From Sphingosinicella sp. BN140058 (GTDB lineage: Bacteria; Pseudomonadota; Alphaproteobacteria; Sphingomonadales; Sphingomonadaceae), in the NCBI RefSeq assembly GCF_004135585.1, contig NZ_CP035501.1, positions 855,001 through 919,000 on the forward strand: a stretch of DNA of 64,000 nucleotides, given 5' to 3'. The translations under genes and the position numbers were made by a program. This document shows, one piece after another, positions 1-64,000 of this stretch; the first letter of the stretch is position 1, and each line of letters starts with the position of its first letter. The notes beneath the pieces were generated by a model. The model was given only the letters and a program-made list of their open reading frames with translations, ran no database searches and was not told the DNA's origin.

Positions 1-488
1 AGCTCGTCGGCGGCACTCTCTTCCGAACCGCTGGCATTTTCCGGCTTGGCCGGCGCCGCATCGTCCTGAACGTCCGACTCGTCGCCCCCGCCGGCGCCGA
101 TTTCTTCGACCGGGCCGGAGTCCGCCTCGAAGCCGTCATCGTCTTCGTCCGACTCGTAGCGGCTGTCCTCGGCGGCGCGCAGGCGCTCCTCCTCGGCCGC
201 ATGTTCAGCCTCCTCGCGGAGCAGAGCCTCCCGATCTTCCTTGGGGATCTGGTAGTAATCGGGATGAATTTCGCTGAAAGCGAGGAATCCGTGCCGATTT
301 CCGCCATAGTCGACGAACGCCGCCTGCAGCGACGGCTCGACCCTGGTTACCTTGGCGAGATAGATATTGCCCTTGAGCTGCTTGTGCTCGGAAGATTCGA
401 AATCAAATTCCTCGATCCGGTTTCCCTTGACGACGGCCACCCGGGTTTCCTCGTGGTGGCGCGCGTCGATCAGCATGCGCATTGTCAT
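1..488 (-). CDS. rne: Ribonuclease E, N-terminal part (cut by window edge)
   Basis: Endoribonuclease that starts mRNA decay and processes rRNA and tRNA precursors; it scaffolds the RNA degradosome. About 162 residues are visible; the 3' end lies beyond position 1. The start reads MTMRMLIDARHHEETRV, then KGNIYLAKVTRVEPSLQAAF and VDYGGNRHGFL, the family's first S1 RNA-binding strands. From about residue 75 the chain becomes very acidic (runs of Glu and Asp), an insertion in the S1 domain that I recall from alphaproteobacterial RNase E. The ATG at 488 is chosen because GGAG stands 8 bases upstream; ATGs at 482 and 476 are possible. It is divergent from the amidase gene, with a long leader. The family is clear; only the N-terminus can be judged. 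Confidence 0.93.
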   Translation of the reverse strand, partial: MTMRMLIDARHHEETRVAVVKGNRIEEFDFESSEHKQLKGNIYLAKVTRVEPSLQAAFVDYGGNRHGFLAFSEIHPDYYQIPKEDREALLREEAEHAAEEERLRAAEDSRYESDEDDDGFEADSGPVEEIGAGGGDESDVQDDAAPAKPENASGSEESAADE

Positions 489-903
489 TGATGTCACTCC
501 ACGCACGCGCCGCAGCCTTGAGGGCGTCGCGGCACGCGCGTTCGAATATGGACGAAGGCGGCGCCGATCCGGCGCGCGCTTTCTGTGTCCGGGTTGAAAA
601 GAGGCTGTTCGTGTCTGCTGCTCGTGCCTGGGGCGTCGTCATCGCCGGCCCCGCAGCCCTCGACGCGACGCCCGTAACCCTGAGGGGGCGTAGCCAGTCG
701 AAGGAAATAAAGCTCATGCAGCGTCAACCTTGGGTGTCCGGCGCAGTGCGCCGGCGCGAGAACTTTCGGCCAAGATGAGAAGGGCTTGGTCGCACTTCAA
801 CACTGTGCCGAAATTGACTGCTAGCATCTCGGTTGTTCAGCTTCAACCGGCCAGACCGTGATTTTCGCTGGACCGGCGGCAATCGCCGGCCGCAGATACG
901 GCG
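489..903. other. Long divergent intergenic region with the rne leader
   Basis: This 415-bp stretch separates divergent rne and the amidase. No protein-coding gene is convincing here; the small ORFs on both strands look like GC-rich shadows. It must hold both promoters and an rne leader of perhaps a few hundred bases. RNase E commonly controls its own mRNA through a structured 5' leader, so a structured leader is plausible, but I identified no specific element. Confidence 0.4.
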
Positions 904-1764
904 ATGTCCTTCTTCCTTGCCTTGCTCTCCGCGCTGTTTGCCGCCCTTTCGGGTGGCGGCGGCGAAACGCCGTCGGGCGAGACCATCACGATTCCGCTCG
1001 AGCGTTCGGGCGACAGCAGCCCATCCGGCCCCCTGCCGGCAATCTCAGGCTCGAACGATCCGAGCCGTCCGTTGGTGGTGCTCGATCCGGGTCATGGCGG
1101 GCGGGATCCCGGTGCGACCTCTCCGTTCGGGGGCCGGCACGAAAAGGACGTGACGCTCGCCGTGGCACGGGCGATCCGCGATGCGCTCGCCGCGGGCGGC
1201 AGGGTTCGCGTCGCGCTGACCCGTGACGACGATCGGTTCATCGTGCTTCGCGACCGCTACGAGATCGCGCGCCGCATGGGCGCCGGCCTGTTCATCTCGA
1301 TTCACGCGGACGCGGCGCCAAGCAATGACGGCGCACGCGGCGCAACCATCTACACTCTGTCCGAAGTCGCCTCCGACCGTCAGGCGGCCTTGCTCGCTCA
1401 GGAGCAGAACGAAGCCGACCGGATCGGCGGCGCGCCGCTCGTCGAGGATGCCGGAGTCAACCGCATCCTGATCGATCTCGCCCAGCGCAACAGCATGAAC
1501 GTCTCGGCGCAATTCGCCGCCCTGCTCCGCCGCGAGGCATCGGCCTATTTCCCGTTCCGGCCGGATTATCACCGTTTCGCCTCGCTGATCGTGCTCAAGG
1601 CGCCGGACGTTCCGTCGATCCTCTTCGAGACCGGCTACCTCACCAACGGCACCGACGTCGCCTACATCAACTCGCCCGAAGGACAGCGGCAGATCGCTTT
1701 GGGGATGAACAGCGCCATCGAAACCCACTTCGCTCGTCGGACGCTCGCCACCGCAAGCCGCTGA
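904..1764 (+). CDS. N-acetylmuramoyl-L-alanine amidase (Amidase_3)
   Basis: Zinc amidase that cuts the bond between MurNAc and L-alanine in peptidoglycan; acts in the periplasm in cell separation and wall turnover. A hydrophobic N-terminus (residues 2-16) looks like a signal peptide. The Amidase_3 domain runs from about 57 to 280. Visible metal and catalytic residues: LDPGHGGRDPGA with His64, HEKDVTLA with Glu80, SIHADA with His134, and LFETGYLTN with Glu242. All family key residues are present. No in-frame ATG lies upstream, and the ribosome site is weak. The PBP1A gene follows 45 bases later on the same strand, so the two wall enzymes are probably co-transcribed. No autoinhibitory AMIN domain is seen N-terminally. 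Confidence 0.93.
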   Translation: MSFFLALLSALFAALSGGGGETPSGETITIPLERSGDSSPSGPLPAISGSNDPSRPLVVLDPGHGGRDPGATSPFGGRHEKDVTLAVARAIRDALAAGGRVRVALTRDDDRFIVLRDRYEIARRMGAGLFISIHADAAPSNDGARGATIYTLSEVASDRQAALLAQEQNEADRIGGAPLVEDAGVNRILIDLAQRNSMNVSAQFAALLRREASAYFPFRPDYHRFASLIVLKAPDVPSILFETGYLTNGTDVAYINSPEGQRQIALGMNSAIETHFARRTLATASR

Positions 1765-1809
1765 CATGCTTCACCCGTGCATCATGATCGGCTAGGTACC
1801 TCGCCGAAC

Positions 1810-4350
1810 ATGACCGCCGAGACCTCGACCCGCTTCACCCTCCACCGCGACGCAGGCGCGCGCTTCGGAGGCTTTTTCCGCAATGCCTGGAGCCGGCGGT
1901 GGGTGAGGATGCTCGCCATTCTCGCCGCGCTTCCGGTCATTCTGTACGGCGCCCTGTGGCTGCTCTTCGCCCGCGACCTGCCGTCGGCCGAATCGCTGCT
2001 CACCTACCAGCCGCCGCTGCCGACCAACGTCCGCGACATCAACGGCGAGCCGGTGCAGACCTTTGCGCGCGAACGCCGGGTCGAACTGAGCTACGACGAA
2101 TTTCCGCAGCAGCTGGTCGACGCCTTCACTTCGGCCGAGGACAAGACCTTCTTCAGCCATGGCGGCATCGATTATCCCGGCCTGGTCGGCGCGGTCGGAG
2201 ACTATGTCTCCAAGGTCGGCAGCGGCGCCCGGGCGCGCGGCGGATCGACGATCACCCAGCAGGTCGCCAAGAACCTTCTGCTCGGCGACGAATATTCGGT
2301 GACCCGGAAGATCAAGGAAGCCTTCCTGGCACGCCGCATCGAAAGCGTTCTGACCAAGCAGCAGATCCTGGAGCTGTATCTCAATCAGATCTTCCTCGGC
2401 CGCAATGCTTACGGCGTGCAGGCCGCAGCGCGCGCCTATTTCGACAAGGACGTCACCGATCTCACTTTGCCCGAGTCCGCCTATCTCGCCATTCTTCCCA
2501 AGGCGCCGAGCAATTACGATCCCAACCGCAATGCCGAGCGGGCGACCGAGCGCCGCAACTGGGTGCTCTCCGAGATGGAGCGCAACGGCAAGATTTCCGC
2601 AGCCGAGCGCGACGCGGCGCAGCGGGAGCCGCTCGGCACCGTGCAGTTCGCCCGCAACACCGTGCGCAATTTCGGCGGCTATTACATGGAAGAAGTGCGT
2701 CGTCAGCTGATGGAGCGCTATGGCAGCGAGACCGAGAAGGGCCCGAACGGCGTTTACACGGGCGGCTTGTGGGTGCGCACCTCGCTCGACGTGCCGAAGC
2801 AAAAGGCCGCGGAGACGGCGTTGCGCGACGGCCTCGTCCGCTACGATCGCGGCAAGGGCTGGCGCGACCCTGGCCTGTCCGTCGACATCGACAAGAATTG
2901 GGCGGCGCAGCTCGCCCGCGCGCCGATCGGCACCGGCTATGAGGATTGGCGGGCTGCGGCCGTGCTCGACAAATCGGGCGGCAGCGCCACCATCGGCTTC
3001 GCCGACGGCAGCCAGGCCAGCCTCCCCGCCTCGGCCGCCTCGATGCCGAAGCGCGGCACCGCCACGGCCGCGTTCAACTTCCTTCGGCCGGGCATGGTCA
3101 TCGTCGTCAAGAAGGAAGGCGCCGGTTACACGCTGCGGTCGATCCCGGAAATCCGCGGCGGCATGGTTGTCGAGGAGGTCTCGACCGGCCGGATCCTGGC
3201 GATGCACGGCGGCTTCGACGCCAAGGGCGACGACTTCAATCGCGCTGTTCAGGCGCAGCGCCAACCGGGCTCCACCTTCAAGCCGATCGTCTATTCGGCA
3301 GCGCTCGACAACGGCATGACTCCGGCGTCGATCGTCGTCGACGGCCCCTTCTGTGTCTGGCAGGGCGCGGGTCTGGGGCAGAAATGCTTCCGCAACTTCT
3401 CCGGCGGAAACGCCGGGCCGCAGACGATGCGCTGGGGCATCGAGCAGTCGCGCAACCTGATGACGGTGCGCACCGCCAACCAGACCGGCATGGACAAGGT
3501 CACCCGCCTCGCCCGCATTCTCGGCGTCGGCGAATTTCCCAATTACCTTTCCATCGCACTCGGCGCGGGTGACACCACCGTGCTCAAGATGACCAATGCC
3601 TTCGCCATCCTCGCCAATAACGGCAAGCAGGTGACGCCGACGGTGATCGACTACGTCCAGGATCGTAACGGCAAGGTGATCCTGCGCGCCGACACGAGAC
3701 CGTGCGAAGGCTGCAACGCCCCGGACTGGAACGGCAAGCCGATGCCCCGGCCGCCGCTTCGCACCAAGCAGCTGATGGATGCGATGACCGCCTATCAGAT
3801 GGTCCATATCCTGGAAGGCGTCGTTCAGCGCGGCACCGCCCAGGTGCTCCGCGATCTCGGCCGGCCGCTGTTCGGCAAGACCGGCACCACCAGCGGCCCG
3901 ACCAACGTCTGGTTCATCGGCGGATCCCCTGACATCGTTTCGGGCATCTACATGGGTTTCGATCACCCGCGGCCGATGGGCGGCTATGCGCAGGGCGGAA
4001 CCCTGGCGGCGCCGATCTTCAAGCAATTCGCGCAGGTCGCCTTCAAGGATGTCCCGCCGGTGCCATTCCGCGCCCCGGCCGGCATTCGAATGGTCCGGAT
4101 CGATCGACGGTCCGGCCGCAAGGTGTTCGGCGAGTGGCCGACGGACGATCCGAAGGCGGCGGTGATCTGGGAGGCGTTCAAGCCTGAGAGCGAACCGCGC
4201 CGCACCCTGCAGCGCTATGGAACCGGGCCGCAGGCCGTCGCCACCACTGCGGCGGCACCGCGGGCGGCGCGCCGGGCGGCAGCCCCGCGACCGCAGGCGA
4301 AGGCGCCTTCGACCAGCGAGTTCTTGTCAAATCAGGGCGGCATTTACTAG
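1810..4350 (+). CDS. mrcA: Penicillin-binding protein 1A, bifunctional
   Basis: Class A penicillin-binding protein: polymerises glycan strands from lipid II and cross-links stem peptides on the periplasmic side of the inner membrane. A cytoplasmic N-terminus is followed by one membrane segment (about residues 35-54, MLAILAALPVILYG). The glycosyltransferase domain has the catalytic Glu110 in SAEDKTFFSHGG and RGGSTITQQVAKNLLL. The transpeptidase has SxxK (Ser488, GSTFKP), SRN (Ser547) and KTGT (Lys690). The C-terminus is an Ala/Pro/Arg-rich tail. The ATG at 1810 is preferred because MTAETSTRFTLHRD looks like a natural cytoplasmic start; an in-frame ATG at 1777 would add 11 residues. About 846 residues, normal for the family. 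Confidence 0.94.
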   Translation: MTAETSTRFTLHRDAGARFGGFFRNAWSRRWVRMLAILAALPVILYGALWLLFARDLPSAESLLTYQPPLPTNVRDINGEPVQTFARERRVELSYDEFPQQLVDAFTSAEDKTFFSHGGIDYPGLVGAVGDYVSKVGSGARARGGSTITQQVAKNLLLGDEYSVTRKIKEAFLARRIESVLTKQQILELYLNQIFLGRNAYGVQAAARAYFDKDVTDLTLPESAYLAILPKAPSNYDPNRNAERATERRNWVLSEMERNGKISAAERDAAQREPLGTVQFARNTVRNFGGYYMEEVRRQLMERYGSETEKGPNGVYTGGLWVRTSLDVPKQKAAETALRDGLVRYDRGKGWRDPGLSVDIDKNWAAQLARAPIGTGYEDWRAAAVLDKSGGSATIGFADGSQASLPASAASMPKRGTATAAFNFLRPGMVIVVKKEGAGYTLRSIPEIRGGMVVEEVSTGRILAMHGGFDAKGDDFNRAVQAQRQPGSTFKPIVYSAALDNGMTPASIVVDGPFCVWQGAGLGQKCFRNFSGGNAGPQTMRWGIEQSRNLMTVRTANQTGMDKVTRLARILGVGEFPNYLSIALGAGDTTVLKMTNAFAILANNGKQVTPTVIDYVQDRNGKVILRADTRPCEGCNAPDWNGKPMPRPPLRTKQLMDAMTAYQMVHILEGVVQRGTAQVLRDLGRPLFGKTGTTSGPTNVWFIGGSPDIVSGIYMGFDHPRPMGGYAQGGTLAAPIFKQFAQVAFKDVPPVPFRAPAGIRMVRIDRRSGRKVFGEWPTDDPKAAVIWEAFKPESEPRRTLQRYGTGPQAVATTAAAPRAARRAAAPRPQAKAPSTSEFLSNQGGIY

Positions 4351-4424
4351 GGCCGCAACTAAGTCTTGGCCGCAAGGCCGGTGCCGCGCCGACGCGCGGC
4401 CTGAAACGTGATTGGAGAAATTCG

Positions 4425-5552
4425 ATGCGCGCCGAAGCGCAAGCCCATGTCGACCAGATCCGGTCGGCTCTCGCCCTCCTCCGCCGCTTCCTCGACTGGG
4501 ATCGCGCGCTGGCGCGGCTCGACGAGCTCAACGCCCGCGTCGAGGATCAAAGCCTCTGGAACGATCCCAAGCTCGCCCAGGACGTGATGCGCGAGCGCCG
4601 TCGTCTCGAAGAGGCGATCGGCGCGACCCGCGGCATCGAGAAGGAGCTCGAGGATACGATCGAGCTCAGCGAGATGGCCGAAGCGGAGGGCGACGAAGGC
4701 CTCGTCAACGATGCGATCGAGTCGCTGGCCCAGCTCGCCGAACGCGCGGAGCAAGACAAGGTCAAGGCACTGCTCGCCGGCGAGGCCGATGCTAACGACA
4801 CCTATGTCGAGATCAATTCGGGCGCCGGCGGCACCGAGAGCAACGACTGGGCTGGCATGCTCCAGCGCATGTACACGCGCTGGGCCGAACGCCACGGCAT
4901 GAAGGTGGAACTGATCGATTATCACGCCGGCGAGCAGGCCGGGATCAAGTCGGCGACCCTGTTGGTCAAGGGCGAGAATGCCTATGGCTATGCCAAGACC
5001 GAGAGCGGCGTCCACCGCCTCGTCCGGATCAGCCCCTATGACAGCTCGGCGCGCCGGCACACCAGCTTCGCGTCGGTCTGGGTCTATCCGGTGGTCGACG
5101 ACAATATCGAGATCGAGATCAACGAAAGCGAATTGCGCATCGACACCTTCCGGGCGTCGGGCGCCGGCGGCCAGCACATCAACACCACCGATTCGGCCGT
5201 GCGCATCACCCACCTGCCGTCCGGCATCGTCGTTCAGAGCCAGGCGCAGCGATCGCAGCACAAGAATCGCGCCGAGGCCTACAGCCAGCTGCGCGCCCGC
5301 CTCTACGAGGCCGAGCTGCAGAAGCGCGAAGCGGAAGCAAACGCGACCAATGCGACCAAGACCGACATCGGCTGGGGCCATCAGATCCGCTCCTACGTCC
5401 TGCAGCCCTATCAGCTGGTCAAGGACCTGCGCACCGGCGTGACCTCCACCGCGCCGTCCGACGTGCTCGACGGCGATCTCGACCGCTTCATGGCCGCCGC
5501 CTTGTCGCAGCGCGTCACCGGCGAAAAGGTCGACGTGGAAGATGTCGATTAA
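4425..5552 (+). CDS. prfB: Peptide chain release factor 2
   Basis: Class I release factor that reads UGA and UAA stops and triggers peptide release on the ribosome. At 375 residues it has the normal length. GGQ is at 248-250 ([15 protein letters not shown]) and the stop-codon recognition tripeptide reads SPY (203-205, [15 protein letters not shown]) where the classical form is SPF. The reading frame is continuous from the ATG, with LWND around residue 45, so the programmed +1 frameshift known from E. coli prfB is absent. AGGAG-like bases (TTGGAGAAATTCG) precede the ATG. It overlaps the next gene by 11 bases, which suggests co-translation. Confidence 0.96.
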
Positions 5553-6291
5553 AGGGGTTCGCCTCTTCCCTGTCCTCGAGTCCTCACCACGCGGCAGAGG
5601 GCCCTCGCAGATCGTCCCCGTCCTCGCAGGTCTGCTCCTGCTTTCCGGCTGCCAGAAGCAGCCCGAGGAGCCGGTCTTTCCCAAGCCGCAGCGGCCGGTC
5701 TCGCCGATCGTCTCGCCGCGCTTCTCGAACGAGGATGCCCGCGACCGCATCGGCGAAGCGGACACCGTGATGAAGCTGGCCGATATCCGTGCTGGTATGT
5801 CGGTCGCGGACATCGGCGCCGGCGAGGGCTATTATACGGTCCGTCTTGCCCCTCTGGTCGGCAAGGAAGGGCGGGTGCTCGCACAGGACATCGTGCCGGC
5901 GACGATCGAGGGGCTCGCGCGGCGGGTGCAGCGTGAGAATCTCGACAATGTAGCGGTGAAGACCGGCGAGCCGGCCGACCCCAAGCTGCCCGAGCGATCG
6001 TTCGATCGGATCCTGATGATCCACATGTACCACGAGATCGAGTCCCCGCTCGAATTCCTCTGGCACATTCGCGACGATATGAAACCGGGCGGCCGCGTCG
6101 TCGTCGTCGATGCCGACCGCGCCACCGATCGCCACGGCACGCCGCCGCGGCTGCTGATCTGCGAATTCGCCTCGCTCGGCTTCGAACTCACCCGCTTCGA
6201 GCGCCTCGCCGACACCGAAAGCTATTTCGCCCAATTCGAACCGAAACTCCCGCGCCCGCAGCCGACCGAAATCCCGGTCTGCCCGGCCTGA
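5542..6291 (+). CDS. Predicted lipoprotein with class I methyltransferase fold
   Basis: A 249-residue protein. The N-terminus carries a hydrophobic stretch ending in a lipobox (LLLLSGC, Cys37), so it is predicted to be lipid-anchored. Residues 85-240 match a Rossmann-type SAM-dependent methyltransferase: VADIGAGEGYYT (glycine loop at 90-98), an acidic residue after VLAQD, and a late GGRVVVVDAD strand. I recall a family of apparently exported methyltransferases with this layout, whose substrate is unknown; SAM supply outside the cytoplasm is an open question. The ATG overlaps the last codons of prfB (ATGTCGATTAA), so translation is likely coupled. The region before the hydrophobic stretch is unusually long (about 24 residues), so the true start could be further downstream with a non-ATG codon, but I see no good candidate. 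Confidence 0.75.
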   Translation: MSIKGVRLFPVLESSPRGRGPSQIVPVLAGLLLLSGCQKQPEEPVFPKPQRPVSPIVSPRFSNEDARDRIGEADTVMKLADIRAGMSVADIGAGEGYYTVRLAPLVGKEGRVLAQDIVPATIEGLARRVQRENLDNVAVKTGEPADPKLPERSFDRILMIHMYHEIESPLEFLWHIRDDMKPGGRVVVVDADRATDRHGTPPRLLICEFASLGFELTRFERLADTESYFAQFEPKLPRPQPTEIPVCPA

Positions 6292-6295
6292 GCGG

Positions 6296-6673
6296 CTAGA
6301 GAAGGCCTAGGCCGCGAAAACTCGCCCAGGCCTCGCCGGCGAAGATCAGATGGTCGTGGAGGCGGATGTCGAGCGCGCGCGCGGTCCGCGCCAGTACCGC
6401 CGTTGCCGCCTTGTCTTCCTCGCTCGGCTTTGCCGTGCCGCTCGGATGGGCGTGCGCAACGATCATGCCGGCTGCCTCCAGCCGCAGCGCCTCCGCGATT
6501 ATCGCGCGCAGCGGCAGATCGGCAAAGTCGGTGCTGCCGGGATGAGACGAGACGCCGAGCAAACGGCGATCCGCGGCAAGGTACAGGACGACGATCTGCT
6601 CGCGCGCGGCGTTTTCGAAGTGCGGGCGAAGCGCAGCAACGGCCTCTTCAGCGGTTGTGATCACCGGCTCCAT
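6296..6673 (-). CDS. RadC-like JAB/MPN domain protein
   Basis: A 125-residue protein consisting of little more than the RadC-type JAB (MPN+) domain. It shows [20 protein letters not shown] (His74, His76, Ser84, Asp87), the metal-binding JAMM-like set, and LHDHLIFAG near the end. Full RadC proteins carry an N-terminal helix-hairpin-helix region, which is missing here. The fold suggests a metal-dependent isopeptidase-like enzyme, but no function is proven for the RadC group. It converges on the methyltransferase gene with a 4-base gap and is divergent from thyA (63 bases), where both promoters must sit. Confidence 0.8.
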
Positions 6674-6736
6674 CCTCCCAGACTATCCGATCTGCCGCCG
6701 CTTCCCAACCCGCCGCTCCGCCGCCATACAGAGCCC

Positions 6737-8013
<1,277 letters not shown>

Positions 8014-8045
8014 GCAGACGCGCGGCACTTTCCTATAGGCGTCGC

Positions 8046-8969
8046 ATGGAGCGGCTGGACGGCGGCTCGGCGGTTCCGCAGGCGCTTCGCGGGGGCATCG
8101 TCGCGCTCGGCAATTTCGATGGTTTTCACGAGGGGCACCAGGCGGTGGTCGGGCGCGCGGTCGCGCGCGGGCGCGCCGAAGGGCGGCCGGTGATGGTCGC
8201 GACCTTCGATCCGCATCCTGTGCGTCACTTCAAACCCGACGCCGCGCCGTTCCGCCTGACCACGCTCGATCAGCGCCAGCGCCTGTTCGAGGCCGCAGGC
8301 GCCGACGCGATGCTGGTCTTCTCCTTCGACGACGCGCTCGCCGGGACCAGTGCGGAAGGGTTCATTCGCGAACGGCTGCTCGGCCTGATCGGCGCCGCCG
8401 GGGTGGTCACCGGGGAGGACTTCACCTTCGGTCGCGGCCGCGGCGGCAACGTCGAGTTGCTGCAGCGCGCCGGCGCCGAGCTCGGTTTCTCGGTCGATGC
8501 GGTGGGGCCGATCGTCGAGGATGGCGAGCCGGTCTCGTCGAGCCGGATCCGCGAGGCGCTGCAAGCCGGGGATTGCGACACCGCCACCCACTTGCTGACC
8601 CGTCCGTTCGCGATCGAAGGCCTGGTCGAACATGGCGACAAGCGTGGCCGGGAGCTCGGTTACCCCACCGCCAATCTCGCGCTCGGCACCTACCTTCGCC
8701 CGCGCTTCGGCATCTACGCCGTGCGCGGACGGCTGGAGGATGGCCGGGTTGTGAACGGCGCCGCCAATATCGGTGTTCGGCCGACCTTCGATCCCCCCAA
8801 GGAACTGCTCGAACCCTATTTCTTCGACTTCAGCGGCGATCTCTACGGACAGCGCCTCGAAGTCGAATTCATCTCCTTCCTCCGGCCCGAGGCGAAATTC
8901 GACAGCCTGGAGGCGCTGATGGCGCAGATGGACGCCGATTGCGCAGAGGCCAGGCGCCGTCTCGCATGA
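8046..8969 (+). CDS. ribF: Bifunctional riboflavin kinase / FAD synthetase
   Basis: Makes FMN from riboflavin and FAD from FMN. The N-terminal adenylyltransferase domain has LGNFDGFHEGHQAVV (21-35), DPHPVRHF and SSSRIREAL; the C-terminal kinase domain has GRELGYPTANL near residue 204 and NIGVRPTF. Length 307 residues, normal. The stop shares ATGA with the next gene's start at 8966. The start at 8046 is the ATG before MERLDGG; a longer reading through folA's end is rejected because the family begins near here. Confidence 0.95.
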   Translation: MERLDGGSAVPQALRGGIVALGNFDGFHEGHQAVVGRAVARGRAEGRPVMVATFDPHPVRHFKPDAAPFRLTTLDQRQRLFEAAGADAMLVFSFDDALAGTSAEGFIRERLLGLIGAAGVVTGEDFTFGRGRGGNVELLQRAGAELGFSVDAVGPIVEDGEPVSSSRIREALQAGDCDTATHLLTRPFAIEGLVEHGDKRGRELGYPTANLALGTYLRPRFGIYAVRGRLEDGRVVNGAANIGVRPTFDPPKELLEPYFFDFSGDLYGQRLEVEFISFLRPEAKFDSLEALMAQMDADCAEARRRLA

Positions 8970-9928
8970 GGGTTTCGCGCTGGGTCGGCGGCGGCATCGC
9001 CGCCTGCGCCGTCGCCGTTTCGCTGATCAACGCCTCCTGGATCGCGCCGACACCCCGCGACCATCTCACCCTCATCGCGCATCACGGCCTGGCGCAACCG
9101 TCCGACGGCGACTCCGCGGCCGGCTGCACCGCGCCCCGGATCCGGCCCGTAGAGGATAACAAATATATCGAGAACAGCCTGCCCTCGATGTTCAAGGCCT
9201 CGCGCATGGGTGCTGCGGTGGAACTCGACGTGCAGGCAACCGCCGATGGGCAGATGATCGCATTCGGTGATCCGGTCCTCGAATGCCGCACCAACGGCAG
9301 CGGCCCGGTTCGGGCACGTTCGCTGGCCGAGCTCAAGACCCTCGACATCGGCTACGGCTATACGGCGGACGGCGGCCGCACCTTCCCACTCCGCGGCCGC
9401 GGCATCGGCGGCATGCCGAGCGCGGAGGAGGTGCTGCGCGAGGTGCCCCAGGCCAAGCTCGTCTTCCGCTTCGCCGGCAACGATCCCCGCGATGCCGACC
9501 GCCTGGCCGCGGCGTTCCGGCGCATGGGCATGCCGATCGACGGCAAATACGCTTTCCATGGTGCACGAGCGGTCCTTGAACGCATGCGGCAACTCGCGCC
9601 GGGCGCCTGGACCTTCGACAGCGGGTCGGACGGCGCGTGCCTTGACGACTATCTGAAGGTCGGTTGGACCGGCTACGTCCCGGCAAGCTGCCGCAACACC
9701 ACCATTTTCATCCCCATCGAAGGCCAGTGGAAGATCTGGGGCTGGCCGAACCGGTTCCAGAAGCGCATGGCCGATGCGAACAGCCGGCTGATCATGATCG
9801 GCGGCCGCGAGCACGGCCGGATCGTCGGCATCGATCATGCGGAGCAGCTCGGCGACGTGCCGCGCGATTTCCGGGGCTGGCTCTGGGTAGAGGATTTCTA
9901 CGAGGCGGGCCGGGCGCTCGGGCGCTAG
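8966..9928 (+). CDS. Glycerophosphodiester phosphodiesterase-like protein, degenerate active site
   Basis: A 320-residue protein with an N-terminal membrane or signal segment (about 6-25). It follows the GDPD pattern: LIAHHG (His39/40), AVELDVQATADGQ (Glu86 and Asp88, the ExD metal pair), then AFGDPVLECRTNG. In active GDPD enzymes the last motif reads HDPxLxRTT; here the catalytic His is Gly101. The fold is probably GDPD-like, possibly periplasmic or membrane-anchored, but ordinary hydrolysis of glycerophosphodiesters is doubtful. The start overlaps the ribF stop by 4 bases (ATGA). The ileS start follows within about 40 bases, so it sits inside the ribF-ileS-lspA operon. Confidence 0.75.
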   Translation: MRVSRWVGGGIAACAVAVSLINASWIAPTPRDHLTLIAHHGLAQPSDGDSAAGCTAPRIRPVEDNKYIENSLPSMFKASRMGAAVELDVQATADGQMIAFGDPVLECRTNGSGPVRARSLAELKTLDIGYGYTADGGRTFPLRGRGIGGMPSAEEVLREVPQAKLVFRFAGNDPRDADRLAAAFRRMGMPIDGKYAFHGARAVLERMRQLAPGAWTFDSGSDGACLDDYLKVGWTGYVPASCRNTTIFIPIEGQWKIWGWPNRFQKRMADANSRLIMIGGREHGRIVGIDHAEQLGDVPRDFRGWLWVEDFYEAGRALGR

Positions 9929-9964
9929 ACGCTTGCCCGCATGGCGGCTAAGTCCCACCGCGAC

Positions 9965-12889
9965 ATGTCCGAGAAACCCGAAACCACCCCGCAGGATTGG
10001 CGCGACACGGTCTTCCTGCCGAAGACCGATTTCCCGATGAAAGCCGGCCTTGCCCAGAAGGAGCCGGCCATCCTCTCGCGCTGGGCCGAGGAAGGTCTCT
10101 ATCAGCGCCTCCGCGAGGCCCGCGCCGGGCGCGAGCGCTTCATTCTCCACGACGGCCCGCCGTACGCCAATGGCGACATCCACATGGGCCATGCGATGAA
10201 CAAGATCCTCAAGGACATCATCGTCCGCTCCCAGTCGCTGCTCGGCAAGGATGCGCCCTATGTCCCGGGATGGGACTGTCATGGCCTGCCGATCGAGTGG
10301 AAGATCGAGGAGCAATATCGCAAGAAGAAGCTCGACAAGGATGCGGTTCCGCCGCGCGAGTTCCGCGCTGAATGCCGGGCCTATGCCGAGAAGTGGGTCG
10401 GCATCCAGGCCGAACAGTTTCAGCGCCTGGGCGTGATGGGCGAGTGGGACAATCCCTATCTCACCATGAAGTTCGAGGCCGAGGCCAAGATCGTCGAGGA
10501 ACTGCTCAAATTCGCCGAGAGCGGCCAGCTCTATCGCGGGGCCAAGCCCGTGATGTGGTCGCCGGTCGAAAAGACCGCGCTCGCCGAAGCCGAAGTCGAA
10601 TATGAGGAGATCACCTCGACCCAGATCGACGTCGGCTTCGAGATCGTCGAAAGCCCGGTTGACGCGCTGGTCGGCGCTCAAGCGGTGATCTGGACGACGA
10701 CACCGTGGACGATCCCGGTCAACCAGGCTCTCGCTTATGGCCCGGAGATCACCTACGCCCTCGTCGAAGCCGGCAGCCGCAAGCTGCTGATTGCGGAAGA
10801 CCTGCTCGGCGCCTTTGCCGCGCGCCTCGGCGAAGAGGTAAAGACGACCGGCGTACAGCTGCGCGGCGCCGATCTCGCCGGCACCGTCGTCCGCCACCCG
10901 ATGCATGCACTCGGCGGATTCTTCGCCCGGCCGCGGCCGATGCTTGCCGGCGACTTCGTCACGACCGACGCCGGCACCGGCCTCGTTCACATGTCGCCCG
11001 ATCACGGCGAGGACGATTTCCTGCTCTGCAAGGCGCACGGCATCGATCCGGTGTTCGCGGTCACGGACGACGGCCGCTATCGCGAGGATTGGGGCTGGCT
11101 TCCCGGCGGCGGCAGCGTGATCAATCCCAAGTTCAACGCACCCGACGGCCCGATCTGCTCGGACCTGCGCGACACCGGCGCGTTGCTCGCCGCCTCTGCC
11201 GACTTCCGCCATTCCTATCCGCACAGCTGGCGCTCCAAGGCGAAGATCATTTTCCGCTGCACGCCGCAATGGTTCATCCCGATGGACGGCACAGGGGGAA
11301 GTCCGAAACCCGTTCGGGCTGAGCCTGTCGAAGCCCTTTCTTCGACTTCCGCCGAGCAGCAAGAATCGGATGGCCTTCGACAGGCTCAGGCCGATCGGAG
11401 CGCAGCGGAACAGCGGGCCAGCGGCAACGGGACCCTCCGTCAGATCGCTCTCTCCGCGATCGACGAAACCCGCTGGGTGCCGGAAAAGGCGAAGAACCGG
11501 ATCAGCGCGATGGTCGAGGGCCGTCCGGACTGGGTGATCAGCCGCCAGCGCGCCTGGGGCGTGCCGATCGCGCTCTACGTCCATCGCCAGACCGGCGAAT
11601 ATCTGCGCGACGCCGCCGTCAATTCCCGCATCATCCGCGCCTTTCACGAAGGCGGCGCCGACGCGTGGTTCAGCGCCGACCACCAGGCCCTGCTCGGCAG
11701 CGGCTACCGGCTCGAAGACTATGAGCCGATCGTCGACATTCTCGACGTCTGGTTCGATTCCGGATCGACCCACAGCTACGTCGTCGAGGCGCGCTACGGC
11801 GAAGGCACCCGCGCCAATCTCTATATCGAAGGATCGGATCAGCATCGCGGCTGGTTCCAGTCGTCCTTGCTCGAAAGCTGCGGCACCCGTGGCCACGCGC
11901 CCTACGACGCGGTCCTCACCCACGGCTTCGCGCTCGATCAGAATGCGCGCAAGATGTCGAAAAGCCTCGGCAACGTCGTCGACCCGCTGGCGATCATCCG
12001 GGAAAGCGGCGCCGACATCCTCCGCCTCTGGGTCGCCTCGACCGACTATTTCGAGGATGTTCGCATCGGCAAGGAAGTGCTCGCGGGCACCGGCGACGCC
12101 TATCGCAAGCTCAGGAACACCTTCCGCTACCTGCTCGGCGCTCTCGCCGACTTCGACGAGAGCGAGCGCGTCGCCGTCGCCGAGATGCCGGAGCTCGAGC
12201 GCTGGGTTCTCCATCGCCTCGCGGCGATCGACGCCGAGCTGAAGGAGGCGGTGAACGGCTTCGAGTTCAATCGTTACTCGCGGCTGCTCACCGGCTTTGC
12301 CAACGACGAACTGTCCGCATTCTTCTTCGATATCCGCAAGGACGTGCTCTATTGCGATATCGGACCCAAGCTGCCGCAGGGATCGATCACCCGCCGTGCC
12401 TATCGGACGGTCCTCGACACGGTCTTCCACGCGTTGGTGCGGTGGCTGGCGCCGGTGCTCAGCTTCACCACCGAGGAAGTCTGGGGTACGCGTTACCAGC
12501 AGGACGGCTCCGTCCACCTGCTGGAATGGCCCGAGATCGATGCCGCGTGGCGCGATGACGCGCTGAACGCCAAGTGGCAGCAGATCGCAGCGACTCGCCA
12601 GCGCGTGACCGAAGCGATCGAACCGCTGCGCCGCGGCAAGGAGATCGGATCAAGTCTCGAAGCCGACATCGTTGCCCGGGTATCGAGCGACGCGCTCGCG
12701 ACCGCCCTGGCGTCGATCGACTTCGCCGAAATCTGCATCGTTTCGTCGGCGAAGGTCGAGACGGGCGAAGACGCCGTGACAGTGACGCGCACCGACAAGG
12801 AAAAGTGCGGCCGCTGCTGGCGCTATCTGCCCGAGGTCGTCGAAGAAGGCGCGCTGTGCGGGCGCTGCGAAGAGGTGGTGAATGGCTGA
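9965..12889 (+). CDS. ileS: Isoleucyl-tRNA synthetase with in-frame repeat insertion
   Basis: Charges tRNA-Ile. Signatures: YANGDIHMGHAMNK (HMGH 73-76), WDCHGLPIEWK, the CP1 editing region, KMSKSLGNVVDP, and a C-terminal zinc ribbon (CGRCWRY and CGRCEEVV). About 974 residues, slightly long. Between WFIPMD and TLRQIALSAIDETRWVPEK lies an extra stretch of roughly 40 residues (PVRAEPVEALSS ... GLRQAQADRS) that is the translation of a palindromic repeat also found outside genes at 32619 and 41501. It sits just after the editing domain rejoins the catalytic core. Another in-frame ATG at 9941 is possible; neither start has a clear ribosome site. The stop overlaps the lspA start by 8 bases. Confidence 0.95.
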   Translation: MSEKPETTPQDWRDTVFLPKTDFPMKAGLAQKEPAILSRWAEEGLYQRLREARAGRERFILHDGPPYANGDIHMGHAMNKILKDIIVRSQSLLGKDAPYVPGWDCHGLPIEWKIEEQYRKKKLDKDAVPPREFRAECRAYAEKWVGIQAEQFQRLGVMGEWDNPYLTMKFEAEAKIVEELLKFAESGQLYRGAKPVMWSPVEKTALAEAEVEYEEITSTQIDVGFEIVESPVDALVGAQAVIWTTTPWTIPVNQALAYGPEITYALVEAGSRKLLIAEDLLGAFAARLGEEVKTTGVQLRGADLAGTVVRHPMHALGGFFARPRPMLAGDFVTTDAGTGLVHMSPDHGEDDFLLCKAHGIDPVFAVTDDGRYREDWGWLPGGGSVINPKFNAPDGPICSDLRDTGALLAASADFRHSYPHSWRSKAKIIFRCTPQWFIPMDGTGGSPKPVRAEPVEALSSTSAEQQESDGLRQAQADRSAAEQRASGNGTLRQIALSAIDETRWVPEKAKNRISAMVEGRPDWVISRQRAWGVPIALYVHRQTGEYLRDAAVNSRIIRAFHEGGADAWFSADHQALLGSGYRLEDYEPIVDILDVWFDSGSTHSYVVEARYGEGTRANLYIEGSDQHRGWFQSSLLESCGTRGHAPYDAVLTHGFALDQNARKMSKSLGNVVDPLAIIRESGADILRLWVASTDYFEDVRIGKEVLAGTGDAYRKLRNTFRYLLGALADFDESERVAVAEMPELERWVLHRLAAIDAELKEAVNGFEFNRYSRLLTGFANDELSAFFFDIRKDVLYCDIGPKLPQGSITRRAYRTVLDTVFHALVRWLAPVLSFTTEEVWGTRYQQDGSVHLLEWPEIDAAWRDDALNAKWQQIAATRQRVTEAIEPLRRGKEIGSSLEADIVARVSSDALATALASIDFAEICIVSSAKVETGEDAVTVTRTDKEKCGRCWRYLPEVVEEGALCGRCEEVVNG
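11310..11398 (+). repeat. Palindromic repeat (REP-like), copy 1, inside ileS
   Basis: First arm CCGTTCGGGCTGAGCCTGTC (11310-11329, running on to GAAGCCC), second arm GGCCTTCGACAGGCTCAGGC (from 11372). The arms are imperfect inverted repeats around a central spacer of about 35 bases. Copies 2 and 3 lie at 32619 and 41501. Here the element is read in the ileS frame without a stop. Confidence 0.9.
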
Positions 12890-13412
12890 GCTGAGTGCGG
12901 CGGACCGGGAGCGCATACAGCGCAACCGCAAGCTGGGTATGACCATCGCCGCCACCGTTCTGCTGCTCGATCAGGCAAGCAAATGGATCGTCACCTACGT
13001 CCTCCAGCTGCAGCAGCAGGTGGTGATCACCCTGGCGCCGATATTCGATCTGCGCTGGGTCGAGAATCGCGGCGTGTCGATGGGCTTCCTGACCGCGGGC
13101 AGTCCGCTGGAGCGCTGGCTGCTGGTGGCGATGACGGGGGCGATCTCGATCTTCGTCGTGACCTGGATGTGGCGCGAACGCCGGCGCGACGATGCGATCG
13201 CCCTCGCCTTCGTGCTCGGCGGCGCGCTCGGCAACATCATCGATCGCATTCGGCTCGGCTACGTCGTCGATTTCGCCGATCTGCATTTCGGCGACATCCA
13301 TCCCTTTTTGGTCTTCAATGTCGGCGATGCAGCCATTACCATCGGCGTCCTGTTATTGTTGGTCCGCGCGCTGTTGACGCGCGACCGTACGCCCGCCCCG
13401 GAGGACAAGTGA
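12882..13412 (+). CDS. lspA: Lipoprotein signal peptidase
   Basis: Inner-membrane aspartic protease (signal peptidase II) that cuts the signal peptide in front of the lipid-modified Cys of prolipoproteins. It has four predicted membrane segments (about 18-38, 80-98, 106-122, 142-164). Catalytic aspartates are Asp130 (GYVVDFADLHF) and Asp149 (FNVGDAAIT), 19 residues apart as in known LspA, with GNIIDRIRLG before them. The start overlaps the ileS stop by 8 bases. The following gene encodes a lipoprotein substrate of this type of enzyme. Confidence 0.96.
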   Translation: MAELSAADRERIQRNRKLGMTIAATVLLLDQASKWIVTYVLQLQQQVVITLAPIFDLRWVENRGVSMGFLTAGSPLERWLLVAMTGAISIFVVTWMWRERRRDDAIALAFVLGGALGNIIDRIRLGYVVDFADLHFGDIHPFLVFNVGDAAITIGVLLLLVRALLTRDRTPAPEDK

Positions 13413-13414
13413 AC

Positions 13415-13831
13415 ATGCGTAAGATCAACATCGCCCTCGCGGTCATGGCGGGAAGCCTTGCTCTCGCCGGCTGCGGCTCGAGCGGCGTCCTCGGTCGCGA
13501 GCGCCCCGACGAGTTTGCGGTTGCCCGCAACGCGCCGCTGGTCATCCCGCCGGATTACTCGCTGGTGCCGCCGCGCGCCGGCGAACCGGCCCCGACCGGC
13601 GCCGACGCACGCACCCAGGCGCTCGAAGCTTTGTTCGGCGGCCCGGCGCCGCGCAGCGATGCCGAGCGCCAGCTGCTCAATCAGGCCGGGACTGCCAACA
13701 CCGCCATCGGCGCGCGCTCGGTGGCCGGCGACCCGGGAACAAATGTCGTCGACAAGGGCGCGACCACCCAGACGATCCTCAACTCGCCGTCGGGTGCCGG
13801 GCGCGACGCGACCGTCACCACGCCGCAATAA
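13415..13831 (+). CDS. Small lipoprotein, DUF3035-type
   Basis: A 138-residue protein with a short lipoprotein signal (LALAGC, Cys20), then DEFAVARNAPLVIPPDYSL, the pattern I recall for DUF3035 proteins. The rest is Ala/Gly/Pro-rich and low in structure. Function unknown; it should be anchored in the membrane after LspA processing. GGAGG stands about 10 bases before the ATG. The gene starts 2 bases after the lspA stop and is the last gene of the operon, followed by a strong terminator. Confidence 0.85.
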   Translation: MRKINIALAVMAGSLALAGCGSSGVLGRERPDEFAVARNAPLVIPPDYSLVPPRAGEPAPTGADARTQALEALFGGPAPRSDAERQLLNQAGTANTAIGARSVAGDPGTNVVDKGATTQTILNSPSGAGRDATVTTPQ

Positions 13832-13866
13832 GCCGTCGCTTCGCGCCGGGAGGCGCGCAGCTCGCT

Positions 13867-13906
13867 CGAAAAGGGCGGAAGTGCAGGCGCGCTTCCGCCC
13901 TTTTCG
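13867..13906 (+). terminator. Rho-independent terminator after the ileS-lspA operon
   Basis: Perfect 15-bp stem CGAAAAGGGCGGAAG / CTTCCGCCCTTTTCG with a 10-base loop. The A-rich base and the TTTT on the descending arm fit a terminator on the + strand. Confidence 0.85.
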
Positions 13907-13957
13907 CGTCCGCATTGACCATTCCTTAGCGGTCGCCGGCATAAAGCGGCCGCTGCA

Positions 13958-14314
13958 ATGACGCCGCAGATCGCCCCCTTCCTGACCGGTGCCGCCGATG
14001 CCGGCGCCGAAGTGACCCAGCTCCGTCAGGTTCTCGCCCTGGTCGAGGAGATCGCAGGACGCACCCCGACCCGACTCGATACCAACATCCTCGATGAAGC
14101 CGCCCGGGTCAGCGCGGCTTACGGTAACGCGCTGCCGATCGTTCAGAAGAGGTTCGATGCGCTCGCCACCCACACGGCGACCTGGGCGGCGGCGGGCGTG
14201 TCGGCGCTGATGAAGATCAGCGAGGCCGAACGCCCGACCGGACCCGCCGCCGCGCGGCTCGCCGACGAATTGCGCAAGGCGTTGTCGCGGCTCGGCGAGA
14301 TCGTCTCGGCCTAA
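13958..14314 (+). CDS. Conserved hypothetical protein, helical
   Basis: A 118-residue protein without signal or membrane segment. The sequence is rich in Ala and Leu and appears almost all alpha-helical (LRQVLALVEEIAGRT, AARLADELRKALSRLG). No known motif is seen and I do not recognise a family. It overlaps the stop of the convergent MscS gene by 4 bases. It lies just after the terminator, so it probably has its own promoter. Confidence 0.6.
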   Translation: MTPQIAPFLTGAADAGAEVTQLRQVLALVEEIAGRTPTRLDTNILDEAARVSAAYGNALPIVQKRFDALATHTATWAAAGVSALMKISEAERPTGPAAARLADELRKALSRLGEIVSA

Positions 14315-15597
14315 TTCGGTGCGCCGCTGCCGGACGGCGGCACCGGCCATTCCTTCACCCTGATGTCGCGCTGGGGGAACGGCAGCTCGATTCCGTTTTC
14401 CTTGAACAGAACCCACAGGCGGTTGAGGATCTCGGATCGGACGCTGCCGATCCCGGCTTCGGGATCCTTCAGCCAGATCAGAATGTCGTGAGTGACGCTA
14501 TTCTCGCCGAAGCCGGTCAGCCAGACCTTCGGTCCCGGCGCATCGAGCACGCGGTCCGAGGCAGCCGCAGCTTCGACCATCAGCCTCTGCGCAAGATCCA
14601 GATCGCAGCTATAGGCGACGCCGACCGGGATGTGCACGCGCACGTCACGGCTGGAATACGACCAGTTCTCGACTTCCTGGGTCATCAGATTCTCGTTCGG
14701 AATCAGATGCTCCTTGCCGTCGCGGGTGACGATGGAGACCGCGCGTACGCCGATTTTGTTGATCCGGCCGACGGCTTCGCCGATCACGATGACGTCGCCC
14801 GGCTTGATCGATCGATCCATCAGCAGGATGATTCCCGCCATCAAATTGCCGAACGTCTTTTGGAGGCCGAAGCCGATCGCCAGGCCGAACGCACCGGAGA
14901 AGACGGTGAGCGCGGTCAGATCGATGCCGAGCACATCGATCCCGATGAAGAAGGCGGCGATGACGAGCGCCACGGAGGCGAGCTTCTGCGCGAGCAATTG
15001 CTGGGTCGGATCGAAGCCCGAAGCCCTGCGGATCGAAGTGCCGACGATCCGATTGAGCAGTTTCACGATTGCGTAGAGCGCCGCGACGGTCACAGCGATC
15101 TGGATCAGGCTGAGCAGCGAGAAGCGCATGCTGCCGGCATCGAAGCCGACCCGGTTCAACGTGTCGGTGATCGGTTTGAGGCCGCCGACAGCGCGGGTGA
15201 GCAAGGCGACGAAGGTGACCCCGGCGAGTACCAGGGCGACCAGCCGCGGCATTGCCAAGCCGCGAAGGATGCCGAGCACGAACAGCGCGCAGCCGGCCGC
15301 AATGGCGATGCCAAGAACGATCGCGCCCAGGGGCCGCCACGCATCCGCGTTGAGGATGATTGCGATCAGAATGGCGAAGATCAGGTAGCGGCTGAGATCG
15401 CACATGCGCGGCCCCAGCGTCTCTCCGCGGGCGCCGGCCCGCTGTTCGAAGAAGTCCGCGAGCCGAGGACCGAGGCCCCGAGACAGGAAATGTGCTGCCA
15501 CCCAGGCGAAGGCCGCGGCGGCGATCGCCGCGGCAGCGATGATCCAGTCGGAGCCGGTTGGCCAGGTCACGCCCAGGCCCCCCAGCCAGCTCCTCAT
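14311..15597 (-). CDS. Small-conductance mechanosensitive channel (MscS family)
   Basis: Inner-membrane channel that opens under membrane tension and releases solutes on osmotic downshock. 428 residues: several N-terminal membrane segments, then the pore helix and beta domain: LTVFSGAFGLAIGFGLQKTF, GNLMAGIILLMDRSIKPGDV and VIPNENL-like (HLIPNENLMTQEVENWS). The C-terminal alpha-beta domain ends near FPQRDIRVKEW. ATG at 15597 is chosen because it overlaps the metC stop by 4 bases (ATGA), so it is the last gene of sseA-metC-mscS. Confidence 0.92.
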   Translation of the reverse strand: MRSWLGGLGVTWPTGSDWIIAAAAIAAAAFAWVAAHFLSRGLGPRLADFFEQRAGARGETLGPRMCDLSRYLIFAILIAIILNADAWRPLGAIVLGIAIAAGCALFVLGILRGLAMPRLVALVLAGVTFVALLTRAVGGLKPITDTLNRVGFDAGSMRFSLLSLIQIAVTVAALYAIVKLLNRIVGTSIRRASGFDPTQQLLAQKLASVALVIAAFFIGIDVLGIDLTALTVFSGAFGLAIGFGLQKTFGNLMAGIILLMDRSIKPGDVIVIGEAVGRINKIGVRAVSIVTRDGKEHLIPNENLMTQEVENWSYSSRDVRVHIPVGVAYSCDLDLAQRLMVEAAAASDRVLDAPGPKVWLTGFGENSVTHDILIWLKDPEAGIGSVRSEILNRLWVLFKENGIELPFPQRDIRVKEWPVPPSGSGAPN

Positions 15598-16781
15598 GCC
15601 GACGCCCCGTAACGCGCCAGGCCCCGGGCAAGATCTTCGATCAGATCGTCCACATCTTCCAGGCCGATATGGAGCCGCACGCGCGGACCCTCCGCCTGCC
15701 AACGCGACGCCGTACGGATCCGCTCCGCATCCGCCGGTGTCGCCAGGCTCTCGAACCCGCCCCAGCTATAGCCTATGCCGAAATGCTCGAGGCCGTCGAT
15801 CAGGGCATCGCGCGCGTCCGCGTCGCCGCCCTTGAGCTCGAAGGCGAACAGGCCGGAGGCACCCTTGAAATCCCGCACCCAATGTTCGTGCCCCGGGCAA
15901 TCGGCAAAGGCGGGATGCAGGATCCGTGAGACCTGCGGCTGCGCCTGCAGCCACTGGGCGACCTTGAGGGCACTCTGTTGATGCTGCCTGAGTCGCACGC
16001 CAAGGGTCCGAAGCCCCCGCGTGGCGAGATAGGCATCATCGGGTCCGACATGCTGGCCGAAAACCTGGCTGGTCCGCTCGATTCGCGGCCACCAGCGGGC
16101 ATTGGCGGTCACCGTACCGATCATCGCATCGGCGTGGCCGACGATATATTTGGTCGCGGCGAGGATCGAGATATCCACGCCGGCGCTCAGCGCCTGGAAG
16201 AAGACGGGGGTGGCCCAGGTATTGTCGATCAGGGTGACGAGGCCTCGCGCCTTGGCGATCTCGCAGATGCCTGGCACGTCCTGGATTTCGAAGCTCAAGG
16301 ATCCCGGGCTTTCAAGGAAGATCGCCTTGGTGCGATCACCGATCAGCGTCTCGATCCCGCGGCCGATCATCGGATCGTAATAGGTCACCGCGACCCCCAT
16401 CGGCTTCAGCACGGTGTCGCAGAAGATCCGGGTCGGCGCGTAGGCGCTGTCGACCATCAGGATCTCGTCCCCTGGCGACAGCACGGCCATCAGCGCGATC
16501 GCCACGGCGGCAGAGCCGGACGGGAACAGCCGGGTTCCCGCGGCACCCGGCTCGATCCCGGTAAGCGCCTCGGCCAGCGCCCATTGGGTGGGGGTGCCGT
16601 TTCGCCCATATTGCAGGCGTCCATGACGCGGCGGGTTGGACGCCTCCATCTCCGCAACGCTGTCGAACAACATCGTCGAGGCACGCCACACCGGCGGATT
16701 GACGATGCCGGTGGTCCATTCGGGTTTGCGGCCGCCCTCGACGATCATCGTGTCGGGACGGCGCCTGCGGGCGTCGGTCAT
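15594..16781 (-). CDS. metC: Cystathionine beta-lyase
   Basis: PLP enzyme of the Cys/Met metabolism family; splits cystathionine to homocysteine, pyruvate and ammonia. 395 residues. Visible: YGRNGTPTQWALAEAL, PSGSAAVAIALMAVL, DNTWATP (Asp186 binding the PLP ring nitrogen), AATKYIVGHADAM with Lys211 for the Schiff base, and FGWGGFES-like GYSWGGFESLATP. That last motif favours a beta-lyase over gamma-synthase. The start at 16781 overlaps the sseA stop (ATGA) and the stop overlaps mscS. The link with a sulfurtransferase fits sulfur amino acid metabolism. Confidence 0.92.
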   Translation of the reverse strand: MTDARRRRPDTMIVEGGRKPEWTTGIVNPPVWRASTMLFDSVAEMEASNPPRHGRLQYGRNGTPTQWALAEALTGIEPGAAGTRLFPSGSAAVAIALMAVLSPGDEILMVDSAYAPTRIFCDTVLKPMGVAVTYYDPMIGRGIETLIGDRTKAIFLESPGSLSFEIQDVPGICEIAKARGLVTLIDNTWATPVFFQALSAGVDISILAATKYIVGHADAMIGTVTANARWWPRIERTSQVFGQHVGPDDAYLATRGLRTLGVRLRQHQQSALKVAQWLQAQPQVSRILHPAFADCPGHEHWVRDFKGASGLFAFELKGGDADARDALIDGLEHFGIGYSWGGFESLATPADAERIRTASRWQAEGPRVRLHIGLEDVDDLIEDLARGLARYGASA

Positions 16782-17614
16782 CCAGTTTCCTTCGGTGTCT
16801 CGGGGTCGGCGCCCCATTCGGACCAGCTGCCGTCGTAGAGCAGCACGTCCTCCTTGCCGAGCAGATGCGCTCCGAACAGCAATACGGCTGCGGTCACTCC
16901 CGATCCGCACGTGGTGACCATCGGCTTCGACAGATCCACCCCCGCGGCATCGAAGGCGGCGCGAAGTGCTGTCCCCCTCTTCCAGCTTTGATCGGGATTG
17001 AACAAATTGCCTTGAGGCAGATTGCGCGATCCGGGGATGTGGCCCGACGCCATGCCAGGCCGGGGCTCCGGCTCCGCGCCGCTGAAGCGACCGGCGCCAC
17101 GCGCATCGACGATCTCATGGGATCCGGTGCCGATCAGCGACAGGAGCAGCCTCTTGTCGGCAACGCGGCCGCCGCGGAATCGCGGCGTGAAGTGACCGTG
17201 GCGGCGCGAAGGCGCCCCGCCTTCCAGCGGGCGTCCTTCCGCCTTCCACTTCTGCAAACCGCCATCGAGGATCGCGACCTGCCGAACGCCGAACAGCCGC
17301 AACATCCACCAGGCCCGGGCGGCGCTGTGCAGCGGGCTGTTGTCATAGAGGACGACGCGCTGCCCGTCGCGAACCCCGAGTGCCTGCATCCGGCTCGCGA
17401 GCTTGGCCTCGCTCGGCAGCATGTGGGGAATCGGATTGGCGGTGTCCGAAACCTCCTCCAGGTCCAGGAAGACGGCGCCGGGAATATGCTCCGCCGCGTG
17501 CTCGGCGCGGGGATTGCGAGGATCTCCCGGCAACAACAGGGTTGCGTCGAGGATCGCGAGATCGGACGCGCCGAGCTCTTGCGCCAGCCATTCCGTCGAA
17601 ACGAGCGATTCCAT
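16778..17614 (-). CDS. sseA: 3-mercaptopyruvate sulfurtransferase
   Basis: Two-domain rhodanese-type enzyme of 278 residues that transfers sulfur from 3-mercaptopyruvate to thiols or cyanide. The inactive N-terminal rhodanese repeat (5-130) includes LYDNSPLHSAARAWWML. The active C-terminal repeat (150-278) has the loop TTCGSGVTA with catalytic Cys236; CGSGxTA separates it from thiosulfate sulfurtransferases. First gene of the three-gene run sseA-metC-mscS with 4-base overlaps. Confidence 0.94.
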   Translation of the reverse strand: MESLVSTEWLAQELGASDLAILDATLLLPGDPRNPRAEHAAEHIPGAVFLDLEEVSDTANPIPHMLPSEAKLASRMQALGVRDGQRVVLYDNSPLHSAARAWWMLRLFGVRQVAILDGGLQKWKAEGRPLEGGAPSRRHGHFTPRFRGGRVADKRLLLSLIGTGSHEIVDARGAGRFSGAEPEPRPGMASGHIPGSRNLPQGNLFNPDQSWKRGTALRAAFDAAGVDLSKPMVTTCGSGVTAAVLLFGAHLLGKEDVLLYDGSWSEWGADPETPKETG

Positions 17615-17627
17615 GGTCCCTGGCTCC

Positions 17628-19625
17628 TCAGCCCTTTGCCGGCTCGATAACGCCGAGTCGCTCCAGCGTCTTCAGAAACTCGGCGACTTCCGCCACAGGC
17701 ACGGCACCGACCGTGGCCGAGAGATCGTCGGCGATGTCCTGGATTGTTCTCACCCCGTCGACGAGGTTCAAGGCTTCGTAGGCGAAGCTCGCCCCCTCCC
17801 ATTGCGGCGGGCGCAAGAGCAGAGCGGGTCTCGGCAGACCGGCCTTGGCCAGTCGATCGTCGAACCAGCTGTAGCCGAACCCGTCCATCGGCCCCTTCGG
17901 CGACGCCCTGCGCTGGTAGCAGAGCATGAAGGCGGCATCCGCCGAGGTTCCCCGACCTTCGGGCCGCGGCTCCGGCCTGGTCACGCCGAAGCGCCCGAGC
18001 GAGCGCGCAACGTCGACCTCATAGGCACCACTCCAGCGCCACAGGTTCGCCGACTCCGCCTTCGACAGCGAGATCGCGCGACGGGTCAGCTCGGCCTGGC
18101 GCTGCTGGCTTTCGGCTGAAAGCAACTGAACGAGCTCGCGGCTCTCGGCGTCGATATTGGCGAGCACCCAGGCGGCGCCGGCGGCGATGAACATCGCCCG
18201 CTTCAGCTTGGTGGAATCGATGTTCGCCGGAACGTCCTTTTGCGTGTGGATGTAGCGATCCGGCCAGTCGGCGACATACAGGACCGGCACGCGCCAGCTT
18301 CCCTCCGCCCACACCTGGTGGTCGCTGCCCTCGCTGAAGCCGCCGATCTTTGCATCGAGCGCATTGCGGGTACCGCCCGGCGCGAGCAGCGGCAGATCGG
18401 CGCTGCCGGTATCCGCAAAGGCGCTTGCCTGACCGTCGACCCAGCGGCCGATCGCGAAGCCCACGTCGCCGACGAAGCTCGGCAGGCTCGGCGGCGAACC
18501 CTCCACCATCAGCCGGCCCTTGGTCAGCTCGCTGTTGCCGCCGATCATGTCGAGATGGATCGTTGCCAAGGTACGCCGGGCGAATTCAGGGCGCGCATTG
18601 AGCAGCGCGATCGTACCCTCGATTTCCGCCGGCCAGATGAAGCGCAGCGTTCGCTTGGGGCGCTTGAGACGTCCGTCCGCGATCAGCCGCTGCAGCGTAC
18701 GGGCGATCTGGAGAATGCCCGAACAGCCGCTCGCATTGTCGTTCGCGCCGGGCGAGGGATGATCGAGATGGCAGGACAGGACGATCTCGTGCGCCCTGTC
18801 CTCGCCGGGAATCACGGCGGTGGGGATCAGATAGGCGCCCGGGCTGCGTCGCGCGTCCACCGCGGCGCGAAGCCGGATCCTCTTCCCTGCCGCCATGCGC
18901 TGCTGCCAGGCCCGGGCCTGAGCCGGCGAGACCATGAAGGCGAAGGTCGGATCGGCCCACGTGCTGAGATGACCCCAGCGGATCAGGTCCTGATCCTCGC
19001 CCCACCAGGCGGTGCGCTGATTCTGTGCCCACGAGACGATGCCGGCAGCCCCTCGCTCGGTGACGGCCAACCGGGCCACCGCTTCGGGCTGCGACGCGGT
19101 GAGCACCAGTTTGCCGCGAACGTCCTTGCCCGCATAGTCCGCGGCATCGCTGCCGGCCCCGACGTCGACGAGGTCGGCCTCGGCGGCGCCGCTGACGCTG
19201 TCCTGCGCGAGCGTGATCGGCTGATCCGCCCATGAGGCGACGCGAACGGCATCCGACCATCGGCCGCGGCTCTCGCTCTGCTCCCACAATCCCGCCGATC
19301 GCGCATTCCAGGCGGGACGGGAGCGCTGGGTGCCGTAGAAGATCTTGCCGTCGGCCGGCAGCCGGATCATCTCGACGTCGGAAAGTCCCTGGTCCCGCAA
19401 GCGGCTCAGCACGAGATCGGCTGCGGCCGCATAGCCTTTCGATCCGCGCATGCGATGGTGCAGCGACAACGCCTCGATGGTCCGCTTCGCCCCGTCGCCC
19501 GAGAGTTCCGACGCGAGCGCCCGCGTTTCCCCGGGCGTGAGCAACGGCGCCCGCACCTCTCGCTCCGCAGCATGGGCCTGTGCCACGGCCAGCGCTGCGA
19601 TGATCAGGGAAAGGGCCGTGCGCAT
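17628..19625 (-). CDS. Exported M28 family aminopeptidase with C-terminal winged-helix-like domain
   Basis: 665 residues with a signal peptide (MRTALSLIIA ... AHA). The peptidase core has the M28 metal set: SCHLDHPSPGANDNASG (His286, Asp296), AEIEGT (Glu334/Glu336), TIHLDMIGG (Asp359) and GSDHQVW. A PA-like insert lies at about 150-260. The last 60 residues (FAYEALNLVDGVRTIQDIAD, then VAEFLKTLERLGVI) look like a PqqD-like/winged-helix unit. I recall M28 proteins with such a tail (DUF4910 type), role unknown. The start lies 4 bases after the stop of the next M28 gene, so the two peptidases form an operon with the S10 gene upstream. Confidence 0.87.
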   Translation of the reverse strand: MRTALSLIIAALAVAQAHAAEREVRAPLLTPGETRALASELSGDGAKRTIEALSLHHRMRGSKGYAAAADLVLSRLRDQGLSDVEMIRLPADGKIFYGTQRSRPAWNARSAGLWEQSESRGRWSDAVRVASWADQPITLAQDSVSGAAEADLVDVGAGSDAADYAGKDVRGKLVLTASQPEAVARLAVTERGAAGIVSWAQNQRTAWWGEDQDLIRWGHLSTWADPTFAFMVSPAQARAWQQRMAAGKRIRLRAAVDARRSPGAYLIPTAVIPGEDRAHEIVLSCHLDHPSPGANDNASGCSGILQIARTLQRLIADGRLKRPKRTLRFIWPAEIEGTIALLNARPEFARRTLATIHLDMIGGNSELTKGRLMVEGSPPSLPSFVGDVGFAIGRWVDGQASAFADTGSADLPLLAPGGTRNALDAKIGGFSEGSDHQVWAEGSWRVPVLYVADWPDRYIHTQKDVPANIDSTKLKRAMFIAAGAAWVLANIDAESRELVQLLSAESQQRQAELTRRAISLSKAESANLWRWSGAYEVDVARSLGRFGVTRPEPRPEGRGTSADAAFMLCYQRRASPKGPMDGFGYSWFDDRLAKAGLPRPALLLRPPQWEGASFAYEALNLVDGVRTIQDIADDLSATVGAVPVAEVAEFLKTLERLGVIEPAKG

Positions 19626-19629
19626 CGCT

Positions 19630-21222
19630 CTAGCGCCTTTCGAAACGGCGGAAGAAGCTCTGATCGCTCCAACGCGGCCGCTCGGCCGCGTCGGCGATGC
19701 GGAGGCCAAGATCCGCAACGAAGTCGTTGAGGCGGACGGCATCCAGTTTCTCGACCGGCTGCGACAGATCGTCCGAGGGCGCGTGATAGCGGGTCGACCG
19801 CCAGGCCCGTTCGATCTCAGCTTCGGGCGTGTTGCGGGCGAAACCGAACTTGAACGCGAGCGAGGGAATGCCTTCGCGGATGAAGCTATACTGATCGGAG
19901 CGGACGAAGCTGTTCCGGTCCGGCCAGGGATCGGGAACCAGCGGCAGACCCATCGCCGCGCCGATTGCGGCGGCGTCTTCACCGAGGCTGCTCTCCTCCG
20001 CGCCGAGCGCGATCACGGTCCGCAGCGGGAAGATCGGCAGCGCCATGTCGAAGTTGAGATCGGCAACGATGGAGCGCCGGGGCACGCTCGGCCGCAGCGA
20101 GAAATAGCGCGAGCCGAGCAAGCCCTTCTCCTCGGCGGTCACGAAGACGAACAGCATCGAGCGCTTCGGACGGGCACGAGTCTCGTGATAGCGGGCAGCG
20201 ATATCGAGCAGGGCGGCGGAGCCCGCGGCATTGTCGAGCGCGCCATTGTAAAGGCCGTCGCCATCAATCGGGGCGCTGGTGCCGAGATGATCCAGATGTG
20301 CCGAAAAGACGACATGCTCATCCTTGAGCCGGCTATCCCTGCCGGGAAGGCGGGCGACGACGTTGGCCGAGGTCACCGCATTGTGCCGGGTGGCGATGTC
20401 GGCCCGCAGGCTCTGGACAAGCGTGACCTTCGGGAGCGGGCTCGACGCATCGGCCAGCGCGCCGATCTCGGCGAAGCTGCGGCCCGAACCGGCAAACAGC
20501 TTCTCGCTTGACCCGGTCGCGAAGCTCGCGCTGAAGAAGTCGGCCTTGACGTCGCGAAGCGCCGGATCGGCGAAATACATGCCGGATTGACCGGCTTGGG
20601 CGACCGCACGCCCCCAAGGTGTTTCAACTGCCTTGGGCGCAGTCAGCGAGATCAGGCCGATTGCGCCCCGTTCGGCGAGCAGGCGGGTACGCTCCCGCCG
20701 CGCATGCGCCTTGAGCGCGCCCGAGATACTGGCGGGGCCGCCGCTGATCACCACGGCTACCTTGCCCGCGAGATCGACTCCGGCAAGGTCGTCATGACCG
20801 GCTTCGGGAATGTGGAGGCCGTAGCCGATGAAGACCAATGGCGCCTCGACATGCGCCGGCCGCCGGCCCTCGCCGCGCCCGACGATCATATCCTCGGGCA
20901 GCGCGATCGGCGTCGCCGTCCCGCCCGCAACCAGCGCGGCACGCGAGGTCGCATGATCGACGAACTGCTCTTCGAACGCCACCGGCTGGAAGAAGCCTTC
21001 GGTTCCGGCCGGCTCCAGGCCGATCGCGCGCAGGCGCGAGACGACATGATCCGCAGCCCGCTGATAGCCGGGCGTGCCGGTGAGCCTCCCCTCCATTCCA
21101 TCATCCGCCAGCGCCGCAACGTCGTCCCACCAGCGCTCGGCACGCTGTTCGGCGTTGGGCGGCTGGGGCAGGGTCGCGCAGGCCGACGCCAACATCAGCG
21201 GAAGAGCGAGAATCAGGCGCAT
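19630..21222 (-). CDS. M28 family peptidase, lipoprotein
   Basis: 530 residues. A short signal ends in a lipobox (LMLASAC, Cys15). An N-terminal helical part is followed by a PA-type domain (about 120-260, VFIGYGLHIPEAG) and the M28 zinc domain with SAHLDHLG, GALDNAAGSAALLDIA, TAEEKGLLGS and DLNFDM. Predicted to clip amino acids or short peptides outside the cytoplasm. ATG at 21222 gives a proper signal peptide; the ORF could extend upstream. Second gene in a run of three secreted peptidases on the minus strand. Confidence 0.88.
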   Translation of the reverse strand: MRLILALPLMLASACATLPQPPNAEQRAERWWDDVAALADDGMEGRLTGTPGYQRAADHVVSRLRAIGLEPAGTEGFFQPVAFEEQFVDHATSRAALVAGGTATPIALPEDMIVGRGEGRRPAHVEAPLVFIGYGLHIPEAGHDDLAGVDLAGKVAVVISGGPASISGALKAHARRERTRLLAERGAIGLISLTAPKAVETPWGRAVAQAGQSGMYFADPALRDVKADFFSASFATGSSEKLFAGSGRSFAEIGALADASSPLPKVTLVQSLRADIATRHNAVTSANVVARLPGRDSRLKDEHVVFSAHLDHLGTSAPIDGDGLYNGALDNAAGSAALLDIAARYHETRARPKRSMLFVFVTAEEKGLLGSRYFSLRPSVPRRSIVADLNFDMALPIFPLRTVIALGAEESSLGEDAAAIGAAMGLPLVPDPWPDRNSFVRSDQYSFIREGIPSLAFKFGFARNTPEAEIERAWRSTRYHAPSDDLSQPVEKLDAVRLNDFVADLGLRIADAAERPRWSDQSFFRRFERR

Positions 21223-21275
21223 GGTCGGCTCCAGGATCCGGCGGAAGTTTGCAGGGCCTCGCTGCACTCAGGGTT

Positions 21276-22778
21276 TCAGCGGCTGCGGATGAAGGAACGG
21301 ATGTCGCGGCTCAGCTTCGATCGGTCCTCGTCGCGGACGTACATCATGTGTCCGGAGCCATAATATTCGAAATGCACCCGGTCGGCGGGTATCCCGGTTC
21401 GGCTCAAACTGTATTCGGCGCCGAAGAACGGGGTAGCAAAATCGAAATAGCCTTGGCCGACGAACACGCGCAGACCGCCATTCTCGCGCATCGCGCGGCC
21501 GAGATAGGGGGCGACGTTCTTGTAATAGGTGCCGTCACCGCCGCCGGGGAGATCCCAGTTCCAGTCGCTGACGCCGCCGATCGTCGAATATTGCCGATCG
21601 GTGGTGAATTTCAACGGTCCCCGAACCCAGTCGTTCAGCGCCGCGGTATAGCCGCCGTCGATGCCGTAGAAGCTCGGGTCGTTGTCAGGCCCCTCGCCCG
21701 CATTGTCGTAGTCGCGGCCGGTGTAGCGCGCGTCGAGACGACCGATGGTCAGGCCTCGGTCGCGCAGCAATTCCTTGTAGAAGCGCTGATCGGACACTCT
21801 GAGATCCGCCTGGTCGAGAAATGTCTCCGACAGCCCGGTGAACCGGGCAAGGCGGCGGCGGATGGCGGCTCTCTCCTCGCCCTGCAGCTTCTGCCCTTTC
21901 AGCAAAGCGAGCGCATAATCACCGGCGGCAAAGGTCCGCGCTTCTTCGACGAACTGCTCGAGCGTTCCGGCGTCGGCTGGCGCCTTGCCGTGATGATGGG
22001 CCGCTGCCGCCATCGACGGGAGGAACAGCACGTACGGCATTTCGTTGCCGGGAACACCGGCCTGGGCGCCGAAATCGAGAATGGTCGAGATCAGGATGAT
22101 GCCATTCAACGAGACGTCGTTGTACCGCCCCTCCAGCTCGTTGACGACCGCGGCCGACCGGGTGGTCCCGTAGCTCTCACCGCCAAGGAACTTTGGCGAG
22201 TTCCAGCGCCCGTTTTCATTGAGCCAGATGCGGATGAATTCGCCGATCGATTTCGCGTCGGCGGTGACGCCCCAATAGTCCTTGGCCGGGGTCTTGCCGA
22301 GCGGATGACTGAACCCGGTTCCGACCGGATCGATGAAGACGATATCGGTGACGTCGAGCAAGCTGTCGGGATTGTCGATCAGCGGATAGGGCGGCGCGCC
22401 GTCGTCACGCGCGTCAGAGGGAATGGCGACACGCTTGGGGCCGAAGGCGCCCATGTGGAGCCACAAGGAACCCGATCCGGGCCCGCCGTTGAACAGAAAA
22501 GCGATGGGGCGGTTCGGATCGCGCGGTTCCTTGACATAGGCGACCGAAAATATGCTCGCTTTCGGTGTCCCGTCCTCGGCCTTCAAATAGGTCTCGCCTG
22601 CAGTCGCAGTGTAGTTGATGCGCTGCCCACCGAACGTTCCGCTATGCTTGGTGACCGAGATCGTCGGCGGCGGCGTCGGTGCCGCTGCCTCCTTCCGCTC
22701 TTCTCCGGCTGCGTTTTCCTGGGCGGCAAGCGGGGCGGCAAGGCACAAGGCGAGGAGAGCGGGTGCGAGCTTCTTCAT
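21276..22778 (-). CDS. S10 family serine carboxypeptidase
   Basis: 500 residues with a signal peptide (first 20 residues, ending AAQ). Family marks: FLFNGGPGSGSLWLHMG (oxyanion region, 96-110), GGESYGTTR with Ser202, a late Asp in GQGYFDFATPF, and His in YGSGHMMY. Removes C-terminal residues from peptides in the periplasm or outside. It is upstream of the two M28 genes with a 53-base gap. Together they form a small set of extracytoplasmic peptide-degrading enzymes. Confidence 0.92.
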   Translation of the reverse strand: MKKLAPALLALCLAAPLAAQENAAGEERKEAAAPTPPPTISVTKHSGTFGGQRINYTATAGETYLKAEDGTPKASIFSVAYVKEPRDPNRPIAFLFNGGPGSGSLWLHMGAFGPKRVAIPSDARDDGAPPYPLIDNPDSLLDVTDIVFIDPVGTGFSHPLGKTPAKDYWGVTADAKSIGEFIRIWLNENGRWNSPKFLGGESYGTTRSAAVVNELEGRYNDVSLNGIILISTILDFGAQAGVPGNEMPYVLFLPSMAAAAHHHGKAPADAGTLEQFVEEARTFAAGDYALALLKGQKLQGEERAAIRRRLARFTGLSETFLDQADLRVSDQRFYKELLRDRGLTIGRLDARYTGRDYDNAGEGPDNDPSFYGIDGGYTAALNDWVRGPLKFTTDRQYSTIGGVSDWNWDLPGGGDGTYYKNVAPYLGRAMRENGGLRVFVGQGYFDFATPFFGAEYSLSRTGIPADRVHFEYYGSGHMMYVRDEDRSKLSRDIRSFIRSR

Positions 22779-22925
22779 GGTGCGGGAACGACCTCGGCAG
22801 GGTGGAATGGCGTGAAGGCTAGTTACGGGTACGAACCGTGTCCACCATCTCGCGCGCTGCTGCAGAGTTGCTCGTCATGTGATGCACAAGCGCCACGACC
22901 CTTGTGATCTCTTGCCACGGATGCT

Positions 22926-24992
22926 TCAGGCGAGGCTCGCGTCCGGGGAGGCCGACGGGAGGGTGAAGCACAACAAGGCACCCTGGGAGCGGGACTGGTC
23001 GATCCAGATCCGCCCTCCATAATTGTGGATGATCGCACGCGAGATCGACAGGCCAAGGCCCAGACCGCTGCGCTTGCGGGACGAAAAGGGAGAGAAGACT
23101 TCCAGCAGGTCTGCGGGAACGCCAGGGCCGTTGTCCGCCACGCAGATCTTGATCGTTCCCTTCTCCGCCCATTCGCTGGATATCGTCACGCGCGGGTCTT
23201 GCACCGACGCCACGGCTTCGCAGGCGTTGCGCAAAAGGTTGATCAGCACCTGCTGCAACTGGATCTTGTCGGCCGCAACCCAGTGAGCATCTTCGCGCAG
23301 GGTGCTGGCGATCTCCACCCGTTCGATCCCATTGGCCATCCGGACGAGAGATATCGCGTCGCGGACGACATCCGGGAGGAACGCGGTGTCGTCCCCGCCC
23401 GGTTTCTTCGCGATCATGTCGCGGGCGCGCCGCATGATGTCGCGGGTGAGCATGATCTGGTCCTCGACCTGCTCCAAAGCGCCGCGTACCAAGGCATCGT
23501 CTCCTGGTGCCTGCCGGCGGGCATAGGCTTTGGCACCGAGCAGGTAATTGGCGGCGGCAGTCAGCGGCTGGGCGAGTTCGTGCGCGATCGTCGCCGCCAT
23601 GGTGTTGATGGCGTCGACTCGCGCCATATGCGCGACATCCTCGCGAAGCGCCTCGTGGAGCTTTTCCTCCGTGACGTCCTGATCCGTCCCGATGATCCGG
23701 CTGACCAGCCCTTCGGGGCTGAGAACGGGCGAGAAGAGAAGCCGGCGGTGTGACGGCGTCTCCGGGCTCGGCCAGACAAGCACCTCGCATTGATGCGGTT
23801 CGGCAAGATGGATGGTTGCCGCCAGTGCGCCCGCGAAGCCGTCCCGGCTATTCGCGTCGAGATAGGCGAGCACGGCATCGAGCGTCAGGACATCATCCTT
23901 GGCCGCTCGTCCGTACATCTCGCACATCTGCGCCGACCACAGGAAGCGATCGGCGGCCACGTCATATTCCCAGTCGCCGATCCGACCGAGGCGCTGCGCC
24001 TCGCGCAATTTACGATTGGCTGCGGCAAGCGATTTCACAGCCCGGTCCCGGCGTAGCAGGCCGAACGTGGTGCTGGCCGCAAAGGCGAGAATGGCCAGGG
24101 TAAGGAAGGCCATACCAAAATGATAGTAACGCGAGCGGCTCCGGATCTCCGCCAACACATCGGCCTCGCCAATTCCGACCGTGACGAATACCGGATATTG
24201 TTCCAGCCGCCGATGGCTGAAATAGCGTCGGATCCGATCGAGCGCCGCTGGTCCGAGATAGGATCCGTTCGGATCCCGCATCTGACGCTCCATCACTAAC
24301 TGCCCGCGCAGATCCTCGCCCCAACCGAGCATATTGCCCTGGCGCCGCGCCAGCGTGATCCCATCGAGGCGGATAACGGACACCAGATCCTGCGGCCGGA
24401 TGGCAGCACCTCGGGTGAAATCGACGAGCCGTTCCACCGGCATTTCGACGATCACCGCACCGGAGACCGCCCCATCCGGTTGCGCCAGCGGCCGGGTGAA
24501 GGCGATCACCGGCCCGCGCGCACCCTCTGTCGTGGCGGGCGCCGAGATGAACAGTCGCGCCGGTCCGTTGCCCTGAACCGCTCCGACCGGCATGCGGGAG
24601 GCCACCGAAACCGGCCGGTCGGGAGGCCTGGTGGAAAAGCGCACCCGGCCTTCGGCATCGGCGATCATCACCGCGGAGAATAGCGGATCCTGCGCCACCG
24701 GATCAGACAGGCGGCGAGGCGGAGCGGGCGCCGCTTCCTTTGGCATCGGCGGAACATGCGCGGTCAGGTGCAGGGCTGCGAAATCCGCCGCTTCGAAGGT
24801 TCGAGTGACATATTGTTCGAAAGCGATGGCGCGGTTGCGGTTCTCTCGAAGTGCAGCTGCAATCGCGCTCGATCGCTCGAATGCGAGCTGCGAGATCGTC
24901 GCCGCCCACAGCAGCAGGAGGAGAATGATGCTGCCGCCGAAGACGAGAACCGCCATGGGCTTGCTCGACAGAGAGGATCGGCTGGCTGACAT
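22926..24992 (-). CDS. Membrane PAS sensor histidine kinase
   Basis: 688 residues. Membrane segments at about 13-35 and 305-325 enclose a periplasmic double-Cache-like sensor region. Then a coiled linker, a PAS domain (about 345-450, IGDWEYDVAADRFLWS), and a HisKA domain with the phosphorylated His471 (TIAHELAQPLTAAANYLL). HATPase motifs follow: NLLRNACEAV, ADNGPGVP, KRSGLGLGLSIS. The kinase core resembles FixL/NtrB-type sensors. No response-regulator gene is adjacent, so it is an orphan. Divergent from queF. Confidence 0.92.
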   Translation of the reverse strand: MSASRSSLSSKPMAVLVFGGSIILLLLLWAATISQLAFERSSAIAAALRENRNRAIAFEQYVTRTFEAADFAALHLTAHVPPMPKEAAPAPPRRLSDPVAQDPLFSAVMIADAEGRVRFSTRPPDRPVSVASRMPVGAVQGNGPARLFISAPATTEGARGPVIAFTRPLAQPDGAVSGAVIVEMPVERLVDFTRGAAIRPQDLVSVIRLDGITLARRQGNMLGWGEDLRGQLVMERQMRDPNGSYLGPAALDRIRRYFSHRRLEQYPVFVTVGIGEADVLAEIRSRSRYYHFGMAFLTLAILAFAASTTFGLLRRDRAVKSLAAANRKLREAQRLGRIGDWEYDVAADRFLWSAQMCEMYGRAAKDDVLTLDAVLAYLDANSRDGFAGALAATIHLAEPHQCEVLVWPSPETPSHRRLLFSPVLSPEGLVSRIIGTDQDVTEEKLHEALREDVAHMARVDAINTMAATIAHELAQPLTAAANYLLGAKAYARRQAPGDDALVRGALEQVEDQIMLTRDIMRRARDMIAKKPGGDDTAFLPDVVRDAISLVRMANGIERVEIASTLREDAHWVAADKIQLQQVLINLLRNACEAVASVQDPRVTISSEWAEKGTIKICVADNGPGVPADLLEVFSPFSSRKRSGLGLGLSISRAIIHNYGGRIWIDQSRSQGALLCFTLPSASPDASLA

Positions 24993-25291
24993 GCTGTGCG
25001 TGACGATCCAGTTTCATCCCACCGACGACATCAACGCAGGCAAGCTCGACAAGAAGCGTGATCATAGCTGTTCGCGCCGCGCCTTTCCATCGCAAGCGCG
25101 GTTCTTGTCAGAAGTCGAGCAAAAGGATGGAGCGTCGCGCAGATCACCCGCACTGGCCGGCCTTTCGCTCCGGGACCACCATCAGAATGCGGCTGGCGGC
25201 CTTCAGCCGGCATGAAGGAGGGCTTCGAAGCGCATCAGACATCGATGCGACCTACTTCCAAGCGGCGCCTTCAAGGATTAGAGGCGCGCTC

Positions 25292-25738
25292 ATGGACCTG
25301 ACCCACCTCGGCCAATCGAGCCCGCTCCCGTCATCGCCCGAAGAGGCACGGCTCGATTACGTGCCCAATCCGCGGCTCGGCCGCCTCTATCTGGTGCGCT
25401 TCACCGCGCCGGAATTCACTTCGCTTTGCCCAGTGACCGGGCAGCCGGATTTTGCCCACATCATGATCGATTACTGCCCGGGCGAGACGATCGTGGAATC
25501 CAAGTCGCTGAAGCTGTTTCTCCATTCCTTCCGGAACCATTGCGGCTTCCACGAAGATGTCACTGTCGGGATCGCCGAACGGCTGGTGGAGGAAATGCAG
25601 CCGCGCTGGCTTCGGATCGGGGCCTATTGGTACCCCCGCGGCGGCATCCCGATCGACGTTTTCTGGCAGACAGGCGCTCCCCCGGAGGGCCTGTGGGTAC
25701 CCGATCAGGGCGTGACGAGCTACCGCGGGCGCGGCTGA
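25292..25738 (+). CDS. queF: NADPH-dependent 7-cyano-7-deazaguanine reductase
   Basis: Reduces preQ0 to preQ1 in queuosine synthesis. 148 residues, the short type I form. Catalytic Cys46 in [13 protein letters not shown], proton donor Asp53, Glu88 in CGFHEDV, and the NADPH-binding [15 protein letters not shown]. The spacing Cys46 to Glu88 equals that in B. subtilis QueF. ATG at 25292 is chosen because the family begins near LDYVPNP. The 299-bp gap to the divergent kinase holds both promoters; nothing else is seen in it. Confidence 0.95.
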
Positions 25739-25744
25739 CCGCAC

Positions 25745-25978
25745 TCACATCTTGCTGAGCGTCTCGGCGGCAAGATCGTCCCCTGCCGCCGCCGCGCGCT
25801 CGATCAACGCCCGCGCCTTTGCGCGGTCCGCCGGCACCCCGATACCGTCGAGATGTGCAAGCCCGAGATAGGTGAGCGCGCGAGCATCGCCTTCTTCGAT
25901 CGCCTCGGCGAGCATGGCATGGCTACGCGGCAGATCACGACGACCGCGCGCCGCGAGCAGATACTCCTGCCCCAGTTC
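25745..25978 (-). pseudogene. Sel1-repeat protein, C-terminal remnant
   Basis: Reading the minus strand gives ELGQEYLLAARGRRDLPRSH, a Sel1 repeat with LTYLGLAHLDGIGVPADRAK, and a tail ending LAAETLSKM before TGA at 25745. It aligns with the C-terminus of the intact Sel1 protein at 27006-28613 (LGQQYVLGRIVPQDLPRG, then MGLLGVICADGKGV). The frame stays open upstream to about 26200 but has no start codon there, and the upstream residues no longer look like Sel1. This is therefore the leftover 3' end of a paralog. It ends 6 bases from the queF stop. Confidence 0.6.
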
Positions 25979-26188
25979 AGGAGAGTCGCAAAGAGGAACG
26001 GAGTGCTGCCGACACGCCGCCGCGGCACCCTGAGCATGCCCTGGCCACCCACCTCTGACGGAGCCCGCCGGCGCGGCCTTCCATGGCGCCTGACGTTGCC
26101 GGGCACTTGTTGCCGTTTCGAGGATGGTGCCGCATCCGGCTTCCCGATCGGCCAGGCTGCCCGGCTCCGCTCTGCGGCCTATCGCGGT

Positions 26189-26509
26189 TTATGCTTGGAC
26201 GCCGGCCCCGGTACCAACGATCCGCGTCGTCCGGTAATGGCGCATTTCGACGATCTCGCCGACGAAGGGGCGGATTGCATCCAGGAACGGCGGGAAGTGC
26301 GCGGATCGGCGGAAACCCTGCATATGGGCTTCGGCCGACTGCCAGCGAATGCGAAGGATAAAGCTGTTCGCATCGTCGGCACACTGCGTCAGCTCGTAGT
26401 CGATACAATGCGGGGACAGATCGAGATGTTCGGCTGCCGTCGCATAGGCGTCGGCCAGCTGGTCGGGCTGGTGCTTGGTCAGAGCGTATCGGATATACTC
26501 CACGATCAT
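26189..26509 (-). CDS. Putative quinol monooxygenase (ABM domain)
   Basis: 106 residues of the dimeric alpha-beta barrel antibiotic-biosynthesis-monooxygenase type: MIVEYIRYALTKHQPDQLAD, then a Trp/His region IRWQSAEAHMQGFRRSAHFP. Members include quinol monooxygenases such as YgiN, which act without metal or flavin; the substrate here is unknown. GAGGAAGAAAG directly before the ATG supports the start. It is divergent from an HxlR-type regulator with 67 bases between, so that regulator probably controls it. Confidence 0.78.
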   Translation of the reverse strand: MIVEYIRYALTKHQPDQLADAYATAAEHLDLSPHCIDYELTQCADDANSFILRIRWQSAEAHMQGFRRSAHFPPFLDAIRPFVGEIVEMRHYRTTRIVGTGAGVQA

Positions 26510-26576
26510 CTTTCTTCCTCGTCGCTGTCGATCGGATCGAGGCGAGCAGCTTCGCCAACCGAATTCAACGCACCAG

Positions 26577-26957
26577 ATGGTAAGGACGTCCGTGACCAAG
26601 CATTTCAGGAAAGACTATGGCTGCCCTGTGGAACTCGCGGTCGATCTGCTCGGAGGGAAGTGGAAGACGGTAATCCTGGCGCGAATCAAGGAAGGTCCGC
26701 TCACGTACGGCGGGCTGCGGAACAGCATGCGCGGCCTCTCCGACAAGGTCTTGACCGAGAAGCTGAAGGACCTCGTCGAACTCTGCGTCGTCGAACACGT
26801 CGCCATCGATGCCGCGGGAGATCGGAAGCATTATCGGCTCACCGACCGGGGTCGAGACCTCGCCCCCGTTCTCGAGGCCTTGTATCGCGCGGGCGGCTTG
26901 CTGGCCGATCAGCTGGACATCCGCTTCCCGCAGACCGCTGACCGACACGTCAGGTAG
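26577..26957 (+). CDS. HxlR/MarR-type winged-helix transcription regulator
   Basis: 126 residues. The HxlR pattern is clear: YGCPVELAVDLLGGKWKTVI, RIKEGPLTYGGLRNSM, LSDKVLTEKLKDL, and the wing HYRLTDRGRDLAP. A conserved Cys16 precedes the first helix; in YodB, QsrR and HypR of this family the equivalent Cys senses quinones or thiol stress. Divergent from a putative quinol monooxygenase, which fits control of a quinone response, but this is inference. Start chosen at ATG 26577; the ORF is open further upstream without family similarity. Confidence 0.85.
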   Translation: MVRTSVTKHFRKDYGCPVELAVDLLGGKWKTVILARIKEGPLTYGGLRNSMRGLSDKVLTEKLKDLVELCVVEHVAIDAAGDRKHYRLTDRGRDLAPVLEALYRAGGLLADQLDIRFPQTADRHVR

Positions 26958-27005
26958 ATCGATTACGGGAGCGTCCAGGCCGGCGGCTGCGCCCGATCGC
27001 GGCGG

Positions 27006-28613
27006 TCAGATGCAGCCGGCCCGCTCGGCGCGAACGTCTTCGAGCAGTTGCTCGACATCGTCCGCGCCCGCACGGAGCGCCTTGATCAGCCAGATTTCGG
27101 CGCTGGCGAGATCCTGCTCGACTCCTTTGCCATCCGCACAGATCACGCCGAGCAAGCCCATCGCACGTGCATCGCCGAGACCCGCCGCGCGCTGCAGAAG
27201 ATCAAGACCGCGCGGCAGGTCCTGCGGCACGATCCTGCCAAGAACATATTGCTGACCAAGGATGGTCATGCCCCTGCCGCTGCCGGCATCGGCCGCTTTG
27301 GAGAGCCAGTCCAGAGCCGCCTCGACGTCGATCGGACCGTCCTCACCGTAAAGATGCATCGCGCCGAGATCCGCCATCGCTTCGGCGCTGCCATGCTCCG
27401 CCGCCCGTTTGCGCCAGCGCAGCGCTTCCGCCTCGTCGGCGCGCACGCCGCGACCGTGCTGGTACATGATCCCGATGCTCCGCTCGGCATTGGCATCTCC
27501 AGCCTCAGCGCATCGCCGCAACAGGCGCATTGCCACATCGGGATCCTCGGGAACCATTCTGCCTTCATCGTAGAGCATCGCCAGCAGGAAGGTGGCTTCC
27601 AGATTGCCCTCCTCCGACTCCTTTGTGAAATATCCGATCCCGGTCTCCCGGGTTACGGGTCCCAGCGGGCTCGCCATCGTGACGCCTTCAATGAACGCGC
27701 GGGCGGACTCGAAGGGTGGTCCGGGCATATCGCTCAGGCGGCCGCGCAGCTCGTCGAGATCGCCTGGCTCACCGCGCAGCACCTGCAATGCGGCGCGCGC
27801 GGGGGCACAATCATCGTCTCCAGCGGCCGCTTCGAAGTAGAAGGCTGCAACGTGCCGATCCTGCGGAACACCGCGGCCGAGGGCGTAGCAGAAGCCGACC
27901 CTCGCGGCGGCATCCGGGTCGCCACCCGCCGCAGCACGCACGTACCAGCGGAACGCCTCGGCGGAATCCTGTTCGACGCCCAGCCCTGCGTCGTAGAGCG
28001 CACCCAGGGCATGTTCGCAGGTCTCGTTCGCCTCGGCGGCACCGGCGCGGAAGAAGAGGAGCGCCTCCTGATAGTCGCGGTCGACGCCGCGGCCGTCCCT
28101 GTAGAGCGTGCCGAGCATCAGAGTCGCATCGGCACCTCCATCCTCCGCGGCGCGGCGGAGCCATACCACCCCCTCCGCCGGATCCGCCGCCACTGCGTCG
28201 GCATCGCCGTCGACCAGGGTCAGCCCCAGGAGGAAGGCTCCAAGCCCCTCGCCGCGCTCGGCGGCCCGCCGGTAGAAGGCGATAGCCACGGCAGGATCTT
28301 CGGGAACGCCGCGACCGACATGATGCATCTCGCCGATGTGGACCATAGCCTTTGCCGATCCCGCCTCCGCGGCGATACGGAACAGACGCAGCGCCTCGTC
28401 GGGATCGCGAAATTCCAGGTCGCCGAAAGCATATTGAACGGCAAGCATCCGGCCGGCTTCCGGATTGCCCTGATCGGAGAGCCGCCTGAGGATTGCGATC
28501 GCGCGCGGCATGTCGCCGCGCATCATCGCGGCCTCGGCGTCCGGGATGCCCGGCGCGGGCAACACCGCCTTCTTCACGGCTTCCACGACGTTAAACAGCA
28601 GGGTGGCCATCAT
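27006..28613 (-). CDS. Sel1/TPR-like repeat protein
   Basis: 535 residues of Sel1-like repeats (AxxLGxxYxxGxGVxxDxxxA), about a dozen units, for example AMVHIGEMHHVGRGVPEDPA and MLGTLYRDGRGVDRDYQEAL. The repeats form a superhelical scaffold for protein-protein binding. No signal peptide is visible, so it is probably cytoplasmic. The tandem ATG ATG at 28613/28610 follows GAGGAGAGG. The function cannot be named. A C-terminal fragment of a paralog lies at 25745-25978, on the other side of the HxlR/ABM pair. Confidence 0.85.
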   Translation of the reverse strand: MMATLLFNVVEAVKKAVLPAPGIPDAEAAMMRGDMPRAIAILRRLSDQGNPEAGRMLAVQYAFGDLEFRDPDEALRLFRIAAEAGSAKAMVHIGEMHHVGRGVPEDPAVAIAFYRRAAERGEGLGAFLLGLTLVDGDADAVAADPAEGVVWLRRAAEDGGADATLMLGTLYRDGRGVDRDYQEALLFFRAGAAEANETCEHALGALYDAGLGVEQDSAEAFRWYVRAAAGGDPDAAARVGFCYALGRGVPQDRHVAAFYFEAAAGDDDCAPARAALQVLRGEPGDLDELRGRLSDMPGPPFESARAFIEGVTMASPLGPVTRETGIGYFTKESEEGNLEATFLLAMLYDEGRMVPEDPDVAMRLLRRCAEAGDANAERSIGIMYQHGRGVRADEAEALRWRKRAAEHGSAEAMADLGAMHLYGEDGPIDVEAALDWLSKAADAGSGRGMTILGQQYVLGRIVPQDLPRGLDLLQRAAGLGDARAMGLLGVICADGKGVEQDLASAEIWLIKALRAGADDVEQLLEDVRAERAGCI

Positions 28614-28816
28614 CCTCTCCTCGGAAGGTCCTGAGACGAGCGGCATCGGGCTGAGGCAGCCGCTCGGTCGACGCAGCGGGCTACGCAACAAGGAAGAATG
28701 GCAGCCGGCAAAGCCGCCTTTGTTCACCAGCTGTTCTCTACCATCAAAACGCATTTGAAACAAAGTGCCCATTTCCGGCGGTAGGCAGCGTTCCGCGGAG
28801 CGGCTAACGGGAGCCG

Positions 28817-29851
28817 ATGACGATTGCGATCTTGGGCGCCGGGTCGGTCGGCTGCTTCATCGGCGGCGCCTGGTCGCACGCCGGCCTTCCTGTGCGGTTC
28901 GTCGGCCGCGAGGCGATCGGGACGGCGATCGCCGCCGAAGGCCTGACGCTCACCGATTATTCCGGCTGGCGCGTTCGCCGGAACCCCGAGCAGGTCGACT
29001 ACGCCACCAGCCCCAAGGCTTTGGCCAAAGCCGACATCATCGCGCTCTGCGTCAAGAGCACCGGCACGGCCGAAGCGGCGAAGCAGATCGCGCGCCACGG
29101 CAAGAACGGCGCTCTGGTGATCAGCTTTCAGAACGGGGTCAGCAACGTCGATGCCCTGCGGGACGTGCTGAAGGACCGGTTCGAGATCGCGCAGGCCATG
29201 GTGCCGTTCAACGTCGCCTATCTCGGCCATGGCCGTTTCCACAAGGGCGTCGCCGGCGAGCTCGTCGTTCAGGACATTCCACGCACCCGCGTCCTCGCCC
29301 AGGAGGTCGGCGGCGGGCCCGCTGCCTTGCGCCTCGCCGACGACATGGCCGCGATCGCCTGGGGCAAATTGCTCATCAACCTCAACAATGCGGTCAACGC
29401 CTTGTCGGGCCGAACCTTGCTCGAGCAATTGCGCGAGCGTGACTATCGCCGGGTCGTCGCAGCGTCGATCGTCGAAGCCCTCGATCTCCTCGCGGCCGCG
29501 GGGATCGAGCCGGCAAAGATCGGCCCGATCGCGCCGAAGCTCCTGCCCCACGCCATTGCGGCGCCGAACCTCATCTTCAATAACCTCTTCCTCAAGATCC
29601 AGAAGATCGATGCGAAGGCACGCTCGTCCATGGCCGACGATCTTCGCGCCGGACGCACGACGGAGATCGATTATCTCAACGGCGAAGTGGTCAGGCTTGC
29701 CAAGCGGCTGAAGAAGCGCGCGCCGGTCAACACCGCCATCGTCGACCTGGTCAAGCAGGCGGAGCTTGGAGTCGAGCATCTGTGGAGCCCGGAGGATCTG
29801 CGCGCACACGTGCTGCAGGGGCATAAGGTGGCGCCGGTCTTCGGATACTGA
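28817..29851 (+). CDS. panE: 2-dehydropantoate 2-reductase family protein
   Basis: Ketopantoate reductase-type enzyme (NADPH; pantothenate pathway), 344 residues. The N-terminal Rossmann domain has IAILGAGSVGCFIGG (3-17) and CVKSTGT; the middle has ISFQNGVSNVD; the helical C-terminal domain has WGKLLINLNNAVNALSG (catalytic Lys and the Asn pair) and a late SMADDLRAGRTTEIDYLNG. All family key residues are present. Paralogs with other 2-oxo acid substrates exist, so the pantothenate role is likely but not certain. Divergent from the Sel1 gene. Confidence 0.85.
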   Translation: MTIAILGAGSVGCFIGGAWSHAGLPVRFVGREAIGTAIAAEGLTLTDYSGWRVRRNPEQVDYATSPKALAKADIIALCVKSTGTAEAAKQIARHGKNGALVISFQNGVSNVDALRDVLKDRFEIAQAMVPFNVAYLGHGRFHKGVAGELVVQDIPRTRVLAQEVGGGPAALRLADDMAAIAWGKLLINLNNAVNALSGRTLLEQLRERDYRRVVAASIVEALDLLAAAGIEPAKIGPIAPKLLPHAIAAPNLIFNNLFLKIQKIDAKARSSMADDLRAGRTTEIDYLNGEVVRLAKRLKKRAPVNTAIVDLVKQAELGVEHLWSPEDLRAHVLQGHKVAPVFGY

Positions 29852-29914
29852 TTTGACAACGCGGCACGTGCCGCGCAGGGGCCGAAAAACCGCTGTTTTT
29901 CCGGAGCCTGCCCG

Positions 29915-32593
29915 ATGCGCCTTGCCGCCGCCGCCTCTTTGATCGCGCTTTCCGTCTCGCTCTCCGCCTGCGCAGGCACCGCCTCCTCGCCATCCGCGAT
30001 CACCGCTCCGCCGACGGCCGCGGACGTCTCCACCGTCCCCACCCAGCTTCCCCGCAACGCGCGTCCGCTCCAATACAGGATCTCCGTGACGCCCGATGCG
30101 CAAAACCTGCGCTTCAGCGGCATCACCACCATCGACGTCGACGTGCTCGAAGCGACCGACACGCTGACCGTCAACGCCGCCGATCTCGACTTCCGCTCTG
30201 CCGAGATCGCCGCGCTGTCCAGCGACGGCACCGCGCGCCAGCCCGCGGCCGGCCGAGTGTCGGTCGATGCCGACAAGCAGACCGCGACCGTACGCTTCGG
30301 TGAGCGCCTGCAACCGGGCCGTTACCGCCTGCGCTTCGACTATTCCGGCAAGATCTACAGCCAGGCGGCGGGTCTGTTCGCGCTCGATTATGAGAGCGGC
30401 GCGGGCAAGAAGCGCGCTTTGTTCACCCAGTTCGAGGCGCCGGACGCGCGCCGGTTTTTTCCGGGCTGGGACGAGCCGCAATATCGAACGCTTTACACGC
30501 TGAGCGTGACCGCGCCCGCCGATCAGGACGTGATCAGCAACATGCCGCAAGCCGGCGTCGAGCCGCGCGCGGGCGGCACGAAGACGGTGACCTTCCGGAC
30601 CACGCCGCCAATGTCGAGCTACCTGCTGTTCATGGGCGTCGGCGAGTTCGACCGGATCACCACGACCGCGGCGAACACCGAGATCGGCGTCGTCAGCAAG
30701 CGCGGCAATGGCGAGCAGGGCCGCTGGGCCCTGGAGAGCTCGGCGAAGCTGCTCCCCTGGTACAACAATTATTTCGGCACGCCCTATCCGTTGCCGAAGC
30801 TCGACAACGTCGCCGGTCCCGGAAGCAGTCAGTTCTTCGGAGCGATGGAAAATTGGGGCGCGATCTTCTCGTTCGAGTCGGTCCTGCTCGTCGACCCAGT
30901 GATCACCAGCGAATCTGCACGCCAGCGCATCTTCGAAGTCGCCGCGCACGAGATGGCGCATCAATGGTTCGGCGATCTCGTCACGATGGCGTGGTGGGAC
31001 GATCTCTGGCTGAACGAAGGCTTCGCCTCGTGGATGGCGACCAAGGCGACCACTGCGCTCCACCCGGAATGGGAGCCCGAACTCGGCATCGTTGCTGGCC
31101 GCGAGGCGGCGATCGGGCTCGACAGCGTCGCCACCACCCATCCCGTCGTCCAGCGCCTGACTACGGTCGAGCAGATCAGCCAGGCCTTCGATTCGATCAC
31201 CTACTCGAAGGGCGAGGCGGTGATCACGATGCTGGAGGATTATGTCGGCGAAGACGCCTGGCGGCGCGGCGTTCAGAATTACATCCGCACCCACAAGCTC
31301 GGCAACACCCGCACCGACGATTTGTCGGCGAAGATCGAGCGCGCGGCCGGCAAGCCCGTCACCGCAATCGCACATGATTTCACGCTCCAGCCGGGCGTGC
31401 CGCTGATCCGCGTCGAACAGGCCGCATGCAGCGGAGGCAGCACCCGCGTGACCTTGCGCCAGGGCGAATTCAGCCGCGACCGATCTGACAAGGCGCCGCT
31501 CAGCTGGCGGGTGCCGGTGATCGGCGCCACTCTCGGCAGCAAGCCGGCGCGCGCGCTCGTCGAGGGCGGCCATGCTACGTTCGACGTGCCTGGCTGTGGC
31601 ACCCTGGTCGTGAACAGCGGTCAATCGGGCTATTACCGGACGCTGTACACGCCGGCGATGCTCGACCGGATCGCCGCCTCGTTCGCGCAGCTCCCGCCCA
31701 TCGATCAGATCGGCCTGTTGGCGGATCAATGGGGGCTGGGCCTCGCCGGCTACCAGTCCGCTGCGGAGGCTCTCGACCTTGTCGATGCGGTTCCGGCCGA
31801 CGCCAATCCGCAGGTCTACAGCCGCATGGCATCGATCCTGGAGGGGCTTTACGGCCTCTATGACGGCGACGCCGCGCATCAGGCGGCGATCGCCCGATAC
31901 GCATCCGCCAAGCTCTCGCCGATGCTGAAGCGGATCGGGTGGACGGCGAAGCCGGATGAGGCGCCGACCACTCCAGTGCTCCGCTCCGAGTTGATCTCGA
32001 CGCTCGGCGGCATGGGTGACCGCGGGGTGGTCGACGAGGCTTCCCGTCTCTACGCAGCCAACGATCCGATCGCGGCGGCCGGGCCGTTGCGAAGTACGAT
32101 CCTGGCGGTCGTCGCACGCAATCTCGATGCCGCAGGCTGGGATCGCCTGAGGAGCCAGGCGCGTGCCGAGACCAATCCCCTGGTCAAGGCGCAGCTCTAC
32201 AAGCTGCTCGGCACCAACCGCGATCCTGCCCTGGCGCAGCGGGCGCTGAGGCTGGCGCTGACCGACGAGCCTGGTGCCACCACCAGCGCCGGCATCATCA
32301 GCGCGGTTTCGGGCGAACATCCCGATCTCGCCTTCGATTTCGCGATCGTCAATCGCGAGAAGGTCGAGGCACTGGTCGACATCTCCTCACGCTCGCGCTT
32401 CATCGCCCAGCTCGGCGCCGGTTCGTCCGACCCGGCGATGATTCAGAAGATCGAGGCTTATGCCACCCGGTATCTGACCCCGGAGTCGCGGCGCCCCGCC
32501 GACACGGCGATCGGCGGCATCCGCGACCGCACCCGCGTCCGCACCGAGCGCCTGCCGGACATCACGAAATGGCTGGAGGCAAAGCGGGGCTGA
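29915..32593 (+). CDS. M1 family aminopeptidase, predicted lipoprotein
   Basis: 892 residues. The signal ends in LSACAGT (Cys19), a likely lipobox. Domain order: N-terminal beta-saddle (about 45-230), thermolysin-like catalytic domain with GAMEN (309-313) and HEMAH (345-349) plus Glu368 (LNEGFASW, 18 residues on), then a helical ERAP1-like C-terminal domain (about 560-890). Zinc aminopeptidase acting outside the cytoplasm. CGGAG lies about 9 bases before the ATG. It is followed by the palindromic repeat at 32619, which separates it from the convergent OPT gene. Confidence 0.93.
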   Translation: MRLAAAASLIALSVSLSACAGTASSPSAITAPPTAADVSTVPTQLPRNARPLQYRISVTPDAQNLRFSGITTIDVDVLEATDTLTVNAADLDFRSAEIAALSSDGTARQPAAGRVSVDADKQTATVRFGERLQPGRYRLRFDYSGKIYSQAAGLFALDYESGAGKKRALFTQFEAPDARRFFPGWDEPQYRTLYTLSVTAPADQDVISNMPQAGVEPRAGGTKTVTFRTTPPMSSYLLFMGVGEFDRITTTAANTEIGVVSKRGNGEQGRWALESSAKLLPWYNNYFGTPYPLPKLDNVAGPGSSQFFGAMENWGAIFSFESVLLVDPVITSESARQRIFEVAAHEMAHQWFGDLVTMAWWDDLWLNEGFASWMATKATTALHPEWEPELGIVAGREAAIGLDSVATTHPVVQRLTTVEQISQAFDSITYSKGEAVITMLEDYVGEDAWRRGVQNYIRTHKLGNTRTDDLSAKIERAAGKPVTAIAHDFTLQPGVPLIRVEQAACSGGSTRVTLRQGEFSRDRSDKAPLSWRVPVIGATLGSKPARALVEGGHATFDVPGCGTLVVNSGQSGYYRTLYTPAMLDRIAASFAQLPPIDQIGLLADQWGLGLAGYQSAAEALDLVDAVPADANPQVYSRMASILEGLYGLYDGDAAHQAAIARYASAKLSPMLKRIGWTAKPDEAPTTPVLRSELISTLGGMGDRGVVDEASRLYAANDPIAAAGPLRSTILAVVARNLDAAGWDRLRSQARAETNPLVKAQLYKLLGTNRDPALAQRALRLALTDEPGATTSAGIISAVSGEHPDLAFDFAIVNREKVEALVDISSRSRFIAQLGAGSSDPAMIQKIEAYATRYLTPESRRPADTAIGGIRDRTRVRTERLPDITKWLEAKRG

Positions 32594-32618
32594 GCACGTG
32601 CACACGTCCCTTTGACAT

Positions 32619-32704
32619 CCGTTCGGGCTGAGCCTGTCGAAGCCCTTGCCTTCCCTTACCGCCCGAAGAGCAGAAAAGGGCTTCGACGAGCTCAGCCCGA
32701 ACGG
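32619..32704 (+). repeat. Palindromic repeat (REP-like), copy 2
   Basis: Left arm CCGTTCGGGCTGAGCCTGTC (continuing GAAGCCC), right arm GGGCTTCGACGAGCTCAGCC (continuing CGAACGG), nearly perfect inverted repeats of about 27 bases around a 32-base spacer. It lies between the convergent aminopeptidase and OPT genes, where the hairpin could end transcription from both sides. Confidence 0.92.
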
Positions 32705-32722
32705 AGCGCGCGACGCATGGCT

Positions 32723-34684
32723 TCATGCCGCAGCGCGGGCGCTCCGCCGGTACAGCCACAACGCCAGCAGCGCGAACAACAGGGCGCCACCGCCGACCGC
32801 GACCGGACGGAAGCCGTCGCCGACGATCGCCAGCGGGGTCGCGCTACCCGTGCCGACAACGATTCCGGCGAGCAGCACGCCGAACAGGCTCTCGCCGACG
32901 ATCAGCCCGGTCGCGGCGAGGACACCCATCCGACGTGCGGCTTCGGGGTCACGGGCGCGCTCGGCACGGCGATCATAGACCCAGCCGGCAATCGCGCCGA
33001 CCACCACCATCAGGGTGGTCGACATCGGCAGGTAGATGCCGATCCCGATCGCCAGCGGCGGCAGGCGGGTCTTGCCGGCGCGTCCGAGTGCGGCATCGAC
33101 GATGATCAGGGCGACGCCGAGCAACACGCCGTAGCCGATCATCCGCCAGTCGAGCGCGCCGCCGAGCACGCCCTGCGCGATCGCCGAGATCAGGGCCGCC
33201 TGCGGCGCGGGCAGCGCCTCGGGACCGGCGCCGGGCGCCCCCGCAAAGCCGTAGCCTGCGTTGAGCAGGCTCAGCACCGGAGGGATGATCGCGGCGCCGA
33301 ACAGCACGCCGAACAGAAGGGCGACCTGCTGGCGCCATGGGGTCGCGCCAACGAGCTGGCCGGTCTTCAGATCCTGGAGATTGTCGTTGGAGATGGTGGT
33401 GATGCCGAACACGATGCCGGTGACGATCAGCGCGTAAGCGACCAGCGGACGGCTCGCCTCGGCATCCTGGCCCGCGCCGACGACGAAGAGCAGCAGCAGC
33501 GAAGAGCCGATCGCCGCCAAAATGCCGATGCCCGAGACGGGGCTGTTCGAGGCCCCGATCAAGCCCGCCATGTAGCCGCACACCGCAGCGATGAACGCGC
33601 CGGCGACCAGGATGAAGGCGAGGCTGAGCGCGATCACGACCGCGGTGCGCCCGCCGGCGGCATCGCCGAGTTCCGCGACCAGCAGCCAGCCGATCGGCAG
33701 AAGCGCGAACACGGTTCCAAGGCCGAGCGCGGAGATCGGCATGTCGCGCTCGCTCAGCGCCAGCGAGGCGCCCTGCCCGGCACGCCGGGCGCGCGAGGCG
33801 GCGATCGCGCCGGCGAGGCCGCGAACGATCGGGCCGATGATGCTGAGCAGCGTCCAGACCGCCGCCACCCCGATCACGCCGGCGCCGAGGAAGCGAACCT
33901 GGTGCACCCACACGTCGGTCGCAAGTTCCTCTGCACCCAGCGCGGCCGCGTTCGGCACCATCGCACTGAGCAACGGAACCGCGACGCCCCAGGCGATGAT
34001 CAAGCCGAGTCCCATGGCGAGCCCCACCGACAGACCGACGAGATGGCCGGCGCCCAGCAGGGCGAATTGAAATCCGGGATTGAAGCCGGTGACCGCAGGA
34101 CCGAAGCGGAAAAAGGCCGCTGCATCGGCCGCGGTGAGCCGCATCGCCGCCAGCAGCGCGAACAGCGAGGAGACGAGCGAGCCGGCGACGATCGCCATCA
34201 GCCCCTTGCTGCTCTCCTCGGCACCTTGCCGTGAGGCTTCGCCGACCTTGAGGACCTCCGCGGCGGCGACACCTTCCGGGAAGGGCAAGGGCGAGTCGGT
34301 GACCAGCGCCCGCCGCAGCGGGATCGAGAAGAGCACGCCGAGCGCGCCGCCGAGGAAGGTGACGAGCGCCGTCGTCCAATAGGGGAAACCCTGCCACCAG
34401 CCGATCATGACGAGGCCGGGCAGCACGAAGCAGATCGCAGCGAGGGTTCCCGCGGCCGAAGCCACCGTCTGGACGATGTTGTTCTCGAGGATGTTCGACG
34501 ATGAAAACCAGCGAAGCACCGCCATCGAAATGACCGCTGCTGGGATCGAAGTGGCGAAGGTCAGTCCCACCCGGAGCCCGAGATAGACGTTGGCAGCGGT
34601 GAACAGCAACGTGATCACGCCGCCGAGCAGCACCGCCCGGACAGTAAGTTCCGGCAGCGCGGCTGCCTCTCTGGTATCGCTCAT
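32723..34684 (-). CDS. OPT family oligopeptide transporter
   Basis: 653-residue polytopic inner-membrane protein with about 14-16 hydrophobic segments. OPT marks: TVRAVLLGGVITLLFTAANV, YLGLRVGLTFATSIPAAVIS, NNIVQTVASAAG, FPEGVAAAEVLKVGE, and SNDNLQDLKTGQLVGATPWR. The family imports oligopeptides or metal chelates with protons; the substrate is unknown. GGGGAGGTGAGA right before the ATG is a strong ribosome site. It starts 2 bases after the stop of the HerA-like gene, so the two are co-transcribed. The peptide-uptake role would fit the many secreted peptidases in the window. Confidence 0.93.
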   Translation of the reverse strand: MSDTREAAALPELTVRAVLLGGVITLLFTAANVYLGLRVGLTFATSIPAAVISMAVLRWFSSSNILENNIVQTVASAAGTLAAICFVLPGLVMIGWWQGFPYWTTALVTFLGGALGVLFSIPLRRALVTDSPLPFPEGVAAAEVLKVGEASRQGAEESSKGLMAIVAGSLVSSLFALLAAMRLTAADAAAFFRFGPAVTGFNPGFQFALLGAGHLVGLSVGLAMGLGLIIAWGVAVPLLSAMVPNAAALGAEELATDVWVHQVRFLGAGVIGVAAVWTLLSIIGPIVRGLAGAIAASRARRAGQGASLALSERDMPISALGLGTVFALLPIGWLLVAELGDAAGGRTAVVIALSLAFILVAGAFIAAVCGYMAGLIGASNSPVSGIGILAAIGSSLLLLFVVGAGQDAEASRPLVAYALIVTGIVFGITTISNDNLQDLKTGQLVGATPWRQQVALLFGVLFGAAIIPPVLSLLNAGYGFAGAPGAGPEALPAPQAALISAIAQGVLGGALDWRMIGYGVLLGVALIIVDAALGRAGKTRLPPLAIGIGIYLPMSTTLMVVVGAIAGWVYDRRAERARDPEAARRMGVLAATGLIVGESLFGVLLAGIVVGTGSATPLAIVGDGFRPVAVGGGALLFALLALWLYRRSARAAA

Positions 34685-34686
34685 TC

Positions 34687-36165
34687 TCACCTCCCCTTGA
34701 ACAGGCCGCCAAGGAGGCCGCGCACCAGCGACCCGGCGATGCGGTTGACCACCTGCCGCTTCACCGCCTTGCCGACCTCGCGAACCATCTCGTCCTGAAA
34801 GGATGGGCTGGCGCGACCTTGCCGAGTGGGCCGCGCGTCCGCCTTCGCCCGGGCCGCCGCCTCTGCCGCGGCTTCGGCACGCGCGGACAGGATCTCGCCG
34901 GCGCTCTCCCGATCGATCGGCTCCTGATACCTGCCGGCGAGGGGCGATGCCGCGATCAGCAGCGCACGCTCGCGATCTTCGAGCGGCCCGAGGCGGGAGC
35001 CCGGCGGTGCGATCAGGGTCCGTTCGACCGGGCTCGGCGCGCCCTCGCTGTCGAGGGTGGAGACTAAAGCCTCGCCGACTTTGAGAGCGGGAAGTACGGC
35101 CGCCACGTCGATCGCCGGGTTGGGGCGAAACCCGTCGGCCGCCGCCTTCAACGCCTTCTGTTCCTTGGGCGTGAAGGCGCGCAGAGCGTGCTGGATGCGA
35201 TTGCCCAATTGTGCCGCCACCGCGTCCGGTATGTCCGCCGGGTTCTGGGTGACAAAATAAACGCCGACGCCCTTGGAGCGGATCAGCCGCACGACCTGCT
35301 CGATCGTGTCGAGCAACCCCTTCGGGGCGTCGTCGAACAGCAAATGGGCTTCGTCGAAGAAGAAGACGAGCTTGGGCCTGGCGAGATCGCCGACTTCCGG
35401 AAGATCCTCGAACAGCTCGGACAGGAGCCACAGCAAGAAGGTGGCGTAGAGCTTCGGGCTCGTCATCAGCCGATCGGCGGCGAGCAGGTTGATCATGCCT
35501 CGCCCACTCTCGTCGATCGCTAGGAGGTCGGCGATGGCGAGCGCCGGCTCGCCGAAGAACAGGTCGCCGCCTTGAGCTTCCAACTGCAGCAATTGCCGCT
35601 GGATGGCGCCCGCCGAAGCCTTGGTGACGTTGCCGTAGCGCGTCGTCAGCGCCGCCGCATTCTCGCCGACGTAAGCGAGCAGTGCCTGCAGATCTTCAAG
35701 GTTGAGGAGCAGCAAGCCCTGCTCATCGGCGACCCGGAAAGCGATCGCCAGCACGCCCTCCTGGGTCTCGTTGAGATCGAGCAGGCGCGCCAGCAGCAGC
35801 GGCCCCATCTCGCTTACGGTGGTGCGAACCGGATGGCCTTGGCGGCCGTAAAGATCCCAGAACGTAACCGGGTTTCCGGCATAAGAGAAATCGGCGAGCC
35901 CCACCTCCGCCGCACGGGCCGTGAGCGCCGCATGCGTGGCCGCCTGCGAAGATCCGGGCATGGCGATGCCGGCCAGGTCGCCCTTCACGTCGGCAAGGAA
36001 GACCGGAACGCCCGCCGCCGAGAAACCTTCGGCCAGGCGCTGCAGGGTCACCGTCTTGCCGGTGCCGGTCGCCCCTGCGATCAGACCGTGCCGGTTGGCG
36101 CGCGAGAGAAGGAGTTGCTGCGCGCGACCTTGCGCCGCACCGATGAGGATCGCGTCACTCGCCAA
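34687..36165 (-). CDS. HerA-like ATPase (DUF853, YjgR type)
   Basis: 492 residues. Walker A GATGTGKT (31-38), Walker B VFFFDEAH with DEAH, and VYFVTQNPADIPD (sensor region) place it in the HerA/FtsK-like P-loop group; DUF853 members include E. coli YjgR. The last 60 residues are basic and Ala-rich (VGKAVKRQVVNRIAGSLVRG). A DNA-translocating or membrane role is assumed but untested for this family. First gene of a two-gene unit with the OPT transporter. Confidence 0.88.
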   Translation of the reverse strand: MASDAILIGAAQGRAQQLLLSRANRHGLIAGATGTGKTVTLQRLAEGFSAAGVPVFLADVKGDLAGIAMPGSSQAATHAALTARAAEVGLADFSYAGNPVTFWDLYGRQGHPVRTTVSEMGPLLLARLLDLNETQEGVLAIAFRVADEQGLLLLNLEDLQALLAYVGENAAALTTRYGNVTKASAGAIQRQLLQLEAQGGDLFFGEPALAIADLLAIDESGRGMINLLAADRLMTSPKLYATFLLWLLSELFEDLPEVGDLARPKLVFFFDEAHLLFDDAPKGLLDTIEQVVRLIRSKGVGVYFVTQNPADIPDAVAAQLGNRIQHALRAFTPKEQKALKAAADGFRPNPAIDVAAVLPALKVGEALVSTLDSEGAPSPVERTLIAPPGSRLGPLEDRERALLIAASPLAGRYQEPIDRESAGEILSARAEAAAEAAARAKADARPTRQGRASPSFQDEMVREVGKAVKRQVVNRIAGSLVRGLLGGLFKGR

Positions 36166-36255
36166 CAGCCTGTCTCCACAAACGAAATGCCGCTCCTATC
36201 CCGGTCGGGAGAGAAGCGGCAAGCCGTCTTCGGTGAAGATGTCGGTTCCCCTGCC

Positions 36256-36289
36256 CGGATCGGGCAAATGCCCGACCCAGAACCGGGAA
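36256..36289 (-). terminator. Possible terminator after the hflKC-protease operon
   Basis: Read on the minus strand, CCCGG ... GTCGGGC ATTT GCCCGAT CCGGG can fold into a stem of about 12 pairs just after the protease stop. There is no clear T-run, so this is weak. Confidence 0.35.
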
Positions 36290-36301
36290 GCTCAGCCGAG
36301 G

Positions 36302-37861
36302 TCAGCGCGCGCCGGCGAGGGCGATGCCGATATAGGCTGGCGGATTGTTGCCGCGGCGAACCAGCAGCAGCACCGTCTTGCGGCCGGCAGCGCGTGCGGC
36401 CGAGACTGCCGCAGCGGCCTCTTCCGGCGTGCGGGTGGCGCGCTGGTTGATCGACAGGATGATGTCGCCCTGCTGGATCTTGCTCGCCGCATCGCTCGAC
36501 GGGCTGACCGAGGCCACCACGAGCCCGCGCAGGTTGACGTCGTTGAGGCGCAGCGAACGCGCGATTTCCGGCGTCAGGGTCTGGACGGTGACGCCCAGGC
36601 TCTCGCGCGCCGACTTCTGGCCGGTCGACTGCTCCGATTCCGCAGGCTCCGTCACCGGAGTCTCGTTCTCGATGCCGTTGAGCTTGGCCAGTTCCTCGTC
36701 GGTCGGGCGCTCGCCGACGGTGACGGTGACGGTACGGCGCTCGCCGCCGCGGATCAGCTCGATCGGGATCTTGGCGCCGACGTCGAGGTTCGAGACCAGA
36801 TAGGCGAGCGACTGATCCGGGGTGACCGGCTGGTTGTTGACGCTGATCACGACGTCGCCCTGCTGGATGCCGGCGCGCGCGGCGGCACCGCCGGGCGTCA
36901 CGCCCCGGATCAACTCGCCCCGGTTCTTCGGAACGTTCAGCGAATCGGCAATGTCCTCGGTAATCTCCTGCAGGCTGACGCCGATGTAGCCGCGCTGCGG
37001 GCGCTGGCCCTTGCGCAGCGATTCGACGATCGGCGCTGCCTGCTCCGCCGGGATGGCGAAGCCGATGCCGACATTGCCGCCGGTCGGCGAAATGAGGGCG
37101 GTGTTGATGCCGACCACGTTGCCGTTCAGATCGAACATCGGGCCTCCGGAATTGCCCATGTTGATGGACGCATCGGTTTGGATGTAGCGATCGTAGATGC
37201 CGGCGCCGATGTTGCGGTGGAGCGCCGAGACGATGCCCGCGGTGACGGTGCCGCCCAGGCCGAACGGATTGCCGATCGCGACCACCCAATCACCGACCCG
37301 GACCGCTTCGGGGCCGGAGGCGAAGCGGACGAAAGGCAGGTTGCTGCCCTTGATCTTGAGCACGGCGAGGTCCGACGCGGCATCGCGGCCGACCAGTTCC
37401 GCTTCGAACTCCCGGCGATCCGGCAGGGTCACCGTGATCTGATCGACGGTGGCGCCGGTGCGCGAGGGCGAGACGACGTGGTTGTTGGTCACGACATAGC
37501 CGTCGGCCGAGATGATGAATCCGGAGCCGAGCGAGCCGCCGCGCTGGGTGGCGGGCTCGTCGCCGCTGCCGCCGCCCTCGGGGACCGGCGCGCCGAAGCG
37601 GCGGAAGAATTCCTCGAAGCCGGGCGGCAGCTGCCGCGACTGGCTCACCTGGATGCTCTGCTTGGTCGAGATGTTGACCACGGCGGGCTGCAAGCGCGCG
37701 GCGAGATCGGCGAAGCTCATCGGCGCCCCGGCCCGCGGCGCCGCAGCGGCCATGCTGGCAGGCTCGTTCTGAGCGGTCTGCGCGCCGACCGGGCCGACCG
37801 TCAGAGTGGCGGTTGCGCCGCCGATCAGAAGGGCAGCGGTCAGGCCATAAACGTAACGCAC
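36302..37861 (-). CDS. Do-like periplasmic serine protease (DegP/HtrA family)
   Basis: Periplasmic protease/chaperone for misfolded proteins. 519 residues from the GTG at 37861, which AGAGGAGG precedes at good distance and which gives a signal peptide ending near VGAQ. Catalytic triad: His128 (TNNHVVS), Asp164 (ASDLAVLKI), Ser238 (MGNSGGPM). Two PDZ domains follow (about 300-390 and 415-510). The ORF extends upstream to an ATG at 37930, but the signal peptide and ribosome site favour the GTG. It follows hflC on the same strand (110 bases), giving hflK-hflC-protease, a membrane proteostasis operon common in alphaproteobacteria. Confidence 0.93.
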   Translation of the reverse strand: MRYVYGLTAALLIGGATATLTVGPVGAQTAQNEPASMAAAAPRAGAPMSFADLAARLQPAVVNISTKQSIQVSQSRQLPPGFEEFFRRFGAPVPEGGGSGDEPATQRGGSLGSGFIISADGYVVTNNHVVSPSRTGATVDQITVTLPDRREFEAELVGRDAASDLAVLKIKGSNLPFVRFASGPEAVRVGDWVVAIGNPFGLGGTVTAGIVSALHRNIGAGIYDRYIQTDASINMGNSGGPMFDLNGNVVGINTALISPTGGNVGIGFAIPAEQAAPIVESLRKGQRPQRGYIGVSLQEITEDIADSLNVPKNRGELIRGVTPGGAAARAGIQQGDVVISVNNQPVTPDQSLAYLVSNLDVGAKIPIELIRGGERRTVTVTVGERPTDEELAKLNGIENETPVTEPAESEQSTGQKSARESLGVTVQTLTPEIARSLRLNDVNLRGLVVASVSPSSDAASKIQQGDIILSINQRATRTPEEAAAAVSAARAAGRKTVLLLVRRGNNPPAYIGIALAGAR

Positions 37862-37971
37862 TATGGGAATCCTCCTCTTGAGATTTGCCCGGGCGGGCAG
37901 GAACCCGGGGTGATCAGGGTTGGGTCGCAATCATGTGGTGCGGCTGAACCGGAATTGAATAGGGCCGCCGC

Positions 37972-38832
37972 TCAGCGACGGCCCGTGAATTCACGCAAAT
38001 ACTGGTTCTCGGGCGACAAAATCACGCTGGAGCGGCCCGCGTCCGGATTTTGCGCATTGTTGACGAAGGTCGTCTCGTAGGACTGCATCGCCCGGTAGAA
38101 ATCGTAGAAGTCGGGATCCTTGCCGAACGCCTCGGCATAGATGCTCGCGGCTTCCGCATCGGCATCCGCGCGGACCAGCTGCGCGTCCCGCAGGCCCTGC
38201 GCCTGGATCGAGCGTGCCTCCTGCTGGCGCGCCGTGCGCATCCGATCGAAGGCCGCATCGAGCGGCGCGCCTTCCGGAAGATCGGTGCGCTTGATGCGGA
38301 CGTCGATCACCTGCGCACCATATTGGGCGGCGACTCGGTTGAGGGCGGTGCGGATATTCTGCATCAGTTGCGCCCGTTCCGGGCTTAGCAAGGCCGCCGA
38401 CGGCCGCTTGCCGAGCTCGTTGCGCAGCGCCGAGCCGAGGATCGGCTTCAGCTGATCGCTGACATTCTCGGCCCGCTTGGCGGTGATGTACATGCGCAGT
38501 GGATCGACGATCCGGTAGCGCGCGAACGCATCCACCTGGAGCCGCAGCTGATCGGTCGAGAGCACCTGCTGATTCTCCATGCCGACGCTCTGGATACGCT
38601 TGTCGACACGGACGATGTCCTCGACGAAGGGGATGCGGACGATCAGGCCGGCACGGGTCGCGCCGAACGTCTCGCCGGGGCGATAGCGATTCGCGGTGCG
38701 ATCGACCTTGCCGAAGCGGACGATCACCGCCTGCTCGGTTTCGGGTATGATCGCGAAGGTGCTGCCGATCAGGATCAGCGCGACGATTGCGGCGAACGCC
38801 AGGGCGATCGGATTGCGCAGGACGCGGCTCAT
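37972..38832 (-). CDS. hflC: HflC, SPFH membrane protein
   Basis: 286 residues with one N-terminal membrane segment (9-28) and an SPFH/band 7 domain outside the cytoplasm (ETEQAVIVRFGKVDR, IPFVEDIVRVDKRIQ), then a long helical part (RQQEARSIQAQGLRDAQLVR). Forms with HflK a large complex around the FtsH protease and modulates its activity. The ATG overlaps the hflK stop by 4 bases. Confidence 0.94.
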   Translation of the reverse strand: MSRVLRNPIALAFAAIVALILIGSTFAIIPETEQAVIVRFGKVDRTANRYRPGETFGATRAGLIVRIPFVEDIVRVDKRIQSVGMENQQVLSTDQLRLQVDAFARYRIVDPLRMYITAKRAENVSDQLKPILGSALRNELGKRPSAALLSPERAQLMQNIRTALNRVAAQYGAQVIDVRIKRTDLPEGAPLDAAFDRMRTARQQEARSIQAQGLRDAQLVRADADAEAASIYAEAFGKDPDFYDFYRAMQSYETTFVNNAQNPDAGRSSVILSPENQYLREFTGRR

Positions 38833-39938
38833 CGTTGCGTCCCTTCCTGCGCCTGGGCCTGCGGCGCCGGCGTGCGACGTTGCAGATCGTTAAGCGGCAA
38901 ATAGGTATTCACGCCCGGCGCTTCGACGATTGTCTTGTCCACTTTGGTGAGCACTCTTTCCATCGTCTCATAATACATGCGCCGGCGAGTGACCTCGGGC
39001 GCGAGCTTGTACTGGCCGTAGACCTTGTCGAACGCGGCCGCTTCGCCCTGCGCCTTGTTGCGCAGCTGCAGCGCATAGGCGCGGGCATCGTTCATGTAGC
39101 TCTGCGCCTGCTGCTGGGCGGCAGTGACCGCCTTGAAGGCCTCGTTGACCGCAGCCGGCGGATCCGACTGCTTGACCGCGACGCCCTGGATGCTGACACC
39201 GGCGCCATAGGCGTCGAGCAATTGCTGCATCCGGGTCGCGACCCGCTGCTCGATGTCGCTGCGACCCTGGCCGATCGCTTCGTCGAGCGACACCGAAGCG
39301 ACGATCTCGCGCATCGCGCTCTCGGCGACCTCGCGGATGGTGCCTTCCGGATCCTGGATCTGGAACAGGTAAAGCTGCGGATCCTTGATCGCCCAGCGCA
39401 CGGAATAAGCAAGATCGATGATGTTCTGATCACCGGTCAGCAGCAGATTCTCGGATTTCGAATCGGCCGAGCCGATGTCGACGGTGCGAATCTCGGCGAT
39501 ATCGACCTTCTCCACTCTCTCGAATGGCGCGGGCAGAGTGATGCCGATGCCGGGACCCAATGTGCGGGTGTAGGCGCCGAACAGGGTGACGACGCCGCGC
39601 TCCTGCTCGCCGATCCGGTGGAAGCTGGTGAAGGCGAGCCACAGCAAAGCGAAGACGGCGAGACCGTAAAGCCAGTAGGGACGGCCGTCGCCCTGCGGCA
39701 GATGCCCGCCGAAGCGCTCGCGGCTCTTCTTCAGGAAGTCGTCGAGCGAGGTGACGCTCGGGCCGGAGCCGGGCTTGCGCTTGCGGGGCGGCTCGCCCCA
39801 CGGGCTGCGCGGACCACTGCCGCCGCCGTCACCGCCGCCGGATCCGGAACCGCCGCTGCCGGAGGGACCCCAGGGGCCGCCGCGATTCTCGTTGAACATG
39901 GCGCCGAGACGCGCGCCCCACCCGAAGTTTTTGCTCAT
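38829..39938 (-). CDS. hflK: HflK, SPFH membrane protein
   Basis: 369 residues. Gly/Ser/Pro-rich cytoplasmic N-terminus (15-70), one membrane segment (about 88-105, WLYGLAVFALLWLAF), then an SPFH domain (IGEQERGVVTLFGAYTRTLG, LLTGDQNIIDLAYSVRWAI) and a C-terminal helical region with AAQQQAQSYMNDARAYA. Partner of HflC in the FtsH regulator complex. The ATG at 39938 follows in the family style (MSKNFGWG); Met14 is an alternative. Divergent from apbC with 72 bases between. Confidence 0.94.
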   Translation of the reverse strand: MSKNFGWGARLGAMFNENRGGPWGPSGSGGSGSGGGDGGGSGPRSPWGEPPRKRKPGSGPSVTSLDDFLKKSRERFGGHLPQGDGRPYWLYGLAVFALLWLAFTSFHRIGEQERGVVTLFGAYTRTLGPGIGITLPAPFERVEKVDIAEIRTVDIGSADSKSENLLLTGDQNIIDLAYSVRWAIKDPQLYLFQIQDPEGTIREVAESAMREIVASVSLDEAIGQGRSDIEQRVATRMQQLLDAYGAGVSIQGVAVKQSDPPAAVNEAFKAVTAAQQQAQSYMNDARAYALQLRNKAQGEAAAFDKVYGQYKLAPEVTRRRMYYETMERVLTKVDKTIVEAPGVNTYLPLNDLQRRTPAPQAQAQEGTQR

Positions 39939-40010
39939 GAAGGCCTTTATAGGTAGCGCCCCTCGGGAAAAACAGTGGCAAGCGGCGCACGCTCGCCTAT
40001 CTCGCGCGTC

Positions 40011-40976
40011 ATGAGCCAAGACGACGCCGAATTTCGAGCCGCCCTTGCCGGCATTGCCGATGCCGAAGGCCGCATCCAGTCCGCCCGCCTGAAGGACGGT
40101 ATCGCCAGCCTCGTCATCGACACGACCGGCCTTGCCGCAGAGGCGCGTGCCGGCCTGGAGCAGCGGATCCGCGCCGGGCTGATCGGGGCGGCCGGCATCG
40201 CCGACGTGCGCATCGCGATGACTGAGGAGAAGGTGAAGCGGATCATCCTTGCCGTCGGCAGCGGCAAGGGCGGGGTCGGCAAGTCGACCGTCTCGGCCAA
40301 TCTCGCCATCGCCCTCGCCCGCGGCGGGCGGAAGGTCGGCCTGGTCGATGCGGACGTCTACGGCCCCTCGCAGCCGCGCCTGCTCGGCACCAGCGAGAAG
40401 CCCGAATCGGTCGACAACCGGATCGTTCCGGTCGAGACCAACGGGATCCGCATGCTCTCCCTGGGGCAGCTGGTCGAGGGCGGCAAGGCGCTGGCCTGGC
40501 GCGGCCCGATGGCGGCCGGCGCCCTCGGCCAGCTGATCGAGGGGGACTGGGGCGACACCGAGATCCTCGTCGTCGATCTGCCGCCCGGCACCGGCGACAT
40601 CCAGCTGTCGTTGGTCCAGAAATGGACTCCCACCGCGGCGGTGATCGTGTCGACGCCGCAGGATCTCGCTCTGATCGACGCGACCCGAGCGATCGACCTG
40701 TTCCGCAAGACCAACATCCCGGTGCTCGGCATCGTCGAGAACATGTCCGGCTATGCCTGCCCGCATTGCGGCGAGGTCTCCGATCCGTTCGGCGCCGGCG
40801 GCGCCGAGGCGGCGGCGGGAGTCATGGACATCCCGTTCCTCGGACGGGTGCCGCTGACCCTCAACATCCGGCAGTCGTCCGATGCAGGCACGCCGCCGGC
40901 GGCGGGCGAAGGCGCGGACGCCGAGATCTTCCGCACGCTGGCGGCGCGGATCGTCGAGGCATTGAACCGGATGTAG
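40011..40976 (+). CDS. apbC: Iron-sulfur cluster carrier ATPase ApbC/Mrp
   Basis: 321 residues. A short N-terminal MIP18-like domain (1-70) is followed by a P-loop ATPase of the Mrp type: VGSGKGGVGKSTVSANLA (deviant Walker A at 85-92), LVDADVYGPSQPRLLG, DLPPGTGDIQLSL, and the metal-binding CPHC (Cys250, Cys253). It binds and transfers 4Fe-4S clusters to apoproteins in the cytoplasm. ATG at 40011 (MSQDDAEFR) is preferred over one 36 bases upstream. Confidence 0.93.
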   Translation: MSQDDAEFRAALAGIADAEGRIQSARLKDGIASLVIDTTGLAAEARAGLEQRIRAGLIGAAGIADVRIAMTEEKVKRIILAVGSGKGGVGKSTVSANLAIALARGGRKVGLVDADVYGPSQPRLLGTSEKPESVDNRIVPVETNGIRMLSLGQLVEGGKALAWRGPMAAGALGQLIEGDWGDTEILVVDLPPGTGDIQLSLVQKWTPTAAVIVSTPQDLALIDATRAIDLFRKTNIPVLGIVENMSGYACPHCGEVSDPFGAGGAEAAAGVMDIPFLGRVPLTLNIRQSSDAGTPPAAGEGADAEIFRTLAARIVEALNRM

Positions 40977-41016
40977 CCGCACGGCGTTGCAGCCCTGGAC
41001 CAGTTCGGAGATATCC

Positions 41017-41454
41017 ATGCCGCTCACCGCCGACGCCGACATCAAGGCGCTGCTCGAGACGACCCGCACGATCGCTCTGGTCGGCGCGTCGGATCGGCCG
41101 GATCGCCCCAGCTACGGAGTCATGAAATTCCTGCAGGATTGGGGCTACCGGGTGCTTCCGGTCAATCCGCAGATCACCGGCGAGCACGTCCACGGCGAAT
41201 ATGTCTGGCGCGAGCTCTCGCAGATTGGCGAGCCGATCGACATGGTCGACATCTTCCGCCGCCCGATGGCCGCGGGCGAGGCGGTCGACGAGGCGATCGC
41301 GGCCGGCGCCAAATCGGTCTGGCTGCAGATCGGCGTGGTCAACGAGGAGGCCGCCGCGCGCGCCGAAGCGGCCGGGCTCAAGGTGGTCATGAACCGGTGT
41401 CCGAAGATCGACATTCCGCGGCTCGGTGTGGGGCGGATCCAGAATTCGGGCTGA
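41017..41454 (+). CDS. CoA-binding domain protein (YccU type)
   Basis: 145 residues with a single Rossmann-like CoA-binding domain: TIALVGASDRPDRPSYGVMK, LPVNPQITGEHVHGE, AKSVWLQIGVVNEEAA, and VVMNRCPKIDIPRL. Resembles the CoA-binding part of succinyl-CoA synthetase alpha; cellular role unknown. GGAG lies 6 bases before the ATG. It is followed by a palindromic repeat and then a convergent gene. Confidence 0.88.
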   Translation: MPLTADADIKALLETTRTIALVGASDRPDRPSYGVMKFLQDWGYRVLPVNPQITGEHVHGEYVWRELSQIGEPIDMVDIFRRPMAAGEAVDEAIAAGAKSVWLQIGVVNEEAAARAEAAGLKVVMNRCPKIDIPRLGVGRIQNSG

Positions 41455-41500
41455 CTCGCGGCCGGCAAGCTAAAGCGGAATACTGATACGCTGTGAGGCT

Positions 41501-41582
41501 CCGTTCGGGCTGAGCCTGTCGAAGCCCCTTTATTCTGCCGGAGCAAGAGCAAGTTTGGGCTTCGACAGGCTCAGCCGAACGG
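41501..41582 (+). repeat. Palindromic repeat (REP-like), copy 3
   Basis: Left arm CCGTTCGGGCTGAGCCTGTC (continuing GAAGCCC), right arm GGGCTTCGACAGGCTCAGCC (continuing GAACGG, one C shorter). The spacer is about 29 bases. Like copy 2 it stands between convergent genes (CoA-binding protein and aspartic protease). Confidence 0.92.
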
Positions 41583-41612
41583 TTCAAGGGCTTGGGAGTC
41601 TGGCCCACCTTC

Positions 41613-42650
41613 TCACCGCGCCGCCAGCAAGGTGCCGTTCGTCCGCTCCGAGCGGCCGGGACTCAGCATCCTTACCTCGCGCTTGGCGAAGTCGACCGAG
41701 ACCCGGTCGAACAGCATCAGCGCGTCCATGCCGAGCAGCAAGGCCGGCCGGTCCATCAGATCGAGCTTCTTGAACGGGTGCACGTCGGCAAAGGCGATCG
41801 GCATCCTCCGAATGTCGAGACCACCGATGCGGATGTTGCCGGTCACGGTCTGGTCGGCGATGATCTTGCCGCCGGTGACGCTGGTCATCTGGACCGGCAT
41901 CGTCACGCCAAGGCGCTTCTTCTGCTCGAGCTTGCGGCGCAGGGCGCTGTTGCCGACCGTCGCCTGGGAACCGGTATCGAGGATCACCCAGACCTTCTGT
42001 CCATCGACATCGGCATCGACCAGCACGAGATGGCCGAAGCGATTGCGCGCGGTGATCACGATCGCGTCTCGCGACCAGCTCTCGGGCCGCTTCTGGGAGG
42101 GCGTGACGGTCATCTGCTGGCGCACGAAATCGAACGACACGCGCTGCGTCTTGAGCGAGTCGACGCCGAGCATGCCCTCGGCACCGAGATTGCGGCGCGC
42201 CAGCGCCGGCGCGTGGATCTCGCGCACCTGCTTGCCGCCCACTTCGAGCTCGGGGATGATCACGGTGGCGATGTCGCTGACCTCGCTCATGCTGTGCATC
42301 CGCGCCGTCCGACCCTTGGTGAGATCGAGCAGGCTGGCGAGCTCCCGCGCGATCACCGTGCGCTCGGCGCCGGTGTCGACGACGAAGGGATAGGGGCCGC
42401 GGCCGTCGATGCTCACCGGCACCGTCATCCGCTGGAAGTAATCGACGTCGTAGCCGAGCACCGTGCCGTCTTCCGGCACCGCCTCCGCTGCCGGCGCCGA
42501 CGTAGGGGCGGCCGGCGGCGACGTAGGGGCGGCCGGCGGCGTCAGGGCGGCCGGCGGCGGAGCGATGCCGGGCACCGGCGCCTGGCTGTTCACGGGGGAC
42601 ACGAGCAAGGCCGCGCAGGCGGCGGTTGCTGACAACAGCACACGCTTCAT
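41613..42650 (-). CDS. Retropepsin-like aspartic protease with two DTG motifs
   Basis: 345 residues with a signal peptide (about 1-23) and a Pro/Ala linker (24-58). Two retropepsin-like lobes follow: FVVDTGAERTVIA (Asp92) and VILDTGSQATVGN (Asp225). Retropepsins normally pair two copies of one lobe; here both Asp-Thr-Gly motifs are in one chain, as in pepsin. Probably periplasmic; the substrate is unknown. It precedes no gene in the same unit and follows cysQ by 95 bases on the same strand. The linker is coded by a short tandem repeat. Confidence 0.85.
   Translation of the reverse strand: MKRVLLSATAACAALLVSPVNSQAPVPGIAPPPAALTPPAAPTSPPAAPTSAPAAEAVPEDGTVLGYDVDYFQRMTVPVSIDGRGPYPFVVDTGAERTVIARELASLLDLTKGRTARMHSMSEVSDIATVIIPELEVGGKQVREIHAPALARRNLGAEGMLGVDSLKTQRVSFDFVRQQMTVTPSQKRPESWSRDAIVITARNRFGHLVLVDADVDGQKVWVILDTGSQATVGNSALRRKLEQKKRLGVTMPVQMTSVTGGKIIADQTVTGNIRIGGLDIRRMPIAFADVHPFKKLDLMDRPALLLGMDALMLFDRVSVDFAKREVRMLSPGRSERTNGTLLAAR
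42496..42555 (-). repeat. Short tandem repeat in the protease linker
   Basis: Three units of 21, 21 and 18 bases with the core GACGTAGGGGCGGCCGGC (last unit shortened). In frame they encode Pro/Ala/Thr/Ser blocks (APTSPPA) of the linker, so length changes by slippage would keep the frame. Confidence 0.75.
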
Positions 42651-42745
42651 TTGTCGCTCTCCTAACCCGGCGATACTACGCCTGATTCGGGGCGGAGTCG
42701 AAAGGTGAAGCGGCCAAAGCCGGAAAGCGCGCTACGAAGCTCGAT

Positions 42746-43507
42746 TCAGACGGCGGCGAGCGCGCGCTCGCGCAGCCGTTCGACCGCCGCGGCGTGGATT
42801 GCGGGCGTCGCGACGAGCACGCCAAAGGCGTTGCCGAGCGGCGTGTTGAAGGCGAGCGGCTGACCGAATGCGCCGCTGGCCCGCGCGCCCGCCTCCTCGG
42901 CGATCAGGGCGGCGGCGGCGATGTCCCACTCGAAACCCCATTTGGTCGTCGCGACCAGATCCGCCTCGCCCGCCGCGACCAGCGCCATGCGGAGCGCGAT
43001 CGAATTGGGCTTTGGCACCAGCACCAGATCGGCATCGGCGGCGGCAAGCTGGTCGGCGGGGATGCGCGCGCCGGGGAGGCTGCTGCGGCCGCTGACCTGC
43101 AGGCGCTCGCCGTTGCGCCACGCCCCCTGCCCGCGCGCCGCCCGCCAATGCTCGCCGCGCATCGGCGCATCGAGCACGCCCAGCACCGGCCTTCGATCCT
43201 CGACAAGGGCGACCGACACCGCCCAGCCGCTGCGGCCGCGCAGATAGTCGCGGGTGCCGTCGATCGGATCGACGATCCAGAGGCGCGAGCGTTCGATGCG
43301 ATCGGAATCGTCGACCGTTTCCTCGGACAGCCACCCTGCCTCCGGATCCAGCTCGGAGAGCTGGCCGCGCAGGAAATTGTCGACCTCGATGTCGATCTCG
43401 CAAACCGGATTGCCCGGCGCCTTCTCCCAGCGGCGGAAGCTGCCGCCGTTGCGGGCCGCCGCGATCCGGCCGGCTTCACGGACGATGCGGGAGACCGCGT
43501 CGAGCAT
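42746..43507 (-). CDS. cysQ: 3'(2'),5'-bisphosphate nucleotidase / inositol-phosphatase family
   Basis: 253 residues of the FIG superfamily. Metal-binding motifs: LSEET (Glu62/Glu63), IVDPIDGTRDYLRG (80-90) and FEWDIAAAALIAEEAG. The pattern fits CysQ, which hydrolyses PAP (a sulfate-assimilation by-product), but inositol-1-phosphatase activity cannot be excluded. The start overlaps the pmbA stop by one base (TGATG), so translation is coupled. Last gene of ubiA-pmbA-cysQ. Confidence 0.85.
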   Translation of the reverse strand: MLDAVSRIVREAGRIAAARNGGSFRRWEKAPGNPVCEIDIEVDNFLRGQLSELDPEAGWLSEETVDDSDRIERSRLWIVDPIDGTRDYLRGRSGWAVSVALVEDRRPVLGVLDAPMRGEHWRAARGQGAWRNGERLQVSGRSSLPGARIPADQLAAADADLVLVPKPNSIALRMALVAAGEADLVATTKWGFEWDIAAAALIAEEAGARASGAFGQPLAFNTPLGNAFGVLVATPAIHAAAVERLRERALAAV

Positions 43508-44853
43508 CAGGCGCCCGCGACGAACATGCCGTCGATGCGCAGAGTCGGTACGTTGACCGCGCGGCGGAATTCGAGATCGTCGGCCGGCACCAGCCGCCTG
43601 AACATGTCGAGCAGGGTGCCCGCAATGGTGATCTCGGACACCGCCGGACCGATCTTGCCGTTCTCGATCAGGAAGCCGCTGGCGCCGCGGCTATAATCGC
43701 CGGTGACCATGTTGACGCCCTGGCCGATCAGCTCGGTGACGTAGACGCCTTGCGCGATGTCTCCGATCAGATCGTCGACACGGATCGTGCCCGCGGCCAT
43801 GTGGACGTTGGTCGCGCTTGCACCCGGCGAGCCGCCGACGCCGCGGGTGGCGTGGCCGGTCGGCGCCCGGCCGAGCTGCCGCGCCGAGGCGCTGTCGAGC
43901 AGCCAGCTGGTGACCCGGCCGCCGGCGACGAGATCGGTGGCCGCGGTCGGCAGGCCTTCGCCGTCGAACGGCTTGGAGCGCAGGCCGCGCGGGCGATGCG
44001 GATCGTCGCGGATCAGGATCCCCTCGGCGAAGATCGCCTCGTCTTCCTTGCCGAGCAGGAAGGAGGTCTTGCGCGCGATCGCGGCGCCGGTGATCGCACC
44101 GATCAGATGGCCGACGAGGCTGCTGCCGATGCGCGGATCGAACACCACCGGCAGCGCGCCGCTGGCGAGCTTGGCCGGGTTCAAGCGGGCGACCGCACGC
44201 TCGCCGGCGAGCCGGCCGATCGCGTCCGGAGCGTCGAGATCGGCATAATGACGGGTGCTGTGCTGGGCGTAATCGCGCTCCATTTGGGCACCTTCGCCGG
44301 CGATGACGCTGGCCGAGCCCGAATAGCCGCTGGTCGAATAACCGCGGCAGAAGCCGTGGCTGGTGGCGAGCGCGATCACCGAGCGACCGGCGCTGACGCT
44401 GGCGCCGCCGCTGTTCGTGATGCCGGCGACGCTGCGCGCGGCATCCTCGATCTCGAGCGCGCGCTGCTTCAATTCCGTCGGCAGCGGATCGCGGCCGTCG
44501 TCGCCATCGACGTCCGGGCCGTCGCCGCGCATCAGCCGGTCCTCCGGGGCAAGGCCGGCATAGGGATCCTCCGGGGCCTCGCGCGCCATTGCAGCGGCAC
44601 GCTCGACGAGGGCGCGGAGCGCCTCGTCGGACAGATCGGAGGAGGAGACGCTGGCGGAGCGGCGCCCGACGAACAGCCTGAGGCCGATCTCCTCGCCCTC
44701 CGACCGCTCGACGTCCTCGAGCGCGCCGAGGCGCACCTGAACCCCGGTCGAGGAATCGGCGACGTAGAGGGCGTCGGCGGCGTCGGCGCCCGCCTTTCGT
44801 GCGCGCTCGACCAGATCGGCGGCGCGGCTTTCGGCTTCTTTGGGAGACAACAT
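43507..44853 (-). CDS. pmbA: TldD/PmbA family metalloprotease subunit PmbA
   Basis: 448 residues. PmbA (TldE) forms a heterodimer with TldD that degrades unfolded or modified peptides, known from microcin B17 maturation. Marks: VFVGRRSASVSSSDLS-like region, SHGFCRGYSTSGYSGSASVI, LLDSASARQLG, and NVHMAAGT. PmbA itself lacks the HExxxH zinc motif carried by TldD, and none is seen here; tldD is not in the window. It starts 32 bases after the ubiA stop and overlaps cysQ. Confidence 0.9.
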   Translation of the reverse strand: MLSPKEAESRAADLVERARKAGADAADALYVADSSTGVQVRLGALEDVERSEGEEIGLRLFVGRRSASVSSSDLSDEALRALVERAAAMAREAPEDPYAGLAPEDRLMRGDGPDVDGDDGRDPLPTELKQRALEIEDAARSVAGITNSGGASVSAGRSVIALATSHGFCRGYSTSGYSGSASVIAGEGAQMERDYAQHSTRHYADLDAPDAIGRLAGERAVARLNPAKLASGALPVVFDPRIGSSLVGHLIGAITGAAIARKTSFLLGKEDEAIFAEGILIRDDPHRPRGLRSKPFDGEGLPTAATDLVAGGRVTSWLLDSASARQLGRAPTGHATRGVGGSPGASATNVHMAAGTIRVDDLIGDIAQGVYVTELIGQGVNMVTGDYSRGASGFLIENGKIGPAVSEITIAGTLLDMFRRLVPADDLEFRRAVNVPTLRIDGMFVAGA

Positions 44854-44885
44854 CGCCGCGACGTAGGGCGGCGAGGCCGCAAAGT

Positions 44886-45800
44886 CTAGGAAGTGCCGAC
44901 CACCAGACAGGCGAGGAACATCAGCAACCCTGCGAAGCGATTGGAGCGGAATTTGTGGAGCGCGTCGTCGCCGTCGGCAGGTTTGAGCGTGAGGGTCTGG
45001 TGAAACAGGTGCAGGGCCATCGGCAGCAAGGCGAGCAAGGCGAGACCATCGGACCTCTCGCGCCAGAGCGCCACCGCCCAGAACAGCAGAGCGGCAAGGT
45101 AGAACAGGGTCACCCCGAGCCGGGCATGCGCCCCCATCGCCAGCGCCGAGGAGCGCACCCCGACCAGGGCATCATCCTCCCGATCCTGCAGCGCATAGAT
45201 GGTGTCATAGCCGATCACCCAGCAGATCGATCCCAGGTAGAGCAGGATCGGCATCGTCCCGATCTCCCCGGTCACGGCCGGCCAGCCGACCAGAGCGGCC
45301 CAGGAGAAGACGAGGCCGAGCCAGGCCTGCGGCCACCAGGTGATCCGCTTCATGAACGGATAGGCGGCGACGGGCGCGAGGCTGCCGAGCGCGATGATCT
45401 GGGCGGTGCGATCGAGCTGGAGCAGCACGACGAGGCCGATCAGGCTCAAGCCGACCAGCAGCATCCAGGCACCGGCGAGGCTGGCACGGCCGCTGGCGAG
45501 CGGACGCAGACGGGTGCGCTCGACCTTGGTGTCGAGATCGCGATCGACGATGTCGTTGTAGACGCAGCCGGCGCTGCGCATCGCCCAGGCGCCGAGCGCG
45601 AGCCACAGGATCAGCGCCAGTCCGTTCGGGCCGAGCCCCGCCAGAGCGACGCTCCACGCGCCCGGCCAGAACAGGAGCCAGGCACCGATCGGACGATCGA
45701 GCCGCATCAGCGAGGCATAGGGACGGAGCGGCGCAGGCAGGCCGCCGATCAGACCGCGGCGCTCGGAATCGGGGACGATGTCGCTCTCGGTGGTTGCCAT
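44886..45800 (-). CDS. ubiA: 4-hydroxybenzoate polyprenyltransferase
   Basis: 304-residue integral membrane prenyltransferase of ubiquinone synthesis. Two Asp-rich motifs that bind Mg-diphosphate: NDIVDRDLD (82-90) and DTIYALQDREDD (199-210); about eight membrane segments. The ATG at 45800 (MATTESDIVP) gives the family N-terminus. Divergent from rsmE, whose likely start is 45886, leaving 85 bases for both promoters. Confidence 0.95.
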   Translation of the reverse strand: MATTESDIVPDSERRGLIGGLPAPLRPYASLMRLDRPIGAWLLFWPGAWSVALAGLGPNGLALILWLALGAWAMRSAGCVYNDIVDRDLDTKVERTRLRPLASGRASLAGAWMLLVGLSLIGLVVLLQLDRTAQIIALGSLAPVAAYPFMKRITWWPQAWLGLVFSWAALVGWPAVTGEIGTMPILLYLGSICWVIGYDTIYALQDREDDALVGVRSSALAMGAHARLGVTLFYLAALLFWAVALWRERSDGLALLALLPMALHLFHQTLTLKPADGDDALHKFRSNRFAGLLMFLACLVVGTS

Positions 45801-45885
45801 GGCCGACCACTTGCCGCCAGAGCAGGCGAATGTCGAGAAAGCATCGGCCGGCGCCCGGCGCGGCCGCAGCAACGGAGCGCATCTG

Positions 45886-46647
45886 ATGGGAGCAACCCCC
45901 GCCTGGCCGCCGTCGAGCCTCCCGCGGCTGTTCGTCGCGGCGCCGCTCGCCGCCGGCACCGCCGTCACCCTGGACGGTGCCCCGGCCAATTATCTCGGCA
46001 AGGTGCTCCGCCTCGCCCCAGGCGCGCAGCTGAAGCTGTTCGACGACGTCACCGGCGAATGGCTGGCGGAAATCGCCGAGGCCGGCAAGAGAAGGGTGAC
46101 GCTCACCATCGTCGAGCAGCTCCGCCCGCGCGAGCCGGTGCCGGACCTCTGGCTGCTGTTCGCACCGCTGAAGCGCGATCCGATCGACTGGCTGGTCGAG
46201 AAAGCGACAGAACTCGGAGTCGCCCGGCTGCTGCCGGTCGTCACCCGGCGCACGATCGTCGACCGGGTCAATCTCGACCGCCTTCGCGCCAACAGCATCG
46301 AGGCCGCCGAGCAATGCGAGCGCACCGCGCTTCCATTTCTCGACGCCCCCGAGAAACTGACGACAATGCTGCGCGCCTGGCCCGCGGACCGCATTCTGTT
46401 CTTCGCCGACGAGACGGGAGGCGAGCCGTTCGCGACCGCGGCGGCAGCGGGCGGCGGTCGCGCGGCCATCCTGATCGGTCCGGAAGGCGGCTTCACCGAC
46501 GAGGAACGCAGCGCGATCCGGGCGCTCCCCCAGGCGCGCGGCGTGGCGCTCGGCCCGCGCATCCTTCGTGCCGAGACGGCGGCGCTGGCCGCGGCGGCGG
46601 TGTGGATGGCGGCAGCCGGCGATTGGACCGCATCGCCCACCCGCTGA
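45886..46647 (+). CDS. rsmE: 16S rRNA (uracil-1498-N3) methyltransferase
   Basis: 253 residues of the SPOUT class. N-terminal PUA-like domain, then ELGVARLLPVVTRRTIV, EAAEQCERTALP, the SAM-knot motifs LIGPEGGFTDEE and LGPRILRAETAALAA. Methylates U1498 of 16S rRNA in the 30S subunit. The ATG at 45886 is preceded by GGAG at 8 bases; the ORF is open further upstream but would then overlap divergent ubiA. gshA follows 43 bases later. Confidence 0.94.
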   Translation: MGATPAWPPSSLPRLFVAAPLAAGTAVTLDGAPANYLGKVLRLAPGAQLKLFDDVTGEWLAEIAEAGKRRVTLTIVEQLRPREPVPDLWLLFAPLKRDPIDWLVEKATELGVARLLPVVTRRTIVDRVNLDRLRANSIEAAEQCERTALPFLDAPEKLTTMLRAWPADRILFFADETGGEPFATAAAAGGGRAAILIGPEGGFTDEERSAIRALPQARGVALGPRILRAETAALAAAAVWMAAAGDWTASPTR

Positions 46648-46690
46648 AAGCCGCTGGCGGGGGCGCGTCACCATCGTTAGATGGGCGGCG

Positions 46691-49008
<2,318 letters not shown>

Positions 49009-49080
49009 GCGGGTGACGGGGCGCCGGACCGCGGCGAAGCGCGGCGGCAAGTGTCACATGCGCCTGCTACGCCGCCGGCG

Positions 49081-51138
49081 ATGACCTCCATTCCCCGCCG
49101 CACCCTGCTGAAAGGCGGCCTCGGCGCCGCCGCTCTCGCCGCTCTGCCGCCGTCGATCGCCCGCGCGCTCGCCATTCCTGCTGACGTGCGCACCGGCACG
49201 ATCCGCGACGTAGACCACGTCGTCATCCTGATGCAGGAGAATCGGAGCTTCGACCATTATTTCGGCACCCTGCGCGGGGTGCGGGGCTTCGCCGATCCGC
49301 ATCCGATACCGCTGCCCGGCGACGCTCGCACAATCTGGGAGCAGGCGGCCGGCACCGGGCCGGGGGCCCGCCGGGTCGCCCCCTTCCACCTCGCCACCGC
49401 CAGCGACTGGGCGCTGATGCGGATGGAGGGAACGCCGCACAGCTGGCCCGATGCGCAGCGCGCCTGGGACCAGGGCCGGATGGCGGACTGGCCGGCGCAC
49501 AAGACCGAGCGTGCGATGGGCCATTATCGCCGCGAGGATCTGCCCTTCCAGTTCGCGCTCGCCGATGCCTTCACGATCTGCGACGCCTATCATTGCTCGG
49601 CGCAGACCGGCACCAACACCAACCGGCTGTTCCTGTGGACCGGCACCAACGATCCCGCCGGCCGCCACGGCGGCCCGGCGATCGCCAATTCGCACGACAG
49701 CTTCCCCAGGGACGGCGGCGCCGCCGAACCTTACACGTGGACCACCTACCCCGAGCGGCTGCAGGCGGCCGGGATCGACTGGCGCATCTACCAGGACATG
49801 GCCGACAATTTCACCGACAATCCCCTGGTCGGCTTCGCCGCCTATCGGGCGGCACAGGACCGCGCCGCCGGCGCCGACGCGGAGCTGCGGGAGCGGGCGC
49901 TGACCACGCGCGGGCTCGACAGGCTGCGTGCGGACGCGCTCGCCGGAACCTTGCCGCAAGTGTCCTGGATCATCGCCACCGCCGCCGGCTCCGAGCATCC
50001 GGGCCCGTCGAGCCCGGCCCAGGGCGCCGCTTATACCGCGGAGGTGCTCGACGCGCTCACCGCCGACCCGACAGTGTGGGGCCGCACCGCCCTTCTCGTG
50101 ATGTTCGACGAGAATGACGGCTTCTTCGATCATGTCCCGCCGCCGGCGCCGCCCTCGCGCGACCCCGACGCGCCGGGCGGCCTCGCCGGCGCGTCGACCG
50201 TCACCACCGCCGGCGACTATCACGACGTGGCGAGCGCGGCCGACGCCAAGGACGACCTCGCCGAGCTGCGCGGCCGCCCATACGGCCTCGGCCCGCGCGT
50301 ACCCTGCTACATCGTGTCGCCGTGGAGCCGCGGCGGCTGGGTCAATTCGGAGGTGTTCGATCACACGTCCGTCCTCCGCTTCCTGGAACGGCGGTTCGGC
50401 GTGGCCGAGCCCAACATCTCGCCCTGGCGCCGCGCCGTCTGCGGCGACCTCACCTCCGCTTTCGACTTCGCCAACCCCAATCGAGGCCGCCCGGCCGCCT
50501 TGCCCGACCCGCGCCCCGCCGCCCGCCGGGCCGCCGCGATCCTGGGTCAGGTGGCCCCGGCGGCGCCCGCGAAGGCGCAGCCGCTCCGGCAAGAGCCGGG
50601 CACCAGGCCGGCTCGCCCCCTCCCCTACGATCTCGACGTCGGCGAAGCCCGCGCCGGCGGCACCCTTCGCCTCACCTTCCACGCCCGGGGCGCAACCGGC
50701 GCGGTCTTTCACGTCTACGACCGCCACGCTTTGGAACGCCTGCCGCGCCGCTACACGGTGGAGGGCGGCAAGCAACTGACCGGCGTCTGGGAGAGCCACG
50801 GGCCGGATGGCGGCTACGATCTCTGGGTGCTCGGCCCGAACGGCTTCCACCGCCACTTCGTCGGCGACGCCGGCGATGCGGCGATAGCGGGCAGCCTGTC
50901 GTGGGAGCTGGACCGGGGCGCACGGCAGATCAACCTGAAGGGCGCCGATCCCGCCGCCTTCGTCGTTTCACCCGCCGCGCGGCACGCAGCGCATCATGCC
51001 GCCTGGCCCGGCACCAGCGCCCGGACCCCGCTTTGGTCGCTCGATGCGACGGAGGGCTGGTACGATCTCCTCCTGACCAGCCCCGCCGCGCCGCGCTTCG
51101 CCCGGAGGATCGCCGGGCGACTAGAGACCGGCGCTTGA
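49081..51138 (+). CDS. Phosphocholine-specific phospholipase C, Tat-exported
   Basis: 685 residues. The N-terminus MTSIPRRTLLKGG is a twin-arginine signal. The phosphoesterase domain shows DHVVILMQENRSFDHYFGTL, HCSAQTGTNTNRLFLWTG, VMFDENDGFFDHV and SPWSRGGWVNSEVFDHTSVL. Two C-terminal beta domains of the PLC accessory type (DUF756) lie at about 520-600 and 605-680. It hydrolyses phosphatidylcholine or sphingomyelin outside the cytoplasm. GTG at 49051 is a possible longer start, but the ATG places the twin arginines properly. Confidence 0.92.
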   Translation: MTSIPRRTLLKGGLGAAALAALPPSIARALAIPADVRTGTIRDVDHVVILMQENRSFDHYFGTLRGVRGFADPHPIPLPGDARTIWEQAAGTGPGARRVAPFHLATASDWALMRMEGTPHSWPDAQRAWDQGRMADWPAHKTERAMGHYRREDLPFQFALADAFTICDAYHCSAQTGTNTNRLFLWTGTNDPAGRHGGPAIANSHDSFPRDGGAAEPYTWTTYPERLQAAGIDWRIYQDMADNFTDNPLVGFAAYRAAQDRAAGADAELRERALTTRGLDRLRADALAGTLPQVSWIIATAAGSEHPGPSSPAQGAAYTAEVLDALTADPTVWGRTALLVMFDENDGFFDHVPPPAPPSRDPDAPGGLAGASTVTTAGDYHDVASAADAKDDLAELRGRPYGLGPRVPCYIVSPWSRGGWVNSEVFDHTSVLRFLERRFGVAEPNISPWRRAVCGDLTSAFDFANPNRGRPAALPDPRPAARRAAAILGQVAPAAPAKAQPLRQEPGTRPARPLPYDLDVGEARAGGTLRLTFHARGATGAVFHVYDRHALERLPRRYTVEGGKQLTGVWESHGPDGGYDLWVLGPNGFHRHFVGDAGDAAIAGSLSWELDRGARQINLKGADPAAFVVSPAARHAAHHAAWPGTSARTPLWSLDATEGWYDLLLTSPAAPRFARRIAGRLETGA

Positions 51139-51191
51139 GCGATGGCGCTCGAATGCAGCAGGCGGGCCGCTCGCCCGTTGCCGTGAACGAC

Positions 51192-51230
51192 CACCGTATT
51201 GACCGTAAATACGGACGTTTTTCACAGGTA
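51192..51230 (+). repeat. Palindromic motif, copy 1
   Basis: 39-base motif starting CACCGTATTGACC and continuing GTAAATACGGACGTTT. It contains the inverted repeat CCGTATT / AATACGG around 7 bases. Copy 2 lies 133 bases downstream in the same orientation. Confidence 0.8.
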
Positions 51231-51324
51231 GATTGCGCCGGCACCCGCATTGGCGCGCCTGGACCGAGTTCATGTCCGGATTGCACCTGGGGTTCCGTCC
51301 GGCGCACGGCTGGCATTTCGCCGG

Positions 51325-51363
51325 CACCGTATCGACCGTAAATACGGAAGTTTCTCGCGGTAA
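51325..51363 (+). repeat. Palindromic motif, copy 2
   Basis: Starts CACCGTATCGACC and continues GTAAATACGGAAGTTT; differs from copy 1 at a handful of the 39 positions. The two may be binding sites for one regulator or ends of a small element; no direct evidence favours either. Confidence 0.8.
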
Positions 51364-51920
51364 GCGCTGGAGACGGGTGGGACACCACCAGCGGCGAGCT
51401 GGTGTCTCTTGATTCCCGCGAGATCTGGCCGCCGACAGAGGCAAGCAGGAACGGCGGCGGAAGGCCACCCCGCGCTCCCGCCACTCGACTTCATCATCCA
51501 GTCCCCTCCCTTCAAAGACAGGCCCTGTGCCCGGCGGAAGAGGAAATGCATGCACGACGGCGTAGAACGGCAGCCATCAACTGCAGAACATAGCACGAAC
51601 ATCGTCGAAGTGCAAGCTGGGGTCGTGACCATGCGCGGCCGCGCTGAGAGTCCAGAAGAACCTGCGATGCGATCGCAGGACTAGTGCAGGTCGCGACCAA
51701 GCCAGTATCCGCTCGATCCGATGCGAGCGTCTGCCACGACAATCGATCACTCCCGGCGAGGTTCGGCGAGCAGAACCTCGTCCTTGCCGATGCTGTCGAG
51801 CATATTGACGGCGCTGCGACCGCCATGCGCCTCGTGACCGCACGTGGCATCGTGCGATCTTGTGCCACCTGGCCCATACCGGTACCTTAGGCGCTGTGGC
51901 ATGGGTGAGGTACGTAGCAG

Positions 51921-52214
51921 GTGACGATAAGAACCATAGACATCAAGGTAGCCAGCAATGGCCGTATGGTCCTGCCCCTGTCGGTGCGGAAGGCTATGGG
52001 CCTACACGGGGACACGAAGGTCATCCTCACCATCGAGGAGGACGAAGTGCGACTGTCGCCGATCGCCCGCGGTGTCTCTCGCGCGCAAGCCCTTTACCGG
52101 GAACATGCCAAGGCGGTGCGTACGACCGATGACTTCCTGAGCGACCGGAAAGCGGAAGCGCTCGCGGACACAAGCGACGCTGATGCTCCAGGTCCGAAGA
52201 AGGTATCCAAGTGA
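51921..52214 (+). CDS. vapB: VapB-type antitoxin, AbrB fold
   Basis: 97 residues. The N-terminal swapped-hairpin AbrB/MazE DNA-binding domain reads IDIKVASNGRMVLPLSVRKA, then GDTKVILTIEEDEVRLSPI. The C-terminal half is charged and probably unfolded until it binds the toxin. GTG start. It overlaps the vapC start by 4 bases (GTGA), the usual toxin-antitoxin order. The pair most likely represses its own promoter. Confidence 0.85.
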   Translation: MTIRTIDIKVASNGRMVLPLSVRKAMGLHGDTKVILTIEEDEVRLSPIARGVSRAQALYREHAKAVRTTDDFLSDRKAEALADTSDADAPGPKKVSK

Positions 52215-52597
52215 CCTCGGTCGTCTTCGATGCATCCGCGGTGTTGGCGCTTGTCCGGGATGAGCCGGGCGCCGACAAGGTCGTGCCCCATATCGGACGT
52301 GCCGCGATCTCGGCGGTCAACCTTCAGGAGGTCGTCAAAGAGCTGCTCCTGAGCGGCCTGGATGAGCCTACCGTACGCGAGTTGCTGAACGAGCTACGCC
52401 TCGACGCTCGCGCCCATGACGTCGAAGCCGCATACGCCGCCGCGGCACTGCACGCGCAGACAAAGGAATTTGGGCGCGGCCTCGGCGATCGCTCCTGCCT
52501 TGCGTTGGCGATGCAGCTCGGCGCGCCGGCTCTGACAGCTGATCGCGACTGGAAGAAGGTCAAAGTGAAGAACCTCAAGATCGAGCACATCCGCTAG
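52211..52597 (+). CDS. vapC: VapC-type PIN-domain toxin ribonuclease
   Basis: 128-residue PIN domain. Acidic metal-binding set: VVFDASAVLALV (Asp7), AVNLQEVVKEL (Glu), LGDRSCLALAMQ (Asp) and ALTADRDWKK (Asp). VapC toxins cut tRNA or rRNA; the target here is unknown. GTG start overlapping vapB. All four acidic positions are kept, so it may be active. Confidence 0.88.
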   Translation: MTSVVFDASAVLALVRDEPGADKVVPHIGRAAISAVNLQEVVKELLLSGLDEPTVRELLNELRLDARAHDVEAAYAAAALHAQTKEFGRGLGDRSCLALAMQLGAPALTADRDWKKVKVKNLKIEHIR

Positions 52598-53003
52598 GCG
52601 ACAAGGCGCTCCTCTCCGCTCCTAATGTTCCTCCCCCATTCGAGACATTCGCGATCGCCGCCTGCTACGTCGCGGATGCACCCCTAAATAGGACATACCG
52701 CGGCACGTCGACTTATGTCCGCTGTGCAACCCCGAAGCGGACATTACCTCGGAGATCCGGGCAGGCGCAACGAACGCGGCCGTCCCTCGGCGGAGTCCAG
52801 CGAACCGTCGACTCTCACGGGAGCGCGAAGGTCCGGTTGCTCACTAAAAGCCGACAATCGAGGCGAGCCGAGGTCGGCCAAGCTCCTACAACCGGGTGCG
52901 ACCCTAATCGGACATTGCGAATGGCCCGGGGCGCTGCATAGGCCCAGCTACCGGCTTCCACGCTGGGCGAACTCTTCGTATTCCGGAGCCGGCCGTTAAC
53001 GGA
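52598..53003. other. Intergenic stretch holding the first dispersed repeat copy
   Basis: 406 bases without a credible gene. It includes a partial copy of the 145-bp repeat family (52830-52918) and a second right-end-like piece near 52730 (GAAGCGGACATTACC). Confidence 0.5.
52830..52918 (+). repeat. Dispersed palindromic repeat, copy I (right part)
   Basis: Shares GGTCCGGTTGC in the middle and the right end CTCCTACAACCGGGTGCGACC, read CCTAATCGGACATTGC, with the other copies. The left end is not recognisable. Confidence 0.65.
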
Positions 53004-53753
53004 CTACAGCCGGGCGACTTCCCGCGGCGGCACGGAGGCCACAGATTGCAGGTAACACCCGCGCACTCCGCGTGACTGCACCATGTCGACGAGGTCCTTT
53101 GACCAATACCAGCCTCCCGCATCAATATCCGAGAATGAAGCCACGCCTTGGAGGTCGTTACCATTGAAGACTACACCATCAGGAAACTTGACAACTCGGA
53201 AGCCGTAGGACGTGTCTTTGATGACCACTTTGGTTCGCCGCGGATCGACCGCTTCGATGACACGACGCGGCATCACTGCGTGGAACGGCAGCTTCGCATC
53301 CTTCGCTTGAACGTAGAATTCGACGTGCTCCAGCGATGCGGGGTCGACCTGCTCGATTTGCCGGAACAGCGCATCGGAGATGAAGAACACGTCTTGATCG
53401 GGATGATAGAAATCTACAACATCCTTCGAAGATCCCTTAAACCTGACATCGGGAACCGGCAGGATCGCCAGCGGAATTCGGGCGGTGGTCCGACTACCGT
53501 TCCACGGGGATGCTTCCATTGACGGCCTGTTAGCCCAGTCGAGCCGCGCTGGCCGATAATCGAAACTTTGCCGCACTCGATAGTAGCGCTCTTCGCTGGG
53601 AACAGGGATCGTCATTCCGAATGTGGAGATCTGTCCTTCCGGTGCCTCCTTGAACATTTGACCGACTGTGAGTTCCGAACCCTGCATCACCATGGTTACC
53701 ACCGTATCATTACGTCTCACCATTCCCGCGCCGCTATGCTCGAAATCGAGCAT
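53004..53753 (-). CDS. Hypothetical protein, weak Imm11/DUF1629-like features
   Basis: About 249 residues without signal or membrane segment. Visible blocks: SFDYRPARLDWANR, VDFYHPDQDVFFISDALFRQ, LEHVEFYVQAKD, and a C-terminal SFSDIDAGGWYWSKDLVDMV then RGVRGCYLQSV. The layout (N-terminal segment, then a domain with 'dvFvSdr' style strand) reminds me of Imm11/DUF1629 proteins seen as immunity partners of toxins, but the match is weak and no toxin gene is adjacent. The start is uncertain: ATGs at 53816, 53753, 53723 and 53693 are all possible and none has a clear ribosome site. It is flanked by repeat copies I and H. Confidence 0.6.
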   Translation of the reverse strand: MLDFEHSGAGMVRRNDTVVTMVMQGSELTVGQMFKEAPEGQISTFGMTIPVPSEERYYRVRQSFDYRPARLDWANRPSMEASPWNGSRTTARIPLAILPVPDVRFKGSSKDVVDFYHPDQDVFFISDALFRQIEQVDPASLEHVEFYVQAKDAKLPFHAVMPRRVIEAVDPRRTKVVIKDTSYGFRVVKFPDGVVFNGNDLQGVASFSDIDAGGWYWSKDLVDMVQSRGVRGCYLQSVASVPPREVARL

Positions 53754-53847
53754 GGGGTCACGGGCAGTTGACCGCCAAACTGAACAACTCACCAGCCGCT
53801 GAGAGCCATACGCCAATTGACTTCACGGGCGCATCCCTGCCATCAGG

Positions 53848-53991
53848 AATGTCTGGTTTCCACCCCACCCGGCTGTTACCGCCGCGATGGCAGGCGACCC
53901 TGCGAAGGTCCGCTTCTGCGCGACACCCTGACCTTCGCCGCCGGCGCGTGCATGTGGGGGCCTAGGACGTGCTCCGACCCATTGCGGACAT
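53848..53991 (+). repeat. Dispersed palindromic repeat, copy H
   Basis: Left end ATGTCTGGTTTCCACC, then CACCCGGCTGTTACC, middle AAGGTCCGCTTCTGCGCGAC, right end GCTCCGACCCATTGCGGACAT. The right end is the reverse complement of the left in outline (ATGTCCGCAATGGGTC). It ends 10 bases before the next gene. Confidence 0.8.
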
Positions 53992-54000
53992 CCAGAGTCG

Positions 54001-54483
54001 ATGCGAAGAGACGCTATGGGAAAGTTCGGCGTCGGCAGCGTGATCGCATCAGGATTGGCACTGGCACCGGCGTTAGCGCCGGCCTCGCCAGGTCTATCGG
54101 CTTCCGACCCAACGCACGTAGCCCGAACATTTCTGGAAGCCTTCGCCAATCGCCCAGCTTCCACGAGAGCACTGGTCACCACGGATGCAGTGATTGTGCT
54201 TGGAGACATCGGCGATAGATACTCGCGGTTCCTGAGAGAGGTTCGGCCGCAGGCGAAGTGGCTAAACACGTGCCGCGTGGGATCGCTAGAGACGAAGCCA
54301 CTTCCACCTGCTGCGGAACTGAACAGCGAAGACTCCCCTCCATGGCTTAGAGGCGGTCCATTTGCTCTCCTTGAAGGCACCTACTCCTGCGTTGGTCCGA
54401 ACGGCAGCAACACGGATGTTCGTGTATCGGTGGCGTTGAACAACGGTCGGGTCGCGCAATTTACGATCGGGCGGATGGACTAA
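54001..54483 (+). CDS. Exported hypothetical protein, SnoaL-like outline
   Basis: 160 residues with a hydrophobic N-terminus (GSVIASGLALAPALAPASPG), a likely signal peptide. The middle ASDPTHVARTFLEAFANRPA, then TTDAVIVLGDIGDRYSRFLR, resembles the first helix and strand of NTF2/SnoaL-like proteins; the end VSVALNNGRVAQFTIGRMD fits the last strands. Function unknown. ATG at 54001 or 54016 (MGKFG). It lies between repeat copies H and G. Confidence 0.6.
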   Translation: MRRDAMGKFGVGSVIASGLALAPALAPASPGLSASDPTHVARTFLEAFANRPASTRALVTTDAVIVLGDIGDRYSRFLREVRPQAKWLNTCRVGSLETKPLPPAAELNSEDSPPWLRGGPFALLEGTYSCVGPNGSNTDVRVSVALNNGRVAQFTIGRMD

Positions 54484-54519
54484 ACAGCACCATTTCCGCA
54501 TCGCTGCACCCCTATTGCG

Positions 54520-54664
54520 AACGTCGCCTTTCCACCCGTTTCGGCTGTTACCGGCGCCATTGCGAGCCGCGGCGGCGAACGTCCGGTTGCACGCGACAGA
54601 CGGACGTTCGCGCCTGGCCGACATCGCCCGGGCTCCTACAGCCGCCTGCGACCCAAACATGACG
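54520..54664 (+). repeat. Dispersed palindromic repeat, copy G
   Basis: Left end AACGTCGCCTTTCCACCCG, then TTTCGGCTGTTACCGGCG, middle AACGTCCGGTTGCACGCGAC, right end GGCTCCTACAGCC and TGCGACCCAAACATGACG. It begins 37 bases after the stop of the preceding gene. Confidence 0.8.
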
Positions 54665-54749
54665 TAGCCATTGGGCCGGAACGGCAGGAAGGGCCGACTT
54701 GCGGACATCACCTCGAGACCGGTAAGCCCTCTCTCACTAGGAGACTACG

Positions 54750-55946
54750 GTGACGACTTCGATCAGAGGCGACGAGGAGAGGCAAGCGATTGTATGCAGC
54801 CTTCTAAAATCGCGCGCCCTGCGGTGGCGCGGGTCTCTTCCTTCGCGTCACCACCTGCTGCGGGCTGGTCATATCAAGACGTCTTTGCTGGCCAGCCTCA
54901 TTCTGCTCCTGGTTCCTGCCTGCTCCAAGGCCGCACCTCCTGAGATGGTCACCTCTCTTGATCTAAAATTCGAATGGGGGGCGAAGAACCACTCTGTCAG
55001 GGCGACTATTGCATGCGAGGCTAGGTCCAGCCCGGCGGGCGACCGAACCTATTACGTACCTAAGCATCCGGTGGTCGCCCGATTTGGAACAGGTGCAGTC
55101 ATCATCGACAACGAGGGTGGCGGGTCTAGCGGCCTTTGCCAGGAGCGTGCCTATGGATCCCGCGAGCTTGGACTCGACTACATGGGGCCTGAACTACATA
55201 TCATCGACGATCTCAGAACATCCAGCCGATACGAGGTGGTCCAGCTTGCTGCTCGAGGCGCGCACTTCGTTACGCGGCAAGGCATCACGCTGCTCAAGTA
55301 TGAAGTGAGAAAGCGTGATGGAGCCGATCCGAGGCGAGGAGAAGGACGATCCCAGTCCTTGTTGAATAAGATCTTCGCCAATGCTCCTGGCACCAACACG
55401 GCGACCATGTTCACCCCATTAGTCTTCAGCCCATTTTTCTTGCAGGAGAGAGGCCCAATCTCGGGGACCGATGAGCATCCTCTGCGGCGGAGGCTCCTGG
55501 CGTTGCGCGCGGATCAAGTCCTTGGTGCGTGTGAGCTGTTCGCATATTCTGATTTGCGAGCATTGTTGTCGAAATATGTTCCGCCGGATTGCGCACACCG
55601 AAAAACCGAGTTTGTTCCCAAACCCGTGGCCTCGCCGACACTGGACCCCAGCCCGATGGCACTGGGTCAAGATGGCGTCTGGACCACGGGAGGGGCGAAC
55701 TGGGACCAAAGCTACGCGAGGGTCGGTGGGCGCTGGTGTGACGTCCAAACGGCTAGCGCAACCGACGATGAGCTTTGGAAGCGTTGCGTAACAAAGGTCA
55801 GATTGCTGATCGATAGCGGCAACGAGGAGGTCCCGATCAAGGCGCCCATGGGCTTCTGGGACTTTGAATCTCAGAAGTTCTGGGTGTTTGTTCCGATTGT
55901 TCATCGGAAATACCTTAATCTCACGGCACTCTGGGGGACGGAATAA
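54750..55946 (+). CDS. Hypothetical lipoprotein
   Basis: 398 residues in the longest reading. A hydrophobic stretch followed by a lipobox-like Cys (SLLASLILLLVPACSK) stands about 45-60 residues from the ATG, so translation probably starts later, near 54850-54880, perhaps at a non-ATG codon. The mature part is about 340 residues with several Cys and Trp and a C-terminal block PMGFWDFESQKFWVFVPIVH. I recognise no family. Codon use looks less GC-biased than in the core region. It stands between repeat copies G and J. Confidence 0.6.
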   Translation: MTTSIRGDEERQAIVCSLLKSRALRWRGSLPSRHHLLRAGHIKTSLLASLILLLVPACSKAAPPEMVTSLDLKFEWGAKNHSVRATIACEARSSPAGDRTYYVPKHPVVARFGTGAVIIDNEGGGSSGLCQERAYGSRELGLDYMGPELHIIDDLRTSSRYEVVQLAARGAHFVTRQGITLLKYEVRKRDGADPRRGEGRSQSLLNKIFANAPGTNTATMFTPLVFSPFFLQERGPISGTDEHPLRRRLLALRADQVLGACELFAYSDLRALLSKYVPPDCAHRKTEFVPKPVASPTLDPSPMALGQDGVWTTGGANWDQSYARVGGRWCDVQTASATDDELWKRCVTKVRLLIDSGNEEVPIKAPMGFWDFESQKFWVFVPIVHRKYLNLTALWGTE

Positions 55947-56070
55947 TTATGTTGACGCGGTCATCTATTCTACTTGGCCGAAGGGAATGGCTTAGAACTG
56001 ACGTCAAGGATTTTAGAACTTGATTTTTCTGCAACATCGACAGCACGCCGGACAGCGCCATGCCCGGGAG

Positions 56071-56205
56071 ACCGCCCGACTAAGCTGTTCCCGGTGAAAT
56101 CGCCTGCCTTGGCAGCGAAAGTCAGCGTTCGCGCCGCAGCCTAACCTTGGCATTTAGATTTGCCAGATCGGGGGGCTACGACGCGCGCCGACCCATTACA
56201 GTCAT
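56071..56205 (+). repeat. Dispersed palindromic repeat, copy J (degenerate)
   Basis: Recognised by CTAAGCTGTTCCCGG, GTCAGCGTTCGCGCCG, GGGGCTACGACGCG and the right end GCCGACCCATTACAGTCAT. The left end is poorly kept. Confidence 0.65.
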
Positions 56206-56400
56206 GCAGACGAGTACTATGGTGCACCCAAGGCCGACTCTGACCAGCCCACTGCGCATTGGGGCCGCCTGATCAGCTCTGTTGTCTGGTTCCTCGCCGG
56301 AGCCATTCTGCTTCAGCCGATGGAGGGCTTGCTCGTCGAGAGCTGCTTTCGGGAAGGGGCTCCGGCTCTTTTCAAGCACCTCGCTTCGGCGGTGCGTTGA
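56206..56400 (+). pseudogene. Possible remnant of a small membrane protein
   Basis: The frame ending in TGA near 56400 reads ADEYYGAPKADSDQP, then a hydrophobic segment LISSVVWFLAGAILLQP and a tail LLVESCFREGAPALFKHLAS. No in-frame start codon is present before the segment; the only ATG after repeat J is in another frame and stops after 22 codons. It could be a frameshifted small membrane protein or a chance reading. Confidence 0.3.
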
Positions 56401-56479
56401 CAGCGACGACTGGCCTCGCAGCGCCCATCGGGTCCGCGGCCTGTGCGGCGTGCACCCCCCTTGCTCGATCTGACGGCTA

Positions 56480-56625
56480 GGTCCGTTTTCCAGCCGATTC
56501 GGCTGTTCCCGGCGGCACCCGGCGCCGGGAACAGGCTACGTCCGCTTACGCCAGGCAGGCTGACGATCGCGCCGCCACCGGCAGGATCAGGGGGCTACAG
56601 CGCGGATCGACCCAAAGCGGACCTT
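56480..56625 (+). repeat. Dispersed palindromic repeat, copy E
   Basis: Left end TTCCAGCCGATTCGGCTGTT, middle TACGTCCGCTTACGCCAGGC and GACGATCGCGCCGCC, right end CTACAGCGCGGATCGACCCA continuing AAGCGGACCTT. With copies D and F it forms a subgroup having TACGTCCGCTT in the middle. Confidence 0.8.
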
Positions 56626-56716
56626 CGACTGAGGTACGTCCTTTATCATGTTGGTGTCGGTCTCGCATTCGCCAATTCTAGTGGCGCCGCAACGTGCCCC
56701 GGCATATCTCTCCGCA

Positions 56717-57175
56717 ATGCGATGTCGGCTCATCCTCCCCGTCCTTCTTGCAGGCTGCTCGCCCCAAGCTTCGGAAACGCCTTTCGACACGTCGCTAGAG
56801 GGATATGGTGGACAGGCGCGCTTCGCAGGTATTCTGTCCTTCAGCCCGCATGATGTCGACTTCACTGAGTGCGGTGCTCCGGCGGAGTGCAAGTCGCGAT
56901 GGCGCACGTGCGGCGTCGCTATGACGGAGAGGGCAAATCGCGAGTGGCAAGCTCAAGCACAGTGGAAGGGACCCGTCGAGGAGCCGACGGTCTGGCTTGA
57001 ATTTGTTGGCCGCAAACGGACGGACCCACGGCTTCTTACCGAAGCAGGGTTACTGACCCAGGACTGCCAAGTTCGCATAGAGCAGGTGTTGGTATCATGC
57101 CCCTCCGACGGCAGCATCTTTGTTGGAGAAGGCCTCCCGGCGGCGCCAGCATGTGCGAGGCAAGCCGCAGACTGA
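56717..57175 (+). CDS. Hypothetical lipoprotein, paralog 1
   Basis: 152 residues. Lipoprotein signal with LLAGC (Cys14). The mature part has several Cys (FTECGAPAECKSRWRTCGV) and WQAQAQWKGPVEEPTVWLEF, ending VGEGLPAAPACARQAAD. It is a close paralog of the protein at 58458-58913 (most positions identical), and the flanks are also shared (GGCATATCTCTCCGCAATG before the start; ATGTCTGGAATCCACCC after the stop). I recognise no family. Start by analogy with its paralog and the lipobox position. Confidence 0.75.
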   Translation: MRCRLILPVLLAGCSPQASETPFDTSLEGYGGQARFAGILSFSPHDVDFTECGAPAECKSRWRTCGVAMTERANREWQAQAQWKGPVEEPTVWLEFVGRKRTDPRLLTEAGLLTQDCQVRIEQVLVSCPSDGSIFVGEGLPAAPACARQAAD

Positions 57176-57191
57176 AACAGGGCTTCATCAG

Positions 57192-57338
57192 AATGTCTGG
57201 AATCCACCCGATCCGGCTGTTCCCGGCGCGATCGAAGGCCGCGGCGCCCGATGTCCGGTTGCGCGCGACACGCCGACGTTCGCGCCTGGTCCGGAGCGTC
57301 CTCCATCCTACAGCGCGGATCGACCCGTTGAAGACCTT
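57192..57338 (+). repeat. Dispersed palindromic repeat, copy A
   Basis: Best-kept copy. Left end AATGTCTGGAATCCACCCGA, then CCGGCTGTTCCCGGCG, middle GATGTCCGGTTGCGCGCGAC and GACGTTCGCGCCTGGTCCGG, right end CCTACAGCGCGGATCGACCC. CGATCCGGCTGT on the left pairs with ACAGCGCGGATCG on the right. Begins 17 bases after the stop of lipoprotein paralog 1. Confidence 0.85.
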
Positions 57339-57362
57339 CGTCATTTCGATCAGACTGATGCG

Positions 57363-57542
57363 GTGAGAGGCGTATCGATCCTCGCGGGAGCAATCGTAGG
57401 GGCGGTCCTCGCCATCCTATTCCTCACGCCGGCACGAGAGGTTTTTTCTGCTCGTGGGTACGTGAACGCGGGCATGGGCTTGATCTTCGGCGGCCTCTGC
57501 GGCGGGTCGCTAGCCGCATGCTTCCGGCGCCCTAGGGCGTAG
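57363..57542 (+). CDS. Small membrane protein, two predicted helices
   Basis: 59 residues from a GTG at 57363: VRGVSILAGAIVGAVLAILF, then TPAREVFSARG, a second hydrophobic stretch AGMGLIFGGLCGGSLAACF and a basic end RRPRA. Two membrane segments with a short loop. No family recognised. The start is uncertain because no clear ribosome site is seen. It begins 25 bases after repeat copy A and ends 3 bases before copy D. Confidence 0.5.
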   Translation: MRGVSILAGAIVGAVLAILFLTPAREVFSARGYVNAGMGLIFGGLCGGSLAACFRRPRA

Positions 57543-57544
57543 GG

Positions 57545-57689
57545 AACTTCGGCTCTCCACCCTGCCCGGCTGTCCCAAGCGGCCGCAAGCGCCGCGGCGG
57601 CCTACGTCCGCTTTCTCGAGGCAGGCCGACGTTCGCCCCTCGTCTGGCCTTCGCGGGCTCCTACAGCGGGATCGACCCATTGCTGACAT
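57545..57689 (+). repeat. Dispersed palindromic repeat, copy D
   Basis: Left end AACTTCGGCTCTCCACCCTG, then CCCGGCTGTCCC, middle TACGTCCGCTTTCTCGAGGC and GACGTTCGCCCC, right end CTCCTACAGCGGGATCGACC continuing CATTGCTGACAT. Begins 3 bases after the preceding stop. Confidence 0.8.
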
Positions 57690-57730
57690 GCGACTCTCCG
57701 GGCAAGATCGCACCTTGAGAGGGAACTGAC

Positions 57731-58213
57731 ATGCGTCACGCAGCGACTGTCACATGTTTGTTGCTAGCGCTAACGGGGTGCGCCTCAGCCCCAGCAGGTA
57801 TCCAGCGGCGTCCAGAGATTGTCATCGACATATCGCAACTTCGTGCTGCTGGCCCCGGATGGCAGAGCGAACTGGTTGATTGCTCGGACGCAGAATTTTC
57901 GTGCTTCGAAGCACCCAGTCGTTTTCTACTCGCTTTCCCGAAGTCCTGCCCAGGCAAACCTTGGCTGGAGAATTGGATCGTCGCGGGTTATCGCTTCCGT
58001 TTCACTGCGCCGGATGCCCACGACGTTCTACCTGGTGGCGGGTATGTTTCCGACAAGTACCCTCACTCGCACCTGACGTTCCGAGCCGGCATAGGATTCA
58101 CCTCCTTGTGGATCCGCTCCAACCCAGTGATGAGCGACAATTGGGGAGGGAGCAGCGTCGCCGAGTACGACTTCAAATACGTGGGCAGGGCCTCGCCTTT
58201 TCGCTGTGGCTGA
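57731..58213 (+). CDS. Hypothetical lipoprotein
   Basis: 160 residues. Signal MRHAATVTCLLLALTGC with lipobox Cys17. The mature part includes PEIVIDISQLRAAGPGWQSE, then FLLAFPKSCPGKPWLENWIV and a C-terminal WIRSNPVMSDNWGGSSVAEY. No family recognised; probably an all-beta periplasmic domain. AGAGGG precedes the ATG at 10 bases. Lies between repeat copies D and B. Confidence 0.7.
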   Translation: MRHAATVTCLLLALTGCASAPAGIQRRPEIVIDISQLRAAGPGWQSELVDCSDAEFSCFEAPSRFLLAFPKSCPGKPWLENWIVAGYRFRFTAPDAHDVLPGGGYVSDKYPHSHLTFRAGIGFTSLWIRSNPVMSDNWGGSSVAEYDFKYVGRASPFRCG

Positions 58214-58223
58214 GGCTCGCGAG

Positions 58224-58368
58224 GCGTCCGCCTTCCACCCGATTCCGCTGTCACCGGCGCCATCGAAGGTCGCGGCGGCGGATGTCCGGTTGCGCGCGAC
58301 AGGCTGACATTCGCTCCTGGTCCGGAGCGTCCGCAATCCTACAGCGCGGAACGACCCTTCTCAGACAT
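58224..58368 (+). repeat. Dispersed palindromic repeat, copy B
   Basis: Left end GCGTCCGCCTTCCACCCGAT, middle GATGTCCGGTTGCGCGCGAC and GACATTCGCTCCTGGTCCGG, right end CCTACAGCGCGGAACGACCC continuing TTCTCAGACAT. Begins 11 bases after the preceding stop. Confidence 0.8.
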
Positions 58369-58457
58369 AAAGAGGCTATTTTGTCCCCATCTTAGTGTCG
58401 ATCTAACAATTTCCATATGTATTAGCGCCGGAACCGGTTTTGGTATATCGCTCCGCA

Positions 58458-58913
58458 ATGCGACGTTGGCTTATCTTTGTCCCCCTTGCGGGCTGCTCGC
58501 CGCAAGTCTCGGAGACGCCTGCCGATCCGTCGCTAGCCGGGTATGGTGAACAGGCGCGCTTCGCAGGAGTTCTTGAAATCGGCCGGCATGAAGTCGTCTT
58601 CACTGAGTGCGGTACTCCGGCGCAGTGCAAGTCGCGATGGCGCTCGTGCGGCGTCGAGATGACGAAAACGGCCAATCTCGAGTGGCAAGCTCAAGCACAA
58701 TGGAGGGGTCCCGTCGAGGATTCGACAGTCTGGCTTGAATTTGTTGGCCGCAAACGAACGGACCTACGGCTCCTTGCGGAAGCAGGCTTGCTGACAGTGG
58801 ATTGCCAAGTCCGCGTAGAGCAGGTCTTGGTATCATGCCGCTCCGAGGGACGCATTTTTGTTGGAGAAGGTCTCCCTCCGGCGCCAGCATGCGCGAGGCA
58901 AGGCGCAGACTGA
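58458..58913 (+). CDS. Hypothetical lipoprotein, paralog 2
   Basis: 151 residues. Close paralog of the protein at 56717: the same lipobox region (PLAGCSPQ), FTECGTPAQCKSRWRSCGVE, WQAQAQWRGPVEDSTVWLEF, and the same end PPAPACARQGAD. Upstream GGTATATCGCTCCGCAATGC matches the sequence before paralog 1, so the duplication covered regulatory DNA as well. Function unknown. It is followed after 17 bases by repeat copy C. Confidence 0.75.
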   Translation: MRRWLIFVPLAGCSPQVSETPADPSLAGYGEQARFAGVLEIGRHEVVFTECGTPAQCKSRWRSCGVEMTKTANLEWQAQAQWRGPVEDSTVWLEFVGRKRTDLRLLAEAGLLTVDCQVRVEQVLVSCRSEGRIFVGEGLPPAPACARQGAD

Positions 58914-58929
58914 AGCAGAACGTCATCAG

Positions 58930-59075
58930 AATGTCTGGAATCCACCCTCTCCGGCTGCTCCCGGCGCGATCGAGCGGCGCCGCGACGAAGGTCCGGTTAC
59001 GCGCGCCAAGCCAACGTTCGCGCCGCCGTGAGCGCGATCACCGCGCTACAGCGCGGACGAACCCGTTTCGGTCAT
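58930..59075 (+). repeat. Dispersed palindromic repeat, copy C
   Basis: Left end AATGTCTGGAATCCACCCTC, then TCCGGCTGCTCCCGGCGCG, middle GAAGGTCCGGTTACGCGCGC, right end CGCTACAGCGCGGACGAACC continuing CGTTTCGGTCAT. Ends directly at the stop of the convergent Crp-type gene. Confidence 0.8.
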
Positions 59076-59819
59076 CTAAGCAGGATGTCCTCTTCCCCTG
59101 CGCGATTGGCGAAGGTGAAGGTAATCGTCGTTGAAGCCACCGGCCTCGCGTAAGCCGCCAACGTCGAGAACGGTCATTTCACGATGATGCTGTTCGACCA
59201 GCCCCTCTGAACGAAGCCTCTTGAGCGTCCGATTGATGTGCACGGCTGTCATGCCGGTCGCGTCCGCAAGCTCTTCCTGCGTGATAGGGAGGCTGAAGGT
59301 ATCATCTTCTACGAGGCCAACCGCCTTCATCCGCAGGTGCATCTCGCAGAGAATGTGAGCGACGGCTTCATAAGCGTCGCGACGACCCACGTTGACGATC
59401 CACTCCCGAAGGACGGCGGAGTCGATCAGTGTCATTCTCCACAGGCCCTTTGTTAGCGCCGTTCTCTCCGAGGTGATCCTCTCCAGCACTTCAGGATCGA
59501 GATGGGCGACCCTGCACGGCGTCAGTGCACCGATGGCGTGATCCATCTTCTCTAGGATGTCTACGTGGAGGTCGCAAAAGTCGCCCGGGATCAGGAACGC
59601 GGTAATTTGGCGCGACCCGTCAGGTAGCACCGTGTAACGTGCTGCCCAACCTTCAAGAATCAAATGGACTTTGTCGGGAACTTCACCATTGCGGACGATG
59701 TCTCGCTTTGCGCCCACCTCCGTTACATCTTCCGAGCAAAGCGCATCAACGAGCACCCGATCCTCATGGGCAAGGTCGACCACTTGCTCCAGTTTACAGG
59801 TCAGCGGGTTATACAGCAT
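59076..59819 (-). CDS. Crp/Fnr family transcription regulator
   Basis: 247 residues. Cyclic-nucleotide-binding-like beta domain (about 20-125, VHLILEGWAARYTVLPDGSR, ITAFLIPGDFCDLH) and a C-terminal winged helix-turn-helix (LPITQEELADATGMTAVHIN, RTLKRLRSEGLV). No Cys cluster for an iron-sulfur cofactor as in FNR is seen, so the signal is unknown. The ATG at 59819 is preferred over 59855. The stop adjoins repeat copy C. The upstream region was interrupted by the IS at 59905, about 85 bases before the start, which could have changed its promoter. Confidence 0.85.
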   Translation of the reverse strand: MLYNPLTCKLEQVVDLAHEDRVLVDALCSEDVTEVGAKRDIVRNGEVPDKVHLILEGWAARYTVLPDGSRQITAFLIPGDFCDLHVDILEKMDHAIGALTPCRVAHLDPEVLERITSERTALTKGLWRMTLIDSAVLREWIVNVGRRDAYEAVAHILCEMHLRMKAVGLVEDDTFSLPITQEELADATGMTAVHINRTLKRLRSEGLVEQHHREMTVLDVGGLREAGGFNDDYLHLRQSRRGRGHPA

Positions 59820-59887
59820 GGCTGGACAACTATCGATGAATTGCGTCGCACTCAAGCATCAAGAAGCCCGTCTTCCGCCACGAGTGG

Positions 59888-59904
59888 AACGTCGGCTTAC
59901 CACC
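59888..59904 (+). repeat. Dispersed palindromic repeat, copy F, left end cut by the IS
   Basis: AACGTCGGCTTACCACC equals the left end of the repeat family (compare copy G, AACGTCGCCTTTCCACC). The rest of the copy continues at 61467 after the insertion sequence. Confidence 0.75.
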
Positions 59905-61466
59905 GAGGCTGTGTGAAAACGCCGCCGGGCTGATTTCACGGAGATGATGTGAGCGCGCGCGGTGACGCTTGTCAGCGTCCGACCGCCGCCAACGCTGCCG
60001 GCATGCCCAGGATCGCGATCACGCGCTTGATGTTGTAGGCGAGGACGCACAGGCTCATCTCGGTTCCTACGTTTTTTAGCCCTTTGGTTCGGAAGTGGGT
60101 GGCCCCCATCCACTGCTTCAAGGTGCCGAACGTGTGTTCAACGGTTTGCCGCCTGATCCGCATGGCATCGGGCATTTTGTCGATGCGCTGCTGCATCGCA
60201 TCGAGCACGTGCTCGTGCTCCCATCTCCTGATCCGGCGCTCTTTGCCGGTGGTACACTTGGCTTTCATCGGACAGGCGGCGCACGAGCTTGCCCAATAGA
60301 CGTGCAGCGTCTTGCCGGCTTCGACGCTGTCGAAGCGGTAGGTCAGCGTCTCGCCGGCCGGGCAGCGATAGGTGTCGGTGTCGACGTCGTAGATGAAGTC
60401 CTGCTTCCCGTAGCGACCTTGCGCCTTGGCCCCTGAGGTGAGCGGTTTGGGTATGATCGGCGTTGCGCCCAAGGCCTCGCAGGCGCGCACCTCCTCGCCG
60501 CCATAATAGCCGCGGTCTGCGAGCACGGTCAGGCGTTCGCCGTCCATCTCTGCCTTGGCCTTACGGCCCATGTTGGCGAGCTGAGAGCGGTCGTGGCCAA
60601 GGTTGGTTACATCGTGGGCGACGATCAGGTGATGCTGCGTGTCGACCGCGGCTTGCACATTGTAGCCGACCATGCCGGTGCCCTTGCCATTGGTGGCCAT
60701 TGCACGTGCATCCGGATCGGTCAGCGAGATCTGCCCGTCAGGCACGTCGGCGAGCGCCGCCTCCATGTCGCGCAGAGCCTGCATCTGTTCGCGTAGCCGG
60801 GCTAGGCGTTCGTTCAGCCGTACCGAGCGCAACGCCGAAGTCTCGTCGTCCTGACGATCGGCCGTGTCGAGCTGAGCGAGATAGCGCGCGACGCTCGCGT
60901 CGACCTGTTCGATCCGGCGCCGAACCGCGTTGGGCGTGAAGTTCTTGTCGCGCGTGTTCACCGCCTTGAACCGTGATCCATCCACGGCAACGACGCCGCC
61001 GGCGAGGAGGCCCATCTGTCGGCACAGCAGCACGAACCGGCGGCACGTCGCCTTGATCGCATCACCATTGTCGCGCCGGAAATCCGCAATCGTCTTGAAA
61101 TCGGGAGCCAGCTTGCCGATCAGCCACATCGCCTCGACATTGCGTCCGGCTTCACGCTCGAGCCGGCGGCTCGACAGAACCTGGTTGAGATAGCCGTACA
61201 GATACAGCTTCAGCATGGTCGCCGGATGATAAGCGGGTCTGCCCGTTGCCGCAGGGCGGGCACCGGTGAAGCCTAAAGCAAGTAGATCGAGTTCGTCGAT
61301 GAAGGCATCGACCAGCCTGACCGGATTATCCGCACCGACATAGTCGTCCAAGCATTCCGGCAGAAATGCCGCTTGGCGCCGGTCCTGTCCCTCGACGAAA
61401 CGCCCCATCCGGCCCTCCCTCGCATCGACCGGATCCTATCACATCAGCACGTTTTCACACAGCCTC
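59905..61466 (-). mobile_element. Insertion sequence, IS1182 type, complete
   Basis: 1562 bp with 17-bp perfect terminal inverted repeats GAGGCTGTGTGAAAACG (59905-59921 and, reversed, 61450-61466). The target duplication is CACC on both sides (59901-59904 and 61467-61470). One transposase gene fills it. It is inserted in repeat copy F, which is restored when the IS is removed. Confidence 0.92.
59972..61408 (-). CDS. IS1182-type transposase
   Basis: 478-residue DDE transposase. N-terminal part with FLPECLDDYVGADNPVRLVD and the IS1182 signature region YHPATMLKLYLYGYLNQVLS and SSRRLEREAGRN. Catalytic positions: Asp143 (VVAVDGSRFKA), Asp in VLADRGYYGGEE, and Glu in RRQTVEHTFGTLKQWMGA. A Cys cluster (SSCAACPMKAKC) precedes the last motif, as usual in this family. 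Intact, so the element may still move. Confidence 0.93.
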   Translation of the reverse strand: MGRFVEGQDRRQAAFLPECLDDYVGADNPVRLVDAFIDELDLLALGFTGARPAATGRPAYHPATMLKLYLYGYLNQVLSSRRLEREAGRNVEAMWLIGKLAPDFKTIADFRRDNGDAIKATCRRFVLLCRQMGLLAGGVVAVDGSRFKAVNTRDKNFTPNAVRRRIEQVDASVARYLAQLDTADRQDDETSALRSVRLNERLARLREQMQALRDMEAALADVPDGQISLTDPDARAMATNGKGTGMVGYNVQAAVDTQHHLIVAHDVTNLGHDRSQLANMGRKAKAEMDGERLTVLADRGYYGGEEVRACEALGATPIIPKPLTSGAKAQGRYGKQDFIYDVDTDTYRCPAGETLTYRFDSVEAGKTLHVYWASSCAACPMKAKCTTGKERRIRRWEHEHVLDAMQQRIDKMPDAMRIRRQTVEHTFGTLKQWMGATHFRTKGLKNVGTEMSLCVLAYNIKRVIAILGMPAALAAVGR

Positions 61467-61594
61467 CACCCGATTCAGTTGTTCCGGTCCGGAGGCGGCG
61501 CCAGCCCAGGCTACGTCCGCTTTCGCCAGGCGGGCTGACGATCGCGCCGCCACTGACAGGATCACGGCGCTACAGCGCGGATCGACCCTTGGAT
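61467..61594 (+). repeat. Dispersed palindromic repeat, copy F, main part
   Basis: Continues copy F from the IS target duplication: CACCCGATTCAGTTGTTCCG, middle TACGTCCGCTTTCGCCAGGC and GACGATCGCGCCGCC, right end CTACAGCGCGGATCGACCCT. It ends where the broken transposase begins. Confidence 0.8.
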
Positions 61595-61850
61595 GAGGTG
61601 CACCTCCTCGCACAGTTGGCGTTCGGAGCGGATCCCGTGCGTATAGCCGATGATCGGCATGCGGATCATTGACTCCGGATCGATCGAGGCTCGACTTGTC
61701 TCGCTGTAAATGGGGTCGCAGATGCTCGCGAATGCTCGACAGGTCGACAAACCGGTCAGTACGCCTCAGCAGGTGGCCGTCCGGAACATGGCGCTCCAAG
61801 GTGAACCCGTAGAACAGCGCCTCCTGCATCACCGTACGCTCACCCATCAT
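61592..61850 (-). pseudogene. Truncated, frameshifted transposase (second IS1182-type element)
   Basis: The minus strand reads MMGERTVMQEALFYGFTLER, then HVPDGHLLRRTDRFVDLSSI and REHLRPHL. After a frameshift near 61695 it continues PIYSETSRASIDPESMIRMP, IIGYTHGIRSERQLCEEVHL. This is the N-terminal 85-90 residues of an IS1182-type transposase different from the intact one nearby. The coding similarity stops at the right end of repeat copy F, so the remainder was lost there. Confidence 0.8.
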
Positions 61851-62219
61851 CGGCTCGCCTCCCGTCTTGCTCAGGGGCAGTGAATCAGAGTCCAGTCGTC
61901 AGTGCAACGGGAGTCTCTCAACATTATCTCACCTCTCCGGTTGCTCCCGCCGCCATTGCTTGCGACGGGAAAATACGTCGCCCTTCGCGCCGGTGACGAT
62001 GGTGCGTGCGCTGCGGATCGAGGCCGCTGGTCGTCCCATCCGCCATTGCGCTCGTTCAGCACCGGTGCGAACGTCACGCGATGACACGTTTGACGCTGCT
62101 GCTGCCGGAAAGCGCGACGCGCGAATGCTCGGGCCGTGCTCCTTAACGGCGTGGGCGGCGATTTCTTTGCTGTCGTACCAGTGCATTGAACCCGGTGGCA
62201 CACAGGCCACCGGATCGAT
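61851..62219. other. Intergenic stretch before the RTX gene
   Basis: About 370 bases without a convincing gene. A degenerate piece near 61930-62050 (CCTCTCCGGTTGCTCCCGCC) may be an eleventh, decayed repeat copy. A hairpin CCGGTGGC / GCCACCGG at 62192-62213 lies just after the stop of the RTX gene and could help end its transcript, though it lacks a T-run. Confidence 0.4.
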
Positions 62220-64000
62220 TCAGATGAAGATGTCCATGTTCGGCTGCAGCATCATCGTGGGGTTCGAGAACTCGATCACGTAATCCTGCACGGCGGTGTA
62301 CACACCGTCGTCATTGGCATCGATTACGGCGAATGTTCGGCCGGCGAAATCGCCGCTGTCAGGCCGGAAGAAGGTCACGCTCGTCGGTCCCCAAAGTTCG
62401 ACATTCCTGGCGATGTCGGCGCTGAACGTGTCCCGGTTCAATGCGCCAGTAAAGTCGGCCCAACCGTGGGTCAGGGTGAAGGGCAGATCGATCCGGTCTT
62501 CCGACGGGTTGAACCCCTCGATCGTGTCGAACTGAAAGCTCGTCGATTCCGCGGCCGAGCGGTAGACGAAGACGTCGGCGCCCTCGCCCCCGACTAAAAG
62601 ATCGGCGCCCAAATTGCCGCTCAGCCGATCGTCGCCCGTTCCGCCGTAGAGGCGGTCCGCACCATTCAGGCCCGAGAGCAGGTCGTCCTTCACGCCGCCG
62701 GTGATGATGTCGCCACCAAAGCCCCCGAAGACTTCGTAGGAACCATCCTGCTCCGCGGCTGCGTTGAAGGTCAGAGTTTCCGTCCGCACCAGGTCCCGCG
62801 CATCGACCAGCAGTCGCGCACCGGCCGCGACGTTTCCGTCCGCCATGTCTAGGTGGTAATTCAGCGCCACGCCCGTCGGGCCGCCGATCAGAAGCAGACG
62901 CTCGATGCCGGTGAGTTGATTATCCTCGAAATGATAATCGTACTTGCCGGTGAGTTGCACCGTATCGCGGCCGGCGCCGCCATCGACGCTGTCTCGCGCA
63001 TTCCATTTGGCCCCGAAGACGAAGAGATCGCTGCCGGCGCCGCCGGACGCGCGATCGTCGCCGCCCTGCTGAAGCAGGAACCTGTCCGCATTGCCGCTCC
63101 CGACCAAGGTGTCGTTGCCGGCGGTGCCGGGGAGATCGTCATTCGGCGTGAGGATGATCGCTATCGAATCCTGATCGGTCAGCGCGCCGCCGATTCCGGT
63201 GCCGCCAAGGTCGTCGGTGGTCACCGTCAGCGAATCTTCGCCGTGAAAATCGAACGCACCCTGATAGAATAGCCCGTCGAGGGCCGCGTTGATCGCAGCC
63301 GAATTGCCCCGGAACGTCATTGTCGCATCGCCTTGGCCGTCCCCGGTGACGAAGGTCAGGCCAGCGGTGTCGGCAAGGGTCAGGGCTCCGTGGGCGACAT
63401 CCAGGGTCACCTGAAGCATGTCGGTGTCCGGATCAGACACGGTGATCGCGTTGCCGTTCACGATCGAGAAAACCAGCTGTTCCGCCTTGCTGGTGAACTG
63501 AACCGTCGGCAGGAGATTCACGGGAGCATCGTTAACCGGAGTGATCGTGATCGGAACCTCCTCGTAGGCAACGGATTGAAAAAAATACGTTAGAGCCAGC
63601 CCTGTTGAAACCTGATCGGCTGGCGTGTTGCTCCTGTTGCGATAATGCATCGACTGAAGCACATCATCCACCAGAGCAGAAGTTGCTATCGCCTCCGGAT
63701 TGAAGAAGTCGATCGCAATTCTTGGAAACTCCACGTACGGATCCGGCTCGTATTGCAACGCAACCCGGCCGAATTTCTTTCCGTCAGCGATCAAATCGAA
63801 AACAGATTCTGATAAACCAGGCTCAACCGTAAAGTACTTTCCACCCTCCAGAATCCACTCACTGTCCCTGGAAGAAGCACTAAAGACAAGAGAGTAGCCG
63901 TAATAGTCTCCGAGGCCGCCATTCAGCTGATCGGCTTCAGCAGAGACGGTGGCGCCGGCAAATAGCGCCACCGGAACACCTTCGAGGGCGGCCACCGGTC
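62220..64000 (-). CDS. RTX calcium-binding repeat protein, C-terminal part (cut by window edge)
   Basis: At least 593 residues visible; the frame is open at the window edge, so the N-terminus is missing. Order seen: a beta domain with repeated phrases, ITPVNDAPVNLLPTV, a VCBS/cadherin-like unit (ITVSDPDTDMLQVTLDVAHG, LTLADTAGL, DSLTVTTDDLGG), then RTX nonapeptide repeats (TAGNDTLVGSGNADRFLLQQ, GGDDRASGGAGSDLF, GGTGDDRLSGNLGADLLVGG). The C-terminal end resembles the type I secretion signal region after RTX blocks (ADVFVYRSAAES, IEGFNPSEDRIDLPF). Probably secreted by a type I system and Ca-dependent; substrate or adhesion role unknown. No transporter genes are in the window. Confidence 0.9.
   Translation of the reverse strand, partial: PVAALEGVPVALFAGATVSAEADQLNGGLGDYYGYSLVFSASSRDSEWILEGGKYFTVEPGLSESVFDLIADGKKFGRVALQYEPDPYVEFPRIAIDFFNPEAIATSALVDDVLQSMHYRNRSNTPADQVSTGLALTYFFQSVAYEEVPITITPVNDAPVNLLPTVQFTSKAEQLVFSIVNGNAITVSDPDTDMLQVTLDVAHGALTLADTAGLTFVTGDGQGDATMTFRGNSAAINAALDGLFYQGAFDFHGEDSLTVTTDDLGGTGIGGALTDQDSIAIILTPNDDLPGTAGNDTLVGSGNADRFLLQQGGDDRASGGAGSDLFVFGAKWNARDSVDGGAGRDTVQLTGKYDYHFEDNQLTGIERLLLIGGPTGVALNYHLDMADGNVAAGARLLVDARDLVRTETLTFNAAAEQDGSYEVFGGFGGDIITGGVKDDLLSGLNGADRLYGGTGDDRLSGNLGADLLVGGEGADVFVYRSAAESTSFQFDTIEGFNPSEDRIDLPFTLTHGWADFTGALNRDTFSADIARNVELWGPTSVTFFRPDSGDFAGRTFAVIDANDDGVYTAVQDYVIEFSNPTMMLQPNMDIFI

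Follow-up and report, generated by a model that had tools for sequence, protein, structure and literature searches.

The window, by which we mean the whole 64,000-nucleotide stretch of Sphingosinicella sp. BN140058 that was analysed (NZ_CP035501.1, positions 855,001 to 919,000), holds a palindromic repeat that alternates with single genes. The question raised by this locus is whether the repeat is a site at which these genes are exchanged as cassettes, or a dispersed element that lies between them. A first-pass annotation had described about ten copies of roughly 145 bp in one orientation, and this was confirmed: positions 52819-61602 contain ten copies, all on the plus strand, of which one consists of the right half alone and the tenth has its left arm separated by an IS (Table 1). 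The copies scored 36.8-110.2 bits in an element model search (E 9e-10 to 1.2e-32). The element is approximately 145 bp long, its outer ends are inverted, and the inner arms CGATCCGGCTGT and ACAGCGCGGATCG are present as that annotation had described them. The array runs beyond the window, up to about C1:925 kb.

Table 1. Features at the array edge and along the array (window coordinates).
Feature	Position	Strand	Remarks
Degenerate body-less core site (arm-CAACCC-arm), array edge	52713..52748	+	Direct reading; congener core-site layout; same-type degenerate site at the A. deserti array edge is its counterpart
Element copy 1, right half only	52819..52918	+	Joint seen against A. deserti lies in CGACCC 52899-52904
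Cassette gene, 270 aa, weakly Imm11-like (below Pfam cut-off)	53004..53816	-	Cassette 52919-53844; counterpart in A. deserti C11, 93.9%
Element copy 2	53845..53994	+	Body 53866-53974
Cassette gene, 160 aa	54001..54483	+	No Pfam family at E<=0.01
Element copy 3	54517..54668	+	Body 54538-54648
Cassette gene, 398 aa	54750..55946	+	No Pfam family at E<=0.01
Element copy 4	56057..56208	+	Body 56078-56188
Element copy 5	56475..56627	+	Body 56496-56607
Cassette gene, 175 aa	56648..57175	+	No relative at E<=1e-5 (protein search)
Element copy 6	57189..57340	+	Body 57210-57320
Cassette ORF, 59 aa	57363..57542	+	
Element copy 7	57542..57692	+	
Cassette gene, 160 aa	57731..58213	+	No Pfam family at E<=0.01
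Element copy 8	58220..58371	+	Body 58241-58351
Cassette gene, 157 aa	58440..58913	+	Diverged duplicate (paralogue) of 56648-57175
Element copy 9	58927..59078	+	Body 58948-59058
Cassette gene, Crp/Fnr-type regulator, 259 aa	59076..59855	-	Cassette recurs with 100% identity in array F, at 3 Mb distance
Element copy 10, left arm and spacer start	59884..59904	+	Separated by IS
IS, DDE transposase (478 aa, 59972-61408)	59905..61466	-	Inside copy 10 CCACCC spacer; CACC on both sides
Element copy 10, remainder	61451..61602	+	First bases are the IS end; body 61472-61582

In this species and in Allosphingosinicella deserti, the junctions are laid out as arm-CCACCC-inner arm, body, inner arm-CGACCC-arm, and the cassettes end in inverted 12-bp arms (AWWGCGGACATT ... 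AATGTCNGNTTT). The 6-bp spacer is asymmetric, reading CCACCC on the left and CGACCC on the right, and its second base was C in 117/124 left sites and G in 118/124 right sites. The body between the inner arms is non-coding and approximately 111 bp long. Single-strand folding of the element was weakly indicated: when eight copies were folded, two clearly beat their shuffles (z -3.8 and -2.5) and six did not (-0.2 to -1.3). Consensus folding of 145 copies of mixed body subtype gave 0 pairs, perhaps because the body subtypes differ. Covariation of left and right arms was sought within and between neighbouring copies; no register from -3 to +2 stood out, arm pairing was therefore rejected as a circularisation signature, and the result was counted against the cassette reading. 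An Rfam scan of the array gave two matches, both at chance level.

The spaces between the copies hold about one gene each, as the first-pass annotation had stated. A single ORF filled at least 70% of the gap in 131 of the 156 gaps of 200-1300 bp, compared to 28 of 156 in shuffled sequence. The ORFs were chosen by length, since codon-usage gene calling (trained on window positions 1-50000) scored the best ORF over 20 in only 24/190 gaps. Over the two genomes, 80 of these gap-filling ORFs run with the repeat and 51 against it; such a mixed gene direction is unlike most integrons. The repeat had also been said to start shortly after a gene's stop codon. This was true for 60 of the 80 with-repeat ORFs, whose stops fall in the range from 40 bases ahead of the repeat to 11 bases within it, but the 51 opposing ORFs mean that the element is not strictly a feature of gene 3' ends. 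The cassettes are compact and mostly without a Pfam family, the remainder including immunity proteins and an acetyltransferase.

The system is larger than first noted, with at least 121 copies genome-wide and more than 100 repeat-separated single genes in rows. The 121 matches fall into nine clusters, each on one strand, and are a lower bound, the model having been built from 145 copies and 122 candidates scored. A. deserti carries at least 100 copies, and the 227 matches over the two genomes form 18 cluster/strand groups without a mixed cluster. The 145-bp element was found in 2 of 26 genomes of the genus. A wider sample of 397 genomes of the family and 396 of the order, for which the filters were stricter and eight candidates were scored per genome, gave matches in the BN140058 genome only; plasmids gave no match. 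As array anchors, tRNA and tmRNA genes were absent from the window, and two tRNAs occurred in one of 32 loci. By GC skew, 8/9 clusters in this genome agree in direction with replication, cluster F being the exception. Among ten A. deserti regions, three point the other way and one more has a value close to zero, and we therefore make no claim on a fixed array direction relative to replication.

An even spread without exchange is the opposite of what was seen. Besides the clustering, a comparison between arrays and between two species (one genome per species) showed the same cassettes again elsewhere, both in further arrays of this genome and in A. deserti, flanked by different neighbours. In 5/5 well-resolved pairs (identity >=0.93), the shared DNA ends downstream directly after the left CCACCC, so that the cassette does not carry the whole site with it. 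If an ordinary dispersed element had its enclosed genes shuffled by RecA-type homologous recombination between copies, these edges should be scattered over the body rather than placed at the spacer. The 145-bp copies are long enough to recombine, the pair D:911629/D:913372 (82% identity) has some 26-79 bp of downstream body in common, and three cassette pairs share upstream body; random body pairs, however, are just 62% alike. The edges of lower-identity pairs are blurred, which was counted against the cassette reading.

The array edge points the same way. A. deserti has two additional cassettes there relative to this genome; window positions 52700-52915 match its array edge, and those from 52899 onward match DNA two cassettes further in. 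This difference places the joint in the CGACCC at 52899-52904 (52915 at the furthest), and a joint within the right spacer again argues against homologous recombination, as do one-gene arrays in congeners despite sites of only 30 bp. We consider this explanation unlikely. Moreover, in 95 of the 99 body pairs at least 85% alike, the genes to the left and to the right are dissimilar, their flanks being alike at no more than 19/41 and 21/47 bases; four near-identical body pairs have downstream DNA in common as well, which was counted against the cassette reading. Since the edges lie at the spacer, the joint lies in the right spacer and near-identical bodies stand beside unrelated genes, the element reads as a removable body flanked by two simple sites. 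Judged by these sequence edges, genes have been excised and inserted exactly at this two-part site.

The simple site occurs by itself in congeners that lack the 145-bp element. These carry arrays of a body-less 30-bp core site, AANGTCCGCTTT-CSACCC-ATTGCGGACATT, in which two 12-bp inverted arms surround 6 bp, with about one gene per gap: one ORF fills 35/46 gaps, compared to 2/46 after shuffling. Of eight matches of cassette proteins at congener core-site loci (identity 28-54%), six lie in short gaps between adjoining core sites. Genome G020 has core sites in both orientations, which was counted against the cassette reading, and genome G003 was classed as site-poor, 8 of its 14 core sites being copies in 500-bp tandem repeats. 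A pattern search for body-less sites in the BN140058 genome returned only long-element matches or half sites, except for the degenerate site at 52713. A literature search by keyword and site letters found such arrays named in no title among the matches listed.

Look-alikes of the core palindrome also occur on plasmids, among them those of Pantoea, Duffyella and Rhizobium. The first-pass suggestion of a known alphaproteobacterial dispersed repeat may thus be retained in part for the 30-bp core, which is frequent in other congeners, but not for the 145-bp element, given its narrow distribution. The look-alikes between genes on the Pantoea and Duffyella plasmids are also what REP- or MITE-like palindromes inserting at gene ends would produce, the gene spacing being a by-product. 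However, it is not the repeats alone that were copied and moved: gene segments were too, and their edges are sharp. Each cluster also keeps one orientation although gene direction is mixed. We regard such an origin as very unlikely.

The likeness to attC sites that had been proposed is supported by the clustering, the single orientation, the presence of one gene per gap and the movement of whole genes whose edges lie at a constant position in the repeat, but not by an integrase or by attC boxes. A search of this genome for the integron integrase (TIGR02249) gave three partial matches, the best of which scored 72.7 bits where the cut-off is 265; sub-cut-off matches occurred in 14 control genomes too. 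In 124 elements, RYYYAAC was found once and GTTRRRY not at all, at or below the shuffled expectation (2.2 and 0.7). Without an integrase above cut-off and with the canonical boxes missing, this is not a canonical integron. We also regard as unlikely a true integron in decay (CALIN-like), with its integrase lost and its attC sites strongly diverged. Its likeness to VCR arrays in length, two-site layout, extra inner-arm base and lineage-specific bodies would fit, as would the compact cassettes with their few recognisable families, but the downstream body stays when the gene moves, and the available excerpt of PMC9668308 describes integrons as entirely absent from Alphaproteobacteria.

The best reading is a system that works like an integron, yet is not a canonical one. 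From the sequence comparisons, the region probably belongs to a chromosomal system of gene cassettes that are exchanged at the spacers by site-specific recombination. A cassette would be a single gene with inverted 12-bp arms at its ends, joined through the asymmetric 6-bp spacer, at which a site-specific recombinase, probably of the tyrosine family, would cut. The spacer asymmetry would set the array polarity and leave the genes free to face either way, and the cassettes may move as circles. One candidate for the enzyme is a tyrosine recombinase of 209 aa, which in genomes G020 and G002 is located among core sites. It was rejected as a sure partner, given that it has no match in A. deserti, that three other family genomes with one core site or none carry it, and that 8/10 of its plasmid homologues have no such site nearby.

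More tentatively, this could be a sphingomonad cassette system unrelated to integrons. The 30-bp core sites (12-6-12) would be the substrate of a compact tyrosine recombinase, and there would be two types of module, genes and non-coding mini-bodies, each able to take the place of the other. The 145-bp compound site of Allosphingosinicella would then have grown by mini-body insertion, converging on the attC layout, which would suggest how attC sites could arise. It also offers a testable path by which a simple core site resembling dif may become a compound site resembling attC. A separate cassette system in Alphaproteobacteria, if true, would suggest that the stockpiling of single genes behind a recombination site has more than one evolutionary origin. 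It would also explain many of the small genes in these genomes whose function is unknown.

Among known systems, REP/BIME and other intergenic palindromes are short, occur in many copies and lie between genes. The present element is likewise a many-copy short palindrome between genes; unlike in REP/BIME, the enclosed genes move and the edges are sharp. Sedentary chromosomal integrons (Vibrio VCR, attC) are closer, having large one-orientation arrays of single-gene cassettes, a palindromic two-site element of more than 100 bp with lineage-specific bodies and, as in attC, a mismatched spacer between outer and inner arms with two simple sites side by side. In contrast to the Vibrio integrons, the arrays described here have no canonical R boxes and no integron integrase above cut-off, leave the downstream body behind, hold genes facing both ways, and are represented in congeners by a 30-bp site. 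In the available excerpt of PMC12907356, the XerCD-dependent dif/pdif modules of Acinetobacter are genes between 28-bp sites, clustered in islands, each site having two inverted 11-bp arms and a 6-bp centre. The core site shares this plan of two inverted arms of about 11-12 bp around 6 bp; whereas the Acinetobacter modules described there lie between C/D and D/C sites, the sites here have 12-bp arms and a single orientation.

Ten copies of an approximately 145-bp element were located at 52819-61602 of the window (G000:C1:855001-919000; genome size 6.07 Mb), every one on the + strand, in agreement with the first-pass annotation, which had noted about ten same-orientation palindromes. Copy 1 was a right half, and copy 10 was split by an insertion sequence (IS) in its left spacer, with CACC on either side. 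An additional weak partial match (14.8 bits, E 0.007; see the table) is perhaps a decayed copy. The left edge of the array carried a pair of genes for a MazE-like antitoxin and a PIN-domain protein.

The element model was rebuilt from 145 copies and applied at E<=1e-6. With 122 candidates scored in either genome, at least 121 matches were found in G000, the genome of the window, and at least 100 in Allosphingosinicella deserti GL-C-18 (G015); 24 other genus genomes gave none. Over the 397 family and 396 order genomes sampled, under stricter filters and with eight candidates scored per genome, so that weak relatives would escape, the own genome was the sole match. The copies in G000 were clustered rather than evenly spread, and a few weak isolated matches lay outside the clusters. 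Across G000 and A. deserti, 227 matches fell into 18 cluster/strand groups, and 0 clusters were of mixed strand; opposite-strand matches were weak (<18 bits) and sat on top of forward copies, because the centre of the element is itself palindromic. The genomes of both array-bearing species, at 6.1 Mb, were the largest among 26 genus genomes (others, 2.4-5.0 Mb).

The consensus of 65 full copies was AATGTCNGNTTT-CCACCC-GATTCGGCTGTT...CTACAGCGCGCT-NCGACCC-ATTGCGGACATT. The outer arms were inverted copies of each other, as were the inner arms (some copies with one additional base on the right), and the two 6-bp spacers were direct copies differing at base 2. Among 124 elements, with the spacers located by a profile that itself includes them, this base was C in the left spacer of 117 and G in the right spacer of 118. 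With the arms inverted and the spacers direct, each element consists of two simple sites flanking a body of approximately 111 bp.

The gaps between elements (80-4000 bp, n=192) had a median of 555 bp. The proposed alternation with single genes was borne out, since one mechanically called ORF covered at least 70% of the gap in 131 of 156 gaps of 200-1300 bp, compared with 28 after base shuffling. Eighty of the 131 ORFs ran along the element and 51 opposite. A Pfam scan of 128 cassette ORFs matched 26 families, with a maximum of three ORFs per family; Imm11 accounted for three, and single hits included Barstar, a GNAT acetyltransferase, a Crp regulator and signal peptidase II. For the window gene at 56648, no relative was found in the protein collection at E<=1e-5.

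Whole-gap cassette duplicates were found across different arrays or across G000 and A. deserti, and their adjoining cassettes gave no match to one another. The duplicates had the same direction relative to the element in every case; the inverted matches were copies of the IS and a small number of partial ones. The edges were mapped in ten pairs picked from this comparison. In all five readable pairs of at least 93% identity, the downstream edge lay directly after the left CCACCC, with a support interval extending at most 12 bases toward the gene; toward the body it extended 27 bases in one pair. In a sixth pair (88% identity) it lay 5 bases farther on, and one pair (82%) had approximately 26-79 bp of the downstream body in common; of the other three, one was obscured by an IS and two gave no clear edge. 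The upstream edge lay at the right CGACCC in 2/10 pairs, near the first bases of the included upstream body in 3/10, and inside or just past the right arm in 2/10, with no clear edge in 3/10. The evidence for exchange, all of it computational, draws on one genome per species and comprises five pairs that were decisive and a single joint at an array edge.

The joint was found by comparing the left boundary of the array in the window with its ortholog, the edge of an A. deserti array. Positions 52700-52915 of the window, edge half-element included, aligned to A. deserti contig C11. From 52899, the alignment shifted to sequence lying two cassettes (approximately 3.6 kb) farther into the A. deserti array, namely the right end of a different element together with the cassette that follows it. 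Upstream of 52899 only the A. deserti edge copy matched, and the first base past CGACCC agreed with the inner copy and disagreed with the edge copy. These two observations place the joint within CGACCC, 52899-52904, or by the strictest reading at 52915 at the latest. Compared with the A. deserti array at the orthologous edge, the window array lacks two cassettes.

Bodies appear to move as well as genes. Ninety-nine of 7293 body pairs were at least 85% alike, and 95 of these had no similar gene on either side (at most 19/41 bases upstream and 21/47 downstream); four also had downstream DNA in common. In one pair the body was identical and each outer arm matched at 6 of 13 bases. Homologous recombination between copies would place edges anywhere in the body; random body pairs were 62% alike.

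Within the fetched regions, which were the ones surveyed, three copies of one 1558-bp IS (DDE transposase, GAGGCTGTGTG ends) each interrupted the left CCACC spacer of an element and were flanked by CACC. A fourth copy, in A. deserti, was located at another ACCACC. This IS recalls those known to target attC sites.

The element minus its body, arm-CNACCC-arm (core site), matched twice in G000 and once in A. deserti. Eight congeners (G002, G004, G009, G012, G017, G020, G022 and G023) gave 10-37 matches each, compared with 0-2 for a reversed control pattern; G004, G017 and G022 contributed counts alone, without site spacing. Congener G003 was left out because 8 of its 14 matches were copies of a tandem repeat, which inflates its count; there, core-like sequence recurred every 500 bp, with four occurrences per contig on two contigs. 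Eighteen loci chosen for having sites, 15 from the genus and three from G059 (a genome of another family), gave the consensus AANGTCCGCTTT-CSACCC-ATTGCGGACATT. One ORF filled at least 70% of 35 of the 46 gaps of 200-1300 bp between adjoining core sites (shuffled, 2/46). Eight tblastn matches linked G000 or A. deserti cassette proteins to core-site loci, six between adjoining sites less than 1 kb apart and two elsewhere. In G023, core sites were paired 35-36 bp apart, CCACCC on the left and CGACCC mostly on the right, which is the compound layout of the element with a body of approximately 30 bp. In G020, core sites occurred on both strands, so strict polarity is weakened there; its inverted pairs approximately 58 bp apart, with one +,-,+ triple, represent a third form of compound site. 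On an 8.6-kb IMG/VR contig, a pair of like-oriented core sites was separated by 788 bp. Palindromes with similar arms (TGTCCGCTTT...GCGGACA) and different centres, e.g., TTCGCTCA, were seen on plasmids of Pantoea, Duffyella and one E. coli.

Coordinates of features associated with the arrays
Feature	Genome or locus	Position	Detail
MazE-like/PIN-domain pair	Window	51921-52594	
Weak partial element match	Window	61930-62012	
IS in spacer	Window	59905-61466	
IS in spacer	G000 C1	134982	
IS in spacer	G000 C1	3955058	
Element cluster	G000	about 129-137 kb	
Element cluster	G000	about 411-416 kb	
Element cluster	G000	about 655-677 kb	
Element cluster	G000	about 907-925 kb	
Element cluster	G000	about 3921-3925 kb	
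Element cluster	G000	about 3952-3970 kb	
Element cluster	G000	about 4093-4094 kb	
Element cluster	G000	about 4859-4905 kb	
Element cluster	G000	about 4946-4963 kb	
Candidate recombinase	G000 C1	3937564-3938190	209 aa, PF00589
Core-like tandem repeat	G003 C4	446-1969	
Core-like tandem repeat	G003 C101	5476-6999	
Inverted core-site pairs or triple	G020 L102	4501-4674, 5557-5648, 10097-10189	
Core sites	IMG/VR L118	7604, 8392	
Arm palindrome	L123	4003	
Arm palindromes	L124	1609, 4003, 4043	
Arm palindrome	L150	4392	
Arm palindromes	L149	4110, 356	

No integron integrase scored above the model cut-off in G000. A candidate tyrosine recombinase mapped to the interval separating two divergent clusters, those of 3921-3925 kb and 3952-3970 kb, and its nearest solved relatives by sequence comparison were Xer recombinases. 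Homologues (E<=1e-10, fragments counted) occurred in 15 of 60 relatives. Core or core-like palindromes lay within 80 bp of the homologue on both sides in G002 and G059, core sites approximately 0.6 kb away on either side in G020, and one weak site approximately 0.56 kb away in G003. Among the genus genomes, 5 of 10 site-rich ones (at least 10 core sites or the long elements) had a match at E<1e-50, versus 1 of 16 site-poor ones (exact one-sided p of approximately 0.02, worked by hand); of these matches, the G003 and G004 ones contained a stop and the G009 one was partial. Counting against the candidate, A. deserti had no match to it, three other family genomes carried a homologue with at most one core site, and its family is very common (8000 relatives scored). 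Ten plasmid homologues were examined for sites within 2.5 kb. The Pantoea homologue had an arm palindrome 1.3 kb off by a strict arm pattern, which misses G020 sites too, and that of E. coli pPGRT46 had two 1-2 kb off by profile; the other eight had none within 2.5 kb by either means.

The attC-like cassette array suggested in the first-pass annotation held in part: the arrays would work like a sedentary integron array, but they failed the integrase and attC-box tests. VCR sites are described in PMC2727003 as having R'', L'', L' and R' boxes, a central spacer that is unpaired and a terminal structure that varies, and according to PMC9668308 Alphaproteobacteria have no integrons at all. Unlike in integrons, a gene here moves without the body downstream of it. 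The arrays also resemble the Acinetobacter dif module islands, whose 28-bp sites are given in PMC12907356 as a 6-bp centre flanked by 11-bp arms. Being integron-like with failed integrase and attC tests, and dif-module-like as well, the arrays probably represent a separate variant of the cassette-array system, the mechanism of which we infer.
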